NCBI GenBank assembly: GCA_903911355.1
Contig: CAIWDD010000001.1
Location: forward strand, 1-64,000
Source of the DNA: an uncultured Nodularia sp.
Lineage (GTDB): Bacteria; Cyanobacteriota; Cyanobacteriia; Cyanobacteriales; Nostocaceae
Direction of reading: 5' to 3'
DNA: 64,000 nucleotides
The position numbers and the translations under genes are program-made. Shown here one piece after another: positions 1-64,000 of this stretch. The notes beneath the pieces were generated by a model. It saw only the letters and a program-made list of their open reading frames with translations, searched no databases and was not told where the DNA came from. The first letter of the stretch is position 1. Every line of letters starts with the position of its first letter.

Positions 1-30
1 AGGGAACTGGATTTTATTGTTTTTTGTGCG

Positions 31-141
31 TTCCCCATTCCCCATTCCCCATTCCCCATTCCCCATTCCCTATTCCCTATCCCCCATTCCCTGCTCCCTC
101 CTCCCTATTCCCTGTTCCCTGTTCCCTGTTCCCTGTTCCCT
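31..141. repeat. Short tandem heptamer repeats (ATTCCCC type)
   Basis: The 7-mer ATTCCCC is repeated perfectly about five times, then continues as degenerate copies (ATTCCCT, GTTCCCT). This is the kind of short tandemly repeated sequence known from heterocystous cyanobacteria. It lies in a gene-free stretch and has no coding capacity that I can see. Confidence 0.85.
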
Positions 142-1056
142 AATATAAAAATTACCTGTTTAACACTTTCCAAACATCCTCTAAGTATGATCTCAATATC
201 GGTAATTATTACCCTATGAATAATATTATTGTTAATTGTAAATTAGCTAACATTAACCAACTTGGAACAAACTTATTTATTCAAAATGTTCCCATCTAAG
301 AAAAATATGTTAATCTTAAAGGCAGTTATCACCAAAAAATATAGATGTAATTCAAATTGTGACTTGGTCCCCCTGTAACTCACCGATGTGCAACATGATT
401 AGCGCAGCATACTCCAAAAATTCGTTCCAAGAAATTCGTCATCGCAATCGTGGAAGCGCTTATTTGTTTGCACCAATGGTGAACTTTAATGTGATGGCTC
501 AAGTTGGTGAAACTCCACCCTAAATTTATTCTTGTGTATAACAAAAAGCACTCATAAAAATCCCGGCTAATTATATGTGAATCCTGTTAAAAATTATCTG
601 CAAAATTTGGGATCATTCAGCAGAGTAATTTTAACGGGAATGGATTTGAATGTAAAAAAAAATACTGAGCAGTAGTATATATAAAGCAGGCTGCATGTAG
701 ATGAACTAAGGGTTTATCTGTGTAACCTGCGGTCAGAGGCTATTGGTCTAAAACTCTTAGCCATGTTCGTCAGTCTATGTAGATAGGATAAATTTTGCTG
801 CAACTACACAGACAAAGCCTGCAATTCATGTGAATGAACCTGGAGTAAATATTAGCCATGCTAAGTAGTGTCTCTATATTTCAAGTTAGTCAAAATTAGG
901 AATTAGTTTCCTATTTATCCATGAGACTAACTAATAGTTGGGGAATCATTTCCTACACCTAAAAACAAACTTCATCATTTTAATAATCTTCAGTGTCAGT
1001 GCCACTACCAAAAGAAAGCTTACCTTCTCAAGAGTTCTGCAATAATTGCCCAAAAC
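142..1056. other. Long intergenic region, no gene recognised
   Basis: About 900 bp of AT-rich sequence without a convincing gene. It holds one 45-codon ORF on the + strand (386–523, start ATG, product beginning MCNMISAAYS), which I do not recognise and which could be a gene remnant. No RNA gene or mobile-element end was recognised. Confidence 0.5.
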
Positions 1057-1077
1057 TTGAATGAGAGATATTTAACC

Positions 1078-1767
1078 ATGATTAACAAGCAACATACCTC
1101 AAAATTGCAACGACTACAAGAACTATTGCTCACGACCCTGTTAGGAGATATTCCCACAATTGCTTTTGGTCCCAAACTGCGAAATCTGGTATATCCCCAC
1201 ATTTTTTCCCAGATGGGGAAACTAATTTATATCCAACACGGCGTGGAATTTCTGGGGACTTCTGCCATTGAGATGGGCAATGGTGTATATATTTTTAAAG
1301 GTGTACGCATGGATGCCCAAGGACACCCAAATAATAAAATTTCTTTAGGAAATGGAGTAGCTCTTGAGCGTTACATTGATATTGGATGTTTGGATAACAC
1401 TTGCATATCCATTGGTGATGAAACGTTTATAGGTCCCAATGTCTGTATTGCTGGGCCGGGAAATATCAAAATTGGTAAGCATTGCATGATAGCGTCTCAT
1501 TCGGGAATATATGCCAATAACCACAAATTTGCTTCTGTAACACAACCGATGAAATACCAAGGAATAACCCGTCAGGGAATCGAGATTCAAGATGATTGTT
1601 GGCTAGGGCACGGAGTAACAGTAGTAGATGGCGTTACCATTGGTAAAGGTAGTGTTATTGGCGCAGGATCAGTTGTCACTAAAGATATTCCCCCCTACTC
1701 TGTGTCCGTAGGTATACCTGCAAGAGTAATCAAAAGTCGAGTTAGCAAAGATTTGGTGATATCGTAG
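1078..1767 (+). CDS. Hexapeptide-repeat (left-handed beta-helix) acyltransferase
   Basis: The protein of about 229 residues carries repeated hexapeptide turns ([LIV]-G-x4), such as ISLGNGVAL, ISIGDETFIGPNV, IKIGKHCMIA and VTIGKGSVIGAGSVV. They are followed by the usual C-terminal signature SVGIPARVIKSR. This is the fold of the WbbJ/NodL/Vat O-acetyltransferase superfamily, cytoplasmic trimers that acetylate sugars or other small acceptors from acetyl-CoA. The H in IYANNHKF sits where the catalytic histidine of the superfamily lies. The acceptor cannot be read from sequence; a role in surface polysaccharide modification is only a guess. A TTG at 1057 would add seven residues, but ATG 1078 has a GAGAG element upstream and is preferred. 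No operon partners. Confidence 0.85.
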   Translation: MINKQHTSKLQRLQELLLTTLLGDIPTIAFGPKLRNLVYPHIFSQMGKLIYIQHGVEFLGTSAIEMGNGVYIFKGVRMDAQGHPNNKISLGNGVALERYIDIGCLDNTCISIGDETFIGPNVCIAGPGNIKIGKHCMIASHSGIYANNHKFASVTQPMKYQGITRQGIEIQDDCWLGHGVTVVDGVTIGKGSVIGAGSVVTKDIPPYSVSVGIPARVIKSRVSKDLVIS

Positions 1768-1878
1768 CAAGGCCTAAGTTAACGCTCCCCCCACCCTGGT
1801 GAAGGTGATTATTACTCAAGACGCAACCAGAACCAGGGTTTTCTAAACCCAGGGATGTAGGTCACTAGGGGTTTTATA

Positions 1879-1900
1879 TGGCTAACGCCACGCTATCACT
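1879..1900. repeat. Dispersed GGCTA(A)CGCCACGCTA repeat copy
   Basis: This short GC-rich element in an AT-rich spacer upstream of psbI belongs to a family seen at least ten times in this window (see findings). Confidence 0.6.
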
Positions 1901-2127
1901 ATCGCAGTCATTATAAATTCTGTGATTAGTTTGTAAAATACATTGTACAATGTATCCACTATGGGATAAACAAGACTCGTCACTGTTGAAAAACATCCAA
2001 GGAAGATTCACTACTGAAACTGATCTTAAAAAGGGGCAACATTTCGCTAATATAAAGTAGTTATCTTTTCTGTATAGCAGATACACAGGAGAGACACTTT
2101 TTTCTCACACCCTTTGGAGATATTTGT

Positions 2128-2244
2128 ATGGTGACTTTAAAAATCGCTGTTTATATTGTTGTTGCCTTTTTTGTGGCTATATTCGTCTTTGGATTTTTGT
2201 CAAACGATCCAGCTCGTAACCCCGGACGCCAGGATTTAGAGTAG
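2128..2244 (+). CDS. psbI: Photosystem II reaction centre protein I
   Basis: A 38-residue protein, exactly the usual PsbI length. It has the conserved start M-x-TLKIxVYIVVxFF, a single membrane span (about residues 5–24) and the hallmark C-terminus FGFLSxDPARNPxRxDLE. PsbI is a thylakoid-membrane low-molecular-mass subunit of photosystem II that binds next to D1/CP43 and helps assembly and stability. The start is the ATG at 2128, followed directly by GTG ACT TTA. The gene is monocistronic in appearance: the neighbours are far away and functionally unrelated. It is short enough to be missed by length-filtered gene calling. Confidence 0.97.
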
Positions 2245-2596
2245 AATAGCCACCAATTATTAACTTTGATGGGAAGTGCAAAACTCCTGTTCTTCAAGGA
2301 GGGGGAGCAGCTGGCTTAATAATCAGCGTTAACATAGTAGTGGCTCTCAAAACAGCCCGAAGACTTAAAACACCAGCACCCTCTCTGAGCAGCTTCCTAA
2401 TATATTTAGGCAAAAAGCAAAGGTCGGAAGATCAACGTATAATTGATCCTTCCGGCTATTAATTGGCAGTCAGAAAACTGAGTGGGAGCCTGAGAACCCC
2501 TGTGTCCAAGATCCGGGATGAACACTGATTGAGTCAGTCAAAGCCCGAAAGGGGAGAATCCTGGTTTTTCAAAGCCGGGAGAGTTCAATTGTTAGC
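2245..2596. other. Intergenic region between psbI and the DUF3769 gene
   Basis: About 350 bp without a gene. The only structure seen is an imperfect hairpin at 2423–2456 (GTCGGAAG-ATCAA pairing with TTGATCCTTCCGGC), without a T-tract, which could stabilise or end the psbI transcript. The promoter of the downstream gene must lie here, but I cannot assign boxes. Confidence 0.45.
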
Positions 2597-2599
2597 TTG

Positions 2600-4951
2600 A
2601 TGTGCCTAGATATGCTTCTTCCAGTTCCCCTACCTCCACCGCCTGCCATTGTCCAAGTGGTATCATCAACAGATTCCATTTCTCGTGCTAGTGAGAATCA
2701 GTTTTTCTCATTTATACCCAATCAAAAAAATTCCCAAGCACATAAACAAGCGTCGCCGCCACCAGAGGAAATTCCAATTTTCAATGTGGGAGATGGTACA
2801 TCCAATACATCACAAACCTTCACGGATTCTCAGAGTGCTGCTCGTTTGAGTCAACCCCAGACATTTGCTAATCACCAACAGCAGTTGGAAGCGCCTAAGA
2901 ATAAACCCAAATTTCCAGTCGCGACGGGAAAAGTAACTCCACAAGAGCAGGAAACTAATATTTCTGTTCAACAATTTCCCGAAGGCATAAATATTTCAGT
3001 TGATACCCCAAATTATACACCAAGTTCTCAACCCGTACAAAATACCCTACAGTTAAAGTCTCGTTACCCTGGTAAGGAAAGCTCGACACCCTCTACTATA
3101 GAATTTGCTTCACCTACACCTTCAGCCAGACAAAGAACTATACAAGTTATCTCAGATAGGCAGGAGTATGATCAAATACGGCGAATTGTCACTGCCGAAG
3201 GTAATGTAGTCGTCCGATTTGATGGGGCTGTGGTGGATGCTGACCGCCTGCAAGTAAATTTAGATAACTTGATCGCTGTGGGTTCTGGTAATGTGGCCTT
3301 AACACGAGGAGATCAAGTCTTGCGCGGAGAACGCTTTACCTATAATTTTATCCAGGACAATGGGGAAATAGAAAATGGCAGCGGCGAGATTTTTGCACCC
3401 TCAGCCCAACAAGATTTCGCTTTTTCATCCAGTAATGTTAGACCGGTTGGAATTGAGGCTCCTGTAAGTGATAGGGTCAGAAGAAATCAGCCCCTGTCTC
3501 AAATCACTAGCCCAGGGGGTATTGAGTTCACATTAGGTGGTATACAAGCGAGGAACATCACCTTACCCACAACCGGAGGTGAGGTCAGGAGACTGCGGTT
3601 TGAAGCTGAACGGATTTTGTTTTATCCCCGAGGTTGGCAAGCTTTTGATGTGCGAATTACTAACGACCCCTTTTCACCCCCAGAATTAGAGTTACGTGCA
3701 TCTCAAGTTACCTCTATCAGGGAGTCTCCTGTTAAAGAAACTATTACTACACGGGGACAGCGTTTAGTTTTTGACCAAAAAGTCTCTTTACCAATTCCCG
3801 TAGATAAACAAACTCTTGACAGTTTTGAACGCGACGCCTCACCATTTCTAGTGTCTCCGGGTTTTGATGGGGATAAGCGGGGTGGTTTATTTGTGGAACG
3901 AGGTTTCACACCTGTTGATACCCAGCAGGTACGTTGGAGAATCATCCCTCAGTTGTTTGTGCAAAAAGCCTTGCAAGGGGGTACAGATGATTTAGCTGCC
4001 TTGTTTGGTGTCAAAACCAGTTTAAATGGTGTTTTAAACCCAGGGTTAACACTAGAAGGTGCGGGTGAGTTAACGAGTTTAAACAATTTAGAGGAAAATT
4101 TGCAGGTTGGTTTGCGCATGCGGCAAATATTAGGCAATGTTAATCCTCACGTATTAAATGTAGAATATAGCTACCGCGATCGCCTGTATAATGGCTCTCT
4201 TGGCTTTCAAACTGTCCAGAGCAGTCTTGGTGGTGTGATTACCTCTCCTGTGATTCCTTTAGGTAACAGTGGTGTTAACCTCAACTATCAGGCTGGCGTA
4301 CAATATATCAATGCCAACACCGACCGCCTAGACTTGCTAGCAGCCCACGGGAACAATAATCGTATTACCCTTGGTCGCTTACAAGCTAGTGCAAGCCTCA
4401 GTCGGGGGTTTTTACTATGGCAAGGTAAACCATTACCACCTACTGCTAGTGAGGGATTACGATATACAACAAACCCCGTAGTCCCTTATGTACAGACAAT
4501 TGCCAGTGTCACAGGTACACATAGTTATTATACTAATAACCAAAATCAAATGACCCTCACCGCCGCGGTGGGTTTGGTCGGGCAGTTTGGTAATTTCTCT
4601 CGCCCCTATTTAGACTATACCGCTTTCAACGTAACTTATTCTCAGGGATCAAATAGCGGGCTGTCACCCTTTTTGTTTGACCGCTCAGTTGATAATAAAC
4701 TCCTAAGTCTTGGCGCTCAGGTGCAAATTTATGGGCCATTTCTTTTAGGCTTACAAACAGCAATTAACTTGGAAACTGGTAGAGAAACTAGCACAGACTA
4801 TATTTTAGAATATAGCCGCCGTACCTATGGGATCACTTTGCGTTATAACCCAATAGTGGAATTAGGCGGTTTCAGCATCCGCATTAGTGATTTTAACTGG
4901 GTCGGCGGTACAGACCCATTCTCTGGATTTTCTTCCAGAAAATCCAGATAA
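2600..4951 (+). CDS. DUF3769 outer-membrane protein, LptD/OstA-like
   Basis: A cyanobacterial protein of about 783 residues. Residues 1–170 are low-complexity and Pro/Ser/Thr/Gln-rich. Around residues 185–270 is an OstA/LptA-like beta-jellyroll (RRIVTAEGNVVVRFDGAVVDAD, then ALTRGDQVLRGERFTYNF), the module that carries lipopolysaccharide across the periplasm. The remaining 500 residues are Gly/Asn/Tyr-rich alternating strands ending in DFNWVGGTDPF, consistent with an outer-membrane beta-barrel. By family (DUF3769) this is the cyanobacterial counterpart of LptD and likely inserts LPS in the outer membrane. No classical signal peptide is obvious at the N-terminus. The start is uncertain: TTG 2597, ATG 2600 and ATG 2612 are all in frame, and family members often begin near the M-L-x-P-V sequence at 2612. 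Confidence 0.8.
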   Translation: MCLDMLLPVPLPPPPAIVQVVSSTDSISRASENQFFSFIPNQKNSQAHKQASPPPEEIPIFNVGDGTSNTSQTFTDSQSAARLSQPQTFANHQQQLEAPKNKPKFPVATGKVTPQEQETNISVQQFPEGINISVDTPNYTPSSQPVQNTLQLKSRYPGKESSTPSTIEFASPTPSARQRTIQVISDRQEYDQIRRIVTAEGNVVVRFDGAVVDADRLQVNLDNLIAVGSGNVALTRGDQVLRGERFTYNFIQDNGEIENGSGEIFAPSAQQDFAFSSSNVRPVGIEAPVSDRVRRNQPLSQITSPGGIEFTLGGIQARNITLPTTGGEVRRLRFEAERILFYPRGWQAFDVRITNDPFSPPELELRASQVTSIRESPVKETITTRGQRLVFDQKVSLPIPVDKQTLDSFERDASPFLVSPGFDGDKRGGLFVERGFTPVDTQQVRWRIIPQLFVQKALQGGTDDLAALFGVKTSLNGVLNPGLTLEGAGELTSLNNLEENLQVGLRMRQILGNVNPHVLNVEYSYRDRLYNGSLGFQTVQSSLGGVITSPVIPLGNSGVNLNYQAGVQYINANTDRLDLLAAHGNNNRITLGRLQASASLSRGFLLWQGKPLPPTASEGLRYTTNPVVPYVQTIASVTGTHSYYTNNQNQMTLTAAVGLVGQFGNFSRPYLDYTAFNVTYSQGSNSGLSPFLFDRSVDNKLLSLGAQVQIYGPFLLGLQTAINLETGRETSTDYILEYSRRTYGITLRYNPIVELGGFSIRISDFNWVGGTDPFSGFSSRKSR

Positions 4952-5147
4952 TTAACGATAATGAGTTTTTCACCATAAGTCAGTATCAAACCAATAGCAA
5001 TCAAAGCGAATTAAATTATACATTCTGAATGTAAGTTATTATTAGTACAGCAGGGTGAGTAGCGCAAAGTGGAAAATTTGGCAATCTTTCATCCAAAATC
5101 TAGTTAGCGTATAGTCATAATCTGTTAGCAAGCTACAAGACTTGATT

Positions 5148-7448
5148 ATGGTTCGAGAACTAGAAAGAATACGTCAGAGTGCACAGTTCCCAGAAACAGC
5201 GCCAGCTGCTAATCCTGTATTTTTTAGAACCTACAGCCGTCTGACAAAGGCAGGGCTGAGGGAAACATGGGATGAGGTATGCGATCGCACCCTTGAGGGG
5301 ATCATCGAATTAGGGAAGCTCAACCCAGACGAGATTGCCACCCTAGAAAATATGCAACGCCACCTCAAAGCCTTACCCAGTGGACGCTGGTTATGGGTGG
5401 GTGGTACAGAGTGGATCACCAAATCCAAAAACTTTTCCGGCGCTTATAATTGCACATCCACAAACCTGCAAGACTGGAGTGCATTTGCATTAATGATGGA
5501 CTTAGCCATGATGGGCTGTGGTACTGGTGCCGTCATAGAACCCCAACACATCAATCAACTCCCTGTGATCCGTAATCACTTAAATGTAACGGTACAAGGG
5601 GAAATTGGTAGCATACCTTCAGGATTACGTTATCAACATACTAAAACCTCCATAGAAGGCAATACCGTTACCATCTATGTGGGAGATAGCCGTGAAGGCT
5701 GGGTAGAATCCTACAAATCCCTATTGGAACTCTCCACAAATGAAAGGTTATCCACAGAACTACAGGTAATAGTTGACCTGAGTAATGTACGTAAAACCGG
5801 CGAACCCCTCAAGGGCTTTGGTGGAGTAGCTAATCCCGTCAAATTACCAGACCTATATGAAAAGTGTGCATCTATACTCAACAAGGCTAGAGGAAGACAA
5901 TTAAACTCCGTCGAATGCTGTTTGCTGATTGACCAGGCTGCTGTTGCAATTGTGGCCGGAAATATTCGGCGCAGTGCTGGAATGCGTCAGTTTGAGTCTG
6001 ATGACAATTTAGCAGCAACCGCTAAAGATAATCTCTGGCAACAAGATCAAGAGGGTAACTGGCGCATAAACCCAGAACGTGACCCTTTACGCATGGCTAA
6101 TCATACCAGAGTTTTTCATCGCCAACCCACATTAGAAGAGTGTATAGAATCTGTTCGTAAACAATACTATAGTGGCGAAGGTGCTATTCAGTGGGCTGGG
6201 GAATCCGTAGCCAGAGCTAACTGTGATTTGCTCAATACACCAAAATTAAAAAAAGATTTTCTGCAAGCTTATGATCAAGGAAAAGCCAAAGAATGGATAC
6301 AACGACGTTACCCAAGGATTGATTCTCAAGAATTAGAACATCGTTTAAACCGCTATGGCTTAAACCCCTGTGGTGAAATCATAGGCTCTAACTTTCACTG
6401 TAACTTATCAGAAATTCACTTAAACCAAATTGACCCAGAGGACTACAAAGAACAAGAAAAAGCTTTTACTGCTGGGGCTTTATCTGTAGCAGCACTGTTA
6501 AACCATCAATTTTTAGAGCCACGCTACCAAAAGAGCCGGGAATTAGACCCAATTGTTGGGGTATCCTTTACCGGATTATTCGATTTCTTTGTTCATGCTT
6601 TTGGTGTAGACTGGTTGCGCTGGTGGTCCGAAGGTAGACCAGAAACACCCCAAGGTTTGGCTTGGAAAGAGCAAGAGGCAAAATATCTTAGCTACTGGAA
6701 AGATACAGTACATCGGGTAGTTTGGGACTACTGCGATCGCCACAACATTAAACGGCCCAATCGCTGTACCACCGTCCAACCCAGTGGAACTAAATCTTTA
6801 TTAACAGGTGCTAGTCCGGGTTGGCATCCTCCCAAATCACAGAGATTTATCCGGCGGATCACCTTCAGGAAAAATGACCCAGTAGCACTAGCCTGCATTG
6901 ACTACGGGTACAGCGTCATTCCATCCCAATCAGACAAGGACGAACAGGGAAACTTACTAAATGACCCATTTGATCCCCGTGTAACTGAATGGCTAGTAGA
7001 AATTCCTGTATCCGTATCTTGGGCTGACTTACCAGGAGCAGATGAAATTGATGTTTCTCAGTTTTCCGCCTTAGCTCAATTTGACTTTGCCCTCCAAGTT
7101 CAGCGTTGGTATGTAACTCACAACACATCAGCAACAATAGAACTACGTTCTGAAGAAGTTGAACCGTTAGGACAGCGAATTTATCAAGCCATCCAAAACC
7201 ATGAAGGCTATATTTCCGCCGCGCTGTTAGCCAGGTTCGATGACTTGCAATCATTCCCCCGCTTACCATTTGAGCCCATAGACAAGTCAACCTATGAGCG
7301 TTTAACTCAACAAGTTAAAGCACGCCGCACAACAGATAATTTCTGTACCGTTTTGAGTCGCTATGATGCCGGTGAATTAACAGAGGTTGGGCCTAGTGGA
7401 TGTGATTCTGATAAGTGTATGTTTCCTATTGAATCTCCTGCATCTTAG
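5148..7448 (+). CDS. nrdJ: Adenosylcobalamin-dependent ribonucleoside-triphosphate reductase (class II)
   Basis: A 766-residue monomeric class II ribonucleotide reductase, which makes dNTPs from NTPs using an adenosylcobalamin-derived thiyl radical. Active-site elements are all present: a first redox cysteine near residue 102 (YNCTSTN), the motif NPCGEI with thiyl Cys408 and Glu410, a second redox cysteine at 418 (FHCNLSE), and the C-terminal shuttle pair C752-x4-C757. Cys408 falls exactly where the well-studied Lactobacillus leichmannii enzyme has it. There is no intein, although some cyanobacterial RNR genes carry one. ATG 5148 is chosen over TTG 5142. A perfect hairpin terminator follows the gene. 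The gene stands alone; dependence on B12 links it functionally to cobB further on. Confidence 0.95.
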   Translation: MVRELERIRQSAQFPETAPAANPVFFRTYSRLTKAGLRETWDEVCDRTLEGIIELGKLNPDEIATLENMQRHLKALPSGRWLWVGGTEWITKSKNFSGAYNCTSTNLQDWSAFALMMDLAMMGCGTGAVIEPQHINQLPVIRNHLNVTVQGEIGSIPSGLRYQHTKTSIEGNTVTIYVGDSREGWVESYKSLLELSTNERLSTELQVIVDLSNVRKTGEPLKGFGGVANPVKLPDLYEKCASILNKARGRQLNSVECCLLIDQAAVAIVAGNIRRSAGMRQFESDDNLAATAKDNLWQQDQEGNWRINPERDPLRMANHTRVFHRQPTLEECIESVRKQYYSGEGAIQWAGESVARANCDLLNTPKLKKDFLQAYDQGKAKEWIQRRYPRIDSQELEHRLNRYGLNPCGEIIGSNFHCNLSEIHLNQIDPEDYKEQEKAFTAGALSVAALLNHQFLEPRYQKSRELDPIVGVSFTGLFDFFVHAFGVDWLRWWSEGRPETPQGLAWKEQEAKYLSYWKDTVHRVVWDYCDRHNIKRPNRCTTVQPSGTKSLLTGASPGWHPPKSQRFIRRITFRKNDPVALACIDYGYSVIPSQSDKDEQGNLLNDPFDPRVTEWLVEIPVSVSWADLPGADEIDVSQFSALAQFDFALQVQRWYVTHNTSATIELRSEEVEPLGQRIYQAIQNHEGYISAALLARFDDLQSFPRLPFEPIDKSTYERLTQQVKARRTTDNFCTVLSRYDAGELTEVGPSGCDSDKCMFPIESPAS

Positions 7449-7480
7449 GACCCCAATCCAGTAGGGAGATATTGCCTTGT

Positions 7481-7511
7481 AGAGACGCACTTGAACGCGT
7501 CTCTAGTTTTT
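7481..7511 (+). terminator. Rho-independent terminator of nrdJ (palindromic repeat family)
   Basis: A perfect 8-bp stem AGAGACGC/GCGTCTCT with an 8-nt loop is followed by AGTTTTT. The stem belongs to the AGAGACG...CGTCTCT repeat family also seen at 13717 and inside cobB, so a mobile palindrome may have been recruited as terminator. Confidence 0.7.
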
Positions 7512-7550
7512 CAGGTTAGGATCATTTAAAACTACAGCAGACTCTCAAAT

Positions 7551-7769
7551 ATGTTCATTGATGAATTGTCACCAATATTTCAACAATTAACCAAGCACCC
7601 AGTTTCATTTATGGGGGGATTTTTTTCTGGTGTGCTGCGACTCAATCTCAAGGACGATCCGGTCAAAAGCTGGCTGGATAAACACATCAATTCTACTTGT
7701 CACACCAGTCCAACTAGTGAAGCCCACAATGGCAAAGCTACCGGCCCTCAGCAAATTTCTATTGATTGA
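7551..7769 (+). CDS. Small conserved cyanobacterial protein, unknown function
   Basis: A 72-residue protein whose N-terminal 45 residues (DELSPIFQQLTKHPVSFMGG, then FFSGVLRLNLKDDPVKSWLD) look like a widespread, uncharacterised cyanobacterial small-protein family; this is from memory of the pattern, not a search. Residues about 16–31 form a moderately hydrophobic stretch that could associate with membrane. The last 25 residues are polar and probably unstructured. The start ATG at 7551 lies about 40 bp after the nrdJ terminator, so it is probably transcribed on its own. No function can be assigned. Confidence 0.75.
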   Translation: MFIDELSPIFQQLTKHPVSFMGGFFSGVLRLNLKDDPVKSWLDKHINSTCHTSPTSEAHNGKATGPQQISID

Positions 7770-8096
7770 GATTTAGACCTATCCAAGAATGGACTAAACC
7801 AGAATTGAGGTTGAACAAAACTATTATGGGTAGGCATTTGCCTGCCCTGCATGATCAGTTTAATACAGTTTGTTAAATCCCATACTTTGAAAAATGTCAC
7901 AATCAGTTATCATGTGAGCGTATGGCTAAGTTCAGCCCCTTGGCATCTTTAGTTGAAGCGAAAGCCAGCATGATGATCGCTGTCCTACAACATCCGCCAT
8001 GGGCGAGTCAGAACAGACTATGCAAAATTTGCAGTTTGTTCATATCTCTTTCCCCAGCTGAACTAATCGCTTTTTGTTACAAATTACGTGATCCAC
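7770..8096. promoter_or_regulatory. Leader/intergenic region upstream of the RRM gene
   Basis: About 330 bp without a convincing gene. It must hold the promoter and 5' leader of the RNA-binding protein gene. Such genes in cyanobacteria are cold-responsive with long leaders, which is established for the family but not shown here. A 71-codon ORF at 7922 overlaps the RRM gene in another frame and looks like a chance frame. Confidence 0.35.
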
Positions 8097-8381
8097 ATGA
8101 CTATTTACGTTGGAAACCTCTCTTACCGCGCTACTGAAGAAGACTTAAGAACTGTATTTGCCGAGTATGGTCAAGTCACAAGAGTGGTCTTACCTACTGA
8201 CCGCGAAACAGGTCGGATGCGAGGCTTTGCATTTGTTGAAATGAAGGAAGATGCTCAAGAAGATGCAGCTATTACCGAGTTAGATGGCGCAGAATGGATG
8301 GGCCGTCAACTGAGAGTCAATAAAGCCAAGCCAAAGGAAGACAATCGCGGCGGGAGTTGGGGTAAAAAAGCAGATTATTAA
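8097..8381 (+). CDS. RRM-type RNA-binding protein (Rbp family)
   Basis: A 94-residue protein made of a single RNA recognition motif with a short Gly-rich tail. RNP2 is TIYVGNLSYRA at residues 2–8 and RNP1 is RGFAFVEM at about residues 41–48, both with the aromatic residues that stack on RNA. The tail DNRGGSWGKK is the short glycine-rich end found in cyanobacterial RbpA/RbpB-type proteins. These single-stranded RNA-binding proteins accumulate in the cold and also act in mRNA localisation near thylakoids (family knowledge). The start is the ATG at 8097, giving the usual M-(S/T)-IYVGNL N-terminus; an in-frame GTG at 8088 is less likely. Confidence 0.95.
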   Translation: MTIYVGNLSYRATEEDLRTVFAEYGQVTRVVLPTDRETGRMRGFAFVEMKEDAQEDAAITELDGAEWMGRQLRVNKAKPKEDNRGGSWGKKADY

Positions 8382-8787
8382 TAATAGCAGATTTTTATAC
8401 CGACGGAAAATTAATTGCTCAATTTGACAAGTCCTAGAGCAGAAAGCCCACTCCTTCAAGGGGTGGGATAAATTGCCAGCAACTCTAGTTGCAGTCAAAA
8501 CTTACTGAAATTAATTTAGCGGTAAGGCAAACAATAGGAAAAATGAACTAGGTAAGCTAGCGAAACTCCTGATGTCAAAAAAAAGTTGCTCATAAAGGCA
8601 TACAAGCACTAACAGGCTATTTCCACGAGTTCAGAGAACTTTCAGACGCAAAAACCAAAATTTCAATTCTTTAGTTTATCTAAAATCATATTTGAGTTAT
8701 CAAAATACCTTTCTAAGATAGAGGCAACAACCAAAAGTTGTCATTAATAAATCCAACTCACAAGCACGATGCTAGGGAGTAACAAAA
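8382..8787. other. Intergenic region between rbp and fbp
   Basis: About 400 bp with no gene. At 8444–8464 is a strong hairpin, CCCACTCC/GGGGTGGG with loop TTCAA, resembling right-end hairpins of IS200/IS605-type elements, followed by a short GCAACTCTAGTTGC palindrome. The fbp promoter should lie in the AT-rich part near 8640–8780. Confidence 0.45.
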
Positions 8788-9837
8788 ATGACTCAAGCGC
8801 CAGAATCTCTAGATTTTTTTATGAATGATGCTACAGATAAGAGCTTAGATCGTGATTGTACAACATTATCGCGTCACGTACTCCAACAATTTAAGACTTT
8901 TTCCCCAGATGCACAGGATTTGAGTGCGCTGATGAATCGTATAGCCCTGGCGGGCAAACTAGTGGCTCGTCGTCTGAGCCGCGCCGGTTTAATGGAAGGA
9001 GTTCTGGGATTTTCTGGAGACATCAACATCCAAGGGGAATCTGTCAAAAAGATGGATGTCTACGCCAACGATGTATTTATCTCCGTGTTTAAGCAAAGTG
9101 GCTTAGTCTGTCGCCTCGCTTCCGAAGAAATGGAAGAACCTTACTACATCCCAGAAAACTGCCCTATAGGTCGCTATACCTTGTTGTATGACCCAATTGA
9201 TGGCTCATCTAATACCGACACCAATCTCAGTTTGGGTTCAATCTTTTCTATTCGTCAGCAAAAAGGCGATGATATTGATCGTCAAGCATCGGATCTCCTG
9301 AGCAACGGACGGGAACAAATCGCCGCCGGATATATACTGTATGGGCCGAGCACAATGCTGGTTTATACTATGGGCAATGGTGTTCATTCATTTACCCTTG
9401 ACCCTAGCTTAGGGGAATTTATCCTCTCGGAAGAAAACATCCGCATCCCTAATCATGGTTCTGTTTATAGCGTTAACGAAGGTAATTTTTGGCAGTGGGA
9501 AGAATCAATGCGAGAGTATATCCGCTACGTTCATCGCACTGAAGGCTATACCGCTCGTTATAGTGGCGCTATGGTGAGTGACATCCATCGCATTTTAGTT
9601 CAAGGTGGCGTATTTCTCTATCCAGGGACAATTCAGAAACCAGAAGGGAAATTACGCTTACTTTATGAATCTGCTCCCTTAGCTATGTTGATTTCACAAG
9701 CAGGTGGTCGCGCCACCACAGGATTAGTAGATATTTTGGAAGTAGTGCCGAAAAAGCTACACCAACGCACACCTTTAATTATTGGTAGTCAGGAAGATGT
9801 GGCCAAGGTGGAGTCTTTTATTCAAAACGGACACTAG
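8788..9837 (+). CDS. fbp: Fructose-1,6-bisphosphatase, class I
   Basis: A 349-residue class I FBPase that hydrolyses fructose-1,6-bisphosphate to fructose-6-phosphate in the Calvin cycle and gluconeogenesis. The metal-binding signature [19 protein letters not shown] (about residues 135–153) is intact. So are the upstream E in LASEEMEEP and the substrate-binding segments [13 protein letters not shown] and [15 protein letters not shown]. The length is typical of the cyanobacterial class I enzyme. The start ATG 8788 follows an AGGGAG element. The gene heads the conserved cyanobacterial set fbp–tal–zwf–opcA; here tal is destroyed and 920 bp of decayed DNA separate fbp from zwf. Confidence 0.97.
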
Positions 9838-10193
9838 TACCGCTCCTAATTCCTACTGCTGAGACTAAAAATTCCTTTGATTAATTGGCAATGAGTAGTT
9901 GATTTACACCGAGGAGCTAATAGATACAATAAATCTCTACCAAGAATTAACAGTTAATATGGCTATGTTATTCGATAAAATCTGGAATTGGGGACGGAGC
10001 AGATCCCTGGTGATGAACTAAAAATTACCTCAGCGGGTCGATGTCATGAGTGATGATTAACGCCACAATTCAAAAGAAAACATCAAAAATTGATGTATTG
10101 TGCGTTGCTTCTCTGGTGATGCCAATAGGGTAGCGTGGCGTAGCTATAGCAACACACACCGGAAGTATCATCAACAGAAGTAAAATCAGGGGT
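9838..10193. other. Non-coding stretch between fbp and the tal remnant
   Basis: About 350 bp with no readable gene. It has a small AT hairpin ACATCAA/TTGATGT near 10079–10095, possibly ending fbp transcription, and a dispersed TAGCGTGGCGTAGC repeat at 10131–10150. Confidence 0.4.
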
Positions 10194-10653
10194 ATGTCCA
10201 CCAATTATTTGCTCGAAATTAAAAAACTTGGTCAAAGTCTCTGGATGGATAATTTGAACCGTAAAATTATGAAATCAGGTGAACTGCAAGACTTGCCGAA
10301 GGTATCAACACCAAGATCAACATCACCCTACTGTTTGCCGTAGACAGTTACATCAAAACAGCAAAGGCTTATATGCGGGGCTTAACCAATTGATTGGGCT
10401 GCAGACCGTTAACACCTTACCACCGGATACAATTGCAGCTTGCGCAGACCATTCCGATGTAGCATTGCGCTGAGAAAGCGGCGTTGCAGAACCCTATCAA
10501 CTCATGCAAAGCCTAAAAGACTCAGACATTAACATTGATCTGAATGTAGTCATCGAGGAACTCCTAGTTGAGGGTATTGATAAGTTCGTCAAACCTTATG
10601 AGTCCTTGATGAACTCTTTAGAAAACAAAGTCAAGTTATTGTCACCAGTATAG
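10194..10653 (+). pseudogene. tal: Transaldolase pseudogene with two internal deletions, frameshifts and a stop
   Basis: Three collinear pieces of a cyanobacterial transaldolase can be read. Piece 1 starts at ATG 10194 (MSTNYLLEIKKLGQSLWMDN, frame 0) and covers the N-terminal ~34 residues. Piece 2 (from about 10298, another frame) reads EGINTKINITLLFAVDSYIK, normally about residue 165 onward. Piece 3 (from about 10400, third frame) reads TVNTLPPDTIAACADHSDV and runs to the natural C-terminus ESLMNSLENKVKLLSPV, ending at TAG 10651, with an in-frame TGA at 10471. About 150 of roughly 380 codons survive, and the Schiff-base lysine region is gone. The position between fbp and zwf is the canonical location of tal. 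The enzyme would interconvert sedoheptulose-7-P/glyceraldehyde-3-P and erythrose-4-P/fructose-6-P. Confidence 0.93.
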
Positions 10654-10757
10654 ACCTTCAAGGCACAAGTTTATTTGTAGATGCAATAGCCAAGCGTGGC
10701 GTAGTCAGATATCCAGCGTCTCATCAACACACCACTTAACACCCACTGAAAACTTCT

Positions 10758-12287
10758 ATGGTTAGTTTGCTAGAAAATCCCTTGCGCGTTGGCCTGCAAC
10801 AACAAGGGATGCCCGAACCTCAAATTATTATCATCTTTGGCGCATCTGGTGACCTTACCTGGCGTAAATTAGTCCCAGCCCTTTACAAATTGCGCCGAGA
10901 AGGACGCATACCTCCAGAAACCACCATTGTCGGCGTTGCCCGTCGAGAGTGGAGCCACGAGTACTTCCGTGAGCAAATGCAAAAAGGCATGGAAGAAGCT
11001 CATGCTAAAGTCCCTTTAGGTGAACTATGGCAAGACTTCTCCCAAGGTCTGTTCTACTGTCCAGGCGACATAGACAATCCTGAAAGCTACCAAAAGCTCA
11101 ACACCCTTTTAAATGAATTAGACCAGAAACGGGGCACAAGAGGAAACCGAATGTTCTACCTCTCCGTAGCTCCTAACTTCTTTCCCGAAGCCATTAGGCA
11201 ACTAGGAAGCGCCGGAATGCTAGACGAACCCTACAAACATCGTCTGGTGATAGAAAAACCCTTTGGTCGCGACCTAGCATCAGCCCAGAGTCTGAACCAA
11301 GTAGTGCAAAAATATTGCCAAGAAAATCAAGTTTACCGCATTGACCACTACTTAGGTAAAGAAACAGTTCAAAACCTGCTGGTGTTCCGGTTCGCTAATG
11401 CTATATTTGAACCGTTATGGAACCGTCAATTTGTTGACCACGTACAAATTACCGTAGCAGAAACCGTAGGAGTAGAAGACCGAGCCGGCTACTATGAAAA
11501 AGCGGGCGCTCTTAGGGATATGTTGCAGAATCACCTGATGCAACTTTACTGTCTCACGGCCATGGAAGCACCTAACTCCATGGATGCCGACAGCATCCGC
11601 ACAGAGAAAGTAAAAGTACTGCAAGCCACTCGTCTAGCTGATATCCCCAATTTGTCACGGTCAGCAGTACGCGGTCAATATAGTGCTGGGTGGATGAAAG
11701 GTCAACCAGTGCCAGGGTATCACCAAGAACCGGGAGTAGACCCCAATTCCACCACACCCACCTATGTAGCTATGAAATTTCAGGTTGATAACTGGCGCTG
11801 GCAAGGTGTACCTTTTTACTTACGTACAGGGAAGCGGATGCCAAAAAAAGTAAGTGAAATATCTATTCACTTCCGCGATGTTCCCTCTCGTATGTTTCAA
11901 TCAGCATCTCAACAAAGAAATGCCAATATCTTAGCCATGCGTCTTCAGCCAAATGAAGGAATTTCCCTGCGGTTTGATGTAAAAATGCCAGGTGCTGAAT
12001 TCCGCACCCGTTCGGTGGATATGGACTTTAGTTATGGTTCTTTTGGTATTGAAGCTACTTCTGACGCTTACGACAGACTGTTTCTTGATTGCATGATGGG
12101 CGACCAAACATTATTTACTCGTTCCGACGAAGTAGAAGCAGCTTGGCAAGTAGTAACTCCCGCTCTTTCAGTTTGGGATGCACCAGCAGACCCAGCTACT
12201 ATTCCCCGGTACGAAGCTGGTACCTGGGAACCTACAGAGGCGGAATTATTAATTAACCAAGATGGTCGTCGCTGGCGCAGACTGTAA
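10758..12287 (+). CDS. zwf: Glucose-6-phosphate 1-dehydrogenase
   Basis: A 509-residue G6PDH, first enzyme of the oxidative pentose phosphate pathway. It oxidises glucose-6-phosphate with NADP+ and is the main source of reductant for nitrogenase in heterocysts and for dark respiration. The nucleotide-binding motif is [20 protein letters not shown] (residues ~25–44), and the substrate/catalytic signature is RIDHYLGKE with the active-site His. Length and C-terminal extension are normal for cyanobacteria. ATG 10758 is about 100 bp after the tal remnant. opcA follows 33 bp downstream, so the two are probably cotranscribed. Upstream transcription from fbp now has to cross the decayed tal. Confidence 0.97.
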
Positions 12288-12320
12288 AAACAATAACTAA
12301 CGAACACTGACTAAAGTACT

Positions 12321-13682
12321 ATGATTTCCCAAGCTCCAACAATTTTCTCTCTTCAGGCTCCTAAAGATATTTCCATCAGCGAAATAGAAACGGAGCTTAA
12401 TCAAATTTGGCAAAGTTACGGCATCACAGGTGAAGACGGTACTCTTCCTGCTGCTACCAGAGCCACAACATTTACTTTGCTAGTTTACGAACCGGAAGAA
12501 ACTCAATATCTGTTATCAGTTCTAGGATTTTATAAAGGTCCTCTAGATGGCATTCTCGGTCCACAAATGGGAGCAGCCCTCAGGCAAGTTCAAGTGAAGT
12601 ATGGACTTCCTGAAACCGGCACAGCGACACTGGAAACCGTGGCTATACTACGGGAAGAATTCGCTAAACGTCAGGGAAATACGGCAACATCTGAAAGTGT
12701 TGCTTATAATTTCAGCCCCACAAGCCCCTCTATCGCTGATGAAATTGCTCTACGTAATCCGTGCCGCATTATTGCTTTGTTCCCTATTGCTGGGGAAGAT
12801 GAAGGGGTTAGAGCTTCAATTTCTGCCTACTGTCCGATTCAAAAGCAGTCTTCTAGCACTCTTATCTGTTGTGAATATATTACTTTGAGTGGAACCGCTG
12901 CGGCTTTAGAACGCGTGGGAGGTATGATCCCAGCATTATTAATTGGTGGCTTACCCAAGTTTCTCTGGTGGAAAGCTACACCAGACCCTAATAACAATCT
13001 CTTTAAGCGACTGGCAACAGTTTGCAATAATGTGATTGTGGATTCTTGCAATTTTAACAAGCCAGAAGGTGATTTACTTAGCTTGCAAAAGTTGGTAGAA
13101 ACTGGTGTTCCTTTGGCTGATTTAAATTGGCGACGCCTGTCAGCATGGCAAGAATTGACCGCTCAAGCTTACGACTCACCCCATCGTCGCGCGGCTCTCA
13201 AAGAAATTGACCGGGTGACTATAGACTATGAAAAGGGTAATCCTGCTCAAGCATTATTATTTTTAGGTTGGTTGGCTAGTCGCTTGCAATGGTCGCCGGT
13301 TTCCTATAAAACAGAACCTGGTGATTATGAAATTACTCAAGTTCGTTTTATTGCTCAAGATCAGCGACAAATAGAAGCGGAATTAGCCGGGGTTCCAGTT
13401 GCTGATGTAGGTGATGTTGTGGGTGATTTAATTGCTCTACGTCTAAGCTCCACAAATCCCCAAGCGGACTGTGGTACCGTTATTTGTACAGAAACAGGCG
13501 GTTGTATGCGTATGGAAACCCACGGGGGGGCTCAGTCTGCTGGTATGTTTCAACAGGTCGGCTCCCTTTCTGAACAAAAGGCAGAGTCTTTGTTAAGTCA
13601 GCAGGTGCAGCGTTGGGGTCGGGAGTTACTTTTTGAGGAAAGTTTGGCTGTTGTAGCCGAGATTCTGCCTTTAAACAGTTGA
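12321..13682 (+). CDS. opcA: Glucose-6-phosphate dehydrogenase assembly protein OpcA
   Basis: A 453-residue OpcA, the cyanobacterial allosteric activator that promotes assembly and substrate affinity of G6PDH tetramers. Residues ~70–115 resemble a peptidoglycan-binding-like repeat (LSVLGFYKGPLDGILGPQMG, AALRQVQVKYGLPETG), a known feature of cyanobacterial OpcA. The rest is the OpcA core (RVGGMIPALLIGGLPKFLWW, LLFLGWLASRLQW). It lies 33 bp behind zwf on the same strand, the invariant arrangement. OpcA cysteines are targets of thioredoxin in heterocystous species; cysteines are present (CGTVICTETGGC), but I infer redox control only from the family. Confidence 0.95.
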   Translation: MISQAPTIFSLQAPKDISISEIETELNQIWQSYGITGEDGTLPAATRATTFTLLVYEPEETQYLLSVLGFYKGPLDGILGPQMGAALRQVQVKYGLPETGTATLETVAILREEFAKRQGNTATSESVAYNFSPTSPSIADEIALRNPCRIIALFPIAGEDEGVRASISAYCPIQKQSSSTLICCEYITLSGTAAALERVGGMIPALLIGGLPKFLWWKATPDPNNNLFKRLATVCNNVIVDSCNFNKPEGDLLSLQKLVETGVPLADLNWRRLSAWQELTAQAYDSPHRRAALKEIDRVTIDYEKGNPAQALLFLGWLASRLQWSPVSYKTEPGDYEITQVRFIAQDQRQIEAELAGVPVADVGDVVGDLIALRLSSTNPQADCGTVICTETGGCMRMETHGGAQSAGMFQQVGSLSEQKAESLLSQQVQRWGRELLFEESLAVVAEILPLNS

Positions 13683-13716
13683 AAAGTATTCTCTAGCAGA
13701 TGCAAGTTTCTTTACT

Positions 13717-13741
13717 AGAGACGTTCCGACGGAACGTCTCT
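13717..13741. repeat. Perfect 11-bp palindromic repeat (AGAGACGTTCC-GAC-GGAACGTCTCT)
   Basis: A perfect inverted repeat with a 3-nt loop lies between opcA and cobB and could end opcA transcription, although no T-tract follows. An almost identical copy sits inside the cobB reading frame at about 14564–14587. A related palindrome serves as the nrdJ terminator. Confidence 0.85.
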
Positions 13742-13837
13742 ACAGGGTAGCGTAGCACCACCCGATGGCTATGGCTATCCTTTTTCTTATGTCATAATTA
13801 CTATGGTGCAGTTAATATTTTTGATGATTGCCAGTCT

Positions 13838-15313
13838 ATGGCTTTAGTTGTCGCAGGAGAACGTAGTGGAGTGGGTAAGACAACGGTTACCCTGGCTCTT
13901 TTGGCATCTTTACGCCGTCGTGGTGTATCTATACAGTCTTTTAAGGTGGGTCCAGATTACATTGACCCTATGTTTCACGCTTATGTTACTGGTCGTCCTT
14001 GTCGCAATTTAGACCCGGTACTAACTTCGGAGGTTTACCTTAAAAGGTGTTTTGTTGATCACAGTCAGGAGTGTCAATATTCCCTGGTGGAAGGGGTGAT
14101 GGGTCTATTTGATGGAGTCAAGGGGGTAACAGGGGGGGAAGAACCTTCCTTGAGTACAGATTTTGCTAGCACAGCACATATTACCAGACTGTTAGATTTA
14201 CCTATACTGTTAGTAATTGATTGTAGCCGTTTATCCGGATCTGTGGCTGCGATCGCTCACGGTTATTGTTCTTTAGATCCGAGAATAAAAATTGCTGGGG
14301 TGGTCTTAAATCGCGTCGGGAGCGATCGCCATTTATCTCTACTTAAAGACTCTCTAGCAGTATTACAATTACCTATAGTGGGCGTACTGCGTCGTCAGGA
14401 TAATATCACCATACCCGATCGTCATTTAGGTTTAGTACCTACAGCAGAACTTCCGAAATTGGAAGCTGTTGTTAATGTTCTGGCTGATTTAGGCGATATC
14501 TGTTTTGACTGGCAATATTTATTGCCATTGTTGGAGAATCCCAAGGGGGACACAGACGAGTACAGACCTTCCGACGGAACGTCTCTAGACTTTAAGGGAG
14601 AATTATTCCCACATTCCTCCGGTTATCCTCTCAAAATTGCAGTAGCCCGCGATCGCGCTTTTAATTTCTACTATCAAGATAATCTCGATTTACTGCAAAA
14701 TCTAGGTGCAGAAGTCGTTTTCTGGAGTCCTTTAACAGATACCCAACTACCTCCTGATATACAAGGAATGTATTTTGGCGGGGGTTTCCCGGAGGTTTTC
14801 GCCGAGGGTTTAGCAGCCAACATTTCTGTGCGTAATGCGGTTAAAACAGCAATTTTAGCAGGAGTACCCACCATAGCCGAGTGTGGGGGATTAATGTATT
14901 TATGTCAAGAAATTATCGACTTTGAGGGTAAACCTTGGCAGATGGCGGGGGTCTTACCCACATCTGCTATTATGGGCAAAAATTTAACTTTAGGGTATCG
15001 TCGAGCGGTAGCTTCACAAGATAACCTATTAGTATCAGCAGGTACAAGCATTTACGGTCATGAATTCCATCGTTCTGAGTTAAACCCTAAACCTGAGCAA
15101 AGTTTATTTAAAATTTATCCCTACGATGGTGATGGCTTGGAAGTAGAACACAACAGTCAACATCTGGGAACTGATGGCAAGATTAACAGCTTGTGTGAGC
15201 TAGATCTGAGAAATCTGCACGCATCTTATATTCATGTACACTGGGGACAAAATCGGGAAATCCCCCGCAGGTTTCTGCAACGCTGTCTAGAGATATCAGA
15301 AAAGAAAAAGTAG
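13838..15313 (+). CDS. cobB: Cobyrinate/hydrogenobyrinate a,c-diamide synthase (CbiA/CobB)
   Basis: A 491-residue glutamine amidotransferase that converts cobyrinate to its a,c-diamide with ATP and glutamine in B12 synthesis. Residues 1–200 are the P-loop/dethiobiotin-synthetase-like domain (AGERSGVGKTTVTLAL; GVMGLFDG). Residues ~265–490 form the class I amidotransferase domain, with the nucleophile Cys in TIAECGGLMYL and a HVHWG histidine near the end. Between them, at residues about 242–250 (EYRPSDGTS), the coding sequence contains a copy of a palindromic repeat also found 850 bp upstream. It is inserted in frame in the interdomain linker, so the enzyme is probably still active. ATG 13838 gives the expected MALVVAGERSG start. 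It is not in a cob operon here. Confidence 0.94.
   Translation: MALVVAGERSGVGKTTVTLALLASLRRRGVSIQSFKVGPDYIDPMFHAYVTGRPCRNLDPVLTSEVYLKRCFVDHSQECQYSLVEGVMGLFDGVKGVTGGEEPSLSTDFASTAHITRLLDLPILLVIDCSRLSGSVAAIAHGYCSLDPRIKIAGVVLNRVGSDRHLSLLKDSLAVLQLPIVGVLRRQDNITIPDRHLGLVPTAELPKLEAVVNVLADLGDICFDWQYLLPLLENPKGDTDEYRPSDGTSLDFKGELFPHSSGYPLKIAVARDRAFNFYYQDNLDLLQNLGAEVVFWSPLTDTQLPPDIQGMYFGGGFPEVFAEGLAANISVRNAVKTAILAGVPTIAECGGLMYLCQEIIDFEGKPWQMAGVLPTSAIMGKNLTLGYRRAVASQDNLLVSAGTSIYGHEFHRSELNPKPEQSLFKIYPYDGDGLEVEHNSQHLGTDGKINSLCELDLRNLHASYIHVHWGQNREIPRRFLQRCLEISEKKK
14564..14587 (+). repeat. Palindromic repeat copy inside cobB
   Basis: The 19 bases TTCCGACGGAACGTCTCTA are identical to the intergenic copy at 13717–13741; the left arm has one change that breaks one stem pair. 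It is translated as part of the linker between the two CobB domains. Confidence 0.85.
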
Positions 15314-15391
15314 TACAGACAGAGGACGACGTATTTATATATCCAAATTTATTTAGAGATTTTAACCACTCTAGAATTTGAGAACATTTTT

Positions 15392-16736
15392 ATGCCGACG
15401 ACTGGAACTAGTATATCAGCACCCCAAAACTATCACAGCCAATGGACAACAGAAGTTATTCAAGTTCTCAATAGCGACCCAGAAAGGGGATTATCTTTTA
15501 CGGAAGTTGACAAACGACAGTCTGAGTTTGGTAAGAATGAACTTAAGGGTAAACCGGGAAAGCCTGCTTGGTTGAGATTTGTCTTGCAGTTCAATCAAGC
15601 CCTTCTCTACATTTTACTTATTGCTGGGTTAATTAAGGCTCTTTTACTTCAGTGGACAAACGCCGGGGTAATTTGGGGGGTGACTCTAATTAACGCTATC
15701 ATTGGCTTTGTCCAAGAATCAAAAGCCGAAGGTGCGATCGCCGCCTTAGCCCAAGCTGTTACCACCGAAGCGACGGTGATTCGTAACGGACAAAAATCCC
15801 GCCTCCCCTCCCAAGAATTAGTTCCCGGTGATATTGTCTTACTTACTTCTGGGGATAAAGTCCCAGCAGATTTACGGTTATTCAACGTTCGTAATTTACA
15901 GGTAGATGAGTCCGCTTTAACGGGGGAATCAGTACCGGTAGAAAAGTCTACTGCTGAACTCAGTCCCGATACTCCCCTAGCAGAAAGGGTAAATATGGCT
16001 TATGCAGGTAGCTTTGTCACCTTTGGTCAAGGTAGCGGTATTGTTGTGACCATTGGCAATGCTACGGAAATGGGGCGTATTTCCCAGTCCCTAGAACAAA
16101 CCACCAGTCTCAGCACCCCCCTCACCCGTAAATTCGACAAATTTAGTCATCAACTCCTCTATATAATCCTTGGACTAGCAGCTATGACCTTCGCTGTGGG
16201 CTTAGGACAAGGACAAACCTGGGCTGCTATGTTTGAGGCATCCGTGGCCTTGGCGGTGAGTGCAATTCCCGAAGGTTTACCCGCAGTGGTGACGGTGACC
16301 ATGGCTATTGGAGTTAACCGCATGGCAAAACGTCACGCCATCATTCGTAAACTACCGGCGGTGGAAACTCTAGGGGGGGCTACTGTTATTTGTTCCGATA
16401 AAACTGGTACTCTCACAGAAAATAAAATGACGGTTCAGGGAATTTACGCGGGCGGGCAGCATTTCCAAGTCACAGGTACGGGTTATAATCCTCGGGAGAA
16501 CTCGAACCAATGGCGGATCTTGAGTTAATAGAGCAGCGGGTGGTAACGATTTTAGCTAAACAGGGAATGCGCGTTTTAGCTTTTGGTAAAAAAATCGTCA
16601 GCCATGAGCAGAACTCTGTAGACCATTATTTAAAACTGCACCCCTGAATTTACAACAGTGGTTAATTTGCTTACTTCCGGCTATACCTATGATTCCCCTG
16701 GCTTGGTTTGTTAATCGCATCGACCCCGCTCATTAA
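15392..16736 (+). pseudogene. Cation-transporting P-type ATPase (Ca2+/Na+-pump type), decayed
   Basis: An intact 378-codon 5' part (15392–16528) covers the N-terminal cation-ATPase domain, the first membrane spans, the actuator TGES loop (LTGESVPVEKS) and the phosphorylation site DKTGTLT at about residue 336. It then stops early. Two downstream fragments in two other frames continue the same protein. One at 16516–16668 reads VVTILAKQGMRVLAFGKK (end of the nucleotide/P domain). The other at 16644–16736 reads LNLQQWLICLLPAIPMIPLA and ends NRIDPAH, a typical C-terminus. Most of the nucleotide-binding domain and transmembrane helices 5–10 are missing, so a working pump is excluded. The 5' part could still be expressed as a membrane fragment. 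Confidence 0.92.
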
Positions 16737-17065
16737 CGCCAATGGCTAACGTGACGCTATATGTGTCCGTTCTGTTCTACTATGTTCTTTGGTCTGACCA
16801 ATATATTTGGTGTATTCCCTTACCTTTAAGTTGACCCACCAATTGCAGCACAGGAGTAAGCGATAGCGAAGCGCTGCTGCAAGCAGATCGCTATCAATAA
16901 AACTAGAGAAATAAATCTTTCACCAGTTACATTAGTATCCAGGGTAAGAGCATCTGAATCACTCCATCGGTTACCACGATCACCACACCACTACCTCACC
17001 GAGATTCAGGTAAAATAGACTTAAGAGGGTGAAAGTTGTGCACTCTCCCTTACCTGAGTTGATTT
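16737..17065. other. Intergenic region with dispersed repeats
   Basis: About 330 bp without a gene. It holds a GGCTAACGTGACGCTA-type element right after the ATPase remnant (~16741) and a 36-bp imperfect palindrome at 16858–16893 (arms AGCGAT...ATCGCT), of the kind scattered in Nostocales genomes. Confidence 0.5.
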
Positions 17066-20050
17066 ATGTTACGGAATTGGTGGTTTAGATTACTAACAAT
17101 ATCCCTAGGAGTCTGGCTATTCCTGGATTTGCTTGCGCACCTAGGAGCAGAAATACTCTGGTTTGAAAATATTGGTTATTTACAAGTATTCCTTCTACGG
17201 ATAGTCACCATGGGGGGACTGTGGATATTTGTAGCAGGTATCAGCGCTGCCTTTTGTTTGGGTAATCTTCACTTAGCTTACCGCCACCAGTATCCCCCAA
17301 ATCATCCCTCCCCCATGGTGGCTGTGAAAGTGCAACAGATCCCCAAAACTAAAGAAATTAAACTAGTCTGGTTACTACCCATAGCATTAGTATTAAGTTT
17401 TCTAGTAGGCTTAATGGTGATTTACTATAGCCAAATAGCTGCTACCCATTGGCATCCGGGAATTATCCGCGATATTCCGGTAAATCCTCAGTTATTTCGA
17501 CCGTGGCTCATTTGGGAGTTAATAGGTAACTTTATTTCCACACCTTGGTATTTCGGTTTAATTTTGGCTATAGTCATCGCCATTGTAGTATATCCTCATT
17601 TTCTATTGCGGGCGATCGCAATTCTTCTCAGCCTTGTATTTGCTCAAATAATATCCCACAACTGGGCTAGGATACTGCAATATTTCGCCCCCACATCCTT
17701 CAACGCCTCCGAGCCATTATTTGATCAAGATATCAGCATATATATATTTTCCCTCCCCTTTTGGCAGCTTCTAGAACTATGGTTAATGGGATTATTCTTG
17801 TATACCCTCATCGCTGTAGCCCTAACTTACCTCTTGGGTGCAGGTAGCCTTAGTCAAGGCGTTTTCCTTGGGTTTTCTTCCCAGCAACAGCGTCATTTAT
17901 ACGGTAACGGTGGACTATTCATGCTCCTAGTAGCCCTGAGTTATATGCTCAGTCGTTACGAGCTAGTTTATTCCCCACGTGGCGTTGCCTACGGTGCCAG
18001 TTATACCGATGTTACAGCCGTCCTCCCTTCCTATACCATCCTCTGCTTTGCTTCCCTAGCCCTAGCCTTTTACCTACTATGGCGGACAGTAAGCTGGAAA
18101 CCCCAATCCCGCTACCGGCCATTTATATTTTACAGCTTAGGATTTTATCTAATAGGAATGGTCGCCGCCGATATTTTCCTCCCCACCCTAGTGCAATATT
18201 TAATCGTACAGCCCAACGAACTCCAACGGGAACAACCCTACATCCAGCGTACCATCGCCCTAACCCGCCAAGCATTTGACTTAGAAAACATTGACGTGCA
18301 AACCTTTAACCCCACAGGAGACCTAACAGAAGCCGATATCCAAAGAAATGACTTAACAATTCGTAACATTCGCCTGTGGGGACAGCAACCACTGCTAGAA
18401 ACTAACCGCCAACTGCAACAAATTCGCCTTTACTACCGCTTCTCTGATGCGGACATCGACCGCTACACCCTACTTAAGGAAGTACCCGCGGAAATACCCA
18501 CAGGAACAGGGGTATCTCCCAACCCAGTAGACGAAGAGACCACAGAACGGCGACAAGTACTAATAGCCGCCAGGGAATTAGACTACACCGCCGTACCCCA
18601 ACAGGCTCAAACCTGGGTAAACCGCCATTTAATCTATACCCATGGTTTCGGGTTCACTATGAGTCCAGTAAATACCGTCGCACCTGGTGGACTACCAGAA
18701 TATTTTGTCAAAGACATCGCCGGTAATAACGACACCGCCCTTACTACCTCCAGTGAAGCCATTCGCGAGAGCATCCCCATAGGAAAACCCCGGATTTACT
18801 TCGGTGAAATCACTGATACTTACGTCATGACTGGAACAAAAGTAAAAGAATTAGACTTTCCCAGTGGTAGCGATAATATATACAATATTTATGATGGTGT
18901 GGGGGGAATTCGTGTTGGTAGAGGGTGGAGAAGATTACTATTTGCCATGTATTTAAAAGATTGGCAAATGCTATTTACAGAAGACTTTTTACCAGATACT
19001 CAAGTGTTATTCCGGCGGAATATTAAAGAACGTATTCAAGCGATCGCCCCCTTCCTGCAATTTGACAGCGACCCTTATTTAGTTGCTGCTGATGCTGGTG
19101 ACAAAGACTTTGAGAAAAACGGCAGCTACCTTTACTGGGTAGTTGATGCTTACACCACAAGCGATCGCTATCCCTATTCAGACACAACCAGCCTCAACAT
19201 AGCCGACCATCAAGAGAAAATCAACTATATCCGCAACTCAGTTAAAGTAGTCATTGACGCTTACCACGGCACAGTTAACTTTTACATAGCCGACCCCGGA
19301 GACCCCATCATAGCCACATGGGGGAAAATATTTCCCCATACCTTCAAACCCCTCTTGGACTTACCACTGAACCTGCGGAAACATATTCGTTACCCCGTGG
19401 ACTTGTTCAAAATTCAATCCGAGCGATTAATAACCTACCACATGACCGACCCCCAGGTGTTTTATAACCGGGAAGACCAGTGGCAAATACCCACAGAAAT
19501 CTACGGGGACGAAGCCTGTCCAGTCAAACCATACTACCTCATCACCAGCCTCCCCACAGTCCCCCTTTCTGACAGCAATTCCTCTCATAGAGAAGAATTT
19601 ATCCTCCTCCTACCCTACACCCCCAGACAACGCTCTAATTTAATCGCCTGGTTAGCAGCTCGGTCAGACGGTGAAAACTACGGTAAATTATTACTCTATG
19701 TATTCCCCAAAGAACGCCTAGTTTTTGGACCAGAGCAAATAGAAGCCAGAATTAACCAAGACCCCATCATCTCTCAACAAATTTCCCTCTGGAATCGTCA
19801 AGGTTCCAGAGCAGTTCAAGGTAACCTCTTAATTATCCCCATTGAACAATCCTTATTGTACGTCGAGCCAATTTATTTAGAAGCCACTCAAAATAGACTC
19901 CCCACCCTAGTACGGGTAATCGTGGCTTTTGAAAATAGAATTGTGATGGCTCCTACACTCGAACAAGCATTACAGGGAATCTTTCAACCAGAAGTAACAC
20001 CAACCCCCACCATTATTCGTCCTTTGGAGGAACCAGCCCCATCACAGTAA
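17066..20050 (+). CDS. UPF0182 family integral membrane protein
   Basis: A large protein of 994 residues. About seven hydrophobic spans in the first 340 residues (for example 8–28, 50–75, 105–125, 150–200, 235–265, 280–300 and 320–380) are followed by a ~600-residue soluble part. That part has the conserved family blocks [11 protein letters not shown]-like ([12 protein letters not shown]), [13 protein letters not shown] and [19 protein letters not shown]0182 proteins occur in cyanobacteria, actinobacteria and archaea and have no established function. The length is typical of the family, so nothing is missing. The C-terminus is Pro/Thr-rich. The gene is monocistronic, with lpdA 140 bp downstream in the same direction. 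Confidence 0.92.
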
Positions 20051-20189
20051 ATTAATTAAAAAAATTTAAAGTTTAAAAAATTTAAAGGAATTCCCAAACT
20101 ATGGGGAGTTGCATAGGTCGCACGTGATAGCGTAGCTTGGCATAAGCCATAGTTGAAAATAAATAGGCAAAGTACAAGGGGAAACTAAC

Positions 20190-21617
20190 GTGAGTGATGG
20201 ATTTGATTACGATTTAGTGATTATCGGCGCGGGTGTGGGCGGACATGGCGCAGCCCTACACGCTGTTAGCTGTGGTCTGAAAACAGCGATTATTGAAGCT
20301 GGGGACATGGGGGGAACCTGTGTAAATCGTGGCTGTATCCCTTCCAAGGCTTTGTTAGCTGCGTCTGGACGTGTGCGGGAGTTACGTAATGCCCATCATC
20401 TCAAATCCCTGGGAATTCAAGTTGATTATGTGGCATTTGACCGTCAAGCGATCGCAGACCATGCTAGTAGTCTTGTATCAAAAATTCAAGGCGACCTCAC
20501 CAACAGCCTCAAACGTCTAGGAGTAGATATTATCAGAGGTTGGGGAAAAATTGCCGGCACTCAAAAAGTAACTATCACCAGCGATAGTACACAAAAAACA
20601 GTGACAGCTAAAGATATCATTCTTTCCCCCGGCTCTGTCCCCTTCGTACCCCCGGGCGTAGAAGTAGATGGTAAAACCGTTTTCACCAGCGATCAAGGTG
20701 TAAAATTAGAATCTCTACCGGAATGGATCGCAATTATTGGTAGTGGTTACATCGGCTTAGAATTTTCTGATGTTTACTCCGCTTTGGGCTGTGAAATCAC
20801 CATGATTGAAGCCCTAGACCAACTCATGCCAGGATTTGACCGGGATATTGCTAAACTAGCAGAACGAGTCTTAATTACACCCCGGGATATAGAAACCAAA
20901 GTGGGAATATACGCCAAAAGAATCATCCCCGGTTCCCCCGTGGTAATTGAATTAGCAGACTTTAAAACCAAAGAAGATATTGATGTTATTGAAGTCGATG
21001 CTTGTTTAGTAGCCACAGGGCGTATTCCCGCCACAAATAACTTAGGACTAGACACTTTAGGCATAGAACTAGACCGGCGGAATTATATCCCCGTAGATGA
21101 CCATATGGCTGTACTCTCTGGCGGGGAAGTAGTCCCCCATGTCTGGGCTATTGGTGACGCCACCGGAAAAATGATGTTGGCCCACACAGCCTCGGCTCAA
21201 GGTGTCGTCGCGGTGGAAAATATCATCGGTCGTCCCCGCACTGTGGACTATCGCAGCATCCCCGCGGCCGCATTTACTCACCCAGAGGTCAGCTATGTAG
21301 GTTTAACAGAAGTAGCCGCCCAGGAATTGGCGCAAGCTGAAGGCTTTGAGGTGGCTACTACTAAAAGTTACTTCAAAGGTAATTCCAAAGCTCTGGCAGA
21401 AAAAGAAGCCGATGGTATGGCTAAAGTAGTGTATCGCCAAGATACTGGTGAGGTTTTAGGCGTGCATATCTTTGGAATGCACGCCTCCGACTTAATTCAT
21501 GAAGCCTCAGCCGCGATCGCTAACCGTCAAGCTGTCCAAGACCTGGCTCACTTAGTACACGCCCATCCCACACTTTCGGAAGTGCTAGATGAAGCTTATA
21601 AACGCGCCGTGGTTTAA
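20190..21617 (+). CDS. lpdA: Dihydrolipoyl dehydrogenase (E3)
   Basis: A 475-residue flavoprotein disulfide oxidoreductase that reoxidises dihydrolipoyl groups of the pyruvate dehydrogenase and glycine cleavage complexes with NAD+. The FAD-binding [10 protein letters not shown] motif is near residue 13, and the redox-active disulfide is C44-VNRG-C49 followed by IPSKALL. The NAD-binding motif is [13 protein letters not shown], and the C-terminal base pair H-x4-E is in [12 protein letters not shown]. The start is GTG 20190 with AGGGGAAA upstream, giving the usual M-S[11 protein letters not shown] N-terminus. trpC lies 155 bp downstream; the lpdA–trpC neighbourhood is common in cyanobacteria. 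A GGCTACGCTACGCC repeat sits between them. Confidence 0.96.
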
Positions 21618-21772
21618 GGACTAGGGCGGGAAGGTCTTATGAGTCGTGATGGCTACGCTACGCCATCAGTAGCTAAAGAGTGCCTGTTAACACTTAAATA
21701 TTTTCCGCCCGTCATTGTCTCTTGAGGGCCGGGAGTGTCAAACTCAGCAAAGAAGAACTCTAAACTTAAATT

Positions 21773-22699
21773 ATGCAAATTCGTCGCCGTTCTACCAACA
21801 CTACCATTAATGTCTCTTTTTTACGTTATCAGTCTGCTTTGCCAGATATAGAACCAAACAACATTTTGGAGGAAATTGTCTGGCATAAGGAAGTTGAAAT
21901 TGACCAGATGCGGGAAAGGCGACCTTTAGCAGAATTGCAAAAGCAGGCACTCTCGGCACCACCCACCCGTGATTTTATCGCCGCTTTAAAACAAGGAAGC
22001 ACCAAGCCGGCTTTAATTGCTGAAGTCAAGAAAGCTTCCCCTAGCAAGGGTGTCTTACGAGCAGATTTTGACCCGGTAGCCATTGCTGGGGCCTATGAAC
22101 AAGCCGGAGCTAGTTGTCTTTCTGTTTTGACAGATAGGAAGTTTTTTCAAGGCAGTTTTGAGAATTTAGCCCAAGTGCGTGCTAGGGTGAAATTACCACT
22201 TTTATGTAAGGATTTTATTATCTATCCTTACCAAATGTACTTGGCTCGTATTCAGGGTGCAGATGCAATTTTGCTAATTGCGGCTATTCTGAGTGATCAA
22301 GATTTACAATACTTCCTGAAAATTGCTAAAGCATTGAAGATGACGGCCTTGATTGAGGTTCATAGTTTGGCAGAACTTGATCGCGTGTTAGCTTTAGCTA
22401 AAGTTTGGACAGCCGACCGCTCGACTTGTGAGTTTTTGGTGGGGATCAATAATCGCAATTTAGAAGATTTTTCCGTTGATATTCAAACTACCTGTCAATT
22501 ATTGGCAGCACGAGTTAGTCAATTACAGGAACTTAATCTCCTAGTTGTGAGCGAGTCAGGGCTACATATTCCTGAAGATTTAGATATAGTACACCAGGCA
22601 GGAGCAGCAGCCGTACTCATTGGAGAGTCGTTAGTTAAACAACCCGACCCTGGTTTAGCGATCACTAAACTGTTTGCTAACCACCGCCAACCGCTGTAG
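21773..22699 (+). CDS. trpC: Indole-3-glycerol phosphate synthase
   Basis: A 308-residue TIM-barrel enzyme that closes the indole ring in tryptophan synthesis, converting carboxyphenylamino-deoxyribulose-5-phosphate to indole-3-glycerol phosphate. Conserved segments are [13 protein letters not shown] (substrate-binding helix), [11 protein letters not shown] (catalytic Lys), LLCKDFII (Lys), [17 protein letters not shown] and VSESGL followed by the phosphate-binding [12 protein letters not shown]. Cyanobacterial TrpC carries an N-terminal extension of about 30–40 residues like the one here. It is a single gene without trp partners, as usual in cyanobacteria, where trp genes are dispersed. Confidence 0.95.
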
Positions 22700-23014
22700 C
22701 GGGAGATTCGGTGCTTATTTATGTCCATGCAGGCAGAACCTAGGGTAGGGTACACAGATAAGTCCGTAGTTGAACAGATGATAAAATGCTATAACTTGAA
22801 AGAAGAATTTTAGATTATTTTTAACTAATATACATAGGTTGTTGCAAAAGTCAAGTAAACCATCATTCTTTAGCTCTAATGATCTTTAAATCTCTGGATT
22901 TAAAGACTATGGCAAGTATTGTTTATGTATATGCAGATAAAACCTAAAATTCCCCCCCAAAATTTAAGTATCCGCCTCAAGTTTTGAACTTTTATTCTTT
23001 TTTAGGACGAACAA
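22700..23014. promoter_or_regulatory. Intergenic/promoter region upstream of the class V aminotransferase
   Basis: About 315 bp, AT-rich, no gene. The downstream ATG is preceded by TTTTTTAGGACGAACAA, giving an AGGA ribosome-binding site 8 bp upstream. Confidence 0.4.
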
Positions 23015-24163
23015 ATGGACAATAAGCTAATGCTCATGATTCCTGGCCCCACACCAGTACCAGAAGCTGCTTTATTGGCATTAGCCAAGCACCCAATTGG
23101 ACACCGCACCAATGAGTTTAGTAACATCATGGCGGAGGTGATAGAAAACCTCAAATGGTTACACCAAACTCAAAATGATGTACTAATGCTCAATGTTAGC
23201 GGTACCGGTGCAGTGGAAGCGGGAATCATTAATTTTCTGTCTCCAGGCGATCGCGTTTTAGTCGGTTCCAATGGTAAGTTTGGAGAACGCTGGGTAGAAA
23301 TCGCTGCAGCATACGGTTTAAATGTCGAAGCTATTACTACCGAATGGGGGAAACCCTTAGATACAGCAGTATTTGCAGAAAAACTGCAAGGGGATACCAA
23401 CAAGGAAATTAAAGCGGTCATTATTACCCACAGCGAAACCTCAACCGGTGTGTTGAATGACTTAGAAACTATCAACCGCCTAGTAAAGGAACATGGCCAA
23501 GCTTTAATTATCGTAGATGCAGTTACTAGCTTGGGTGCATTCAATTTACCCATAGATACCTGGGGTTTAGATGTGGTGGCTTCTGGTTCCCAGAAAGGTT
23601 ATATGATTCCCCCAGGATTAGGATTTGTTGCTGTTAGCCCCAAGGCTTGGGAAGCTTACAAAACTGCAAAATTACCGAAATATTATCTTGATTTAGGTAA
23701 ATATCGCAAATCCGCAGCCAAAAATACCACTCCCTTTACTCCACCGGTGAACTTGATTGTGGCTTTACACACCACATTAGAAATGATGAAGGATGAAGGC
23801 TTGGAGTCAATATTTACTCGGCACCAAAGACTCAAAAATGCCACCCGCGCCGCAGTGCGTGGTTTGAATTTACCTTTATTTGGTGCAGATGATTATGCCA
23901 GTCCAGCAATTACGGCTGTCGCCCCACAGGGTATTGAAGCTGATAAAATTCGCTCATTGATGAAGAAGCGTTTTGATATTGCTTTGGCGGGTGGACAAGA
24001 CCATCTGAAAAACAAAATTTTCCGCATTGGTCACTTGGGTTTTGTTAGCGATCGCGATATTCTCACCTGTATAGCCGCTTTAGAAGTGACTCTCACTGAA
24101 ATCGGCTACGAAGACTTCACCCCTGGTGCTGGTGTAGCAGCAGCGGCTAAAGTATTTAGTTAG
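23015..24163 (+). CDS. Class V aminotransferase (alanine/serine–glyoxylate aminotransferase type)
   Basis: A 382-residue PLP enzyme of the AGAT/SGAT family. It begins MLMIPGPTPVPEAALLALAK and has the PLP-phosphate region SGTGAVEAGIINFL, the Asp that pairs with the pyridine nitrogen in VDAVTSLGAF, and the Schiff-base lysine in SGSQKGYMIPPGLGF. Such enzymes transaminate glyoxylate in photorespiration. An orthologous cyanobacterial protein was historically described as the small subunit of a soluble hydrogenase, now regarded as a misassignment. Substrate choice (Ala or Ser) is not readable. An AGGA ribosome-binding site precedes the ATG. A CCCCAG/CTGGGG hairpin and a perfect 12-bp stem-loop follow. 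Confidence 0.92.
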   Translation: MDNKLMLMIPGPTPVPEAALLALAKHPIGHRTNEFSNIMAEVIENLKWLHQTQNDVLMLNVSGTGAVEAGIINFLSPGDRVLVGSNGKFGERWVEIAAAYGLNVEAITTEWGKPLDTAVFAEKLQGDTNKEIKAVIITHSETSTGVLNDLETINRLVKEHGQALIIVDAVTSLGAFNLPIDTWGLDVVASGSQKGYMIPPGLGFVAVSPKAWEAYKTAKLPKYYLDLGKYRKSAAKNTTPFTPPVNLIVALHTTLEMMKDEGLESIFTRHQRLKNATRAAVRGLNLPLFGADDYASPAITAVAPQGIEADKIRSLMKKRFDIALAGGQDHLKNKIFRIGHLGFVSDRDILTCIAALEVTLTEIGYEDFTPGAGVAAAAKVFS

Positions 24164-24280
24164 TCTCCATCCCCAGTCTATCTGGGGAACGTAAACCCTT
24201 GGCGAAGCGTCTCTAAGAGAAAGGAGAACTGTTAGCCCCACCAATGATGAGTATTTTGGTTCTACTCCCATTGAAATTAT

Positions 24281-24312
24281 AAAGAGCGAGTTAAACAGTC
24301 AACTCGCTCTTT
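24281..24312 (+). terminator. Strong stem-loop terminator
   Basis: A perfect 12-bp stem AAAGAGCGAGTT/AACTCGCTCTTT with an 8-nt loop, ending in a short T run because the stem is A/T at its base. It is symmetrical, so it could stop transcription from both sides. Confidence 0.8.
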
Positions 24313-24549
24313 GTATCCTTCTGAAAATGAGTAAAAATGGTAACAGTCAATTCTCCTATCTATCGGACTCGGTACAACACAGAATCGACGTGACATCCTC
24401 AATTCTCCGGTATGAAAGGCATACTTATACACATTATAACCACGATTGCAATCAAAAACTTCGCCAATCCAACTTATGTCGTAGAAACGCCATAGGTTGA
24501 GGTGGCCTGTATTTTAGACTTAGACAATGCAAAACTCAAATTCCTGCTC

Positions 24550-24741
24550 TTATGCTGTTTCCAGCCAATCATAAATTTGTTCTAACTGTTCTAACGTAAT
24601 TAATCCATACTGCCAAAGAATCATTGGTAAAGGACCGGGATCTTGCTCCCGATGTCGCAGGGCGACTGCAAGAGAAGCCGAGGAAATTGACAAATCTTCC
24701 TCTAGAAAATGAATCAGTCGTGAATATGTTGATGGTGACAT
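24550..24741 (-). CDS. DUF2949 family small protein
   Basis: A cyanobacterium-specific small protein of 63 residues from ATG 24741 (MSPSTYSRLIHFLEEDLSIS). It contains the family core VALRHREQDPGPLPMILWQY followed by GLITLEQLEQIYDWLE. Function is unknown. ATG 24741 is preferred because AAAGGGGGTGAG lies directly upstream; the same frame is open to an ATG at 24792, which would add 17 residues unlike the family. It converges with the aminotransferase across a bidirectional terminator. Confidence 0.85.
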   Translation of the reverse strand: MSPSTYSRLIHFLEEDLSISSASLAVALRHREQDPGPLPMILWQYGLITLEQLEQIYDWLETA

Positions 24742-24792
24742 TTGTAACTCACCCCCTTTAGTTGAATTTATTGTCATATAACCATGTCCCAT

Positions 24793-25225
24793 TTCTCAGT
24801 AACCAGCAGCTAATATTTCATTCGTAACTGGTGATGACCGGAATGACTTACGCCACGCTACGTTATCAGAAATTCCAACACAATTGGCTAAAACTCTTCA
24901 AACTGACAGATTTCACCGGTTAGACTCGAAGATTCCCAATTCAACGCACCACTGATATTGTTGACTATTATGTTTGATTTCATCACACATTTAGTCACAA
25001 GTATTCCATAGCTAATACTCTCTTATGAGAGTCCATTTACACTTACGCCAAAAGGAATATTTTTGGCATCCATAGTAGAGAAATGTGATTATAGCTTGAA
25101 ACTGCAAATTTAACTATGATGTAAACAAGGTAAATAGTCTCCATAGTAAAGTGCTATTCTATACTTAAAAAATCTTGTGCACAAAGATATTAACTTAGGA
25201 TTCGCCCCATCTGACAGGGGGAAAT
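24793..25225. other. Intergenic region
   Basis: About 430 bp without a gene. A dispersed repeat TTACGCCACGCTACG lies at ~24849. The rest is AT-rich and must hold the promoter of the DUF2949 gene. Confidence 0.45.
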
Positions 25226-25750
25226 TTATTTCCCTAGATTTCCCGTATCGAAAAACTCAATTTTGATCACATCACCATCCCGCAAATTTAATTCCGCAGA
25301 TCGTCCAGATCGCAATTCAATGACCATATCAACGGGCACATTAGGACCATAAGTAGGGCAAGGTTCCCTAGGACACGGAGGGGCAGAAGCCTGAATATAT
25401 TGCACCACCCCATTTTGCAAAAACACCATATCCAGAGGAACAGGGACATTTTTCATCCAAAATCTCACAGGTCGTGCATCAGGGAACTGAAATAACATCC
25501 CCTGATCATCTGGTAAAGGTGGACGATACATTAAGCCCTTCGCCTGCTGTTCCGGTGTCCGTGCCACTTCCAACTGGACTCTAGTACCATTAGACAGAAC
25601 TGCTTGTGCTGAAATTGGTAGCATTTGACCACTGGGAGCTTTTGTTTGGCTACTGGCGGTGGATGTGGTAGATTTTGCTGTATTTACAACAGAACAGCCC
25701 ATTAGTAAAACATTCAGGAGCATCGGGACTATAATTAGCCAACGCATCAT
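25226..25750 (-). CDS. DUF192 lipoprotein
   Basis: A protein of about 174 residues. The N-terminus MMRWLIIVPMLLNVLLMGC is a lipoprotein signal peptide with lipobox LLMG|C, so the mature protein is probably anchored outside the plasma membrane. A Thr/Ser-rich linker follows, then the DUF192 domain (VARTPEQQAKGLMYRPPLPDDQ, MLFQFPDARPVRFWMKNVPV, PLDMVFL, ending ELNLRDGDVIKIEFF). DUF192 proteins are small beta-barrel proteins of unknown function, widespread in bacteria and archaea. ATG 25750 is preferred to an in-frame GTG at 25789, because only the shorter form gives a clean signal peptide. Confidence 0.88.
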   Translation of the reverse strand: MMRWLIIVPMLLNVLLMGCSVVNTAKSTTSTASSQTKAPSGQMLPISAQAVLSNGTRVQLEVARTPEQQAKGLMYRPPLPDDQGMLFQFPDARPVRFWMKNVPVPLDMVFLQNGVVQYIQASAPPCPREPCPTYGPNVPVDMVIELRSGRSAELNLRDGDVIKIEFFDTGNLGK

Positions 25751-25789
25751 AAATATTTTCTGATTTGGTAATTTAAATTGCGATTGCAC

Positions 25790-26230
25790 AGCACTTATGC
25801 TAAAAACTACGGTGTGAAGATAGATAAAATTAATACTTCCAGTTTTAAAAGCACCCGCTCAAGTCATATACTGCTTTGGCCTGGCAAAAAGGTCAACACC
25901 ATCAGATTTGTGTTTTTACCTCATAGTAAATCAAATGATGATCATTGTGATTCCTAGGGAAATTGGCGCTAAATATATGAATTGTAGCTCCCAACTTGTG
26001 AGTTGAGAAGGAACTTTTTAAAAGAGGTATGAAAAATATAGCACATAAGAATATTCTCTCCCAGGTGAAAAAAAACTTGTAGCAGAAATAAACAAAGTAC
26101 AAATCAATCCTGGGGCATAGCTGGTGGTTGTGGAACATGACAAAGGGTAATTGCAAGGCACACAAGTCAAGAGCGTCAATAGACTGTAAATCAATTGAAT
26201 GTTATTTATTGAGGGGGAAAATATTAAATT
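25790..26230. other. Divergent intergenic region
   Basis: About 440 bp between two divergently transcribed genes. It is AT-rich and no gene or RNA was recognised. Promoters for both flanking genes must lie here. Confidence 0.45.
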
Positions 26231-27079
26231 ATGTCCTATATCTCCACCGCACCGGCTTACCTCAACCTCTACATCCAAGGTGAGGGTTTCCCTATTCTGT
26301 GTTTACACGGTCACCCTGGAGCCGGTCGTAATCTTTCTGTTTTTACCAATCATTTATCCAAACGCTACCAAACTTTCGCCCCTGATTTACGCGGCTACGG
26401 TAAAAGTCCCTGTAATCGCAATTTTGAGATGGTAGACCATTTGACAGACTTAGAGGCGCTTCTAGACCGCTTTCAAATTGAAAAATGTCTGATATTGGGA
26501 TGGTCACTGGGTGGAATTTTGGCAATGGAAATGGCATTGCGACTACCACAACGCTTTACTGGTCTGATTTTGGTGGCCACCGCAGCCAGACCCCGTGGCA
26601 ATCATCCCCCCATTACTTGGCAGGATAATCTATATACTGCCATTGCCGGAATTTTGAACTATATTCAACCAAGTTGGCAATGGAATATAGATACTTTTGC
26701 CAAGCGATCGCTTTTTCGCTATTTGATTCAACAACATACCCCCACAGCTTATAATTATATTGCCACCGAAGCAGTACAGTCCTATTTACAAACATCTTCT
26801 TTCGCAACTCGCGCCCTCTACACTGCTCTGAAATCTGGTTACAATCGACTCTCTGATTTACAAAAAATTCACTGTCCTGGTTTGGTACTGGCTGGGGAAC
26901 AAGACTGTCATATTACCCCTGAGTCTAGTTTAGAAACGGCGCAACATTTGAAAAGTAGCCAGTGGCGTTGTTACCCAAATACAGCACATTTATTTCCTTG
27001 GGAAGTTCCCCAACAGGTATTAGGTGATATTGATATTTGGTTGGAAGCACATCCCCAAGTTGTGAAAATGCCAAGATGA
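26231..27079 (+). CDS. Alpha/beta hydrolase
   Basis: A 282-residue alpha/beta-hydrolase-fold protein. The oxyanion-hole segment is LHGHPGAGRN (about residues 23–32), the nucleophile elbow GWSLGG places Ser at about residue 98, the acid is in AGEQDCHI, and the catalytic His is in NTAHLFPWE. A cap region lies between about residues 130 and 200. The substrate is unknown; haloperoxidase, esterase and MenH-like activities are all possible from this pattern. The start ATG 26231 follows GAGGGGGAAAAT. It stands alone, with the convergent TreS remnant 20 bp downstream. Confidence 0.85.
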   Translation: MSYISTAPAYLNLYIQGEGFPILCLHGHPGAGRNLSVFTNHLSKRYQTFAPDLRGYGKSPCNRNFEMVDHLTDLEALLDRFQIEKCLILGWSLGGILAMEMALRLPQRFTGLILVATAARPRGNHPPITWQDNLYTAIAGILNYIQPSWQWNIDTFAKRSLFRYLIQQHTPTAYNYIATEAVQSYLQTSSFATRALYTALKSGYNRLSDLQKIHCPGLVLAGEQDCHITPESSLETAQHLKSSQWRCYPNTAHLFPWEVPQQVLGDIDIWLEAHPQVVKMPR

Positions 27080-27100
27080 ATTAACCACAGATAAGCAGGT

Positions 27101-27811
27101 TCATGATTCTGATATTAGTTGCAAAATCAGTTGTAGGGGAATTTTTACGTAATCTGGACGATGGTTGAGTTCATGGTGGAGTTCCTCTATTGCTTTTTCT
27201 AATAGATAGGCAAATAGCAGTAATTGTAGTTCCCTTACCAAGGGATGATCATAATTTAGATCCGGCTGATGGGAATACAAACGATGCCAATAATAAGCCT
27301 TAGCCACCGGATCCCAAGCCCAATTCGAGGTTTCAAAATCCTGGAAAATAATTCGCGCTTCTTGGTATTTTTCTGCCGTATCACTCCACACATAAAAATC
27401 TCTTTCTAGACTACCTTTTGGGGCGCGGCGTGCGCGTTGTAACCAAGGATGTTGATCCGATGTATGGTTAATAATTAACTCAATAATCACCCGGATACAC
27501 CGCTCATGGGCAGCATTCAATAGGTCTTTAAAGTCTTCTAATGTCCCATAGATGGGGTTAATACTGGTATACTCAGCAACATCATAACCATCATCTTTCA
27601 GTGGTGAGGGGAAAAAAGGTAGTAACCAAATAGCCGTAATCCCTAAATCTTGCAAGTAATCTAGTTTTTCTATTAGTCCCTGTAGGTCGCAAATACCATC
27701 ACCATTACTATCAGCAAATGCGCGAATAGGTACTTCGTAAATAATGGCATTTTTAAACCATAAGGGGTCATCTTTGATGATTAAGTCTAATCTTCTCATT
27801 TTATTTATCAA
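27101..27811 (-). pseudogene. Trehalose synthase/maltokinase (TreS–Mak) remnant, internally deleted
   Basis: A 236-codon open frame joins two distant parts of one enzyme. Residues 1–~193 are the N-terminus of a GH13 trehalose synthase (YEVPIRAFADSNGDGICDL, TAIWLLPFFPSPLKDDGYD, NHTSDQHPW, ERDFYVWSDT, PDLNYDHPLVRE). Immediately after, residues ~197–236 (AYLLEKAIEELHHELNHRPD, YVKIPLQLIL) match the extreme C-terminus of the fused maltokinase domain. The catalytic Asp/Glu/Asp of the amylase domain, the C-domain and almost all of the kinase are missing; full fusions are around 1,100 residues. The frame has stayed open across the deletion (~27230), but the product cannot be catalytic. Confidence 0.88.
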
Positions 27812-28113
27812 GTTTTAGTGATAAAACTCTTATTTATTTTTTATAAAAAATTGTTAACTCACTTTTTCTTCTTCCCTCCTAGCACAAAATACCTAAAATC
27901 ATAAATTTATCCATCTCACACAGGTAAGAGCATTAACAAGCTCTTGACTGGAAGAGGAATATTCCAGCTAGGTGCTATAATCACTGAGTTGTTAATCAAG
28001 AGTCTTTCAATATCTATCTTTAGATAGATGACAGTGCATATTTTTTTATTGTTAAGTATATGCTTCTACATTCTGAAGCACCATTACTGCCTACTACATA
28101 ATTAGTCGAACCC
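27812..28113. promoter_or_regulatory. Divergent region upstream of the GrpE-like/NYN-Hsp70 pair
   Basis: About 300 bp without a gene. It contains two small inverted repeats, AAGAGC/GCTCTT (27926–27944) and TGGAAGAGGAATATTCCA (~27948–27965). It must carry the promoter of the 28114 operon; the hairpins could be operator or RNA elements, but this is a guess. Confidence 0.4.
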
Positions 28114-29331
28114 ATGGACTACAACACTCACAAACCAAAACCCAAACAGAAAAATTCTACTTTTGTTCGTCCATTACCTCAACAACCCAAAAAGTCTCAA
28201 AACACTAAATCATCCTTAAAAGATGAATTTGATCTGGAAATTCTCCAAAAAAATCCTTGGGGACAATTTTTATTATTTGTGGAAGATTTCTACAGTAAAT
28301 ACATTCCACCCAGTACAGAGGAGGAGAAAAAACGTGGAAATATATTGCAAACCGCCATTAAAACCTTCAATGAACATCATCAAGAATCTTGGAGACAAAT
28401 ACTCCATAGAATTCCTCCATCTTCCACCAAGCTGATTGATGACTTTTATTATTATCTATCTAACCGTAGAAAACTGACACCACAGGAAGTTTATCAAGAA
28501 TCTCAAGCAGCTATCCAAGGTTTGATTAATAACGCGGAATATGGATTTATACACACAGATAATAAAGATATTGGCAGAATTAGCCAGCTATCTGATGCCA
28601 TAAATTACTTTCAAAAACACCGTTCTAAGACCTATTTAGTTCTCTCTCAAATAGAAGCATATGTTCCAGAAGATGCTAAAAAATTCTTTGCAGCTTCTCA
28701 GGTCTTTCAAGGCATAATTGCATCTGGTTCTCATGAAATTCTCACGGATTTTGGTATGGCCTTGATGAAACATTTTAAAGTTACGCGCACTGCAATTAAA
28801 GACGAAACAGCTAAAAATCTTGTTTCAGGTCTCGGAGAGATTGAAAGACAATTAACAACTCAAATTAGTATTTTAGAAGCTGAAAACTTAGAACTGACTC
28901 GAAAGTTGGAGCAACTGCGTGAGCAAGGACATCAAGAAATTGTCACCCAAATTGCTCAAGAACTACAAAATGGTTCCCAACCGGCTTTAGATCAAATACA
29001 GAAAATTATCAGTTTAATACAACCTCAAATTGAAGCAAGTGGAGAAGCTCAAATTTCCTCTGATGATTCTCTGTCCATATTTATTGTCTTGCGTAATTTA
29101 ATGACAATATTCCAAAAACTAGGAATAGAAACTTACCCCAAGTCCCTCCAAGATAGTTTCACAATATCTCAACTTGACTTAGCAAAATATGCTTATGTAG
29201 GGGGAACGCCTTTTACAAATTACACAGAAATTAAACGAGTACAGTGTATTCAGAAAGGATGGAAGGTTAACGACAACATAATTACACCGGCAAAAGTACA
29301 AGAATTAACTGATAATTCCACCAATAATTAA
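28114..29331 (+). CDS. GrpE-like coiled-coil protein, partner of the NYN–Hsp70
   Basis: A 405-residue protein, not recognised as a standard family over its whole length. Residues 1–60 are basic and polar. Residues ~60–240 are mostly helical. Residues ~245–300 form a long coiled coil (ERQLTTQISILEAENLELTR, then KLEQLREQ). The last ~60 residues resemble the beta-domain of the nucleotide exchange factor GrpE (IKRVQCIQKGWKVNDNIITP, then AKVQEL, compare the V-x-x-PGW-x-x-x-x-x-I-x-P-A-x-V pattern). The gene for an unusual Hsp70 starts 30 bp downstream in the same direction, so the two are almost certainly one operon. I infer it is a dedicated exchange factor or adaptor for that Hsp70. Classic grpE is far shorter, so this is not the housekeeping gene. 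Confidence 0.75.
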   Translation: MDYNTHKPKPKQKNSTFVRPLPQQPKKSQNTKSSLKDEFDLEILQKNPWGQFLLFVEDFYSKYIPPSTEEEKKRGNILQTAIKTFNEHHQESWRQILHRIPPSSTKLIDDFYYYLSNRRKLTPQEVYQESQAAIQGLINNAEYGFIHTDNKDIGRISQLSDAINYFQKHRSKTYLVLSQIEAYVPEDAKKFFAASQVFQGIIASGSHEILTDFGMALMKHFKVTRTAIKDETAKNLVSGLGEIERQLTTQISILEAENLELTRKLEQLREQGHQEIVTQIAQELQNGSQPALDQIQKIISLIQPQIEASGEAQISSDDSLSIFIVLRNLMTIFQKLGIETYPKSLQDSFTISQLDLAKYAYVGGTPFTNYTEIKRVQCIQKGWKVNDNIITPAKVQELTDNSTNN

Positions 29332-29361
29332 AAGATTTTTATAAAAACAGGATAAAAAACC

Positions 29362-32300
29362 ATGGTAGAAAATATTGCAATCTTATTAGACCTAGACAAC
29401 ATTAAACCTGAACTTGGGGAAATTGAATCTATTTGTACCAAGTATGGTTCCATAAAAGTACGTCGTGCATTTTCCAACACTCCAGCAGTCCTCTCTGCTT
29501 ATGGTAGTCAGCTACGTAATTTAGGATATCGGTTTGAATTAACACCCGGATTGACATCTGTTCCCCAAGAAGTTGATAATTTAATTTTCCGCACATCCGA
29601 GGAGTTGATTAACAATTCCCAGGAACAAATTAATATCATTGCCGTTGTCAGCAATGATAATGATTATGCAAAATTATTTTCTTATTTAACCAGTAAACAA
29701 GTTAAAACAGTAGCTATTGGTAATAATCAACTGGGAAATAAACTTAGAGAAACAGCCACATATATTGAATTACTCCAAAACATTTTACGCCCCACATATT
29801 TAGGTATCGACTTAGGCACTACTAACACAGTCATAGCAAGAGCTAGTCAAACATTAATGCAGGAATGGAAAGCTAACGCCATTAGTATTCCGGTCAAAAA
29901 TGAGCATGAAGCTGTACAACATACAGAATTAATTCCTTCTGCTGTCAGGTATTCTCAATTAGATACTGCGAAAATAGGTAACCATGTCCGCAGCCAATAT
30001 TATGCTTTTAGAGATCAAACTATTCTGGCTTGGAAACATGATATTGGTACTCTTCAAGATGGGTTACCTTTTGAATATCAACTTACTATCGGTAATGTTA
30101 CACCAGAACAAGCCGCCGCAGAAGTTTTAAAGTTTTGTCGTCATCAATTAACCCAAAAACAAATAGATGTGAGAGGTGCAGTCATCACTCACCCAGCGTC
30201 CTATGAACCTGATGCTATTGAAGCGACCCGGAAAGCCGCTAAATTAGCAGGTTGGGAAGAAAATAACATTGTTTTGTTACCAGAACCAAAAGCTGCTTTA
30301 TATGATTTCTTATATAGACTCCGAAATGGAGAGATTTGCGCTGATTTAGATACCAGTCGTCCTTTAAATATTCTTGTCTATGATTTAGGAGGGGGGACTT
30401 TAGATACTTCATTACACAAAGTACACTGGAATAGCGATATAGCCCAGTTTTTTATTGAGGATATTTCTATTGGTTCCCGCACCAGAGTGGGAGGCGATCA
30501 AGTTGATGAAAAAATAGTTGATTATTTGTTTACTAACTATAGTAAAATAGGTAAGTTATCAGCACCTGAGCAGAAAAAATTGTGGTATGAACTCAGGATT
30601 TATGCCGAACAATTTAAGCAAGTTTGGGGCAGTAGATATTCTGATAGCCTGGATAAGGAAGAGTTTAGAATGCCGTTTGAATACGTGAGTTCTAGCTCTA
30701 GTTTTCCGATTTTCTACAGTTTGGGATATCGTCAAATGCAGGAAGCTTTAAAAGAGTTACTGTGCCCAGATATTAAACCGGAACTAATAGAAAAGTTAGA
30801 CCCAAAAACCGCTTTTAATGAATCTCCCTTTGTAGACCGTCGTGACACTTTTATCGTACCTGTTCTTGATGTCCTCCTCAAAGCTAAAGAGAAGTTGGGG
30901 GAATTACCTAAAATTAATGGCATTCTGCTTAATGGGGGGATGACATATTTCCCTTTAATTCGGGAACGCTTAGAACAGCTCTTACCTGGAATCCTCATTC
31001 TATCAGAGGGAGATCCAGACTTGGCGGTGGCTCGTGGTGCAGCACTTTATGCAGCAGGTACTGTGGGTAAATCAGAAGGAATTAACCCCACAAATATTTG
31101 GCTAGAAGTTACAGATTGTAATACTCAAGAATCAAAATTAGAGTTGTTAGTTGCTCACGGTCAAAAGTATCCTTATCGCACTACCTTGGCGGGATTTCGT
31201 TTACCAGCATTTGAAGACGACGGTTTGATTGGTTTTAAAGCTTGGGTGGGTATGGGTTCCCAAATTAATCAAAATACTACCTTACAACGGACTCGCTACG
31301 TTAATACCGATGAAATTCGCGCTGCTGATATTCAACCAGGAGATTATTTAAATCTGGAAGTAGAATATACCTTTGATGAGCGATTATTACTGACACTGGT
31401 ACATCGCGATCGCCCAGATACTCGTTTCCGCTTAGAAGTTTCCCCCCAAAGAATAATACCGACAATTAGCAATGTCGAAAAAACAGTTAATCAAAAAACA
31501 GTTAATAACACGGCCACAGATTTAATTCCTAAAATTAGCCGTTCCCGTCCAGGTAAAGAAATTAATCCCGATATTGAGGTGGAATTTTCGGCCTGGGGGA
31601 GGGTCGCATTTAGTCTGGCTCAAAATTGGCAAAATGCTAGTGTTCAAACCCAAAGACGAAATCTAGAAAATCAGACTTGTCAGGGTAAAAATCGTTTATC
31701 TATTATTCGCAGTTTATTACAGTGGTTGGAAACACAGAGTAATGTTAAACCTGATTTACAACAAAGCAGAAAAATTGTAGCCGTAATGGCTTTATCTAAT
31801 ATTATCCAAAGTTTACCTTCTGATAGCTCTGACTTCCAAGTCAGAGAACTAGAACAGAGGTATCACAACTGGATTTTACGCCAATTTCAAGCTGGTTTAT
31901 CCAGATATAACCACATACATGAATTACAAACAGCCATTTCCCTGGCTCCGGGTAAAATGCTATGGTCAGATTTTAGCGAGTTAATTTACCAAGAGTTTAC
32001 AGTCATCTCACACCTAGCACGTTCCGTTAATTTACTTAACTCATTTGGTTTTTGTGCTGAACCTTCTGTACGTAATATTACGCGCTTGCGTTCGATTATC
32101 CAAGGCAGTCAACATTTAGCTGTGCGCCAAAAAGCCTTCTGGGCTTTAGCGAGAATCATTAGCCCTGGTCAACCCCAGGAATGGCGAGCCAATCTCAATG
32201 ATGTGGAAAAAGTAGCATTATTTGTTTTAGAGCAACTTAAACATCAAATTAGTGAACCTCAAATTGCTTTAGATGCTTTAGGTTGTCTGGGTCAATGTAT

Positions 32301-32529
32301 TGGTTGGCATATTACAGGAAATCTACTTCATGAACGAATTGTCAATGACATTTTATCTCTGGCAAAGATTTATCTGCCTTGTCAAGGTAGAATGATTAAT
32401 TTCCCGGGTATCTCCCAACAGTTTGACCGCAAGTTAGAGCTAATAGAAAGGGCTTTTCATCTTGATACTGCTACTATTCAAGAAAAAGAAGACATCAGAA
32501 CTTGGTTTTTGCAAACTGTCAATGGTTAA
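29362..32529 (+). CDS. NYN (PIN-like) ribonuclease domain–Hsp70 fusion protein
   Basis: A 1,055-residue fusion. Residues 1–~140 are a NYN/DUF88-like domain. AILLDLDNI has acidic residues D10 and D12, and IIAVVSNDNDYAKLF has D~98–100; these are the metal-binding acids of PIN/NYN ribonucleases, followed by VKTVAIG. Residues ~147–570 form a complete Hsp70 ATPase with all three signature loops: LGIDLGTTNTV (phosphate 1), ILVYDLGGGTLDTSL (phosphate 2) and NGILLNGGMTYFPLIRERL (adenosine). A beta-rich stretch to ~700 replaces or diverges from the classic substrate domain. Residues ~740–1,055 are alpha-helical, perhaps repeat-like. There is no EEVD-like tail. It is in an operon with the GrpE-like protein upstream. 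ATP-gated RNA cleavage, or RNA handling coupled to misfolded proteins, is an inference. Confidence 0.88.
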   Translation: MVENIAILLDLDNIKPELGEIESICTKYGSIKVRRAFSNTPAVLSAYGSQLRNLGYRFELTPGLTSVPQEVDNLIFRTSEELINNSQEQINIIAVVSNDNDYAKLFSYLTSKQVKTVAIGNNQLGNKLRETATYIELLQNILRPTYLGIDLGTTNTVIARASQTLMQEWKANAISIPVKNEHEAVQHTELIPSAVRYSQLDTAKIGNHVRSQYYAFRDQTILAWKHDIGTLQDGLPFEYQLTIGNVTPEQAAAEVLKFCRHQLTQKQIDVRGAVITHPASYEPDAIEATRKAAKLAGWEENNIVLLPEPKAALYDFLYRLRNGEICADLDTSRPLNILVYDLGGGTLDTSLHKVHWNSDIAQFFIEDISIGSRTRVGGDQVDEKIVDYLFTNYSKIGKLSAPEQKKLWYELRIYAEQFKQVWGSRYSDSLDKEEFRMPFEYVSSSSSFPIFYSLGYRQMQEALKELLCPDIKPELIEKLDPKTAFNESPFVDRRDTFIVPVLDVLLKAKEKLGELPKINGILLNGGMTYFPLIRERLEQLLPGILILSEGDPDLAVARGAALYAAGTVGKSEGINPTNIWLEVTDCNTQESKLELLVAHGQKYPYRTTLAGFRLPAFEDDGLIGFKAWVGMGSQINQNTTLQRTRYVNTDEIRAADIQPGDYLNLEVEYTFDERLLLTLVHRDRPDTRFRLEVSPQRIIPTISNVEKTVNQKTVNNTATDLIPKISRSRPGKEINPDIEVEFSAWGRVAFSLAQNWQNASVQTQRRNLENQTCQGKNRLSIIRSLLQWLETQSNVKPDLQQSRKIVAVMALSNIIQSLPSDSSDFQVRELEQRYHNWILRQFQAGLSRYNHIHELQTAISLAPGKMLWSDFSELIYQEFTVISHLARSVNLLNSFGFCAEPSVRNITRLRSIIQGSQHLAVRQKAFWALARIISPGQPQEWRANLNDVEKVALFVLEQLKHQISEPQIALDALGCLGQCIGWHITGNLLHERIVNDILSLAKIYLPCQGRMINFPGISQQFDRKLELIERAFHLDTATIQEKEDIRTWFLQTVNG

Positions 32530-32551
32530 AGTCTAAATTTAATTCAAATAG

Positions 32552-34168
32552 TTACCGGAGATGAGTTAACTTCCACAGCAAGTGATAATTATCGCGATAA
32601 ACCACATTAGCTGTAGATTTATATCTGGTTTCTATTTCTCTACGCCAGGTATCTGAGGGATTGAGTAAGAAAATATCCTTAAACCCATCAGGAATATTAG
32701 GAATATCTTCACCATTAATTAATTGAAACCGTACTTTTGGCGTAACAAGATAGCTCAGGGAGAATACTGTTACATAATTAATTCCCTGAGAATTACTAAT
32801 TAAAAGTGGTTTTTGCGCCTCATTGAGAATTTCAGCAACCTCTGGATTACCATAACTAATTCCCTTATTCCACCAAGTTGCTCCTTCATAGCGAACTCTA
32901 CAAGAAACCATCCCCAACACAATTATTAATACTAAAATTACTTGCCACAATCTCCGGCGCGATGAAATTCCACTATATATTTGGGTAGCTAACATATAGG
33001 CGACAGAAACTTGAATACATAAATATACAGGTATTAAATATATCATAGAAGTATAAACTAGTGCTTGAGAAAATAAATTCGGCAGCATTAGTGGTATGAA
33101 GGGAACTATAATTAATGTCACCATAAACAACCAAGTCTTATAATTAGTGGTGCGACATATAAAATAAAGTGCATATCCTGCTAGAGATGTAAAAATTAGA
33201 GAAATTAGATATTGTATGGGGTTTTCTAAGCCGATGTTCAAATCGAAAAAGATTCGACTTATCTGTATAAATAAAATTGGCTGCCAATGTAACATAGATT
33301 TATCATTTTCCGTGACATCTGCTGATACAATAAACTCAAATAAATTGGCTACCACAATCGTCATCCAGGGCATAAAAGCTAAAAAACCTAGAGATGAGGC
33401 TAGTAAATAAGCCCTAACTGTTTCCGTTAGTTGAAATTTATTAATTGTAATTACATAAATTCCCTGGGTAAGCGCTAAAAAAATACTCCACAAACTTGTA
33501 TAAAGACTAACTACCAAGCTCAATACATAAATACCCCAGGTAGCAAAAGGGTCTGGCATTTGCTGTACTTTGACTAATTCGTGGTGAGATTGTGATTCCA
33601 GGCGCATAGCTCGTAATAGTGAGGCACTACATAGTAGTATGGTGAGTAACCACAGAATATATGATTGTGCTTCTTGAGCATAAAGCACATGAAGAGGGGA
33701 AATTGCCATCAAAGCGATCGCTAAACCAGGTACTGACAAAGGCACATTAAATAATTCACGGCAGAGCCAGTAAATAGACGGAAAGACTAACAAACTGATC
33801 AAAGCAGATAAACTTCTAATGACAGTGACTGAATTACCAAAGGTTTGCACCCATAATCTGGTAATTAAATAATAAAGTGGTGGAGCTTGCGGGTCTTCTC
33901 TTACCAGAGACATAATTGTGTCACTAAAGCCCTTTTCTAGATTAGGAAATTGGAACCTAGCAAAACTTGCCTTAGTAATTACACCACCGTTAAATAATTG
34001 CTGCTTGACTTCAGCTACCGTATAGCCAGAAATGCGCAAAGATGTATAAATTTCATCATGGGAGTAAACTTTGCCTTGAATATTAACAAAGCGGAATAAT
34101 ATACCCATCGCCAACAAAAAAATAATTAAAAACCGTAACCAACTCGGAACAAGAGTCAGGTTCCACAT
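32552..34168 (-). CDS. Glycosyltransferase family 39-type membrane protein
   Basis: A protein of about 538 residues with roughly ten to twelve hydrophobic spans. The first loop carries the acidic motif YSHDEIYT, typical of GT-C (ArnT/PMT-like, GT39) enzymes that use polyprenyl-phosphate sugars. Further landmarks are PPLYYLITRLWVQTFG and a first span at residues ~10–30. The acceptor (protein, lipid or polysaccharide) is unknown. ATG 34168 (MWNLTLVPSWLRFLIIF) is chosen: the frame stays open upstream to 34480, but that part overlaps nadK and reads as non-coding. It is separated from nadK by a terminator, so it has its own promoter. It converges with the NYN–Hsp70 gene. Confidence 0.85.
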   Translation of the reverse strand: MWNLTLVPSWLRFLIIFLLAMGILFRFVNIQGKVYSHDEIYTSLRISGYTVAEVKQQLFNGGVITKASFARFQFPNLEKGFSDTIMSLVREDPQAPPLYYLITRLWVQTFGNSVTVIRSLSALISLLVFPSIYWLCRELFNVPLSVPGLAIALMAISPLHVLYAQEAQSYILWLLTILLCSASLLRAMRLESQSHHELVKVQQMPDPFATWGIYVLSLVVSLYTSLWSIFLALTQGIYVITINKFQLTETVRAYLLASSLGFLAFMPWMTIVVANLFEFIVSADVTENDKSMLHWQPILFIQISRIFFDLNIGLENPIQYLISLIFTSLAGYALYFICRTTNYKTWLFMVTLIIVPFIPLMLPNLFSQALVYTSMIYLIPVYLCIQVSVAYMLATQIYSGISSRRRLWQVILVLIIVLGMVSCRVRYEGATWWNKGISYGNPEVAEILNEAQKPLLISNSQGINYVTVFSLSYLVTPKVRFQLINGEDIPNIPDGFKDIFLLNPSDTWRREIETRYKSTANVVYRDNYHLLWKLTHLR

Positions 34169-34220
34169 AAGCAGGTTTCCGATAAAGTAGTTTAAAATCT
34201 TCCCACAGCCACAATTACTG

Positions 34221-34247
34221 AAAAACCCCCGAAGATACCCGGGGGCT
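34221..34247 (-). terminator. Rho-independent terminator of nadK
   Basis: On the minus strand, CCCCCG/CGGGGG arms around an 8-nt loop are followed by TTTTT. It lies 60 bp after the nadK stop codon and closes the ndhAIGE–nadK transcript. Confidence 0.85.
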
Positions 34248-34307
34248 GGCCTATTGTTGTGTTCACAGATAACTAGCAACAAAAACGCTCGGTAGACACC
34301 TGAACAA

Positions 34308-35228
34308 TCAATTGCGGTGATTATTACTGTAGCGAACCCTTGTACCCGCCCAAAGCAGCTTCTCTCGGAGTGTCTGATAGTATGAATTGTTCTCTCGCAA
34401 AATAATGAACTTCGCCCGACAATCTGCCATCCGCACATCAACCCGATGTCCTGGCCAAATAGAGGTAGATAACACCCCATCCATCCACAGTTTTGTACTC
34501 AAATCATAATCTCCCAAAGGCCAGATGCTGACAACCGAACCAGGAGGTAAAACTAAGGGGCGGCTAGAAAGACTCATAGGACAGATGGGAGTTATGGTGA
34601 GAGCCTCCATACCATCATGAATAATCGGTCCATTAGCAGAAACAGTATAACCGGTAGAACCTGTGGGAGTGGAAATAATCAAACCATCTCCCACATATTG
34701 GTCTACCACCTCACTATCAATTTCCATTTCCAGAATTGAGGTAATCATGCGGTCAGCGGAAGCAGGTTTGACACAAAATTCGTTTAAAGCGAGGTAGTGT
34801 TCAGTCACTGGTTCCAAATTCGTGCGATGACCCTCATACACTGCAGCTTGTAACATCATCCGCCGTTGGATAGCATAGCGATCCTCAAACAGTCTGTCCC
34901 AAACTTTCTCTGTATCTTCAAACTCGTCTACGGACTCAGTTAAGAAGCCCAGATGTCCGCCAACATTAACGCCCAAAATAGGTATACCGGCCGGGGCTAA
35001 ATGTCTAGCACCAGTTAAAACAGTGCCGTCACCGCCCAGTACTAAAGCCAAATCAATGGGTTGAGTTGCAGAAGCCAAAAATACCGGGTAAGGGTTATCT
35101 TTGGGCCCACTAGGCCCCATCAACACGTGACAATGGCGATTTTCCAGTTGTTGAGCACAGAGTTCTGCCCAGCGTTGACTCTGGGAATCTCGGGCTTTAT
35201 AAGCAATGATTACCTGCTTGATTTGCAC
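34308..35228 (-). CDS. nadK: NAD kinase
   Basis: A 306-residue NAD(+) kinase making NADP+ from NAD+ and ATP. The GGDGTVL motif (ALVLGGDGTVLTGARH, about residues 64–79) is intact. So is the NE/D-type second motif (YLALNEFCV) and the glycine-rich block VGDGLIISTPTGSTGYTVSANGP, which binds substrate. Cyanobacteria usually have two NAD kinases; this is the group encoded beside the NDH-1 genes. It starts 6 bp after ndhE ends and is therefore cotranscribed with ndhAIGE, coupling NADP supply to the respiratory/cyclic complex. It is closed by a strong terminator. Confidence 0.95.
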   Translation of the reverse strand: MQIKQVIIAYKARDSQSQRWAELCAQQLENRHCHVLMGPSGPKDNPYPVFLASATQPIDLALVLGGDGTVLTGARHLAPAGIPILGVNVGGHLGFLTESVDEFEDTEKVWDRLFEDRYAIQRRMMLQAAVYEGHRTNLEPVTEHYLALNEFCVKPASADRMITSILEMEIDSEVVDQYVGDGLIISTPTGSTGYTVSANGPIIHDGMEALTITPICPMSLSSRPLVLPPGSVVSIWPLGDYDLSTKLWMDGVLSTSIWPGHRVDVRMADCRAKFIILRENNSYYQTLREKLLWAGTRVRYSNNHRN

Positions 35229-35234
35229 ACAAAA

Positions 35235-35540
35235 TTACCACTTGAGGAGATTAAACTGCTCCATATCAACGGTATCACGATTGCGATAAATGGCCAGCAC
35301 AATGGCTAAACCCACCGCCGCTTCAGCAGCAGCCACGGTAATCACAAATACAGTGAATACCTGACCTTTAATTAAAGTTGAATCCAGAAAGTTAGAAAAT
35401 GCCATTAAATTGAGATTAACAGCATTTAGCAGTAACTCAATTGACATTAACACCCGTACCGCGTTACGACTGGTAATTAGTCCGTAAATGCCGATACAGA
35501 ACAAAGCTGCGGCTAGTAATAAAAAGTACTGGAGTTGCAT
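35235..35540 (-). CDS. ndhE: NAD(P)H-quinone oxidoreductase subunit 4L (NdhE/NuoK)
   Basis: A 101-residue protein, the standard NdhE length, with three membrane spans and the conserved intramembrane glutamates ([35 protein letters not shown]) needed for proton translocation in NDH-1. The start is ATG 35540 ([11 protein letters not shown]); the open frame upstream to 35582 has no homology and overlaps a dispersed repeat. It is the fourth gene of ndhA-I-G-E, located in the thylakoid/plasma membrane, in respiration and cyclic electron flow. Confidence 0.96.
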
Positions 35541-35621
35541 AGATTTTACTGTCCCTTCTCGTAGCTTGCGTAGCGTAGCCATAAAAAATCTGGCCTTTAC
35601 CGGCGAATAATATCGCCGATT

Positions 35622-36236
35622 TTACTCTTTTGTTTCACTACCTGCTGATATCAGGTCTCTGGGGCGTTCTGGCAAGGTCAAAATTGTTTGTGGTAACTCT
35701 GAAGCTGTGGTTTTTTCAGGCAAATACTCGCGACGTGCCAAAATGATCGCTCCTAACATGGCTATCAGCAACAATACTGAAGCTAGTTCAAAAGGTAGTA
35801 GAAAGTCAGTAAAGAAATGCTCACCAATCACAACTATAGAACTTTCGGCAGCTACAGGAGCAGGTGTTGAGTATGCCCAGTGAGTCCCCAATACCATTGC
35901 ACTCAACAGACCAAATAATCCTAAACTGACTATGGCTGTTACTACTTTGCGCAGACCAGCACTGGGAAATGGTGCAAAATCCTGGCGCTTGTTCACCAAC
36001 ATAATGGCAAACAAAATTAACACGTTGACTGCCCCAACATAAACCAGTACCTGTGCTGCTGCTACAAAGTCAGCATTGAGCAAGAGGTACATCCCCGCCA
36101 TGCTGATAAACACCCCCCCCAGCATAAAGGCAGAATAAACAACGTTAGAGAACAGCACTACAGCTAAGGCTGCTCCAATCATCATTACACCCAGTATGCC
36201 TAAAGAAACAAACTGTACTCCTTCAGCTAAATTCAC
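35622..36236 (-). CDS. ndhG: NAD(P)H-quinone oxidoreductase subunit 6 (NdhG/NuoJ)
   Basis: A 204-residue membrane subunit of NDH-1 with five hydrophobic spans. It has the conserved stretch QVLVYVGAVNVLILFAIMLV typical of NuoJ/ND6, including its pi-bulge helix region. The start is GTG 36236, giving MNLAEGVQFVSLGIL. It lies about 80 bp before ndhE and 200 bp after ndhI. The space on the ndhI side holds a heptamer tandem repeat. The C-terminal ~40 residues are soluble. Confidence 0.95.
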   Translation of the reverse strand: MNLAEGVQFVSLGILGVMMIGAALAVVLFSNVVYSAFMLGGVFISMAGMYLLLNADFVAAAQVLVYVGAVNVLILFAIMLVNKRQDFAPFPSAGLRKVVTAIVSLGLFGLLSAMVLGTHWAYSTPAPVAAESSIVVIGEHFFTDFLLPFELASVLLLIAMLGAIILARREYLPEKTTASELPQTILTLPERPRDLISAGSETKE

Positions 36237-36267
36237 TTTTTCCGGTCCTTTTTAATTTCCAATAAAT

Positions 36268-36300
36268 GGTAACTGGTAAGTGGTAAGTGGTAATCGGTAA
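36268..36300. repeat. Short tandem heptamer repeat (TGGTAAG type) inside the ndh operon
   Basis: Four to five imperfect copies of TGGTAA(G/C) lie between ndhI and ndhG. It is a second sequence type of short tandem repeat in this window, sitting in a transcribed intergenic spacer. Confidence 0.7.
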
Positions 36301-36434
36301 TAGCGATTACCCACTAGTACGGTACGGCGGAAACAGAAACATTTTTCCAGACAGTTCAAAAGACTAGAATGTGACTTTTGACTTCCGCCCAGCAGCGCTA
36401 GCCACTTGTTTTTTCTGTGTGCTCTACCGGGTCT

Positions 36435-36992
36435 TCACCGAGGAGAACCAGCACGAGGAGCATCAGCAGGTAGGTCGTGAGGTTCCATGACACCTTTGGG
36501 TAAGTAAGCCAGTTCCCGCAGTGGCGTCACCATTGGGTCGTTTGTGACTTTATAAGGCAGACGACCTAATGCTACGTTGTCATAGTTTAATTCATGGCGA
36601 TCATAAGTGGATAGCTCATACTCTTCCGTCATCGATAGACAGTTAGTTGGGCAATATTCCACACAGTTACCACAGAAGATACAAACTCCAAAGTCAATGC
36701 TGTAGTGTTTGAGCTTTTTCTTTTTGTTGGCTTTCTCAAATTCCCAATCTACTACGGGTAGGTTGATGGGACAAACCCTCACACAGACTTCGCAGGCGAT
36801 ACATTTATCAAACTCAAAGTGAATCCGTCCGCGAAATCGTTCACCAGGAATTAGTTTCTCGTACGGGTACTGTACTGTAACTGGTCGCCGTTGCATATGG
36901 TCGAAAGTTACAGCTAAACCTTGACCAATGTAACGTCCAGCTTGTACTGCTTCTTTGGCGTAATCACCAACTTGTTTGAGGAACTTTAGCAT
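36435..36992 (-). CDS. ndhI: NAD(P)H-quinone oxidoreductase subunit I (NdhI/NuoI)
   Basis: A 185-residue ferredoxin-like peripheral subunit of NDH-1. Two 4Fe-4S cluster motifs are visible: [12 protein letters not shown] at about residues 64–75 and [12 protein letters not shown] at about 103–114. These pass electrons, in cyanobacteria mainly from ferredoxin, towards plastoquinone. The C-terminus is short and Pro/Asp-rich, as usual. ATG 36992. It is second in the ndhA-I-G-E order, 82 bp after ndhA. Confidence 0.97.
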
Positions 36993-37074
36993 TTTTAGTG
37001 TTTTTCTCCCTATGAGTCAATTCACCGATTCAGGCTTTATGTTTTATCTTTAGGTAAAAGCTCTTAGCCTGACT

Positions 37075-38193
37075 TTATCCCCCAAAGGCGAAGGGAAAGG
37101 CAAGTTTTAGTGCTGCAGTTACTAGAAGATTAACTAAAGCCAGTGGTAACAAAAACTTCCATCCTAAATCTAGCAATTGGTCAATCCTCACCCGGGGTAC
37201 TGTCCAACGCAATAAGATGGCGATAAAGACTAACAGATAGGCTTTGATTAGGGTCATGATGATACCCAAAGAAGCAGTGACCACCTGCAATACTGGATTG
37301 AGTTCACTCACTCCCAGCCAGTTGGCTATCACACTCACCGGAATGGGAAAGTCCCAACCGCCTAGGTATAAAACTGACACTAGTAGAGCAGAAAGCACTA
37401 GGTTGACATAGGAGCTAAGGTAAAACAGAGCGAATTTCATGCCAGAGTATTCGGTCTGATAACCAGCTACGATTTCTTCTTCTGCTTCTGGTAGGTCAAA
37501 GGGTAAGCGTTCGCATTCAGCCAGGGCTGCTATCCAAAAAATTAGTAACCCCACGGGTTGACGCCAAATGTTCCAGCCGAGAATACCATAGCCAGATTGC
37601 TGATTAACAATATCAATGGTGCTAAGACTGTTAGACATCATGACTACGGCTAGCACGCTCAAGGATAGCGGAATTTCGTAGCTAATAGATTGGGCGGCCG
37701 CCCGCAAACCACCGAGTAAGGAATACTTATTATTGGATGCGTAACCAGCCATTAATAACCCAATGGGGGCAATGCTAGAAAAGGCAATCCACAAGAATAT
37801 TCCCATGCCTACATTGGTAATCAGAATATTCTGTCCAAAGGGGACAATTAAGTAGGACAGGAATACTGGTAGGACAACTAGGATGGGGCCGATGGTAAAT
37901 AGCCACGGGTCAGCTTTGGCTGGCACAATATCTTCTTTAAATACGAGCTTGACACCATCGGCTACTGGCGCTAGTAAGCCAAAAGGGCCAATAAATTCTG
38001 GACCGATGCGCTGCTGTACTGATGCCGAAATTTTCCGTTCTAGCCAAACACAGACTAGTACGCCCACTGTTGCGCCAATGAGCATTAGTATCATGGGTAA
38101 CGGCATCCAAATGGCTTTGGCTGTCCCTGCTGGTATCCCTAAATCCATCAAGGATTTAATAAACGTTCCTTGGAGGTCAATTCCTGAATTCAT
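37075..38193 (-). CDS. ndhA: NAD(P)H-quinone oxidoreductase subunit 1 (NdhA/NuoH)
   Basis: A 372-residue membrane subunit with about eight spans that forms the quinone-binding chamber of NDH-1. Signature segments are [38 protein letters not shown], and the charged loop [20 protein letters not shown] followed by GYQTEYSG. Length is normal. It is the first gene of the ndhA-I-G-E-nadK transcript. The promoter must lie in the 580-bp spacer to gltA. Confidence 0.97.
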
Positions 38194-38772
38194 TTTTGGT
38201 GCTCTTTTAAGTCAACTACAGTATGAAGTGTGAAGTTATGAAGTATAAATTTCGGACTATGGCTACGCCACCCAAGCCATCATCCTTGATTACACACCTA
38301 CTTCATTCAACATCACTGGGCTTTGCCAAGGTCAGGGGCGGGCAAGATGCCCGCACTACAAAAGGCTTACACAGATCATCGCCGTTGGAGACTTGCCCAC
38401 CAAGTGTGTGGCTTCTATTGGGCTGCTATGGGCTAGTCAACTCTTAGTTGAAGCTATCCCAAGCCTCATCCCCATAGCTTAGGTAAGGTAGTTGACCCTT
38501 TTATGCTTTGATGAGGTCGCGGGAATGAATTCCCATGCCTAGTATATCGTCGGATGGTTTTCAGCCCTCGAAGCTATACAAGAACTTCTACTTATGGTCA
38601 GGATTGGGATTTCTTTTGGGGAGATGGGGTAGTGCATGAACAATTCTGTTTCTACACCTCCCTTATCCCTTTACTCTGCCCTCGTAAACCTCAGACATTA
38701 CCTCCCCTGACTTGATCTCAACGGTGACCCAGTTAATTGGGGCATTAGTATGACTAACGATCACACCGCCCG
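38194..38772. other. Repeat-rich spacer between gltA and ndhA
   Basis: About 580 bp with no recognised gene. It starts with tandem TATGAAGTGTGAAGTTATGAAG units (~38221), followed by a CTATGGCTACGCCACC repeat (~38258) and a GGGCGGGCAAGATGCCCGC palindrome (~38335–38355). A 34-codon minus-strand ORF just below the gltA stop is not recognised. The ndhA promoter must be here. Confidence 0.5.
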
Positions 38773-39909
38773 TTAACGTTGCTCTATGGGGATATAATTA
38801 ACCTCATGCTCACCGTTATAAACTTGGGTAGGTCGGAATATCCGGTTTTCTGCCAGTTGTTCTTTCCAGTGGGCTAGCCAACCTGCAACGCGGGCGATCG
38901 CAAATATTGGTGTAAATAAGTCTGTGGGAATACCCATTTTCCTGTACACCAAACCGGAATAAAAGTCAACATTAGGATACACTCCTTTACTTCCGAGTTT
39001 TTCCGCTACTACCTGCTCCATTTCTTGGGCAATGTCATAGTACTGATCATGCCCAAACTTAGCAAACAACTGCTCTGCCAGGTTTTGTAGGACTGTAGCT
39101 CGTGGATCTTTGACTTTATAGACACGATGCCCAAAGCCCATAATCTTGGCTTTACGTTGCAGCAGGTCGTCTACATAGGGACGCACATTTTCTACCGTAC
39201 CAATCTCTTCCAACATCTGAATCACTTCTTCATTGGCTCCACCGTGTAGGGGACCGCCTAGGGTTCCTACAGCACTAGCCACGACGGCGTAAGGGTCAGT
39301 TAGGGTTGAAGCTGTTACCCTAGCACTGAAGGTAGAGGCATTCATTGTATGCTCCACATGCAGGATCAAGCAGATGTCAAAAATTTTTGCCGCCAAAGGA
39401 TCCGGTTCCTTCTCATTGAGCATGTAGAGAAAGTTGGCAGCGTAGTCTAAGTCATCGCGAGGTTTTACAGGGTCATTGCCTTTTCGCATCAACCCAAATG
39501 CCGCTACCATTGTGGGAATGGTTGCTAACAAACGCACCACAGAATCCCGAATATAGACGGGATTATGTAAATCCCGACGTGAATAAAACAAGCCTAGAGC
39601 CGCTGCTGAGGCTTGGAGAGCATCCATGGGGTGACCGCTTTCGGGAAAGCATTTCATCATGTCACGAATGCGGTACTTGATCCGCCTGTGGGAGCGAATA
39701 TCATCCTCAAACGTCTTCAATTCGTCTTTACTTGGTAGTTGACCCCAAATCAAAAGATAAGCAGTTTCTAGAAATGAACTTTTTTCTGCTAGTTCCTCGA
39801 TTCGGATGCCACGATATTCTAGAATTCCCTTTTGCCCATCAACATGACTGATACTTGATTGAGCAGCCGGAATGCCTTCTAAACCAGGCTTGTATTCGCA
39901 CACCATCAT
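38773..39909 (-). CDS. gltA: Citrate synthase
   Basis: A 378-residue citrate synthase condensing oxaloacetate and acetyl-CoA at the head of the TCA cycle, supplying 2-oxoglutarate for nitrogen assimilation. The catalytic His regions are LGGPLHGGANEEVI and GFGHRVYKVKDPRA; a catalytic Asp is in PNVDFYSGLVY. The short (~380-residue) form is the bacterial type II-like dimeric enzyme found in cyanobacteria. Start at ATG 39909 or the next codon, also ATG. The neighbourhood gltA–ndhA is conserved in cyanobacteria. Confidence 0.96.
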   Translation of the reverse strand: MMVCEYKPGLEGIPAAQSSISHVDGQKGILEYRGIRIEELAEKSSFLETAYLLIWGQLPSKDELKTFEDDIRSHRRIKYRIRDMMKCFPESGHPMDALQASAAALGLFYSRRDLHNPVYIRDSVVRLLATIPTMVAAFGLMRKGNDPVKPRDDLDYAANFLYMLNEKEPDPLAAKIFDICLILHVEHTMNASTFSARVTASTLTDPYAVVASAVGTLGGPLHGGANEEVIQMLEEIGTVENVRPYVDDLLQRKAKIMGFGHRVYKVKDPRATVLQNLAEQLFAKFGHDQYYDIAQEMEQVVAEKLGSKGVYPNVDFYSGLVYRKMGIPTDLFTPIFAIARVAGWLAHWKEQLAENRIFRPTQVYNGEHEVNYIPIEQR

Positions 39910-40021
39910 GGCAACACCATTTGCTTTTTGAAATATCTGATCAAGCCAACTTACCAGAAATTATTTTCACCATAACAGCAGTCAATGTCACAACATTTTG
40001 GGGAAAAATGTTGAAAGGCTG

Positions 40022-40516
40022 TTACAGCAGGTACTTGGGCGATGCTAGCCAAAACATTTGACTACGACCCACAGGTGAACCTATTTCTGGTAGCTTTATC
40101 CCGATCATACCTGCTTTTTTCAAGACTAAACTGTGTTTGACTTCCCCCCAAAGCATAATTTCTGCCCAATTGCTTAAACAAGGCTCATGTCCTACTAAGG
40201 CAATTTGGCTATTTTGGGCATAATTTTTCGGTTCTAACCACTCATTTAGCCAACCTCCTATATTACCATTAGGGGCAAGATAAATAGATTCCTCTAATTG
40301 GGTACTTAGTCCAGCGGTTATGAGAATTTCTGCGGTCTGGTAGGCCCTTACTAAGGGACTGGTGAGAATCACGTCAAACTGCAAACCCATCTGTTTAATT
40401 CTTTGGGCTACTTTCTCGGTTTTTTGTCTTCCTGCTTTAGTCAGCCTTCGCTCTTCATCTTGAATGTCTGGTTGCCTTTCTTGAGCGATACCATGACGAA
40501 TTAAGTATAATTTCAT
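40022..40516 (-). CDS. sixA: Phosphohistidine phosphatase SixA
   Basis: A 164-residue histidine phosphatase. The phospho-acceptor RHG motif is at residues 7–9 (LYLIRHGIAQ), the second catalytic region is LTSPLVRAYQTAEIL, and the C-terminal catalytic histidine is in ALVGHEPCLSNW. SixA removes phosphate from histidine residues such as those of Hpt domains, so in principle it could act on phosphorelay or PTS-like proteins. Length is typical. It is monocistronic, 105 bp upstream of gltA on the same strand. Confidence 0.92.
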   Translation of the reverse strand: MKLYLIRHGIAQERQPDIQDEERRLTKAGRQKTEKVAQRIKQMGLQFDVILTSPLVRAYQTAEILITAGLSTQLEESIYLAPNGNIGGWLNEWLEPKNYAQNSQIALVGHEPCLSNWAEIMLWGEVKHSLVLKKAGMIGIKLPEIGSPVGRSQMFWLASPKYLL

Positions 40517-40678
40517 GTTATTTTACTTACTGCTATCACAATAGCCAGAATAAATCCACCCCTAGGGCTTTGGCATTACCCCTGTTACTCAGAGCAGTCG
40601 CAGCCAGTCCCCATAATATATATATCTCCAGGTTTTTATTCAGAAATATTATCTAGAGGTAGTGTATGAATTTTAATT

Positions 40679-41977
40679 TCACACTGATTTAATGGGGTCG
40701 TCTTGAGGATTAACTAACTTGAGTAGTTTTTGCTTGATTTGAGAATCATATACTTCCCATTTCATTTTGGCATAGGTGGAATTTTCGTTACTACCAGACA
40801 GAAAACCCATGGGAATTTCAAAACCGCCTGCTCCTGTACGTCCGCCTCCAAAAAATCGTCCTGTGCTATCTTGTCCAAAGGCTTCCTTGATAAACTCATC
40901 AGGGTCAAGGGTGAGTTTAGCAGTTCTGAGGGAACCAATAACTACTTCTACCTCGTTTTCGTCGTGAACAATACCGTAAACTACTGCGGTATGAACGTTT
41001 TCTTCAGTCACCAGAAAATCAGCTGCTTGGGGAATAGCATCCCGGTCTTCGTAGCGAAGATAACCAACCCCAGCAATGGAAAAGTTATTCTGAACAATGC
41101 GGTTTTTCAGCGATCGCTCAATGACATCCATTACCCGCTTAGAACGATTTGCCTGTAAAATAGCATTCAGCAATTGAGCATCATAAAACCGACTCAGATA
41201 TGCTGCTGCCATGAAATCTTCTTCTTGGGCTTGCATCAGCCGATTAGTATCCGACCGTAAACCATGCATCAATGCTGTAGCACATTTAACGTGTTGGCTG
41301 ATGCTGCTATCTAAAGAAAGTAAACCGGATTGCAGATACTGAGTAAAAATTGTCGATGTAGCTCGCACATTAGGACGAATATCAACAAACTCCGACTTGT
41401 GTTCCGCCTGTAAGGTGTGATGGTCAATGACTGCTATTACGGGAATTTCCGCCTGTTGTACGGCGGTCATCAGTTGACTTGTAGTTCCCTGATTATCAAT
41501 CAAAATACAACCATGATAAGATGACAAGTCTTTGCTTTTGAGGACTTGTGATGTCCACCTTTGGGCGGGTAATCCAGTTAGTTTAACTAAGGCAATATTT
41601 TCTTGATGACTCAGTGTACCAGCATAAATGATTTCACATTTTATATCATACTGCTGAACAATTAACTGGTAAGTCCAAGCACAAGAGAGAGCATCAGGGT
41701 CGGGGAAATCCTGTAGAATTACCAGATGACGCTCATGTCGGTGTGCAAAGAGTATCTTTTGTAACTCTTCAGATTTCTCAAAAGCCAAGGAATTTCCCCT
41801 TTGACCTAAATATCTATCTTGTTTTCCTTCGTCATGGGATGATGGCAAGGATGGCTTGGTGTGTGAAACTTCAAATGGTTGTTTACCTCTATGAGTAGCA
41901 TCCTCTAGGCTAGGTTCTGTGGTCAATAAAAAACTTTCTGATTCTTGCGCGGCAGAATTTAATTGCATAGGGGACAT
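40679..41977 (-). CDS. DHH/DHHA1 phosphoesterase (NrnA-like)
   Basis: A 432-residue protein of the DHH superfamily. After a polar N-terminal ~80 residues, the metal-binding motifs follow in order: DFPDPDALSCAW (DxD), ILIDNQG, the name-giving IDHHTL, and later the DHHA1 substrate-binding glycine motif GGGRTGAGGFE. Relatives degrade nanoRNA, pAp or cyclic-dinucleotide products (NrnA/GdpP types). There is no transmembrane, GGDEF or PAS domain, so it is a soluble NrnA-like enzyme with an extra N-terminal segment. The exact substrate cannot be told. It stands alone. Confidence 0.88.
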   Translation of the reverse strand: MSPMQLNSAAQESESFLLTTEPSLEDATHRGKQPFEVSHTKPSLPSSHDEGKQDRYLGQRGNSLAFEKSEELQKILFAHRHERHLVILQDFPDPDALSCAWTYQLIVQQYDIKCEIIYAGTLSHQENIALVKLTGLPAQRWTSQVLKSKDLSSYHGCILIDNQGTTSQLMTAVQQAEIPVIAVIDHHTLQAEHKSEFVDIRPNVRATSTIFTQYLQSGLLSLDSSISQHVKCATALMHGLRSDTNRLMQAQEEDFMAAAYLSRFYDAQLLNAILQANRSKRVMDVIERSLKNRIVQNNFSIAGVGYLRYEDRDAIPQAADFLVTEENVHTAVVYGIVHDENEVEVVIGSLRTAKLTLDPDEFIKEAFGQDSTGRFFGGGRTGAGGFEIPMGFLSGSNENSTYAKMKWEVYDSQIKQKLLKLVNPQDDPIKSV

Positions 41978-42558
41978 TTTGATAAGTGCGAGCCTCCATT
42001 AAATTGGAAAAAATAATACAATTAACACTCAACTGATTTCGAGATACATTCTAATATTCCCAAAAATATAGCTTGGTTGACATACTTATCTGGATGTATT
42101 TTATGTTAATCATATCAGTCAATAATATGCCAAAATCACCCAAGTTCCCTCTGGTTATTTTTGCCACTTTTCAATAAGAGTTTAAACTAAAGTTTTTATG
42201 TATTTTCAACCATTACAGGCTTTAAGCATATTTTTATACTGTCTGGGTAACTTTCCACCTGACTCTGTTATTTTACAATATACGGTAAATATTAGCACCA
42301 AGCTTCCGTGTGTGGATAGCTCCACAAGCTGACAACTACTGTGCTACGGGGTCTGAGGGGAGATTTAACGAAACTCCTGCTCAAACTCCCATATTTGTAC
42401 AAGATTGATGATTTTTGCTACTAGGGTTCTGGCTGTTGGATCTCTCCACTTGACTTAGTACCGCCGGGTATGGGCATAGCACACAAGCTATGATAAATAT
42501 GATTCATTCTTAACCGGCATATTAGTAAACCGGCTCCTAGGGTTTTTATATGTGCGCT
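41978..42558. other. Gene-free AT-rich region
   Basis: About 580 bp, no gene recognised. A weak inverted element CCGGCATATTAGTAAACCGG lies at ~42515–42535, followed by a T-run; it could be a terminator for the minus-strand HNH gene region. Confidence 0.4.
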
Positions 42559-42774
42559 TTACCGCCATGAAAATAGTTTAGCATTTTCATACCCAATAAA
42601 TTTGGGAATGCGCCTATCTCCCCCGATTAGAAACCGGTCGCTCAACAGAACATTATATTTGCCATCATGTTCTATTAGATGTCGCCAAACATCCTCTGGT
42701 ATGGGGACAGAAGACCTCCGTCTGATGCCGCAGGAGAATTTTACACCCGCAACAGGTGATAATTCCTTTAGGTG
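42559..42774 (-). pseudogene. Start-less 71-codon open frame, possible gene remnant
   Basis: A minus-strand frame open between two stops with no usable start codon in its first part. It reads (in pieces) LSPVAGVKFSCGIRRRSS, then PEDVWRHLIEHDGKYNVLLS, then DRFLIGGDRRIPKFIGYE, and ends KLFSWR. The residue pattern looks protein-like (regular hydrophobic spacing, few Ser/Leu runs), but I do not recognise the family. It sits 22 bp beyond the HNH gene stop on the same strand. It may be the surviving 3' part of a gene. Confidence 0.35.
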
Positions 42775-42795
42775 TTAGGAATCATTGCCGTATCG

Positions 42796-43293
42796 TCAAA
42801 GACCAATCACATATTTTTGCCACTCATTATGCAGTCCGCTGTTGAGGTGTTTGGTGACCTCAAAATAAAGGCTACTATAGGGCTGGCGTGGGGGATGACG
42901 CAAAGGCATATGGGCTTCGTAGGGTGTACGGTTACCTTTTTTGACGTTGCAACGGACACAAGCAGTAACAATATTTTCCCAGGTATCACCTCCGCCGCGC
43001 GATCGCGGTATGACATGATCTAGTGTCAAATCATCGCCGACATAGCCGCAGTATTGACAAGAGTGGCTGTCACGGTGCAAAATATTTCGACGAGTGAGAG
43101 GAATCTCCTTGTAGGGCACGCGCACATAATGACGCAGCCTAATTACAGTGGGCAACGGAAAATCTGTATACAGAAATTTACCGTTATGCTCAACGCGTTC
43201 TGCCTTGCCTTTAATTAACAGAATCACAGCGCGACGCCAGCTCGTGATATTGAGCGGTTCGTAAGAGGCATTTAGGACTAAAACCTTCCCCAT
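42796..43293 (-). CDS. HNH endonuclease
   Basis: A 165-residue protein with an HNH nuclease domain at about residues 80–125. Paired CxxC motifs (CQYCG; CVRCNVKKGN) bind a structural zinc, and the active-site stretch is LTLDHVIPRSRGGGDTWENI. The N-terminal half (KVLVLNASYEPLNITSWRRA) is the conserved lead of a family very common in cyanobacteria as a solitary chromosomal gene. It is not in a phage or intron setting here, so it is more likely a housekeeping DNA-processing enzyme than a homing nuclease. Function unknown. Confidence 0.9.
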   Translation of the reverse strand: MGKVLVLNASYEPLNITSWRRAVILLIKGKAERVEHNGKFLYTDFPLPTVIRLRHYVRVPYKEIPLTRRNILHRDSHSCQYCGYVGDDLTLDHVIPRSRGGGDTWENIVTACVRCNVKKGNRTPYEAHMPLRHPPRQPYSSLYFEVTKHLNSGLHNEWQKYVIGL

Positions 43294-43655
43294 TGGTTAA
43301 CGCTCGAGGTATTAGTTTCATGTATATTAACACAAATATACTCTTATTGGGAGATGAGAATAATTTATACGTTCATAACTGCTGGCTGTAAATGAGGTAG
43401 AGTCAATTCATGAAATACCCTCGGCAATCAAAGAGATATTGGCGGGTTGATTTGAGGTGCAATATAGGTTATAATTAACCCGATGAGGAAGAATTATTCT
43501 TAAATAAATTAAATAAATTGCTGTTGATAACCTGATAATAACTCCCGGAACAAGGGTGAAGTTTGCTGATTCAATTGATATAGCCTTAAGGGTGGCAAAC
43601 CAGAATAATCAGATAACTTGGCCAGTGTGCAGTGCTGTGATAGGAGTTAAGTGCA
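43294..43655. promoter_or_regulatory. Divergent intergenic region HNH / alr
   Basis: About 360 bp of AT-rich sequence between divergent genes, without a recognised gene or RNA. It must hold both promoters. Confidence 0.4.
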
Positions 43656-44843
43656 ATGTTAAGTCGCAGAGAAACCCCTAGTTTTGCGGATAGTCAGGAG
43701 CGTGATACATATGCTTGGTTCTCGCAAAGGGCTTGGGTGGAAATTGATTTAGGCGCGTTATCCCACAATGTGGGGCAGTTAGTAAACTTTATATTGCCAC
43801 GTACCCAGTTGATGGCGGTAGTCAAGGCTGATGCTTATGGACATGGAGCGGTCACAGTGGCTCAAACAGCACTGCAATCAGGAGCCAGTTGGTTGGGAGT
43901 CGCTACAGTTCCAGAAGGTATTCAACTCAGGGAAGGTGGGATAAAAGCCCCGATTTTGATTTTGGGCGCAGCCCACACACCAGAGCAAATTCGGGCGATC
44001 GCCCACTGGAAACTACAGCCAACTCTGTGCAGTCCCAAACACGCTCTGATTTTTTCCAATATTTTAGAAACCATTAATGATACTTCTCCTTTACCCGTAC
44101 ACATTAAGTTAGATACGGGAATGTCTCGGTTGGGAACTGACTGGAAAGAATCCGTTGAGTTTGTGCAGTTAGTAAAGAATTTACCTCATCTTGAGATTGC
44201 CAGCATTTATTCCCACTTGGCAACGGCAGATCATCCTGACACCACGTTCATGGAAGAACAGCATAGACGATTTGAGCAGGCGATCGCCCAAATCAAAAAC
44301 ATGGGAATCAATCCACATTGCTTACATTTAGCTAACTCAGCCGCCACGCTAACCAATCCTGCGCTACATTACGACATTGTCCGCGCCGGTTTAGCCATCT
44401 ACGGACTTTATCCAGCTCCTCATTTAAAAAATACGATTAACCTCCAGCCTGTTCTGCAACTGAAGGCGCGAGTTACTCAGGTCAAAACAATTAGCGCCGG
44501 TACTGGGGTTAGTTATGGTCAAAACTTTATCGCTCCCCACGAACTCCGGTTGGCCGTGGTTGGTATTGGTTACGCTGATGGAGTCCCCCGTAATCTTTCC
44601 CAAAAAATCCAGGTTTTAATTCGCGGCCAGCGCGTGCCACAAATCGGGGTGATTACAATGGATCAGTTGATGCTTGATGTCAGCACCATCCCAGATTTAC
44701 AAGCCGGGGAAATAGTCACCCTACTCGGCGAACAAGGAGAAGAAACCATTTCAGCTAACGATTGGGCGGAAAAATTAAACACTATTTCTTGGGAAATTCT
44801 TTGCGGCTTTAAGCATCGCTTACCTCGTGTGGCGGTCATGTAG
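43656..44843 (+). CDS. alr: Alanine racemase
   Basis: A 395-residue fold-type III PLP enzyme that makes D-alanine for peptidoglycan. The PLP-binding lysine lies in MAVVKADAYGHGA (about residues 50–62). The second catalytic residue, a Tyr, is in GTGVSYGQNF near residue 285, and the conserved GIGYADGVPR follows. An N-terminal extension of ~25 residues precedes the barrel. A tRNA-Leu gene lies 80 bp downstream on the same strand. Confidence 0.95.
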   Translation: MLSRRETPSFADSQERDTYAWFSQRAWVEIDLGALSHNVGQLVNFILPRTQLMAVVKADAYGHGAVTVAQTALQSGASWLGVATVPEGIQLREGGIKAPILILGAAHTPEQIRAIAHWKLQPTLCSPKHALIFSNILETINDTSPLPVHIKLDTGMSRLGTDWKESVEFVQLVKNLPHLEIASIYSHLATADHPDTTFMEEQHRRFEQAIAQIKNMGINPHCLHLANSAATLTNPALHYDIVRAGLAIYGLYPAPHLKNTINLQPVLQLKARVTQVKTISAGTGVSYGQNFIAPHELRLAVVGIGYADGVPRNLSQKIQVLIRGQRVPQIGVITMDQLMLDVSTIPDLQAGEIVTLLGEQGEETISANDWAEKLNTISWEILCGFKHRLPRVAVM

Positions 44844-44922
44844 GACAATTGGGCATGAGGAAAATATTTTTTTTATTTCCTCTGTCCATAAGGGATTTTT
44901 TGTGCTACGATAAGAATCTGAT

Positions 44923-45004
44923 GCGGATGTGGCGGAATTGGCAGACGCGCTAGATTTAGGTTCTAGTTCCGAGAGGAGTGAAGGTTCAAGTCCTTTCATC
45001 CGCA
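44923..45004 (+). tRNA. tRNA-Leu (anticodon UAG)
   Basis: An 82-nt class II tRNA. The acceptor stem GCGGATG pairs with CATCCGC plus discriminator A. The D-arm region is GGCGGAATTGGCAGACGC, and the anticodon stem CTAGA/TCTAG has loop TTTAGGT with anticodon TAG. A long variable arm and the T-arm GGTTCAAGTCC follow. It reads CUA (and likely other CUN) leucine codons. The 3' CCA is not encoded. Confidence 0.96.
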
Positions 45005-45537
45005 TTTTCAATGCAGTAATTAAACCTCAGCCATCAATGTCTGAGGGTAATGTCATTAAGTTAATTGCTGGCATTGCCAACATAGTTCTAATTGCTCGTT
45101 GCTCCTAAGGGAAACACCATCTATTCTTTGTTTCTCCTAGGTTGCTTCGGCAGCAGCTAACCTGAGTAACTGATAATTTCACTCAGTAGCGCCTATTTTT
45201 CATTGGGTGGAAACGGGGGATAGTTTCCACCCTAGAGCCGTATGTGATGAAAATGTGCCCTGTTTGACAGTAATTAGGCCACTTAAAAATATGATATTAC
45301 CTTGTTTATACTGAAATATAATAGCAGCTTTGATCATGTTATTATGCTGCTATTATATTTAGCTCTTGAAAACCAACATTAAGAACATGGATACCAGCGC
45401 AGCTTGAGAAAAATGTGCCAATATGACAACTGATGATCCAGTGGACATTGGATCCAATGGCATTCATCTTACATATTACTCCCAAGGGCATCATACATAT
45501 AGTTCGATTCAGACAAAGGTGAGGAAATAAAAGTAAC
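45005..45537. other. Intergenic region with hairpins, possible group II intron relic
   Basis: About 530 bp without a gene. CCTCAG/CTGAGG at 45027–45048 may terminate the tRNA transcript. A perfect 10-bp stem GGGTGGAAAC/GTTTCCACCC lies at ~45205–45232, directly followed by GAGCCGTATGTGATGAAAAT, which resembles the conserved 3'-domain sequence of group II introns. No reverse-transcriptase ORF is left. The operon start at 45538 has AGGTGAGGA upstream. Confidence 0.4.
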
Positions 45538-46596
45538 ATGAACATGACTTCTGTGACTAGCCACCGGGTACCGCAAAAACTACATCCCTTATCTCTGTTA
45601 GCACAACTCACAGGCCGCCATACTACTGGTAACTTACGCGTATATACTCAAATGGCTTCTTGGTTAATTAATATAGAGGAGGGTAAACTTACTTACGCAT
45701 CTTATTCAGACAGACTATTTGAGCGTCTGGATCATCACCTATACCGCTTAAGCCAGAGAGTTCCCACTCTAGACAGTGCCACTCGTGTACAAATCCGGCT
45801 GATGTTTGAACCCAAAAATGAAAGTCAGTCTATGCCATATGCAGATTATCAAGCAATTTGCTGGTTGGTACATCAGGAAAGTATCACGCCCACCCAAGCA
45901 GAAACTCTAATATCTCAATTATCCCAAGAAGCCCTAGTAACATTTCTCTCCTTAAAAGCAGGAAATTATCAATTTTCCATTGAGGAGGACTGGGAAAAAT
46001 TACCAAAATTCTGCCATTTAGATTTGCGGTTACTAGTCGAATACTGTCACAAGCAGTTAGGAAATCAGCTAAACATCGACTCATCAGTTAAGGCTAGTCA
46101 AGGTCAACCGGTTTTACCTCTTAAAAAAACGCCGTCCGAATTTCTCAATAGCCCAGAGTTCTCTCGGGTAAACAATACTGAAACTGCTGACAAGAAGAAT
46201 CATGACAATTCTCAGACATTTGGGAGGAAAAAGGTATATACAGTTGTTTGTATTGATGATAGTCAAACAATATTGGATTCTATAAAACTTTTTCTGGAAG
46301 GTGATACATTTTCAGTGGTGGGAATCAATGATCCATTAAAGGCATTAATGAAAATTATACGTAGTAAACCAGACATAATTTTACTAGATGTAGAGATGCC
46401 GAATTTACAAGGGTTTGAATTGTGTTCCATATTAAGGAGGCATTCAGATTTGAAGAACATACCCATTGTTATGGTGACCAGTAGGAAAGGATTTATTGAC
46501 AAAGCCAAGGCAAAAATGGTCAGATCATCTGGGTATTTAACTAAGCCTTTTACACAGCAAGATTTACTCAAAATGTTGTTTAAGCATCTGGAATAG
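45538..46596 (+). CDS. PATAN (DUF4388)–receiver response regulator, PilG-type
   Basis: A 352-residue protein. Residues ~10–180 are a PATAN/DUF4388 domain (LHPLSLLAQLTGRHTTGNLR, with WLINIEEGKLTYASYSD) as in the heterocyst-pattern protein PatA and the phototaxis regulators of Synechocystis. A charged linker follows, then a C-terminal CheY-like receiver (~230–350) with the acidic pair in CIDDSQ, phospho-acceptor Asp in ILLDVEMPNLQG, Thr/Ser in MVTS and Lys in LTKPF. It is the first gene of a chemosensory operon with REC, CheW, MCP and CheA and probably relays the CheA signal to type IV pili, as in the pil/tax/hmp loci. The start ATG 45538 follows AGGTGAGGA. Confidence 0.92.
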   Translation: MNMTSVTSHRVPQKLHPLSLLAQLTGRHTTGNLRVYTQMASWLINIEEGKLTYASYSDRLFERLDHHLYRLSQRVPTLDSATRVQIRLMFEPKNESQSMPYADYQAICWLVHQESITPTQAETLISQLSQEALVTFLSLKAGNYQFSIEEDWEKLPKFCHLDLRLLVEYCHKQLGNQLNIDSSVKASQGQPVLPLKKTPSEFLNSPEFSRVNNTETADKKNHDNSQTFGRKKVYTVVCIDDSQTILDSIKLFLEGDTFSVVGINDPLKALMKIIRSKPDIILLDVEMPNLQGFELCSILRRHSDLKNIPIVMVTSRKGFIDKAKAKMVRSSGYLTKPFTQQDLLKMLFKHLE

Positions 46597-46656
46597 TATA
46601 TATACGTTCATCTGATCATACTGATCATATCAGTTTCATCTCGAGAAAATTTTAGT

Positions 46657-47034
46657 ATGACTATTATTCTAGTGGGCAAAATACTTCTTGTAGACGATTC
46701 ACCCAGCGAATTAGAACTAATGAGCCATTATCTCAAAGATAGTGGTTACAATCTCATTCATGCCACTAGTGCCAAAGAAGCGTTAGACAAAGCTGCTTCA
46801 GAACAGCTAGACGCAATTGTTACTGATGTAGTCATGCCTGGAATGAGTGGATTTGAGTTATGCCGTTCCTTGAAAAAAAATCCATCCACTCGAAAACTCC
46901 CAATAGTTATTTGCAGTTCCAAAAATCTAGAAATTGACCGATTATGGGCAATGAAACAAGGGGCTGATGCCTATGTGACTAAGCCATATACACGCGAACA
47001 GTTACTGCGTGCTATTAAATCAGTGACGATGTAA
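46657..47034 (+). CDS. CheY-like single-domain response regulator, PilH-type
   Basis: A 125-residue stand-alone receiver domain. Its acidic pocket is in ILLVDDSPSE, the phospho-acceptor Asp is in AIVTDVVMPGMSG, Ser is in VICSS, and Lys is in VTKPYTREQLL. There is no output domain, so it acts by protein contact or as a phosphate sink, as PilH-type partners do in pilus chemosensory systems. It lies 60 bp after the PATAN-REC gene and 7 bp before the CheW gene. An ATG variant four residues downstream is not excluded (frame start MTIILVGKILLVDD). Confidence 0.93.
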   Translation: MTIILVGKILLVDDSPSELELMSHYLKDSGYNLIHATSAKEALDKAASEQLDAIVTDVVMPGMSGFELCRSLKKNPSTRKLPIVICSSKNLEIDRLWAMKQGADAYVTKPYTREQLLRAIKSVTM

Positions 47035-47041
47035 TCAAATA

Positions 47042-47542
47042 ATGAATAATTTTAACGGTATTTTTTCTGCCAAAGACAAAGAGAGCAACAAGGTTGATTT
47101 GTATCTTAAGTTTAAATTAAATCAACAAACCACTGCTCTTGTGAGGATGAATCACACTCAAGAAGCAGTTATATTACCCGTAGAATCTATCACTCCAATG
47201 CCTAATATGCCGCCTTGTGTATTAGGCTTGATGAATTGGCGCAGTCACATAATTTGGGTAATCGACTTGCCAATAATGCTCAATTTAGAATCTATAAATA
47301 TCAGGCTTCGGCAATACAATGTCATCGTAATTAATGTAAAATCTGTAGTTTTAGGTTTAGTTGTACGAGAGATAACAGGTATAAGTAACTTGATCTCTGA
47401 TGAAATTCAGTCTCCCTCTGGAAAGGTAGCCGCTAGTTTACAGCCTTATGTGCGAGGCATTGTTGACCAACCAGAAATGTGGCTCGTGTTGGATGCATCG
47501 AGTATTGTGGATTCCCCAATTCTTTGCAGTGATCATGTGTAA
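47042..47542 (+). CDS. CheW-like adaptor, PilI-type
   Basis: A 166-residue CheW-domain protein that couples the receptor to the CheA kinase. The core reads LPVESITPMPNMPPCVLGLM, NWRSHIIWVIDLP, and later VVREITGISNLISDEI, the two-subdomain beta-barrel pattern of CheW. The start is ATG 47042, 7 bp after the REC gene, so the two are translationally close. Confidence 0.93.
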   Translation: MNNFNGIFSAKDKESNKVDLYLKFKLNQQTTALVRMNHTQEAVILPVESITPMPNMPPCVLGLMNWRSHIIWVIDLPIMLNLESINIRLRQYNVIVINVKSVVLGLVVREITGISNLISDEIQSPSGKVAASLQPYVRGIVDQPEMWLVLDASSIVDSPILCSDHV

Positions 47543-47614
47543 ATACAGAAAAACATTGGATATTTATTTATCACCCCCATTATAGCGAATAAAACTATCT
47601 TTTAAAAAACCGCT

Positions 47615-49324
47615 ATGAGTCAAATTAGTAATACTCAAAATCTAGCATCTTCGATTTCACCCACAGAAATTACCGATGGTGATGTAAAAGACTTAAACAG
47701 GCATCATGCAACAATTAATCATGTTCTACAGGGAAATTTACAACGAGGCAGTTTGTTGATGAAAAAGACGATTTTAGCCATCGCTATCACCAGTATACAA
47801 ACAATAGGGGTAGGTGCGATCGCTTATTTTGCTGTTCAATCGGTGCATAAAATTGATCAAACAACCACAAGGTCAACACACAAAGTCAACAGCTTAAATT
47901 TGGTTACATATGAAGATACTCAAATGCTGTCATTATTAACAAATACCATCGCAAATAATGACAGAATTGCCATACTCAATGGTCAAGGTGACTTGATTCG
48001 CCAATCCCAAGAAGAACAGCCGGAGCATGGTATTTCAAGACAATTGCAAGAAATCATAAGCAGTCCCATACTAATAACAGGATTGATAGTATTAATAGCC
48101 GTGATAATGATAGTTTGGTTAGCCAGCTATACCACACGGCAAATTTTAAATGCATCTGGGGAATTATCGAAACTTGGTAAACTTGAAATTGAACCTCCTA
48201 GAGACAGAGCCAGTCAAGATGATTTACGACTCATCCATGCAAATATTCATCAACTAGCCATGCAATTAGAGGTTTTAACTAAAGAAAAGACCATTCAAAA
48301 AACCAGCAAGACTCAAGAAAAAGGTGGTAACGAAACACTGCAAATACAGCTTTTAGAACTAATCAATCAAGTAGAAAGTGCCGCTGGCGGTGACCTAACA
48401 GTACGTGCCGAGGTGACAACCGGAGCAATTGGCACTATCGCCGACTTTTTCAACTCTATTATCGAAAACCTCCGGGACATTGTTACTCAGGTGAAAGAAG
48501 CTGCCACCCAAGTAAATGTGTCCATTGGTACTAACGACGCAGCAATTCGCCAACTCGCAGCAGCAGCACTCACCCAATCCGCCGAAATCAGCTGCGCCCT
48601 GGATGCTGTTGACCAAATGACTGTTTCTATGAAAAGCGTAGCGGAAAACGCTCAACAAGCTGCTGTTGTTGCCCACAATGCTGCTAAAAATGCCATCAAG
48701 AGTGGAGAAGCAATGGATTTAACAGTGCAAAATATCCTGAGTTTAAAGGAAACAGTTGGCGATACTACTAAGAAAGTTCAACGGTTAGGGGATTCTTCGC
48801 AACAAATTTCCCGCGTGGTGTCCTTAATTAACCAAATTGCTACCCAAACTAATTTACTCGCCATCAATGCAGGTATTGAAGCAGCCCGAGCGGGTGAGGA
48901 AGGACAAGGTTTTGCTGTAGTAGCCGAAGAAATAGGAGAATTAGCCATCCGTAGCGCCAGCGCCACCCAAGAAATTGAGCAAATTATCGAGAATATCCAG
49001 CGGGAAACTTCCGCAGTAGTGCAGTCAATGAAAATAGGAACTTCCCAAGTAGTAGAAAGTACAAAAATGGTGGCGGAAGCCAAGGAAAACCTGGGTGAGA
49101 TTTTGGATGTATCAGGGCAAATAGATGCTTTGGTACAGTCAATTTGTAATGCCACTACATCTCAGTTACAAACTTCCCAAGAGGTCAGCCAGTTAATGCA
49201 ACAAGTGGCGTCTATTTCCCAACGTACCCGTGATTCTTCTGGTGTGGTTTCCCAATCTTTGCAAAAAGCTGTGGAGATTTCCCAGCAATTGCAAGACGCA
49301 GTGGCAACTTTCAAGGTGCTTTGA
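47615..49324 (+). CDS. Methyl-accepting chemotaxis protein, PilJ-type, short sensor
   Basis: A 569-residue receptor. The cytoplasmic N-tail (~1–50) is followed by a first membrane span at ~51–75, an outside segment of only ~75 residues, and a second span at ~152–172. A HAMP region ([20 protein letters not shown], ~260–290) leads to the long signalling helices. The hairpin tip is intact ([32 protein letters not shown]). It should form arrays with the CheW and CheA of the same operon and control gliding motility or phototaxis. The outside domain is much shorter than the 300-plus residues common in cyanobacterial PilJ-like receptors, so an internal deletion is possible. The last 100 nt before the gene hold no other feature. 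Confidence 0.92.
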
Positions 49325-49401
49325 ATTTTGTATCGGGTAATTCCATAAATTTTTGAAAGGAATCCTGTTACCTATAGTTTTACAATACCACTAACTGGCA
49401 A

Positions 49402-49587
49402 AAGAATCATGCCTGTTCAACTTGTGGTTATACCACTCATAGGGATGTTGCAGCCGCTCAAGTAGTTCTTATTAGGGGGCTTGCAGCCATCAGGCATACG
49501 GTGAAAATGCTTGCTGTTAGCGGAGCGGCGCATTAGCGCAGGTAAATTCATGGGAATCCCCAGGCTTATAGCCGTGGGGAGTGTCAA
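49402..49587 (+). mobile_element. tnpB 3' remnant with IS200/IS605-type right end
   Basis: In frame from 49402 to TAG 49534 one reads KNHACSTCGYTTHRDVAAAQ, followed by VVLIRGLAAIRHTVKM. This is the zinc-ribbon and final RuvC segment of TnpB (normally CSxCGxTxxRDxNAAxNI/V). It is followed by a hairpin CCCCAGGC/GCCGTGGGG at 49558–49579 and GAGTGTCAA, as expected for the right end and the 3' end of the associated omega-RNA. The rest of tnpB and any tnpA are gone. The fragment lies inside the chemosensory operon, between the MCP and CheA genes. Confidence 0.85.
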
Positions 49588-49940
49588 AGTACCACAGTTA
49601 AACTGCTGCAAGATTCAACTATTAAGGCCAACTGGAAAGGAATCTCAGTTCGTAAGTGTATTTGTGAGCAAATGTTAGCGAAAAGGTATCGTTCATGATC
49701 ACAGTCATGGGAAATAAAACTGTTTTTTGTTTTGATAGTAAATTTGTCACATATGAAAGTGAGATATTTTTTTTCAATCTTTTTCCTCCCAAAAGTACAG
49801 AATTGAAAACTCTCTGTTTCCCGCCTAGATGGCAAGACTTGCGAGATGAACATCAAAACTGCCTTGTGCATATTCGGGATGCTCCTTATAGATAAGAGTG
49901 GCTATATTTGTCTTCAAGATTGGAACAGAACATAAAGAAG

Positions 49941-52787
49941 ATGTCAAAGGATAAAGAACTGGAAATCCAGGTGCAGTTTCTCGAAGAAGCAAGAGATTAT
50001 CTTAATACCCTAGAAGCAGTGTTGCTGGAAATGGACACCAGTAAGCGCATCAACTTGGAGAGAATTAACGCTGCACTTCGAGCAGCCCATTCAATTAAAG
50101 GGGGGGCTGGAATGATGGGATATCGGACTCTTAGTGATTTAGCCCACCGTCTAGAGGATGCTTTTAAAGTTTTAAAAACCCGTAAAAATTCTCGTGATGT
50201 TGACCCTCACGCCCAAAATTTACTACTCTCAGCAGTTGACTGGCTCAGGCAAATCATAGAATCCTTATCACAAGGAAATGAGATAGAACAGGAGTGGTTA
50301 GATAGTTTTTGTTATCCAGTATTTAAGGAACTGCGAGATCACCTGGGCGAACCCTCTCCTGAAGATGCTGCGACCATGTTATCACCCGAAGATGGGCAGG
50401 ATATTATCCCGATGCTGTTTCAAACGGAAGTGGAAGGATGTTTGCAGCGTCTGGAGTCTGTATTGGCAGACATCTCTCAGCCTTGCTTACAAGAGGAAGT
50501 GGCTATCATGGCGGCTGAATTGGGGGGTTTGGGAGAAATGCTACAATTGCCAGCCTTTACGAGTCTTTGTGAATCGATAGCGCATCATATCAGCACGGTC
50601 AGCACAGAGCGCATTCCCGAAGTTGCCCAGTTAGCTTTGCAAGCATGGCGGCGATCGCAAGCTTTGGTATTCACAAATCAAGCGGAGATTTTACCCACTG
50701 AGATACATCTGAACGAGGTAAATATTTATATACCTGAAGAAGTACAGACAACAGCAGAAAATCAAATAATATCCGCTGAAATTACCAGCATAGCTGATAA
50801 ATACATCACACATGCAGAGGAGCTAAATAGTGTAGTCAAAGACTGGGAACCCAGAGAAAATACTGTGCGAGTTCCTATTCAACAACTGGATCAAATTCAT
50901 GATTTATTTGCGGAACTGACTGTCCAGCGTAATGGGTTAAATTTCCAACTGCAAAAACTCCGTAAACTCGTGGGAAGTTTGCATCAGCGCGTCCAAACTC
51001 TGGAGCGAGAAAACTATGAACTGCGGACAACATATGAGAAAATCGCCCATCCATCTGTGAACACAAACCCAGCGCGATCCCTCGGAGAATCTCACCTAGG
51101 ATATATAAAAAAATTCCCTACACTAGAAATGGATCGCCAAGACGAAATTAACCGGCGATCGCATGAAATTATAGAAACTATTGTGGATCTCCAAGAAGTC
51201 ACAACTGATATTCAATTAACCGTTGATGATACAGATCAAATTTCTCGCAAACTTAACCAAACATCCAAACAATTAGGGAGAAAAATTAATCATATTCGGA
51301 TGCGTCCCTTCTCCGATTTAGTCGAGCGTTTTCCCAGAGCATTGCATGCTCTTAATGTCGAGTATGGTAAAAATGTCCAACTAAAAATTGAAGGTAGAGA
51401 TACATTAATTGAACGTAGCATTTTAGAGGCTTTAAATGAGCCAATTATGCACTTATTAAGAAATGCCTTTGATCATGGCATCGAAGATCCGGCAACTCGT
51501 CGAGCTTTAGGTAAACCAGAACAAGGATTAATTGAAATTACAGCTAGCCATCGCAGTAATCGCATAATTGTTACCATGCGTGATGATGGTCGGGGTATTT
51601 CTTTAGAAAACCTTCGCTCTCGCGCTGTAGCAATGGGATTAGATGCTACTTTACTAGCTAATGCCAGCGACGAGGAAATATTATCACTAATTTTTGAACC
51701 AGGCTTTACCACTTCCCACCAAGTCACCGCCTTATCTGGTCGTGGTGTTGGTATGGATATAGTACGTAACAACCTCAAATCACTGCGAGGAGAAATTAGA
51801 GTTGATACCAACCTAGGAGTAGGTACTACCTTTACTCTGACAGTACCACTGGCACTATCCGTAGCCAGAGTTCTCGTGGTAGAAAGCAATAAAATCTTAT
51901 TGGCATTTCCCACAGAAATCGTTGCCGAAATATTTTTACTGCAAAACGAGCAAGTATTCTCAATAGCAGGGAGCCCCTTTCTCAATTGGCAAGGAAACAC
52001 CCTACCATTGATGAACTTGAGTCGCTATTTTCAATTTAATTGTCCACGCTACAATAACCCTGAACTGGAAACACCCCCAGTGATTAACGCTAACAGCGTA
52101 TTAATCCTCAAAGGTAGTCATCAGTCAGTAGCTATCCAAGTAGAGCGTTGCTGGGGTGAGCAGGAAGTAGCTATTCGCCAAGTTGAGGGTAATATACCTT
52201 TACCAAAAGGCTTGAGTAACTGTGCAATTTTAGGTGATGGACGAGTATTAGCATTAGTTAATACCAACGATTTGCTGGAATGGTTTGCCACTCACCAGGG
52301 TACTGCTAAAAACAATCAATTATCATCAGTCGGTTTAAAAACAACCCTACCTGTCTTTGATCACCATAAACTACCAGGGAGAATTGATGATCATAAAGGC
52401 ACAATTTTAATTGTCGATGATTCAATTAATGTTTGTCGCTTCTTAACCATGACTTTGCAAAAAGGAGGTTATCAAGTTGAACAAGCTCAAGATGGTCAAG
52501 ATGCATTGGAAAAACTGCAAAGTGGCTTAAAAGTTGCGGCGGTGATTTGTGATATTGAAATGCCCCGTCTTGATGGTTATGCTTTCTTAGGTTACATCAA
52601 AACAGATATTGAGATGAAAAATATTCCAGTTGTGATGATTTCATCTCACGGCACCAGTCAATATCGAGAATTAGCCATGCAATTAGGCGCTGAGGCTTAT
52701 TTTCGTAAACCTTATCAAGAGGAAGAATTATTAAACACCCTGGCAGAAATTATTGGGAATGTTAGCGAAATACCGATATCGCAATGA
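49941..52787 (+). CDS. Hybrid CheA histidine kinase with C-terminal receiver, PilL/HmpE-type
   Basis: A 948-residue chemotaxis kinase. The Hpt domain is at residues ~5–115 with phospho-His about 50 in AAHSIKGGAGMMGY. A linker with a second Hpt-like helical region (~150–240, without the His motif) follows, then a dimerisation helix pair (~330–430). The HATPase is at ~440–640, with N-box LLRNAFDHGIEDP, G1 DDGRGIS and G2 GRGVGMDIVRNN. Next are a CheW-like domain (~645–790) and a receiver (~820–940) with DDS, Asp in VICDIEMPRLDG and Lys in FRKPYQEEELL. The TTGs at 49908 and 49917 are in-frame alternatives, but ATG 49941 gives the MSKDKELEIQ start expected. It receives receptor input and phosphorylates the two REC proteins. 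Confidence 0.93.
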   Translation: MSKDKELEIQVQFLEEARDYLNTLEAVLLEMDTSKRINLERINAALRAAHSIKGGAGMMGYRTLSDLAHRLEDAFKVLKTRKNSRDVDPHAQNLLLSAVDWLRQIIESLSQGNEIEQEWLDSFCYPVFKELRDHLGEPSPEDAATMLSPEDGQDIIPMLFQTEVEGCLQRLESVLADISQPCLQEEVAIMAAELGGLGEMLQLPAFTSLCESIAHHISTVSTERIPEVAQLALQAWRRSQALVFTNQAEILPTEIHLNEVNIYIPEEVQTTAENQIISAEITSIADKYITHAEELNSVVKDWEPRENTVRVPIQQLDQIHDLFAELTVQRNGLNFQLQKLRKLVGSLHQRVQTLERENYELRTTYEKIAHPSVNTNPARSLGESHLGYIKKFPTLEMDRQDEINRRSHEIIETIVDLQEVTTDIQLTVDDTDQISRKLNQTSKQLGRKINHIRMRPFSDLVERFPRALHALNVEYGKNVQLKIEGRDTLIERSILEALNEPIMHLLRNAFDHGIEDPATRRALGKPEQGLIEITASHRSNRIIVTMRDDGRGISLENLRSRAVAMGLDATLLANASDEEILSLIFEPGFTTSHQVTALSGRGVGMDIVRNNLKSLRGEIRVDTNLGVGTTFTLTVPLALSVARVLVVESNKILLAFPTEIVAEIFLLQNEQVFSIAGSPFLNWQGNTLPLMNLSRYFQFNCPRYNNPELETPPVINANSVLILKGSHQSVAIQVERCWGEQEVAIRQVEGNIPLPKGLSNCAILGDGRVLALVNTNDLLEWFATHQGTAKNNQLSSVGLKTTLPVFDHHKLPGRIDDHKGTILIVDDSINVCRFLTMTLQKGGYQVEQAQDGQDALEKLQSGLKVAAVICDIEMPRLDGYAFLGYIKTDIEMKNIPVVMISSHGTSQYRELAMQLGAEAYFRKPYQEEELLNTLAEIIGNVSEIPISQ

Positions 52788-52821
52788 TATTGTCAATTAA
52801 AGCCTTTTTCAGGCTCATGAA

Positions 52822-52941
52822 ATTACTGTCTTGTAAGTATTGCTGATTAATCGATTCAGGGGGAAAATAATGGTTACCTTCTACCAAAATTGTCTGATCG
52901 CTTTGGGCTAACACAGTACCATTCCAAATAGCTTTCGGCAT
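52822..52941 (-). pseudogene. DUF427 gene fragment (N-terminal 40 codons)
   Basis: The frame from ATG 52941 reads MPKAIWNGTVLAQSDQTILV, then EGNHYFPPESINQQYLQDSN, the start of a DUF427 protein (normally ~95 residues). After codon 40 the sequence leaves the family (SLKKALIDNIIAISVFR) and runs into the 3' end of cheA. The conserved second half (CPWKG...YYPEP region) is missing, so this is a truncated gene. A longer open frame up to 53052 is non-homologous. Confidence 0.82.
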
Positions 52942-53191
52942 AAGTGACTTGAGTAAATAGATTGTACTCTTAACATTTTGACACTCCATGAGATGGATCC
53001 ACGGTAATTCTGCCTTAGACCTAATGACTTTACAATTAGACATAAAGTTCATAATTTGTTATGAAAACTAGGATGTTTTACACTTTGTTCTTGGCACCGG
53101 GTGCTTACTTCCCACAAAAAAATATTAATATTAATAATTAATTAATAATTACAATATCTATTTCATTCCCAGGAATTCAACCCCCCACAAT

Positions 53192-53335
53192 AAAGAATTT
53201 CAAGCTTTTGGTACTGAACCATTTTGGAGTGTCAATTTCAGCCACGCTGGAATTGTCTATTCTTTATATCCTTACTCAGCACTTTTCATCCAAGGCCATA
53301 TGGTTTTGGAAGGCTCCGCCGACAAGATATCTTAA
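53192..53335 (+). pseudogene. Fragment of a GTEPFW-type (COG3650-like) secreted protein gene
   Basis: The frame ending at TAA 53333 reads FQAFGTEPFWSVNFSHAGIV, then YPYSALFIQGHMVLEGSADK. GTEPFWSV...GIVYS and YPYSA-L--G...LEG are the two ends of a conserved domain that normally has ~60 more residues between them. No start codon or signal peptide remains. It is thus both 5'-truncated and internally deleted. It abuts the stop codon of the minus-strand phosphoesterase gene. Confidence 0.7.
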
Positions 53336-54091
53336 TCAGTTAGCTATTTTAGCTTTGACATCCGACCGGGACTGAAAACCCTTACTCAGTCCATAGCGAA
53401 CTGTTCTAAACTCTACATGATTCATCCCTGGATGATAGAGAGTATAAATTGATTCCCCTGGCTGTTTACCAACATTACCCACCCCGACAACTTGACGCGC
53501 CGAGATTTGCACAGTTTGGGGACAAGGGGGACTATCTAGAGTTGTGACTCCCGTGGTAATTGACCCTGCTTGTAGCTGATATTGAAAAGCCAAACCAGAA
53601 CGACCACAAAACAAATTATTGGCTTGCATTCGTGACAAGCGGTCTAGCATTTGAATTGGGGAAGTGTTTGGCGTAAGTTCCTCATCGACGGCTACGGTTG
53701 TACCGTGAATTAACAAAGAATCCAGTTCAAAAAAACCAAAGTCTAAGGTCATTAACCATTGTGCCATAGGACGGGAAACGCATTCCCAGAGCAATTTAAC
53801 TGTTTCTCCCCCATATTTCACCATCAATTCTCTAGGTTCGCCACTTCCTCCCAGTCCATGTAGAATCAAACATTGTTCTTCCCACCAACCTTTACAAATC
53901 AGTGGTTCTGGTTCTCCGCACCGGGGGTTGAGTACCCGTTTGATTAACTGTTCAGTTTCGCGCCTGGGTCCCACTAAATCACCTAAAATATACAACGCTT
54001 CGACATTAGCTTGACGCTGAATATCAGCCATTACGGCCTCATAGGCCACCAAATTGCCTTCAATTCCGCTTAAAATTGCCCACTTAGTCAT
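53336..54091 (-). CDS. Metallophosphoesterase-fold protein, metal ligands lost (probable pseudoenzyme)
   Basis: A 251-residue protein alignable by eye to the 270-residue phosphoesterase encoded next to it. Yet the metal motifs are altered: the first motif DxHGN is SGIEGN, the GNH(D/E) motif is KGWWEE, and the last motif GHTH is CGRSG. The GD of the second motif (YILGDLVGPRRE) and the His of LLIHG remain. With most metal ligands replaced it is unlikely to hydrolyse phosphoesters. The sequence is otherwise well formed with no frameshift, suggesting a selected non-catalytic role such as a regulator or partner of its paralogue. It is the third gene of a minus-strand operon, 21 bp after the paralogue. 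Confidence 0.82.
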   Translation of the reverse strand: MTKWAILSGIEGNLVAYEAVMADIQRQANVEALYILGDLVGPRRETEQLIKRVLNPRCGEPEPLICKGWWEEQCLILHGLGGSGEPRELMVKYGGETVKLLWECVSRPMAQWLMTLDFGFFELDSLLIHGTTVAVDEELTPNTSPIQMLDRLSRMQANNLFCGRSGLAFQYQLQAGSITTGVTTLDSPPCPQTVQISARQVVGVGNVGKQPGESIYTLYHPGMNHVEFRTVRYGLSKGFQSRSDVKAKIAN

Positions 54092-54112
54092 ACAAATTTT
54101 GGATTTTAGATT

Positions 54113-54925
54113 TTAACGAGTACAAACATGAGTCGGGTCATCAGCCCTTTCCGCAAATTCCAAACCCCGGGCTAAACGCCAAGCAAATATTTTTGGTAAC
54201 CCCTTTTCAATAATTGCAGCACAGGTTTTCTGATAGTCATAAGGTACTTCCCGCAAACTCACCTCTTGTGTATCTGTGTCATAAATTACGTAAGTGGCAT
54301 TGGGCCGACCATGTCGCGGTTCCCCTACAGAACCAACATTAATAATCCTTTTTAAAGAGGTGGTAAAGCTGATTTTTGTGGCTATTTTTTCCTGTCCTTG
54401 GACACGAATTTGTAAACTACTTGCATCTAAATCACGGACATAAGGTACATGGGTATGTCCACAAAAAAGTACATCTGCATCTGTGGACATTACTCGCTCT
54501 AAGGCGGAAAAGGCGTCAAGTTCTGGTAACAGGTACTCGTGGTTACTGTGGGGGCTACCATGAACGAAAGCTAAATTTTCCTCACGTAAACTGTGGGGTA
54601 ATTGGGCGAAAAATTCCCGGTGCTCTGGATGTATTTCTTTGTTTGTCCACTCGTGAGCAATTTTTCCGCGTTTCTCAGCTAATAAGGAAGGATAACTACA
54701 ATCACAAGCATTCAAGCCTTCTACTATATCTTCATCCCAACAGCCGACGCAGGTGGGAATATTTAGAGAACGAATTTGTGTAACTACCCCATTGGGATCA
54801 GGCCCATATCCGACTAAATCGCCCAAACAAAATATTTTGTCAGCTTTTTGCCGGTCTATGTCTAATAAGACACTATCTAAGGCTTGAGAATTGCCATGAA
54901 TACATGACATAACGGCTATTTTCAC
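54113..54925 (-). CDS. Calcineurin-like metallophosphoesterase
   Basis: A 270-residue phosphoesterase with all metal-binding motifs: MSCIHGNSQAL (C replaces the usual D of DxH, to be noted), FCLGDLVGYGPDPN, VGCWDED in place of GNHD, FVHGSPHS and LFCGHTHVPYV. It belongs to the YfcE/DiaA-like group often annotated as metallophosphatases in cyanobacteria. The GHTH and GD motifs are intact, so activity is plausible, but two ligand positions are non-standard. It overlaps the upstream P-loop gene by 4 bp (translational coupling) and is followed by its degenerate paralogue. Confidence 0.85.
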   Translation of the reverse strand: MKIAVMSCIHGNSQALDSVLLDIDRQKADKIFCLGDLVGYGPDPNGVVTQIRSLNIPTCVGCWDEDIVEGLNACDCSYPSLLAEKRGKIAHEWTNKEIHPEHREFFAQLPHSLREENLAFVHGSPHSNHEYLLPELDAFSALERVMSTDADVLFCGHTHVPYVRDLDASSLQIRVQGQEKIATKISFTTSLKRIINVGSVGEPRHGRPNATYVIYDTDTQEVSLREVPYDYQKTCAAIIEKGLPKIFAWRLARGLEFAERADDPTHVCTR

Positions 54926-55698
54926 TGTATACTCTCCTCAACTAGTATCTGTTTCACTTGTTCTTGGTATTGTGCGATCGCTGCGTCTGACAAATAGCAA
55001 TCTTGTAATGTTTCTCTCATAGCAGGACCGTCCAAGTTTTGTCCCCAAATTTCTAAGCCACTAAATCGCCGCGGCCTACCTTCTAACTGGCGTGGTAAGT
55101 CTAATTCTAGAAAATCTGTTATCCCTACACCGGCCACAAAATCCGCGTATAGCGCCCTACCATCAGCAACGTCAAAAATTCCCTTAGCACGGCTGACTTT
55201 ACCATAAGCACCATGAGATAGTTCATACCAAAACTCATTTAAACTATCCTCGTCGATAATTTCACCATTGGTAGGCGATCGCCAAATCTGATTTGGGTCC
55301 ATAATGGTTTCAACATCTAGCCCTTTGACAATTTTTTCTCCCCAGATGTGATATTCCGAATCTGTCAGGTGTGATGGTAAGATTGCTACAGACTGGTATG
55401 GTACATTGCCGATAATTTGGTGAATTGCTCCTAGTTCTAAGTAACACCCTATTTCTATATAAATTTTCTGTGCGCCTGCTAGCTGGTTGAGAAATTCTAC
55501 TTCTTGTCCATCAGTAAAAACTTTAACCTCTGGAAATTCAGCACTTAAGCGTACTTGGTCAATGGGGACATTCCCACTTCCAGGACTAAAATAAATGACG
55601 TTTTCCGCACAAATTGTATTACTTAGCTGTTGACAAATCCAAGTAGTTTTGCCACAACCAGCCGGCCCCGCAACAACGGTAATCATTGGTATACTCAT
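54922..55698 (-). CDS. P-loop GTP/ATP-binding protein, possibly CobW/COG0523-like
   Basis: A 258-residue protein starting MSIPMITVVAGPAGCGKTTW with a clear Walker A. The middle (EVKVFTDGQEVEFLNQLAGA, then YIEIGCYLELGAIHQII) keeps the EIG-like segment of the G3E GTPase fold. The C-terminal part (LPRQLEGRPRRFSGLEIWGQ, NLDGPAM) recalls the CobW C-domain, but it is shorter than standard COG0523 proteins and lacks a CxCC metal motif. The family assignment is therefore tentative. It is the first gene of a three-gene minus-strand operon; a Fur/Zur-type box sits 8–22 bp upstream of its ATG, suggesting metal-responsive expression. Confidence 0.75.
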   Translation of the reverse strand: MSIPMITVVAGPAGCGKTTWICQQLSNTICAENVIYFSPGSGNVPIDQVRLSAEFPEVKVFTDGQEVEFLNQLAGAQKIYIEIGCYLELGAIHQIIGNVPYQSVAILPSHLTDSEYHIWGEKIVKGLDVETIMDPNQIWRSPTNGEIIDEDSLNEFWYELSHGAYGKVSRAKGIFDVADGRALYADFVAGVGITDFLELDLPRQLEGRPRRFSGLEIWGQNLDGPAMRETLQDCYLSDAAIAQYQEQVKQILVEESIQ

Positions 55699-55705
55699 AA
55701 TTAAA

Positions 55706-55720
55706 TGATAATCATTTTCA
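55706..55720. promoter_or_regulatory. Fur/Zur-type operator
   Basis: TGATAATCATTTTCA matches the 7-1-7 Fur-family consensus TGATAAT-N-ATTATCA at all but one position. The overlapping AAATGAT-A-ATCATTT is a perfect inverted repeat. It lies 8–22 bp upstream of the ATG of the P-loop gene. Whether Fur, Zur or PerR binds cannot be told. Confidence 0.72.
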
Positions 55721-55901
55721 TAGCACTTGTCACGTAAATACCTCTGACTGGCAACGGAAATGCCAAAATAGACTTAGGTGTTTCAAGAAGACTAATGTCT
55801 CTGGTAGTCAAATTGGTATTTTAATTGACCTTATAACCGGAACTATGGAAGTTTACCGTCAAAATTCTCTACAATTGCCTTATTAAAGTATTTCTCTAAA
55901 C

Positions 55902-56738
55902 ATGACTAATCAAGCTCCTATTCCAGTTATTGTAAACGGTGCGGCGGGCAAAATGGGCCGCGAAGTCATTAAGGCAGTGGCACAAGCGCCAGACTTAAAG
56001 TTAGTGGCTGCAATTGACACCAGTCCAGAACAGCAAGACCAAGATGCTGGTGAATTGGTAGGTTTAAGCGAAGCTTTGGAAGTCCCCATTACCAACCAAT
56101 TAGAAGCCATGCTAGGTTATGTAGCTGGTGATAGACAATCTCCTCCAGGGGTGATGGTAGACTTTACCCATCCTGATGCAGTGTATGACAATATTCGCAG
56201 TGCGATCGCCTATGGTATTCGTCCAGTGGTTGGTACTACGGGCTTGAGTCCAGAACAAATCAACGACTTAGCCGACTTTGCCGAAAAGGCTAGTACCGGT
56301 TGTCTGATTATTCCTAACTTTTCCATTGGCATGGTATTGTTACAACAAGCCGCAGTCACAGCTTCCCAATATTTCGACCATGTAGAAATTATTGAACTCC
56401 ACCATAACCAAAAAGCTGATGCTCCCAGTGGTACCGCAATTCAAACAGCACAGTTACTAGGAGAAATCGGTAAACCTTTTAACAGTGCTATTGTAGAAGA
56501 AACGGAAAAATTACCAGGGGCTAGAGGTAGTTTAGCCCAAGAAGGAATTAGGATTCATAGTGTACGCCTCCCGGGACTCATAGCCCATCAAGAAGTGATT
56601 TTTGGGGCAACTGGTCAAATTTATACATTAAGACATGATACAAGCGATCGCTCCTGTTATATGCCAGGAGTGCTGTTAGCAATTCGCAAAGTCTCCCAGC
56701 TAAAGTCGTTAGTGTATGGATTAGAAAAAATCCTCTAA
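55902..56738 (+). CDS. dapB: 4-hydroxy-tetrahydrodipicolinate reductase
   Basis: A 278-residue DapB of the lysine/diaminopimelate pathway, reducing dihydrodipicolinate with NAD(P)H for lysine and cell-wall synthesis. The nucleotide-binding motif [16 protein letters not shown] is at residues 8–23. The family signature with catalytic His/Lys is [18 protein letters not shown] (about residues 163–180). [12 protein letters not shown] and GTTGLSPEQ are also present. Length is normal. A membrane-protein gene follows after 18 bp in the same direction. Confidence 0.97.
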
Positions 56739-56756
56739 CCTTCAAACTCAGCAATT

Positions 56757-57443
56757 ATGTTAGTCCCACTGACTCGGAAAAAATTTGAACAACTCATCCC
56801 CCTGATTGCTACTGGCTCTCAGTACCAGTACTACGCGGGTAAATTTGCCAATTTTTTGCAGCGACTGTTAATTTCTGTCATAGCCATGGCTCTAATTCTC
56901 CTGGGGGAAGTCCTGTTAAGGCTAGAATTTGGCCCCATTACATTTTTAGTTGGGGTAATGGGTGCTTTTTTTTGGCTGTGGTATCCAGTATTTCAGGCTA
57001 GTATCCGCAATGCAAAATGCCGGCGTTATAAGTACAGCGGCTTTTTTCGCGGTCGAATCATCGATTGGTGGATTACAGACCAATTGATGGGTAAACAAGA
57101 AACGGTAAACAATAAAGGTGAATTAGTAATTGTTGAAAATCGAGAAAAAAGAATTAACCTAGAAATCGGTGATAATACAGGATTTGCCGTAGAGTTACAA
57201 GCGCCACTGCGGAATGCACACAAAGTTATTGCTCGTGGTCAAATCGCCGAAATGATTGTCATGTCCAACAGTTCTGATTTGAGCAGTATTCAAGAGTTCA
57301 GCGATGTATACATTCCCAGTCATGACTTGTGGGTGAATGACTATCCTTATGTCCGCAGAGATTTCTTTAGTGAAGTCAGTCGCCGTTTGCGTAAGAAACA
57401 ACCGGAAACACCACGACGCCGTCGCCCAAGAGTAGAACCTTAA
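56757..57443 (+). CDS. Conserved cyanobacterial membrane protein
   Basis: A 228-residue protein with two adjacent hydrophobic spans (about residues 38–56 and 60–80), a basic cytoplasmic segment after them (NAKCRRYKYSGFFRGRI), and a soluble C-terminal domain ending in a very basic tail (PRRRRPRVEP). Homologues next to dapB are sometimes labelled as phosphate ABC transporter permease, but nothing here looks like a permease: too few spans and no EAA loop. Function unknown. The 18-bp gap to dapB implies cotranscription. Confidence 0.75.
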   Translation: MLVPLTRKKFEQLIPLIATGSQYQYYAGKFANFLQRLLISVIAMALILLGEVLLRLEFGPITFLVGVMGAFFWLWYPVFQASIRNAKCRRYKYSGFFRGRIIDWWITDQLMGKQETVNNKGELVIVENREKRINLEIGDNTGFAVELQAPLRNAHKVIARGQIAEMIVMSNSSDLSSIQEFSDVYIPSHDLWVNDYPYVRRDFFSEVSRRLRKKQPETPRRRRPRVEP

Positions 57444-57481
57444 GTGCTGAGTATTTTGATTCTTACTCAGCACCCATAAAT

Positions 57482-58288
57482 TTACGACTCAGCATTAGAA
57501 GAGCGAGTGAACCCAGGAGACAGGTAAGCCACTAAAGCCCCAATGAGAAAACCAGAAATATTACGAACTAAAGGTAACCAATCGCTCGTCCGAGTCACTA
57601 CTGGTCCAATACCAAAGGCAATAAACAAAATTCCCCACAAAGGTGAAAAAATTAAAGCCCATTGCCAAGCAATAATCTGTCCTTTTTTTTGGGGGTGAGC
57701 TGCAAATCCACAAACTATCCCCCCCACTACAGAGGTGATCAGTGTCAGTATCCATTGTTCTCTAGGTAGTCCAGGAACCACCGAGCAACCACCCTTGACT
57801 AAACAGCCCTTAACTGAATTTAAGGCTTGTAAAATGGCTTGGTCTTCCCCTTCTTCTCGCACAAAATACAAGTTTCCAAAGCGCGTTTGCAATTCTATCC
57901 AAAAAGTCCGCGGTAGAAGTTCATAAACCTGATCCCCCACGCTAAAGCTGAGAATGTTACCGCCACGAGAATCAGCAACTAGCAAAATACTTTTATCATC
58001 TAAATTCCAATAATTAATTACTGCGCGACCAGGGGTGCGGTCATACTGGGTTAATACTCGCAATTTCCACCCTGTTTCACCTTCAAATTTTTCTAAATCT
58101 GTCACCAGTTCTGCTTCTTGGATATCTGTGAGAGATTTAGCTAAATCTATAACTGGAGTTTGGTAGTTGGGTAATAAGTCAGGATTATCATAAGCTAGCG
58201 CCGGAGGCGAGTGCATCACCCACATAGACCCAGCTAGTAAAAATGCAGCAATACATACTAGAGTTCTTCGCCAAAAACAAGACTGCAT
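57482..58288 (-). CDS. TPM-domain thylakoid protein (Psb32-like)
   Basis: A protein of about 268 residues from ATG 58288 (MQSCFWRRTLVCIAAFLLAG), which gives a clean signal peptide ending near ALA|YD. A TPM domain follows (~50–170: VIDLAKSLTDIQEAELVTDL, WNLDDKSILLVADSRGGN, LLPRTFWIELQTRFGNLYFV). Then come two to three C-terminal membrane spans (~190–265). TPM proteins such as Psb32/TLP18.3 take part in photosystem II repair in the thylakoid lumen; I infer a similar role. The frame is open upstream to 58327, but the extra 13 residues disturb the signal peptide. Confidence 0.85.
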   Translation of the reverse strand: MQSCFWRRTLVCIAAFLLAGSMWVMHSPPALAYDNPDLLPNYQTPVIDLAKSLTDIQEAELVTDLEKFEGETGWKLRVLTQYDRTPGRAVINYWNLDDKSILLVADSRGGNILSFSVGDQVYELLPRTFWIELQTRFGNLYFVREEGEDQAILQALNSVKGCLVKGGCSVVPGLPREQWILTLITSVVGGIVCGFAAHPQKKGQIIAWQWALIFSPLWGILFIAFGIGPVVTRTSDWLPLVRNISGFLIGALVAYLSPGFTRSSNAES

Positions 58289-58474
58289 GGACGTTCTTAT
58301 ACGAATATAGACAGTAGAAGTGAACAAGTTGTTTTAAAAGAGTATGGGAAAACTAATACTTCTTTACACTTGTTTACTTTACTCTAATCTAAGGTATTTA
58401 AGCAAAGCTCAGTTTTGAAAATGGAAATTAGAGACTGGGGACTGGGATTGAGAAGTTCCTTTCCCCCCTACTCC

Positions 58475-58927
58475 CTAGTCTCTATGCTTGAGGGCTTCAC
58501 GTTGTCTCAAGGTTTGCGGTGCTTGTTCAGTAATTGCTAGTCGTTCAACTCGTCTGGTTGGTTTGGGGCGTGTAAAACTCTTCCAAGCAGTTTTCACACC
58601 TACAACCAGGCTACGAGTGCCAATTTGCACATTTTTTACCTGTTTTCTAGCAATGTCGAGGCTTTGGTCAACTTGCTTCACAACTTTACCCGCGCTTTGT
58701 ACGCCTTCGCCGATGTCGCCGGTTAAATCTGTGAGTTCCATTCCAGTTTTGCGGATGGCAATTAAGGTAGGTGGTAACTCCCGTGAGAGAGTATCAAATA
58801 ACTTTTCTGCACTACGCGCAGCACGTGCTAACTCCTGCAACGCTGGTATGGCCGCTACTAAAACAGCAGTCAAACTGGTGGCGACTAATAATAAAGACAG
58901 TCCCAACCAAAATAAGGGATCAATCAC
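58475..58927 (-). CDS. DUF948 family membrane-anchored protein
   Basis: A 150-residue protein with one N-terminal membrane span (FWLGLSLLLVATSLTAVLVA, ~6–25). A long amphipathic helix with heptad character (~30–110) follows, then a basic C-terminus. This is the layout of DUF948/YtxG-like proteins found with YtxH proteins in general-stress contexts of other bacteria. A YtxH-like gene is directly upstream (45 bp) on the same strand, so the pair is probably one transcript. Confidence 0.82.
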   Translation of the reverse strand: MIDPLFWLGLSLLLVATSLTAVLVAAIPALQELARAARSAEKLFDTLSRELPPTLIAIRKTGMELTDLTGDIGEGVQSAGKVVKQVDQSLDIARKQVKNVQIGTRSLVVGVKTAWKSFTRPKPTRRVERLAITEQAPQTLRQREALKHRD

Positions 58928-58971
58928 GGTGATGCCATATATAAGCTTTACAATTGCGGGAAAACAGAATC

Positions 58972-59289
58972 TTAGTCTTTTTTAGCTTGTTGCTGCTTCA
59001 GGATTTGGCTTTCGCGTTGACTCGCATCTACACCAGCTGAGATCGCCTCTTGTAGTTTCTCCAAGGTATCATCCCAATTTCTCATGGCGCTCGCAGAAAG
59101 ACGATCGGCTTGGATTTGTACACTTGTTGATAAATCTTCTGCTAAATCTGGGATAGCATTAGCAGATTTTTGCAAAATTCTCCGGGTTTCACGCCCTGTG
59201 CGCGGGGCTACTAGCAATCCAGTTAAAGCTCCAATAGTAGCTCCGAGCATGAAACCGCCAATAAATACTCCAGAACGGTTATCAGACAT
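58972..59289 (-). CDS. YtxH-domain protein
   Basis: A 105-residue protein. The glycine-rich membrane span GVFIGGFMLGATIGALTGLL is followed by the YtxH signature VAPRTGRETRRILQKSA. A charged helical tail to the end (ASQRESQILKQQQAKKD) completes it. Function is unknown; relatives are stress-related small membrane proteins. It starts at ATG 59289 with AGGAAGGAGAGAAAT upstream, an unusually strong ribosome-binding site. Confidence 0.88.
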   Translation of the reverse strand: MSDNRSGVFIGGFMLGATIGALTGLLVAPRTGRETRRILQKSANAIPDLAEDLSTSVQIQADRLSASAMRNWDDTLEKLQEAISAGVDASQRESQILKQQQAKKD

Positions 59290-59374
59290 CTGATTATTTC
59301 TCTCCTTCCTAGGTGTGATTTTTACCGTGGTAAGTTCAAAGGATTTTATCTAATTTATTGAACCTGACAGGATA

Positions 59375-59743
59375 TCAGTGGAAAATCTTGCTTTTGTTGC
59401 TTAATCTTAACCCTATGCCGCCAAAAGAACGACCCCAGAATCCCTTTAATAAGAATAACAGACTGATAATTTGACGTACCTGTTGAATTTGTAACTGTAG
59501 CTTTTGGTTTCTCTGGCGCAGGCTATAAATTTTTTGCTGGGTAATATCAATATTTTCAGGTGCTTGATACAGTAATGCATGAGTATTTTGTTCATAGGCG
59601 TTCAGTTTATCAGCTATGCTCTCTATCCACTGCTTTAGTTTCCACACTCGCCAAGCTATGTAGAGTAGTAACAGTGACATAAGAGTGTTAATTAAGACAA
59701 CTATCTTTACCATCCTGCTCTGATTTTCTCCTGACTTCATCAT
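59375..59743 (-). CDS. Small membrane protein with coiled coil, unknown
   Basis: A 122-residue protein with one membrane span near the N-terminus (VVLINTLMSLLLLYIAWRVW, ~11–30), a helical/coiled-coil centre (IDITQQKIYSLRQRNQKLQL) and a second weak hydrophobic patch (IISLLFLLKGFWGRSFGGIG). I know similar uncharacterised cyanobacterial proteins by pattern only. It lies in the same direction as, and 85 bp before, the YtxH–DUF948 pair. Confidence 0.7.
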   Translation of the reverse strand: MMKSGENQSRMVKIVVLINTLMSLLLLYIAWRVWKLKQWIESIADKLNAYEQNTHALLYQAPENIDITQQKIYSLRQRNQKLQLQIQQVRQIISLLFLLKGFWGRSFGGIGLRLSNKSKIFH

Positions 59744-59888
59744 AGCCTCAGACCATCAGTATCAATCAGTTGCACAAGGCTTTCTAGCTACAAATCCCAG
59801 AGAAAATTTTCTCAGTTGCCAGATTTGGCTGATCAAGCTACTGTGGAGAGCTGCTATTGCTTCTTAGGATCTTCAGATAACGGGAAAT

Positions 59889-62800
59889 ATGATTGAGGTT
59901 GGTTCATTGGTGCAGTCCCAACAAAACTATTTGGGAGTAGGAAAAGTGACTGAGATATCTCAACCTAATGTGATGGTTGAGTATTTCTGCTCAGGAGGTC
60001 AACGCCTCCAAAAAACTTTACCTTTAGATTCTCTATCTCAAGTTAGGCTTCAGCCTCAAACTCGATGCTACATTAGCTTACCAACCCAGGATACATGGTT
60101 AATTGGGCGAATTTGTAACTGGGATGAAGATACAGAAATGTATCAAATTGATTTACCCGATAAGAAAACTACAATTGCCACGGAACAAGAAATTTATGTC
60201 CGTTGTAATGTCCCTATTACAGACCCTATTGAAACTCTGGCAATGAAAGGGCATGAAACACCCTACTTTCATGACAGAAGATTAACTTTTGTTAAATCTT
60301 TGATTGAGCAACGGGCTGTTAGCCATGGAATGAGAGGGCTGATTTCTGCCAACATTGAACTTTATCCCCACCAAGTCGAAGTTGTTCGCCGGGTACTGGA
60401 AGACCCAATTCAACGCTATTTACTCGCAGATGAGGTGGGACTCGGAAAAACTATCGAAGCCGGTGCTATTCTCCGTCAATTTCTTCTGGATGAACCAAAA
60501 AAAGGTGCAGTGGTACTGGTTCCCCAATATTTGCTCCCACAATGGCAGACTGAGTTAGAACATAAATTTTACATCTCTCATTTTGGCAACCGGGTGGTGG
60601 TGCTGGCGGTTGAAGATATCCATAGAATCAACCAGAAAGCTAATATCGGCTGCTTAATTCTCGATGAAGCCCACCATATTGCAGCTATGGCTACTTCTAG
60701 GGATGCAGCCATGCGTCAGCGTTTTGAGTCTTGTAAAAATCTGGCTCATAAAAGCGATCGCTTGCTGTTATTATCTGCTACTCCTGTGCTTAACCACGAG
60801 CAGAATTTTCTCGCCATGCTGCACCTGCTTGACCCAATTACCTATAAACTCAATGATTTACCAGGTTTTCGCGCCAGGGTACAAAATTGTCGGCAAATTG
60901 GTAGAGTTCTCCTCGGCTTGACAGGAGGTGCAAATAATGTTGATGTTCTCACAACTCAACTCCAGGAACTACGAAATCTGTTGGCTGAGGATGAGTATGT
61001 CATCAACCTTTTAAACAAGTTAGAAAATTGCTTAAAGGCTCAATCTGCTCAGAAAGATGAAATTATCCGAGCTATTCGTACCCACGTTAGCGAAACCTAT
61101 CGGCTGCATCGTCGTATACTTCGTAATCGTCGCGCTGCGGTGGAAGATGTCATATTTGATCGGGATGTGACACCAAAAGAAGAATATGATTTAGACGAGC
61201 GATCCCTTGATATTCACCAACTGATGGAACAATGGCGTACCGTTGCCCCTCAAGAGCAGCAATATCAACGAATTTTTCTATTGTTATTCCTAGCTTCTGG
61301 TACTTGGTTAGGGATTTTAGAACAGGTAGTTACCACACGCCTAACAGGTAAAACCCCACCTCAACTTATCCCAGAGTTTCCAGAAAATGATCTTCGCATC
61401 TTAACTACAACCCCTAAATTCCCAGGCGAAGAAGAAATTTTACAATCCTGTTTAAAAATTCTGCGTCAACCTCTAGATGAAGGAGAACGCACAAAAAATT
61501 TAAACACCGTGCTACTCAATCAGCTAGCTACACACTTCAAAATCCCCAGCAGTGTCCGCAGAAATAAGGCAGAATTAATCACCAGGATACAGCACAGAAT
61601 TCGCCGCCCCATGCCTGGGGATGTTTTACCAAAAATTGTTGTATTTACCAGTTTTGTACAATCCTGCCGACAAATTGTCCAACTTTTATCTCATAGCTTT
61701 GGTGCAGAAACAGTCGCCAGCTATCAATTTGGTGAACCACGAGAAAAAGTTGCCCAAAATTTAACTCGATTCCAGAATAACCCCGACTGTTTTATTTTAG
61801 TATGCGATCGCTCTGGGGAAGAAGGACTTAACCTGCAATTTGCCGACTGCTTCATTCACTTTGACCTGCCTTGGTCACCTAATCAATTAGAGCAAAGAAT
61901 TGGCAGATTTGACCGCATTGGCAGCAAAATTGGAGTTCAATCTTTTGCATTGATTGGGCCATACTTGGAAGAAAGTCAACACAATGCTTGGTATCAACTT
62001 CTGAAAAATGGGTTTGGTGTTTTTGGTCAATCAATAGCCAGTCTACAATTTTATGTAGATGAGAAACTCCCAGAATTAGAAACAGCTTTGTTCAAATCAA
62101 GTGCTGCGGGATTATTAGCCATGATTGACCCGATTCAGCGACAAATCACCGCCGAAACCTTGAAAATTAGCGAGCAGACTGCTCTCGATGAAATTGATAT
62201 TCTCGATGAAAATACTTGCAAGTATTTTCAAGACCTAGATGATTACGATGCTAATCATCTAGGGATTAAACAAGCAATTGAAGGCTGGATGTGTGATGCA
62301 TTAGGATTCAAGTTAGTTAATAATCCCAATTCCGCAGAAATTAAGCGTTATCAACCGACAACTCGCACTTTGGTGTCTATAGACGAGTTGAAAACTTACT
62401 TCGCTAATCATAATACAGAACAGTTTGGTAGTTACAATCGCCGGGTAGCCAATCAGAATTCAGGTATTAAACTATTTCGGACTGGGGAAGGATTAGTAGA
62501 AGCACTCGTCAGCTATATAAACTGGGATGATAGAGGTAAAGCTTTTGCTCTATGGCGCACTGATGAATCTTGGAATGCTACAGGAGGTAAAGAATGGTTT
62601 GGTTTCCGATGTAATTATGTAGTCGAAGCAAATTTAGAAGCTGTCAAGCAGGTTTTAACAACCAACAAACTCGATAATTACCAATACGAAACTTTGAAAC
62701 GGCGTGTTGATGCTTTATTTCCCCCATTGTTAGAAACTATCTTTATAGATTGTCGCAATAATTCCATGAGTATGGTTGAAGATGAATCACTCTTAAATAT

Positions 62801-63194
62801 CCTACAACGACCTTACAAAGATAGGAAAAATGATCAATCTCGGGATTATAACTTGGCAAAAGAACGCTTAGGAGTGATTGATACTTTTGTCGAGCCTAGC
62901 CAGTGGAAGGATTTTTGTTATGAAGCGCGTCATCGTTCTCGAGAATTATTGCTACAGCATCGTAAATTCATAAAATTATACCAACAATCTGCTCCAGTCG
63001 CCCAGCAGAAATTAAACAAAAAAGTACAGCAATTACAACTGCGACTAAATCGGCAAAACCAAGATTCAGCACTGGCCGAAGAATTAAAAATAGAAATGGC
63101 ATTGAGTGCAGCCATTTTAGAGGGAATTCATCAGCCCCAGATTCGACTTGATTCTGTCGGTTTTATCATCGTATCTGGGCGAAGTCCTCTATAA
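59889..63194 (+). CDS. SNF2/RapA-like helicase, possibly DpdE-type
   Basis: A 1,101-residue superfamily 2 ATPase. Residues 1–~60 form a small beta-domain as in RapA (VGSLVQSQQNYLGVGKVTEI). The SNF2 N-lobe has Q/Walker A LLADEVGLGKTIEAGAIL (~178–195), motif II LILDEAHHIA (~258) and motif III LLLSATPV. A large helical insertion (~310–580) includes a SAP-like stretch (LATHFKIPSSVRRNKAELIT). The C-lobe has VVFTSFVQSCRQIVQLL and the arginine-finger motif QRIGRFDRIGSK (~670). The ~400-residue C-terminal region is unassigned. The architecture recalls DpdE of the 7-deazaguanine DNA modification/restriction islands and DISARM-type SNF2 proteins, but no dpd or methylase gene is in view. It has a strong own terminator. 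Confidence 0.85.
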   Translation: MIEVGSLVQSQQNYLGVGKVTEISQPNVMVEYFCSGGQRLQKTLPLDSLSQVRLQPQTRCYISLPTQDTWLIGRICNWDEDTEMYQIDLPDKKTTIATEQEIYVRCNVPITDPIETLAMKGHETPYFHDRRLTFVKSLIEQRAVSHGMRGLISANIELYPHQVEVVRRVLEDPIQRYLLADEVGLGKTIEAGAILRQFLLDEPKKGAVVLVPQYLLPQWQTELEHKFYISHFGNRVVVLAVEDIHRINQKANIGCLILDEAHHIAAMATSRDAAMRQRFESCKNLAHKSDRLLLLSATPVLNHEQNFLAMLHLLDPITYKLNDLPGFRARVQNCRQIGRVLLGLTGGANNVDVLTTQLQELRNLLAEDEYVINLLNKLENCLKAQSAQKDEIIRAIRTHVSETYRLHRRILRNRRAAVEDVIFDRDVTPKEEYDLDERSLDIHQLMEQWRTVAPQEQQYQRIFLLLFLASGTWLGILEQVVTTRLTGKTPPQLIPEFPENDLRILTTTPKFPGEEEILQSCLKILRQPLDEGERTKNLNTVLLNQLATHFKIPSSVRRNKAELITRIQHRIRRPMPGDVLPKIVVFTSFVQSCRQIVQLLSHSFGAETVASYQFGEPREKVAQNLTRFQNNPDCFILVCDRSGEEGLNLQFADCFIHFDLPWSPNQLEQRIGRFDRIGSKIGVQSFALIGPYLEESQHNAWYQLLKNGFGVFGQSIASLQFYVDEKLPELETALFKSSAAGLLAMIDPIQRQITAETLKISEQTALDEIDILDENTCKYFQDLDDYDANHLGIKQAIEGWMCDALGFKLVNNPNSAEIKRYQPTTRTLVSIDELKTYFANHNTEQFGSYNRRVANQNSGIKLFRTGEGLVEALVSYINWDDRGKAFALWRTDESWNATGGKEWFGFRCNYVVEANLEAVKQVLTTNKLDNYQYETLKRRVDALFPPLLETIFIDCRNNSMSMVEDESLLNILQRPYKDRKNDQSRDYNLAKERLGVIDTFVEPSQWKDFCYEARHRSRELLLQHRKFIKLYQQSAPVAQQKLNKKVQQLQLRLNRQNQDSALAEELKIEMALSAAILEGIHQPQIRLDSVGFIIVSGRSPL

Positions 63195-63665
63195 ATCTCC
63201 CCAAGATGCTCGAATTTAGCAGGTAAGAAAAGTAGGAACTGCTATAGTTGTGGTAGTCCTGGTTAAATATTCCAGACTCTAACACCCCGGTTGACCACCG
63301 GGGTTTTTGGTTTTTAAGAATCAACAAATGAACCCAAATACTTCGCAAGTATCTAAAAATTAAGTAGAATTGCACAAATTAGCTATACTATGTTTTCCCA
63401 CTTTCATCAGGGAGAAAAACAATAGTAAACTAATAGCCATAAACTGGAGACAACAGCTATTCATCATAAATAGCATAATAACAATACTTTTTGAGTAACT
63501 TTTTGTTAAATCTTTCCATCAAGCAATAATTAATCTTCATAAAGTTATAAATCCTTCTATTAAGTTTTTAATAATACTTGTCTCAGCTTGTATATTGAGC
63601 CGTAATCTGCGGACTAAATTGTGTAATCTAAGAAAAGCTAAGCTAATGATAAACTTGAGGTCTTA
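63195..63665. other. Intergenic region after the SNF2 helicase
   Basis: About 470 bp, AT-rich. It contains the helicase terminator (63284–63314) and the promoter of the small gene at 63666. No other feature seen. Confidence 0.5.
63284..63314 (+). terminator. Rho-independent terminator of the SNF2 helicase gene
   Basis: A perfect 8-bp stem ACCCCGGT/ACCGGGGT with a 5-nt loop is followed by TTTTGGTTTTT, 90 bp after the stop codon. Confidence 0.92.
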
Positions 63666-63881
63666 ATGACTCCTAAAATTCTGCGTCAGCTTTGGTCTGT
63701 GGTAGAAAATTCTCAAACCAGGATCTTATTGCAGATGGACGATGCTAGCTTGGTGCAATGGCTGGTAAAACAAACTACAAAGCAAGCGTTATTAGATCCT
63801 CAAGAAGCCGATTACCTCAGTGATTACATCCAATCTCGGCTGAATCTGATACGGGATATTGCTTATGAGCGACAGTGTTAG
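63666..63881 (+). CDS. Small conserved cyanobacterial protein, unknown function
   Basis: A 71-residue, probably all-helical protein (MTPKILRQLWSVVENSQTRI, then LLDPQEADYLSDYIQSRLNL). The pattern (W-S-V-V-E at the start, D-D-A-S-L-V-Q-W-L and a Y-I-x-S-R-x-x-L-I-R-D end) is familiar from other cyanobacterial genomes, where no function is known. The start ATG 63666 follows TTGAGGTCTTA, giving a GAGG ribosome-binding site. No partner gene is in view. Confidence 0.78.
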   Translation: MTPKILRQLWSVVENSQTRILLQMDDASLVQWLVKQTTKQALLDPQEADYLSDYIQSRLNLIRDIAYERQC

Positions 63882-63943
63882 AGTTTACATTCTCACAAAT
63901 GATACAGCCAATAGTCCTAACTATTGACTGTGAACTGTTAACT

Positions 63944-64000
63944 ATGAGTTTTTTTGCGGTAAATAACCTTCAACTAGGCAATCAGACCCGACTACCCGCC
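63944..64000 (+). CDS. Possible start of a gene cut by the window end
   Basis: An ATG at 63944 opens a frame of 19 codons (MSFFAVNNLQLGNQTRLPA) that runs to the window edge without a stop. Too little is visible to name it. Confidence 0.3.
   Translation, partial: MSFFAVNNLQLGNQTRLPA

What the first reader, a model, noticed from the sequence alone, without database searches (positions are those of the whole stretch)
28114..32529. NYN nuclease–Hsp70 fusion in an operon with a GrpE-like protein
One protein joins a NYN/PIN-like domain with its acidic residues (D10, D12, SNDND near 98) to a full Hsp70 ATPase with all three nucleotide loops and a non-classical helical C-terminus. The gene just upstream, 30 bp away, encodes a 405-residue coiled-coil protein with a GrpE-like end. 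I know Hsp70 and NYN families separately; a chaperone-gated ribonuclease with its own exchange factor would be a new type of RNA/protein quality-control or defence module. The functional reading is inference; the domain calls are from motifs.
Basis: partly seen in the sequence, partly recalled or inferred. Interest (0 to 1): 0.82.

Follow-up and report, generated by a model that had tools for sequence, protein, structure and literature searches.

The report
RNase-Hsp70 fusion with own exchange factor
Some cyanobacteria carry a patchy two-gene unit in which a domain of an RNA-cutting family is built into an Hsp70-type ATP-driven chaperone and, in every copy found here, is accompanied by its own GrpE-like exchange factor, which suggests an RNA-cutting machine switched by a chaperone cycle.

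Summary
In an Anabaenopsis-like cyanobacterium, window 29362-32529 encodes one 1055-residue protein: NYN domain (best solved match MARF1 NYN, Z 18.0), Hsp70 ATPase plus SBD-beta-like part, and a HEAT/armadillo-like C-terminus in place of the Hsp70 lid. The gene 30 bp upstream encodes a 405-residue GrpE-family protein with an extra N-terminal helical domain. Homologues, recruited mainly by the C-terminal region, make 21 distinct loci; 21 of 21 carry the fusion and the GrpE-like gene directly upstream (3 with broken frames). NYN acidic residues and Hsp70 ATPase residues are invariant; the HEAT part evolves fastest. The unit is patchy (17 of 388 Cyanobacteriales genomes), has mostly different neighbours, and is absent between the same flanks in 4 sister species. 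The gene order beta-CASP hydrolase - GrpE-like - Hsp70 - HEAT, as separate genes, occurs on a Priestia and a Klebsiella plasmid, suggesting a wider design with exchangeable nucleases. Best reading: an RNase gated by a dedicated Hsp70/GrpE ATP cycle, probably an accessory stress or defence module. RNase activity, gating, target and role are inferred; enrichment of defence genes nearby was not shown.

The parts
28114..29331 (+). GrpE-like gene (405 aa), dedicated exchange-factor candidate
   Evidence: Pfam GrpE 31.8 bits over cut-off 25.8; the nine best Foldseek hits are GrpEs, best E 6.6e-4; directly upstream of the fusion in 21 of 21 loci
28216..28773 (+). extra N-terminal helical domain of the GrpE-like protein (residues 35-220), outside the GrpE match
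   Evidence: model, block pLDDT 73-97
28786..29304 (+). GrpE core: long helix, two helices, beta domain (residues 225-397)
   Evidence: secondary structure; 3a6m_A Z 7.2 over 165 residues, model 210-402
29332..29361 (+). 30-bp gap with AGGA at 29349-29352
29362..32529 (+). NYN-Hsp70-HEAT fusion gene (1055 aa)
29362..29781 (+). NYN (PIN-like) domain, residues 1-140; D10, D12, D72, D99
   Evidence: PF01936 E 5.9e-5, 10 of 10 homologues, MARF1 NYN Z 18.0, conservation
29800..31071 (+). Hsp70 nucleotide-binding domain, residues 147-570
   Evidence: PF00012 92.5 bits; D150, T153, K225, E308, D341, T346, D348 20 of 20
31084..31461 (+). SBD-beta-like region, residues 575-700, without the LLLD linker
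   Evidence: first 34 Foldseek rows, all Hsp70 superfamily, span 466-723 alignment columns, i.e. more than the ATPase domain; alignment to own DnaKs
31564..32526 (+). helical HEAT/armadillo-like C-terminal domain, residues 735-1055, in place of the Hsp70 lid
   Evidence: block pLDDT mostly 82-95; importin-beta Z 16.4 and many HEAT/ARM chains

Best explanation
The two genes make a dedicated, mobile chaperone-nuclease machine. SHOWN (sequence, models, comparison): one polypeptide carries a conserved NYN active site, a conserved Hsp70 ATPase, an SBD-beta-like part and a HEAT-like arm; a GrpE-family protein is encoded directly upstream in every locus found. INFERRED: the HEAT arm and SBD-beta-like part bind a protein or ribonucleoprotein target (foreign or misfolded protein, stalled ribosome); ATP hydrolysis by the Hsp70 part fixes the complex and brings or exposes the NYN domain to nearby RNA, which it cuts; the GrpE-like protein, through its beta domain, drives ADP release and so resets the machine, while its extra N-terminal domain adds specificity. 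Most likely an accessory stress/defence function rather than core metabolism.
For: Pfam domains; NYN fold match to MARF1 NYN domains, Z 17-18; GrpE-fold match; 21 of 21 loci with both genes adjacent; NYN residues D72, S97, N98, D99, N100 20 of 20, D10 and D12 in the 19 whose N-terminus is in frame; ATPase residues 20 of 20; NYN the best and HEAT the least conserved part across the deep split, 61% vs 34%; fusion and GrpE-like distances correlate beyond rpoB, partial r 0.90 in 17 genomes; patchy, 17 of 388 genomes, 3 of them with broken frames; absent between the same two flanks in 4 of 7 sister genomes, the other 3 showing one flank only; own genome keeps other GrpE-family and DnaK genes; plasmid counterpart with a beta-CASP hydrolase as separate gene.
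Against: No biochemical test. Model confidence in the ATPase domain is low (block means 27-66 for residues 141-380), so the Hsp70 call rests mainly on sequence. J-domain contact residues and the LLLD linker are not kept (alignment; residue roles recalled), so coupling of ATPase and target binding may differ from DnaK. 2 of 10 GrpE-like homologues do not match Pfam GrpE even at E 0.1. No PADLOC match. Flanking defence-type genes not clearly above background. The family groups of the rpoB tree are recovered in both gene trees, so much of the history may be vertical with loss rather than transfer.
Confidence: 0.5

Rival explanations
1. Housekeeping-type RNA/protein quality control: the Hsp70 part recognises unfolded or stalled nascent chains and the NYN domain clears the associated mRNA, an optional ribosome-rescue factor with no role in defence.
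For: Hsp70 ATPase residues and GrpE partner kept; family groups agree with rpoB, as for a vertically kept gene; no defence-model match.
Against: Only 17 of 388 Cyanobacteriales genomes carry it; absent at the same site in close sister species; frames broken in two of three Hormoscilla and in Geminocystis; no constant third gene beside it.
Confidence: 0.25
2. The Hsp70 part is a scaffold or RNA-binding platform that hardly cycles, as proposed for CnuD of CoCoNuTs; the NYN domain is constitutively active and the GrpE-like protein is structural.
For: Same order Hsp70 NBD/SBD then HEAT-like helices as CnuD (PMC11090510); LLLD linker and SBD-alpha lid missing.
Against: CoCoNuT Hsp70s are said to have degenerate Walker A-like motifs (passage); here the listed ATPase residues are invariant 20 of 20 and a GrpE-family partner is kept 21 of 21.
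Confidence: 0.15
3. Toxin-antidote pair: the NYN-Hsp70 protein is a toxin and the upstream GrpE-like protein its antidote.
For: Two genes, small patchy unit, upstream partner present 21 of 21.
Against: The partner is a GrpE-family protein, a natural co-chaperone; both proteins are far larger than usual toxin-antitoxin pairs (recalled).
Confidence: 0.07

Closest known systems
CoCoNuT Type III (CnuD/CnuCD: Hsp70 NBD/SBD + HEAT-like repeats, with HEPN RNases in some types; PMC11090510, passages and section 9 part 1 seen)
   Same: Hsp70 NBD/SBD followed by HEAT-like helices, linked to RNases, predicted RNA targeting
   Different: Here the nuclease domain (NYN) is fused to the Hsp70 itself, there is no constant third gene, ATPase residues are kept, and there is a GrpE-family partner; the paper's main text has no hit for GrpE or NYN. 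No sequence comparison with CnuD was made
GAP1-N2 GTPase-centred conflict systems with HSP70 + GrpE (PMC7159879, passages seen)
   Same: A dedicated HSP70 next to its own GrpE in a predicted conflict locus
   Different: No constant GTPase, FNIII or DnaJ neighbour here; nuclease fused to the Hsp70; the paper's main text has no hit for NYN
MARF1-type NYN domains
   Same: Fold: 5yaa Z 18.0, 6fdl Z 17.1; acidic residues kept in this family
   Different: 14% identity; fused to Hsp70
Canonical DnaK-GrpE pair
   Same: Hsp70 ATPase motifs and GrpE fold; 7 of the 9 GrpE rows come from GrpE-Hsp70 complexes
   Different: N-terminal NYN, HEAT instead of SBD-alpha lid, no LLLD linker, J-domain contacts not kept, GrpE with extra N-terminal domain
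Plasmid operon MBL/beta-CASP - GrpE-like - Hsp70 - HEAT (Priestia pNCT2_2, Klebsiella pNY3A; met here as L072 and L190)
   Same: Same four functions; the Priestia Hsp70 aligns at E 1.8e-40, the GrpE-like C-termini at pairwise E 4.1e-5, probability 70
   Different: Separate genes; nuclease of another fold; HEAT protein not detectably homologous
DnaK1-DnaJ3-GrpE system of Nostoc punctiforme (PMC9239167, passages seen)
   Same: Specialised cyanobacterial Hsp70 system
   Different: No nuclease mentioned (0 hits for nuclease or NYN); uses the single GrpE and a DnaJ; role in pilus/polysaccharide coupling

Membership tests
NYN domain (PF01936) | significant profile match | tested here: met
   10 of 10 homologues at E <= 0.1, best 2e-8; the window protein alone 24.1 bits, E 5.9e-5, just under the cut-off of 24.2
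NYN domain (PF01936) | PIN-like alpha/beta fold | tested here: met
   5yaa_A Z 18.0, rmsd 2.9, 141 aligned, model 1-144
NYN domain (PF01936) | conserved acidic active site | tested here: met
   D72 and D99 20 of 20; D10, D12 in the 19 with in-frame N-terminus
NYN domain (PF01936) | RNase activity | not testable with these tools
   needs purified protein
Hsp70 (PF00012) | profile match and ATPase motifs | tested here: met
   92.5 bits vs 20.6; motif residues 20 of 20
Hsp70 (PF00012) | classical SBD-alpha lid and LLLD interdomain linker (of DnaK-type Hsp70) | tested here: not met
   HEAT-like helices instead; linker absent in alignment to own DnaKs. A divergent Hsp70-family protein, not a DnaK
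GrpE (PF01025) | profile match | tested here: met
   31.8 bits vs 25.8; 8 of 10 homologues at E <= 0.1, 2 not
GrpE (PF01025) | long helix, helical bundle and beta domain | tested here: met
   nine best hits GrpE, best E 6.6e-4; 3a6m first, Z 7.2, modest
GrpE (PF01025) | nucleotide exchange on its Hsp70 | not testable with these tools
   needs ADP-release assay
CoCoNuT | a constant McrB-like GTPase / McrC-like partner gene | tested here: not met
   by blastp clustering (E 1e-6, half the shorter length) no flanking family beside the two genes occurs in more than 6 of 21 loci; McrB/McrC not searched by model, and some loci have short flanks
GAP1-N2 / HSP70 / GrpE conflict system | linked GAP1-N2 GTPase | tested here: inconclusive
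   no constant third gene in 21 loci, but the GTPase was not searched by model
Known anti-phage defence systems (PADLOC-DB 2.0.0) | match to a system's model | tested here: not met
   0 families for both proteins at E <= 1

The most novel reading that the evidence does not exclude
A new class of effector-swapping immune or stress machines: a dedicated Hsp70 with HEAT arm and its own GrpE-like exchange factor converts recognition of foreign or damaged protein into RNA cleavage, with the nuclease fused (NYN, Cyanobacteria) or encoded separately (beta-CASP, on a Bacillota and a Pseudomonadota plasmid).
Probability: 0.33. Interest if true: 0.86.

Novelty: new variant of a known kind. Interest (0 to 1): 0.7.

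Why it matters
No paper found in the searches made here describes an RNase-family domain built into an Hsp70, or a nuclease with its own GrpE. If the ATP cycle controls RNA cutting, it would be a direct molecular link between protein-state sensing and RNA destruction, testable with two proteins. The plasmid counterpart with another nuclease suggests a general design and would extend the Hsp70-containing predicted conflict systems.

Tried and rejected
Homologues lacking the NYN part: C-terminal searches gave 10 of 386 and 18 of 388 genomes, each count including the window's own genome and one decayed piece in G024 (55-66 residues matched, with stops) that I left out of the 21. In one search nothing lay between E 3.4e-15 (that piece) and 8.3e-157, so the family looks discrete and no unfused member appeared. 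Limits: at most 3 or 4 candidates per genome were scored; only Cyanobacteria could be searched this way; the one scan over all species used two peptide patterns and would miss distant members. The NYN profile found, besides the 9 fusions, 12 weak matches at E 5.6e-5 to 1e-3. At E <= 1 Pfam gave the fusion only HSP70, MreB_Mbl, NYN and a sub-threshold HEAT_EZ.

Viral contigs, phages, plasmids: no full-length relative (the viral scans are pattern-based).

Defence-island idea: PADLOC on 127 flanking ORFs of 18 loci gave 177 families at 1e-10; 126 background ORFs from 18 arbitrary regions of ten of the same genomes gave 119. The 25 listed are mainly ATPase-type models in the flanks and PD-T4-6 (kinases, recalled) in the background. 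The sets were not matched (42,487 vs 36,252 aa) and the tool counts families, not proteins. Of 10 flanking proteins scanned singly, 2 matched at 1e-15: an AAA ATPase like HEC-01A in L051 and a mad3-like one in L058; in L051 a phosphoglycerate kinase lies between it and the unit. Inconclusive.

Free horizontal transfer: the family groups of the rpoB tree are recovered in both gene trees; within families both genes place G049 with G095/G170 against a supported rpoB branch, and G498 with G131/G141 against a moderately supported one (85/90).

Sequence search of the PDB with the NYN part found nothing meaningful; the fold comparison did. Promoter scan no better than shuffles: 15 found, mean 16.1. 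The beta-CASP operon's GrpE-like profile found 0 of 373 cyanobacteria, without a positive control. The Priestia HEAT protein is not detectably homologous to the C-terminal domain. HspBP1, an armadillo Hsp70 exchange factor, is among the fold matches (Z 14.1-14.4) but within the usual range for helical repeats, so I draw nothing from it.
Full report
WHAT IS THERE. The window lies in a 3.97-Mb assembly, G000. Its only same-genus genome, G001, is evidently Anabaenopsis elenkinii, since the homologue in that named record is identical. Two ORFs follow each other on the + strand, 28114-29331 (405 aa) and 29362-32529 (1055 aa), 30 bp apart, with AGGA 9 nt before the second ATG. Pfam gives GrpE for the first (31.8 bits, cut-off 25.8, residues 242-396) and HSP70 (92.5 bits) plus NYN (24.1 bits, cut-off 24.2, E 5.9e-5) for the second.

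FOLDS. A model of the fusion from 11 sequences (mean pLDDT 68.7) is mostly good for residues 1-140 (block means 77-91, two loops at 52-55) and for 720-1055, and poor for much of the ATPase domain (block means 27-66 for 141-380). Residues 1-144 align to the NYN domain of mouse MARF1 with Z 18.0 (rmsd 2.9, 141 residues) and human MARF1 with Z 17.1; residues 733-1046 align to HEAT/armadillo proteins (importin beta Z 16.4), where high Z is common for helical repeats. Foldseek's 50 listed hits are all of the Hsp70 superfamily, the first a DnaK lacking SBD-alpha (E 9.3e-11); the first 34 span 466-723 columns, more than the ATPase domain, the rest the ATPase domain alone; TM-scores are low (0.12-0.18 by query length). 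The GrpE-like model (mean pLDDT 82.9, pTM 0.57) has a helical domain at 35-220, a helix 225-285, two helices and a beta domain 338-397. Its nine best Foldseek hits are GrpEs (best E 6.6e-4, the only one under 0.001), seven of them chains from GrpE-Hsp70 complexes; GrpE of Thermus ranks first in the second look, Z 7.2 over 165 residues, which is modest.

FAMILY. I recruited homologues mainly by the C-terminal region (residues 421-1055 or 575-1055), so that neither NYN nor GrpE was selected for: 10 of 386 genomes of the phylum, 18 of 388 of the order, and 12 loci in a scan of species genomes; each genome count includes the window's own genome and one decayed piece in G024, which was dropped. Duplicates removed, these make 21 distinct loci including the window. 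All 21 have NYN, Hsp70 and C-terminal sequence, and all 21 have the GrpE-like gene directly upstream on the same strand. Frames of the fusion are broken in 3 of 21: Geminocystis (C-terminus) and two of three Hormoscilla. Named hosts: Anabaenopsis, Anabaena, Dolichospermum, Cuspidothrix, Nostoc, a Nostocales MAG, Scytonematopsis, Geminocystis, Hormoscilla. With the NYN profile, 9 fusions match at E below 1e-72 and the next match in 386 genomes is 5.6e-5: in this sample the NYN subfamily was seen only fused.

CONSERVATION. In 20 aligned fusions (the most broken one, G473, left out) D72, S97, N98, D99, N100 are 20 of 20; D10 and D12 are kept in the 19 whose N-terminus is in frame (the exception is the frame-broken G515); D101 is D in 15 and G in 5. 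ATPase residues D150, T153, K225, E308, D341, G343-G345, T346, D348 are 20 of 20. Their equivalence to DnaK D8, T11, K70, E171, D194, T199 and D201 follows from the alignment to the genome's own DnaKs; the E. coli numbers and roles are recalled. The LLLD linker and the R-x-x-N-E-P-T motif of J-domain contact (recalled) are not kept. Mean identity between the Nostocaceae set and the others is 60.9% for NYN, 54.5% ATPase, 53.0% SBD-beta-like, 34.3% HEAT. The nuclease is thus the most and the arm the least constrained part, as expected if the arm recognises a changing target (inference).

SPREAD. Flanks differ in most genomes (the two Anabaenopsis and the three Hormoscilla share theirs); beyond the two genes no family occurs in more than 6 of 21 loci, three of these being Hormoscilla. 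In one genus the unit sits beside argS. Of 7 sister genomes without the unit, 4 show both flanks with no unit between them, in one case 345 bp instead of about 6.4 kb; the other 3 show one flank only. The trees of the two genes are alike and recover the family groups of rpoB; two within-family conflicts with rpoB are shared by both genes, one against a well supported and one against a moderately supported rpoB branch. Distances of the two proteins correlate beyond rpoB (partial r 0.90, permutation p 0.0002, 17 genomes), as expected for linked genes inherited together. So: an old unit, often lost and sometimes moved.

A COUNTERPART. The best plasmid hit of the fusion is an Hsp70 on Priestia megaterium pNCT2_2. 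Its operon reads MBL/beta-CASP hydrolase with RMMBL - 476-aa protein - Hsp70 - HEAT protein. Klebsiella grimontii pNY3A has the same order, with integrase and HTH genes upstream and the Hsp70 annotated in two pieces. The Priestia Hsp70 aligns to our family at E 1.8e-40. The 476-aa and 527-aa proteins have no Pfam match, but about their last 140 residues align to our GrpE-like family (pairwise E 4.1e-5, probability 70) almost to the same end. By tblastn at 1e-3 only these 2 of 72,556 plasmid records hold the 476-aa-type and HEAT proteins. The same four functions with a different nuclease argue that Hsp70 + GrpE-like + HEAT is a core to which nucleases are attached (inference from two loci plus one family; the HEAT parts are not detectably homologous).

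MECHANISM. Most likely (0.5) an RNase gated by a dedicated Hsp70/GrpE cycle. Shown: anatomy, conservation, co-occurrence. Inferred: RNA cutting, ATP gating, exchange by the GrpE-like protein, target, biological role. Between defence and quality control I lean to an accessory, defence-like role because of patchiness, mobility and the fast-changing arm; direct support is missing.

LITERATURE. Searches for NYN with Hsp70/DnaK/GrpE/chaperone and for Hsp70 or DnaK with nuclease/defence/HEAT/GrpE showed no description of such a fusion in the held open-access library; subscription papers and most preprints are not covered, and several listed papers (among them PMC4287336 and PMC10226603) were not opened. 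Closest are PMC7159879 (passages) and PMC11090510 (passages and section 9 part 1). Passages of PMC8195603, PMC3710099, PMC12169576, PMC11019930 and PMC9239167 were also seen.

Noticed in passing
L072:4618-12874 (Priestia megaterium pNCT2_2) and L190:4897-13887 (Klebsiella grimontii pNY3A): Conserved plasmid operon: beta-CASP metallo-hydrolase, GrpE-like protein, Hsp70, HEAT protein and two small downstream genes; an integrase gene lies upstream in Klebsiella. PADLOC on 10 of its proteins gave only weak matches, best E 8.9e-8 (Priestia Hsp70 to PDC-M61B).
   Followed up: partly
27101-27811: A 236-aa alpha-amylase-type ORF on the minus strand appears to be the remnant of a 1133-aa ORF (alpha-amylase plus maltokinase cap domains) found at the same place in Anabaenopsis elenkinii (L050:11193-14594).
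   Followed up: partly
L071:4397-6247: In one Hormoscilla the GrpE-like gene is 616 aa with a second, N-terminal copy of its front half.
   Followed up: no
L053:10114-10299 and L164:11060-11248: The DNA between the GrpE-like and fusion genes in L053 recurs, inverted and about 84% alike, in the otherwise empty site of a sister species; perhaps a small dispersed repeat.
   Followed up: no
G000 contigs C41, C77 and C1:176272-176685: The genome has three further GrpE-family matches besides the one in the window (157, 65 and 39 bits), two of them divergent.
   Followed up: no
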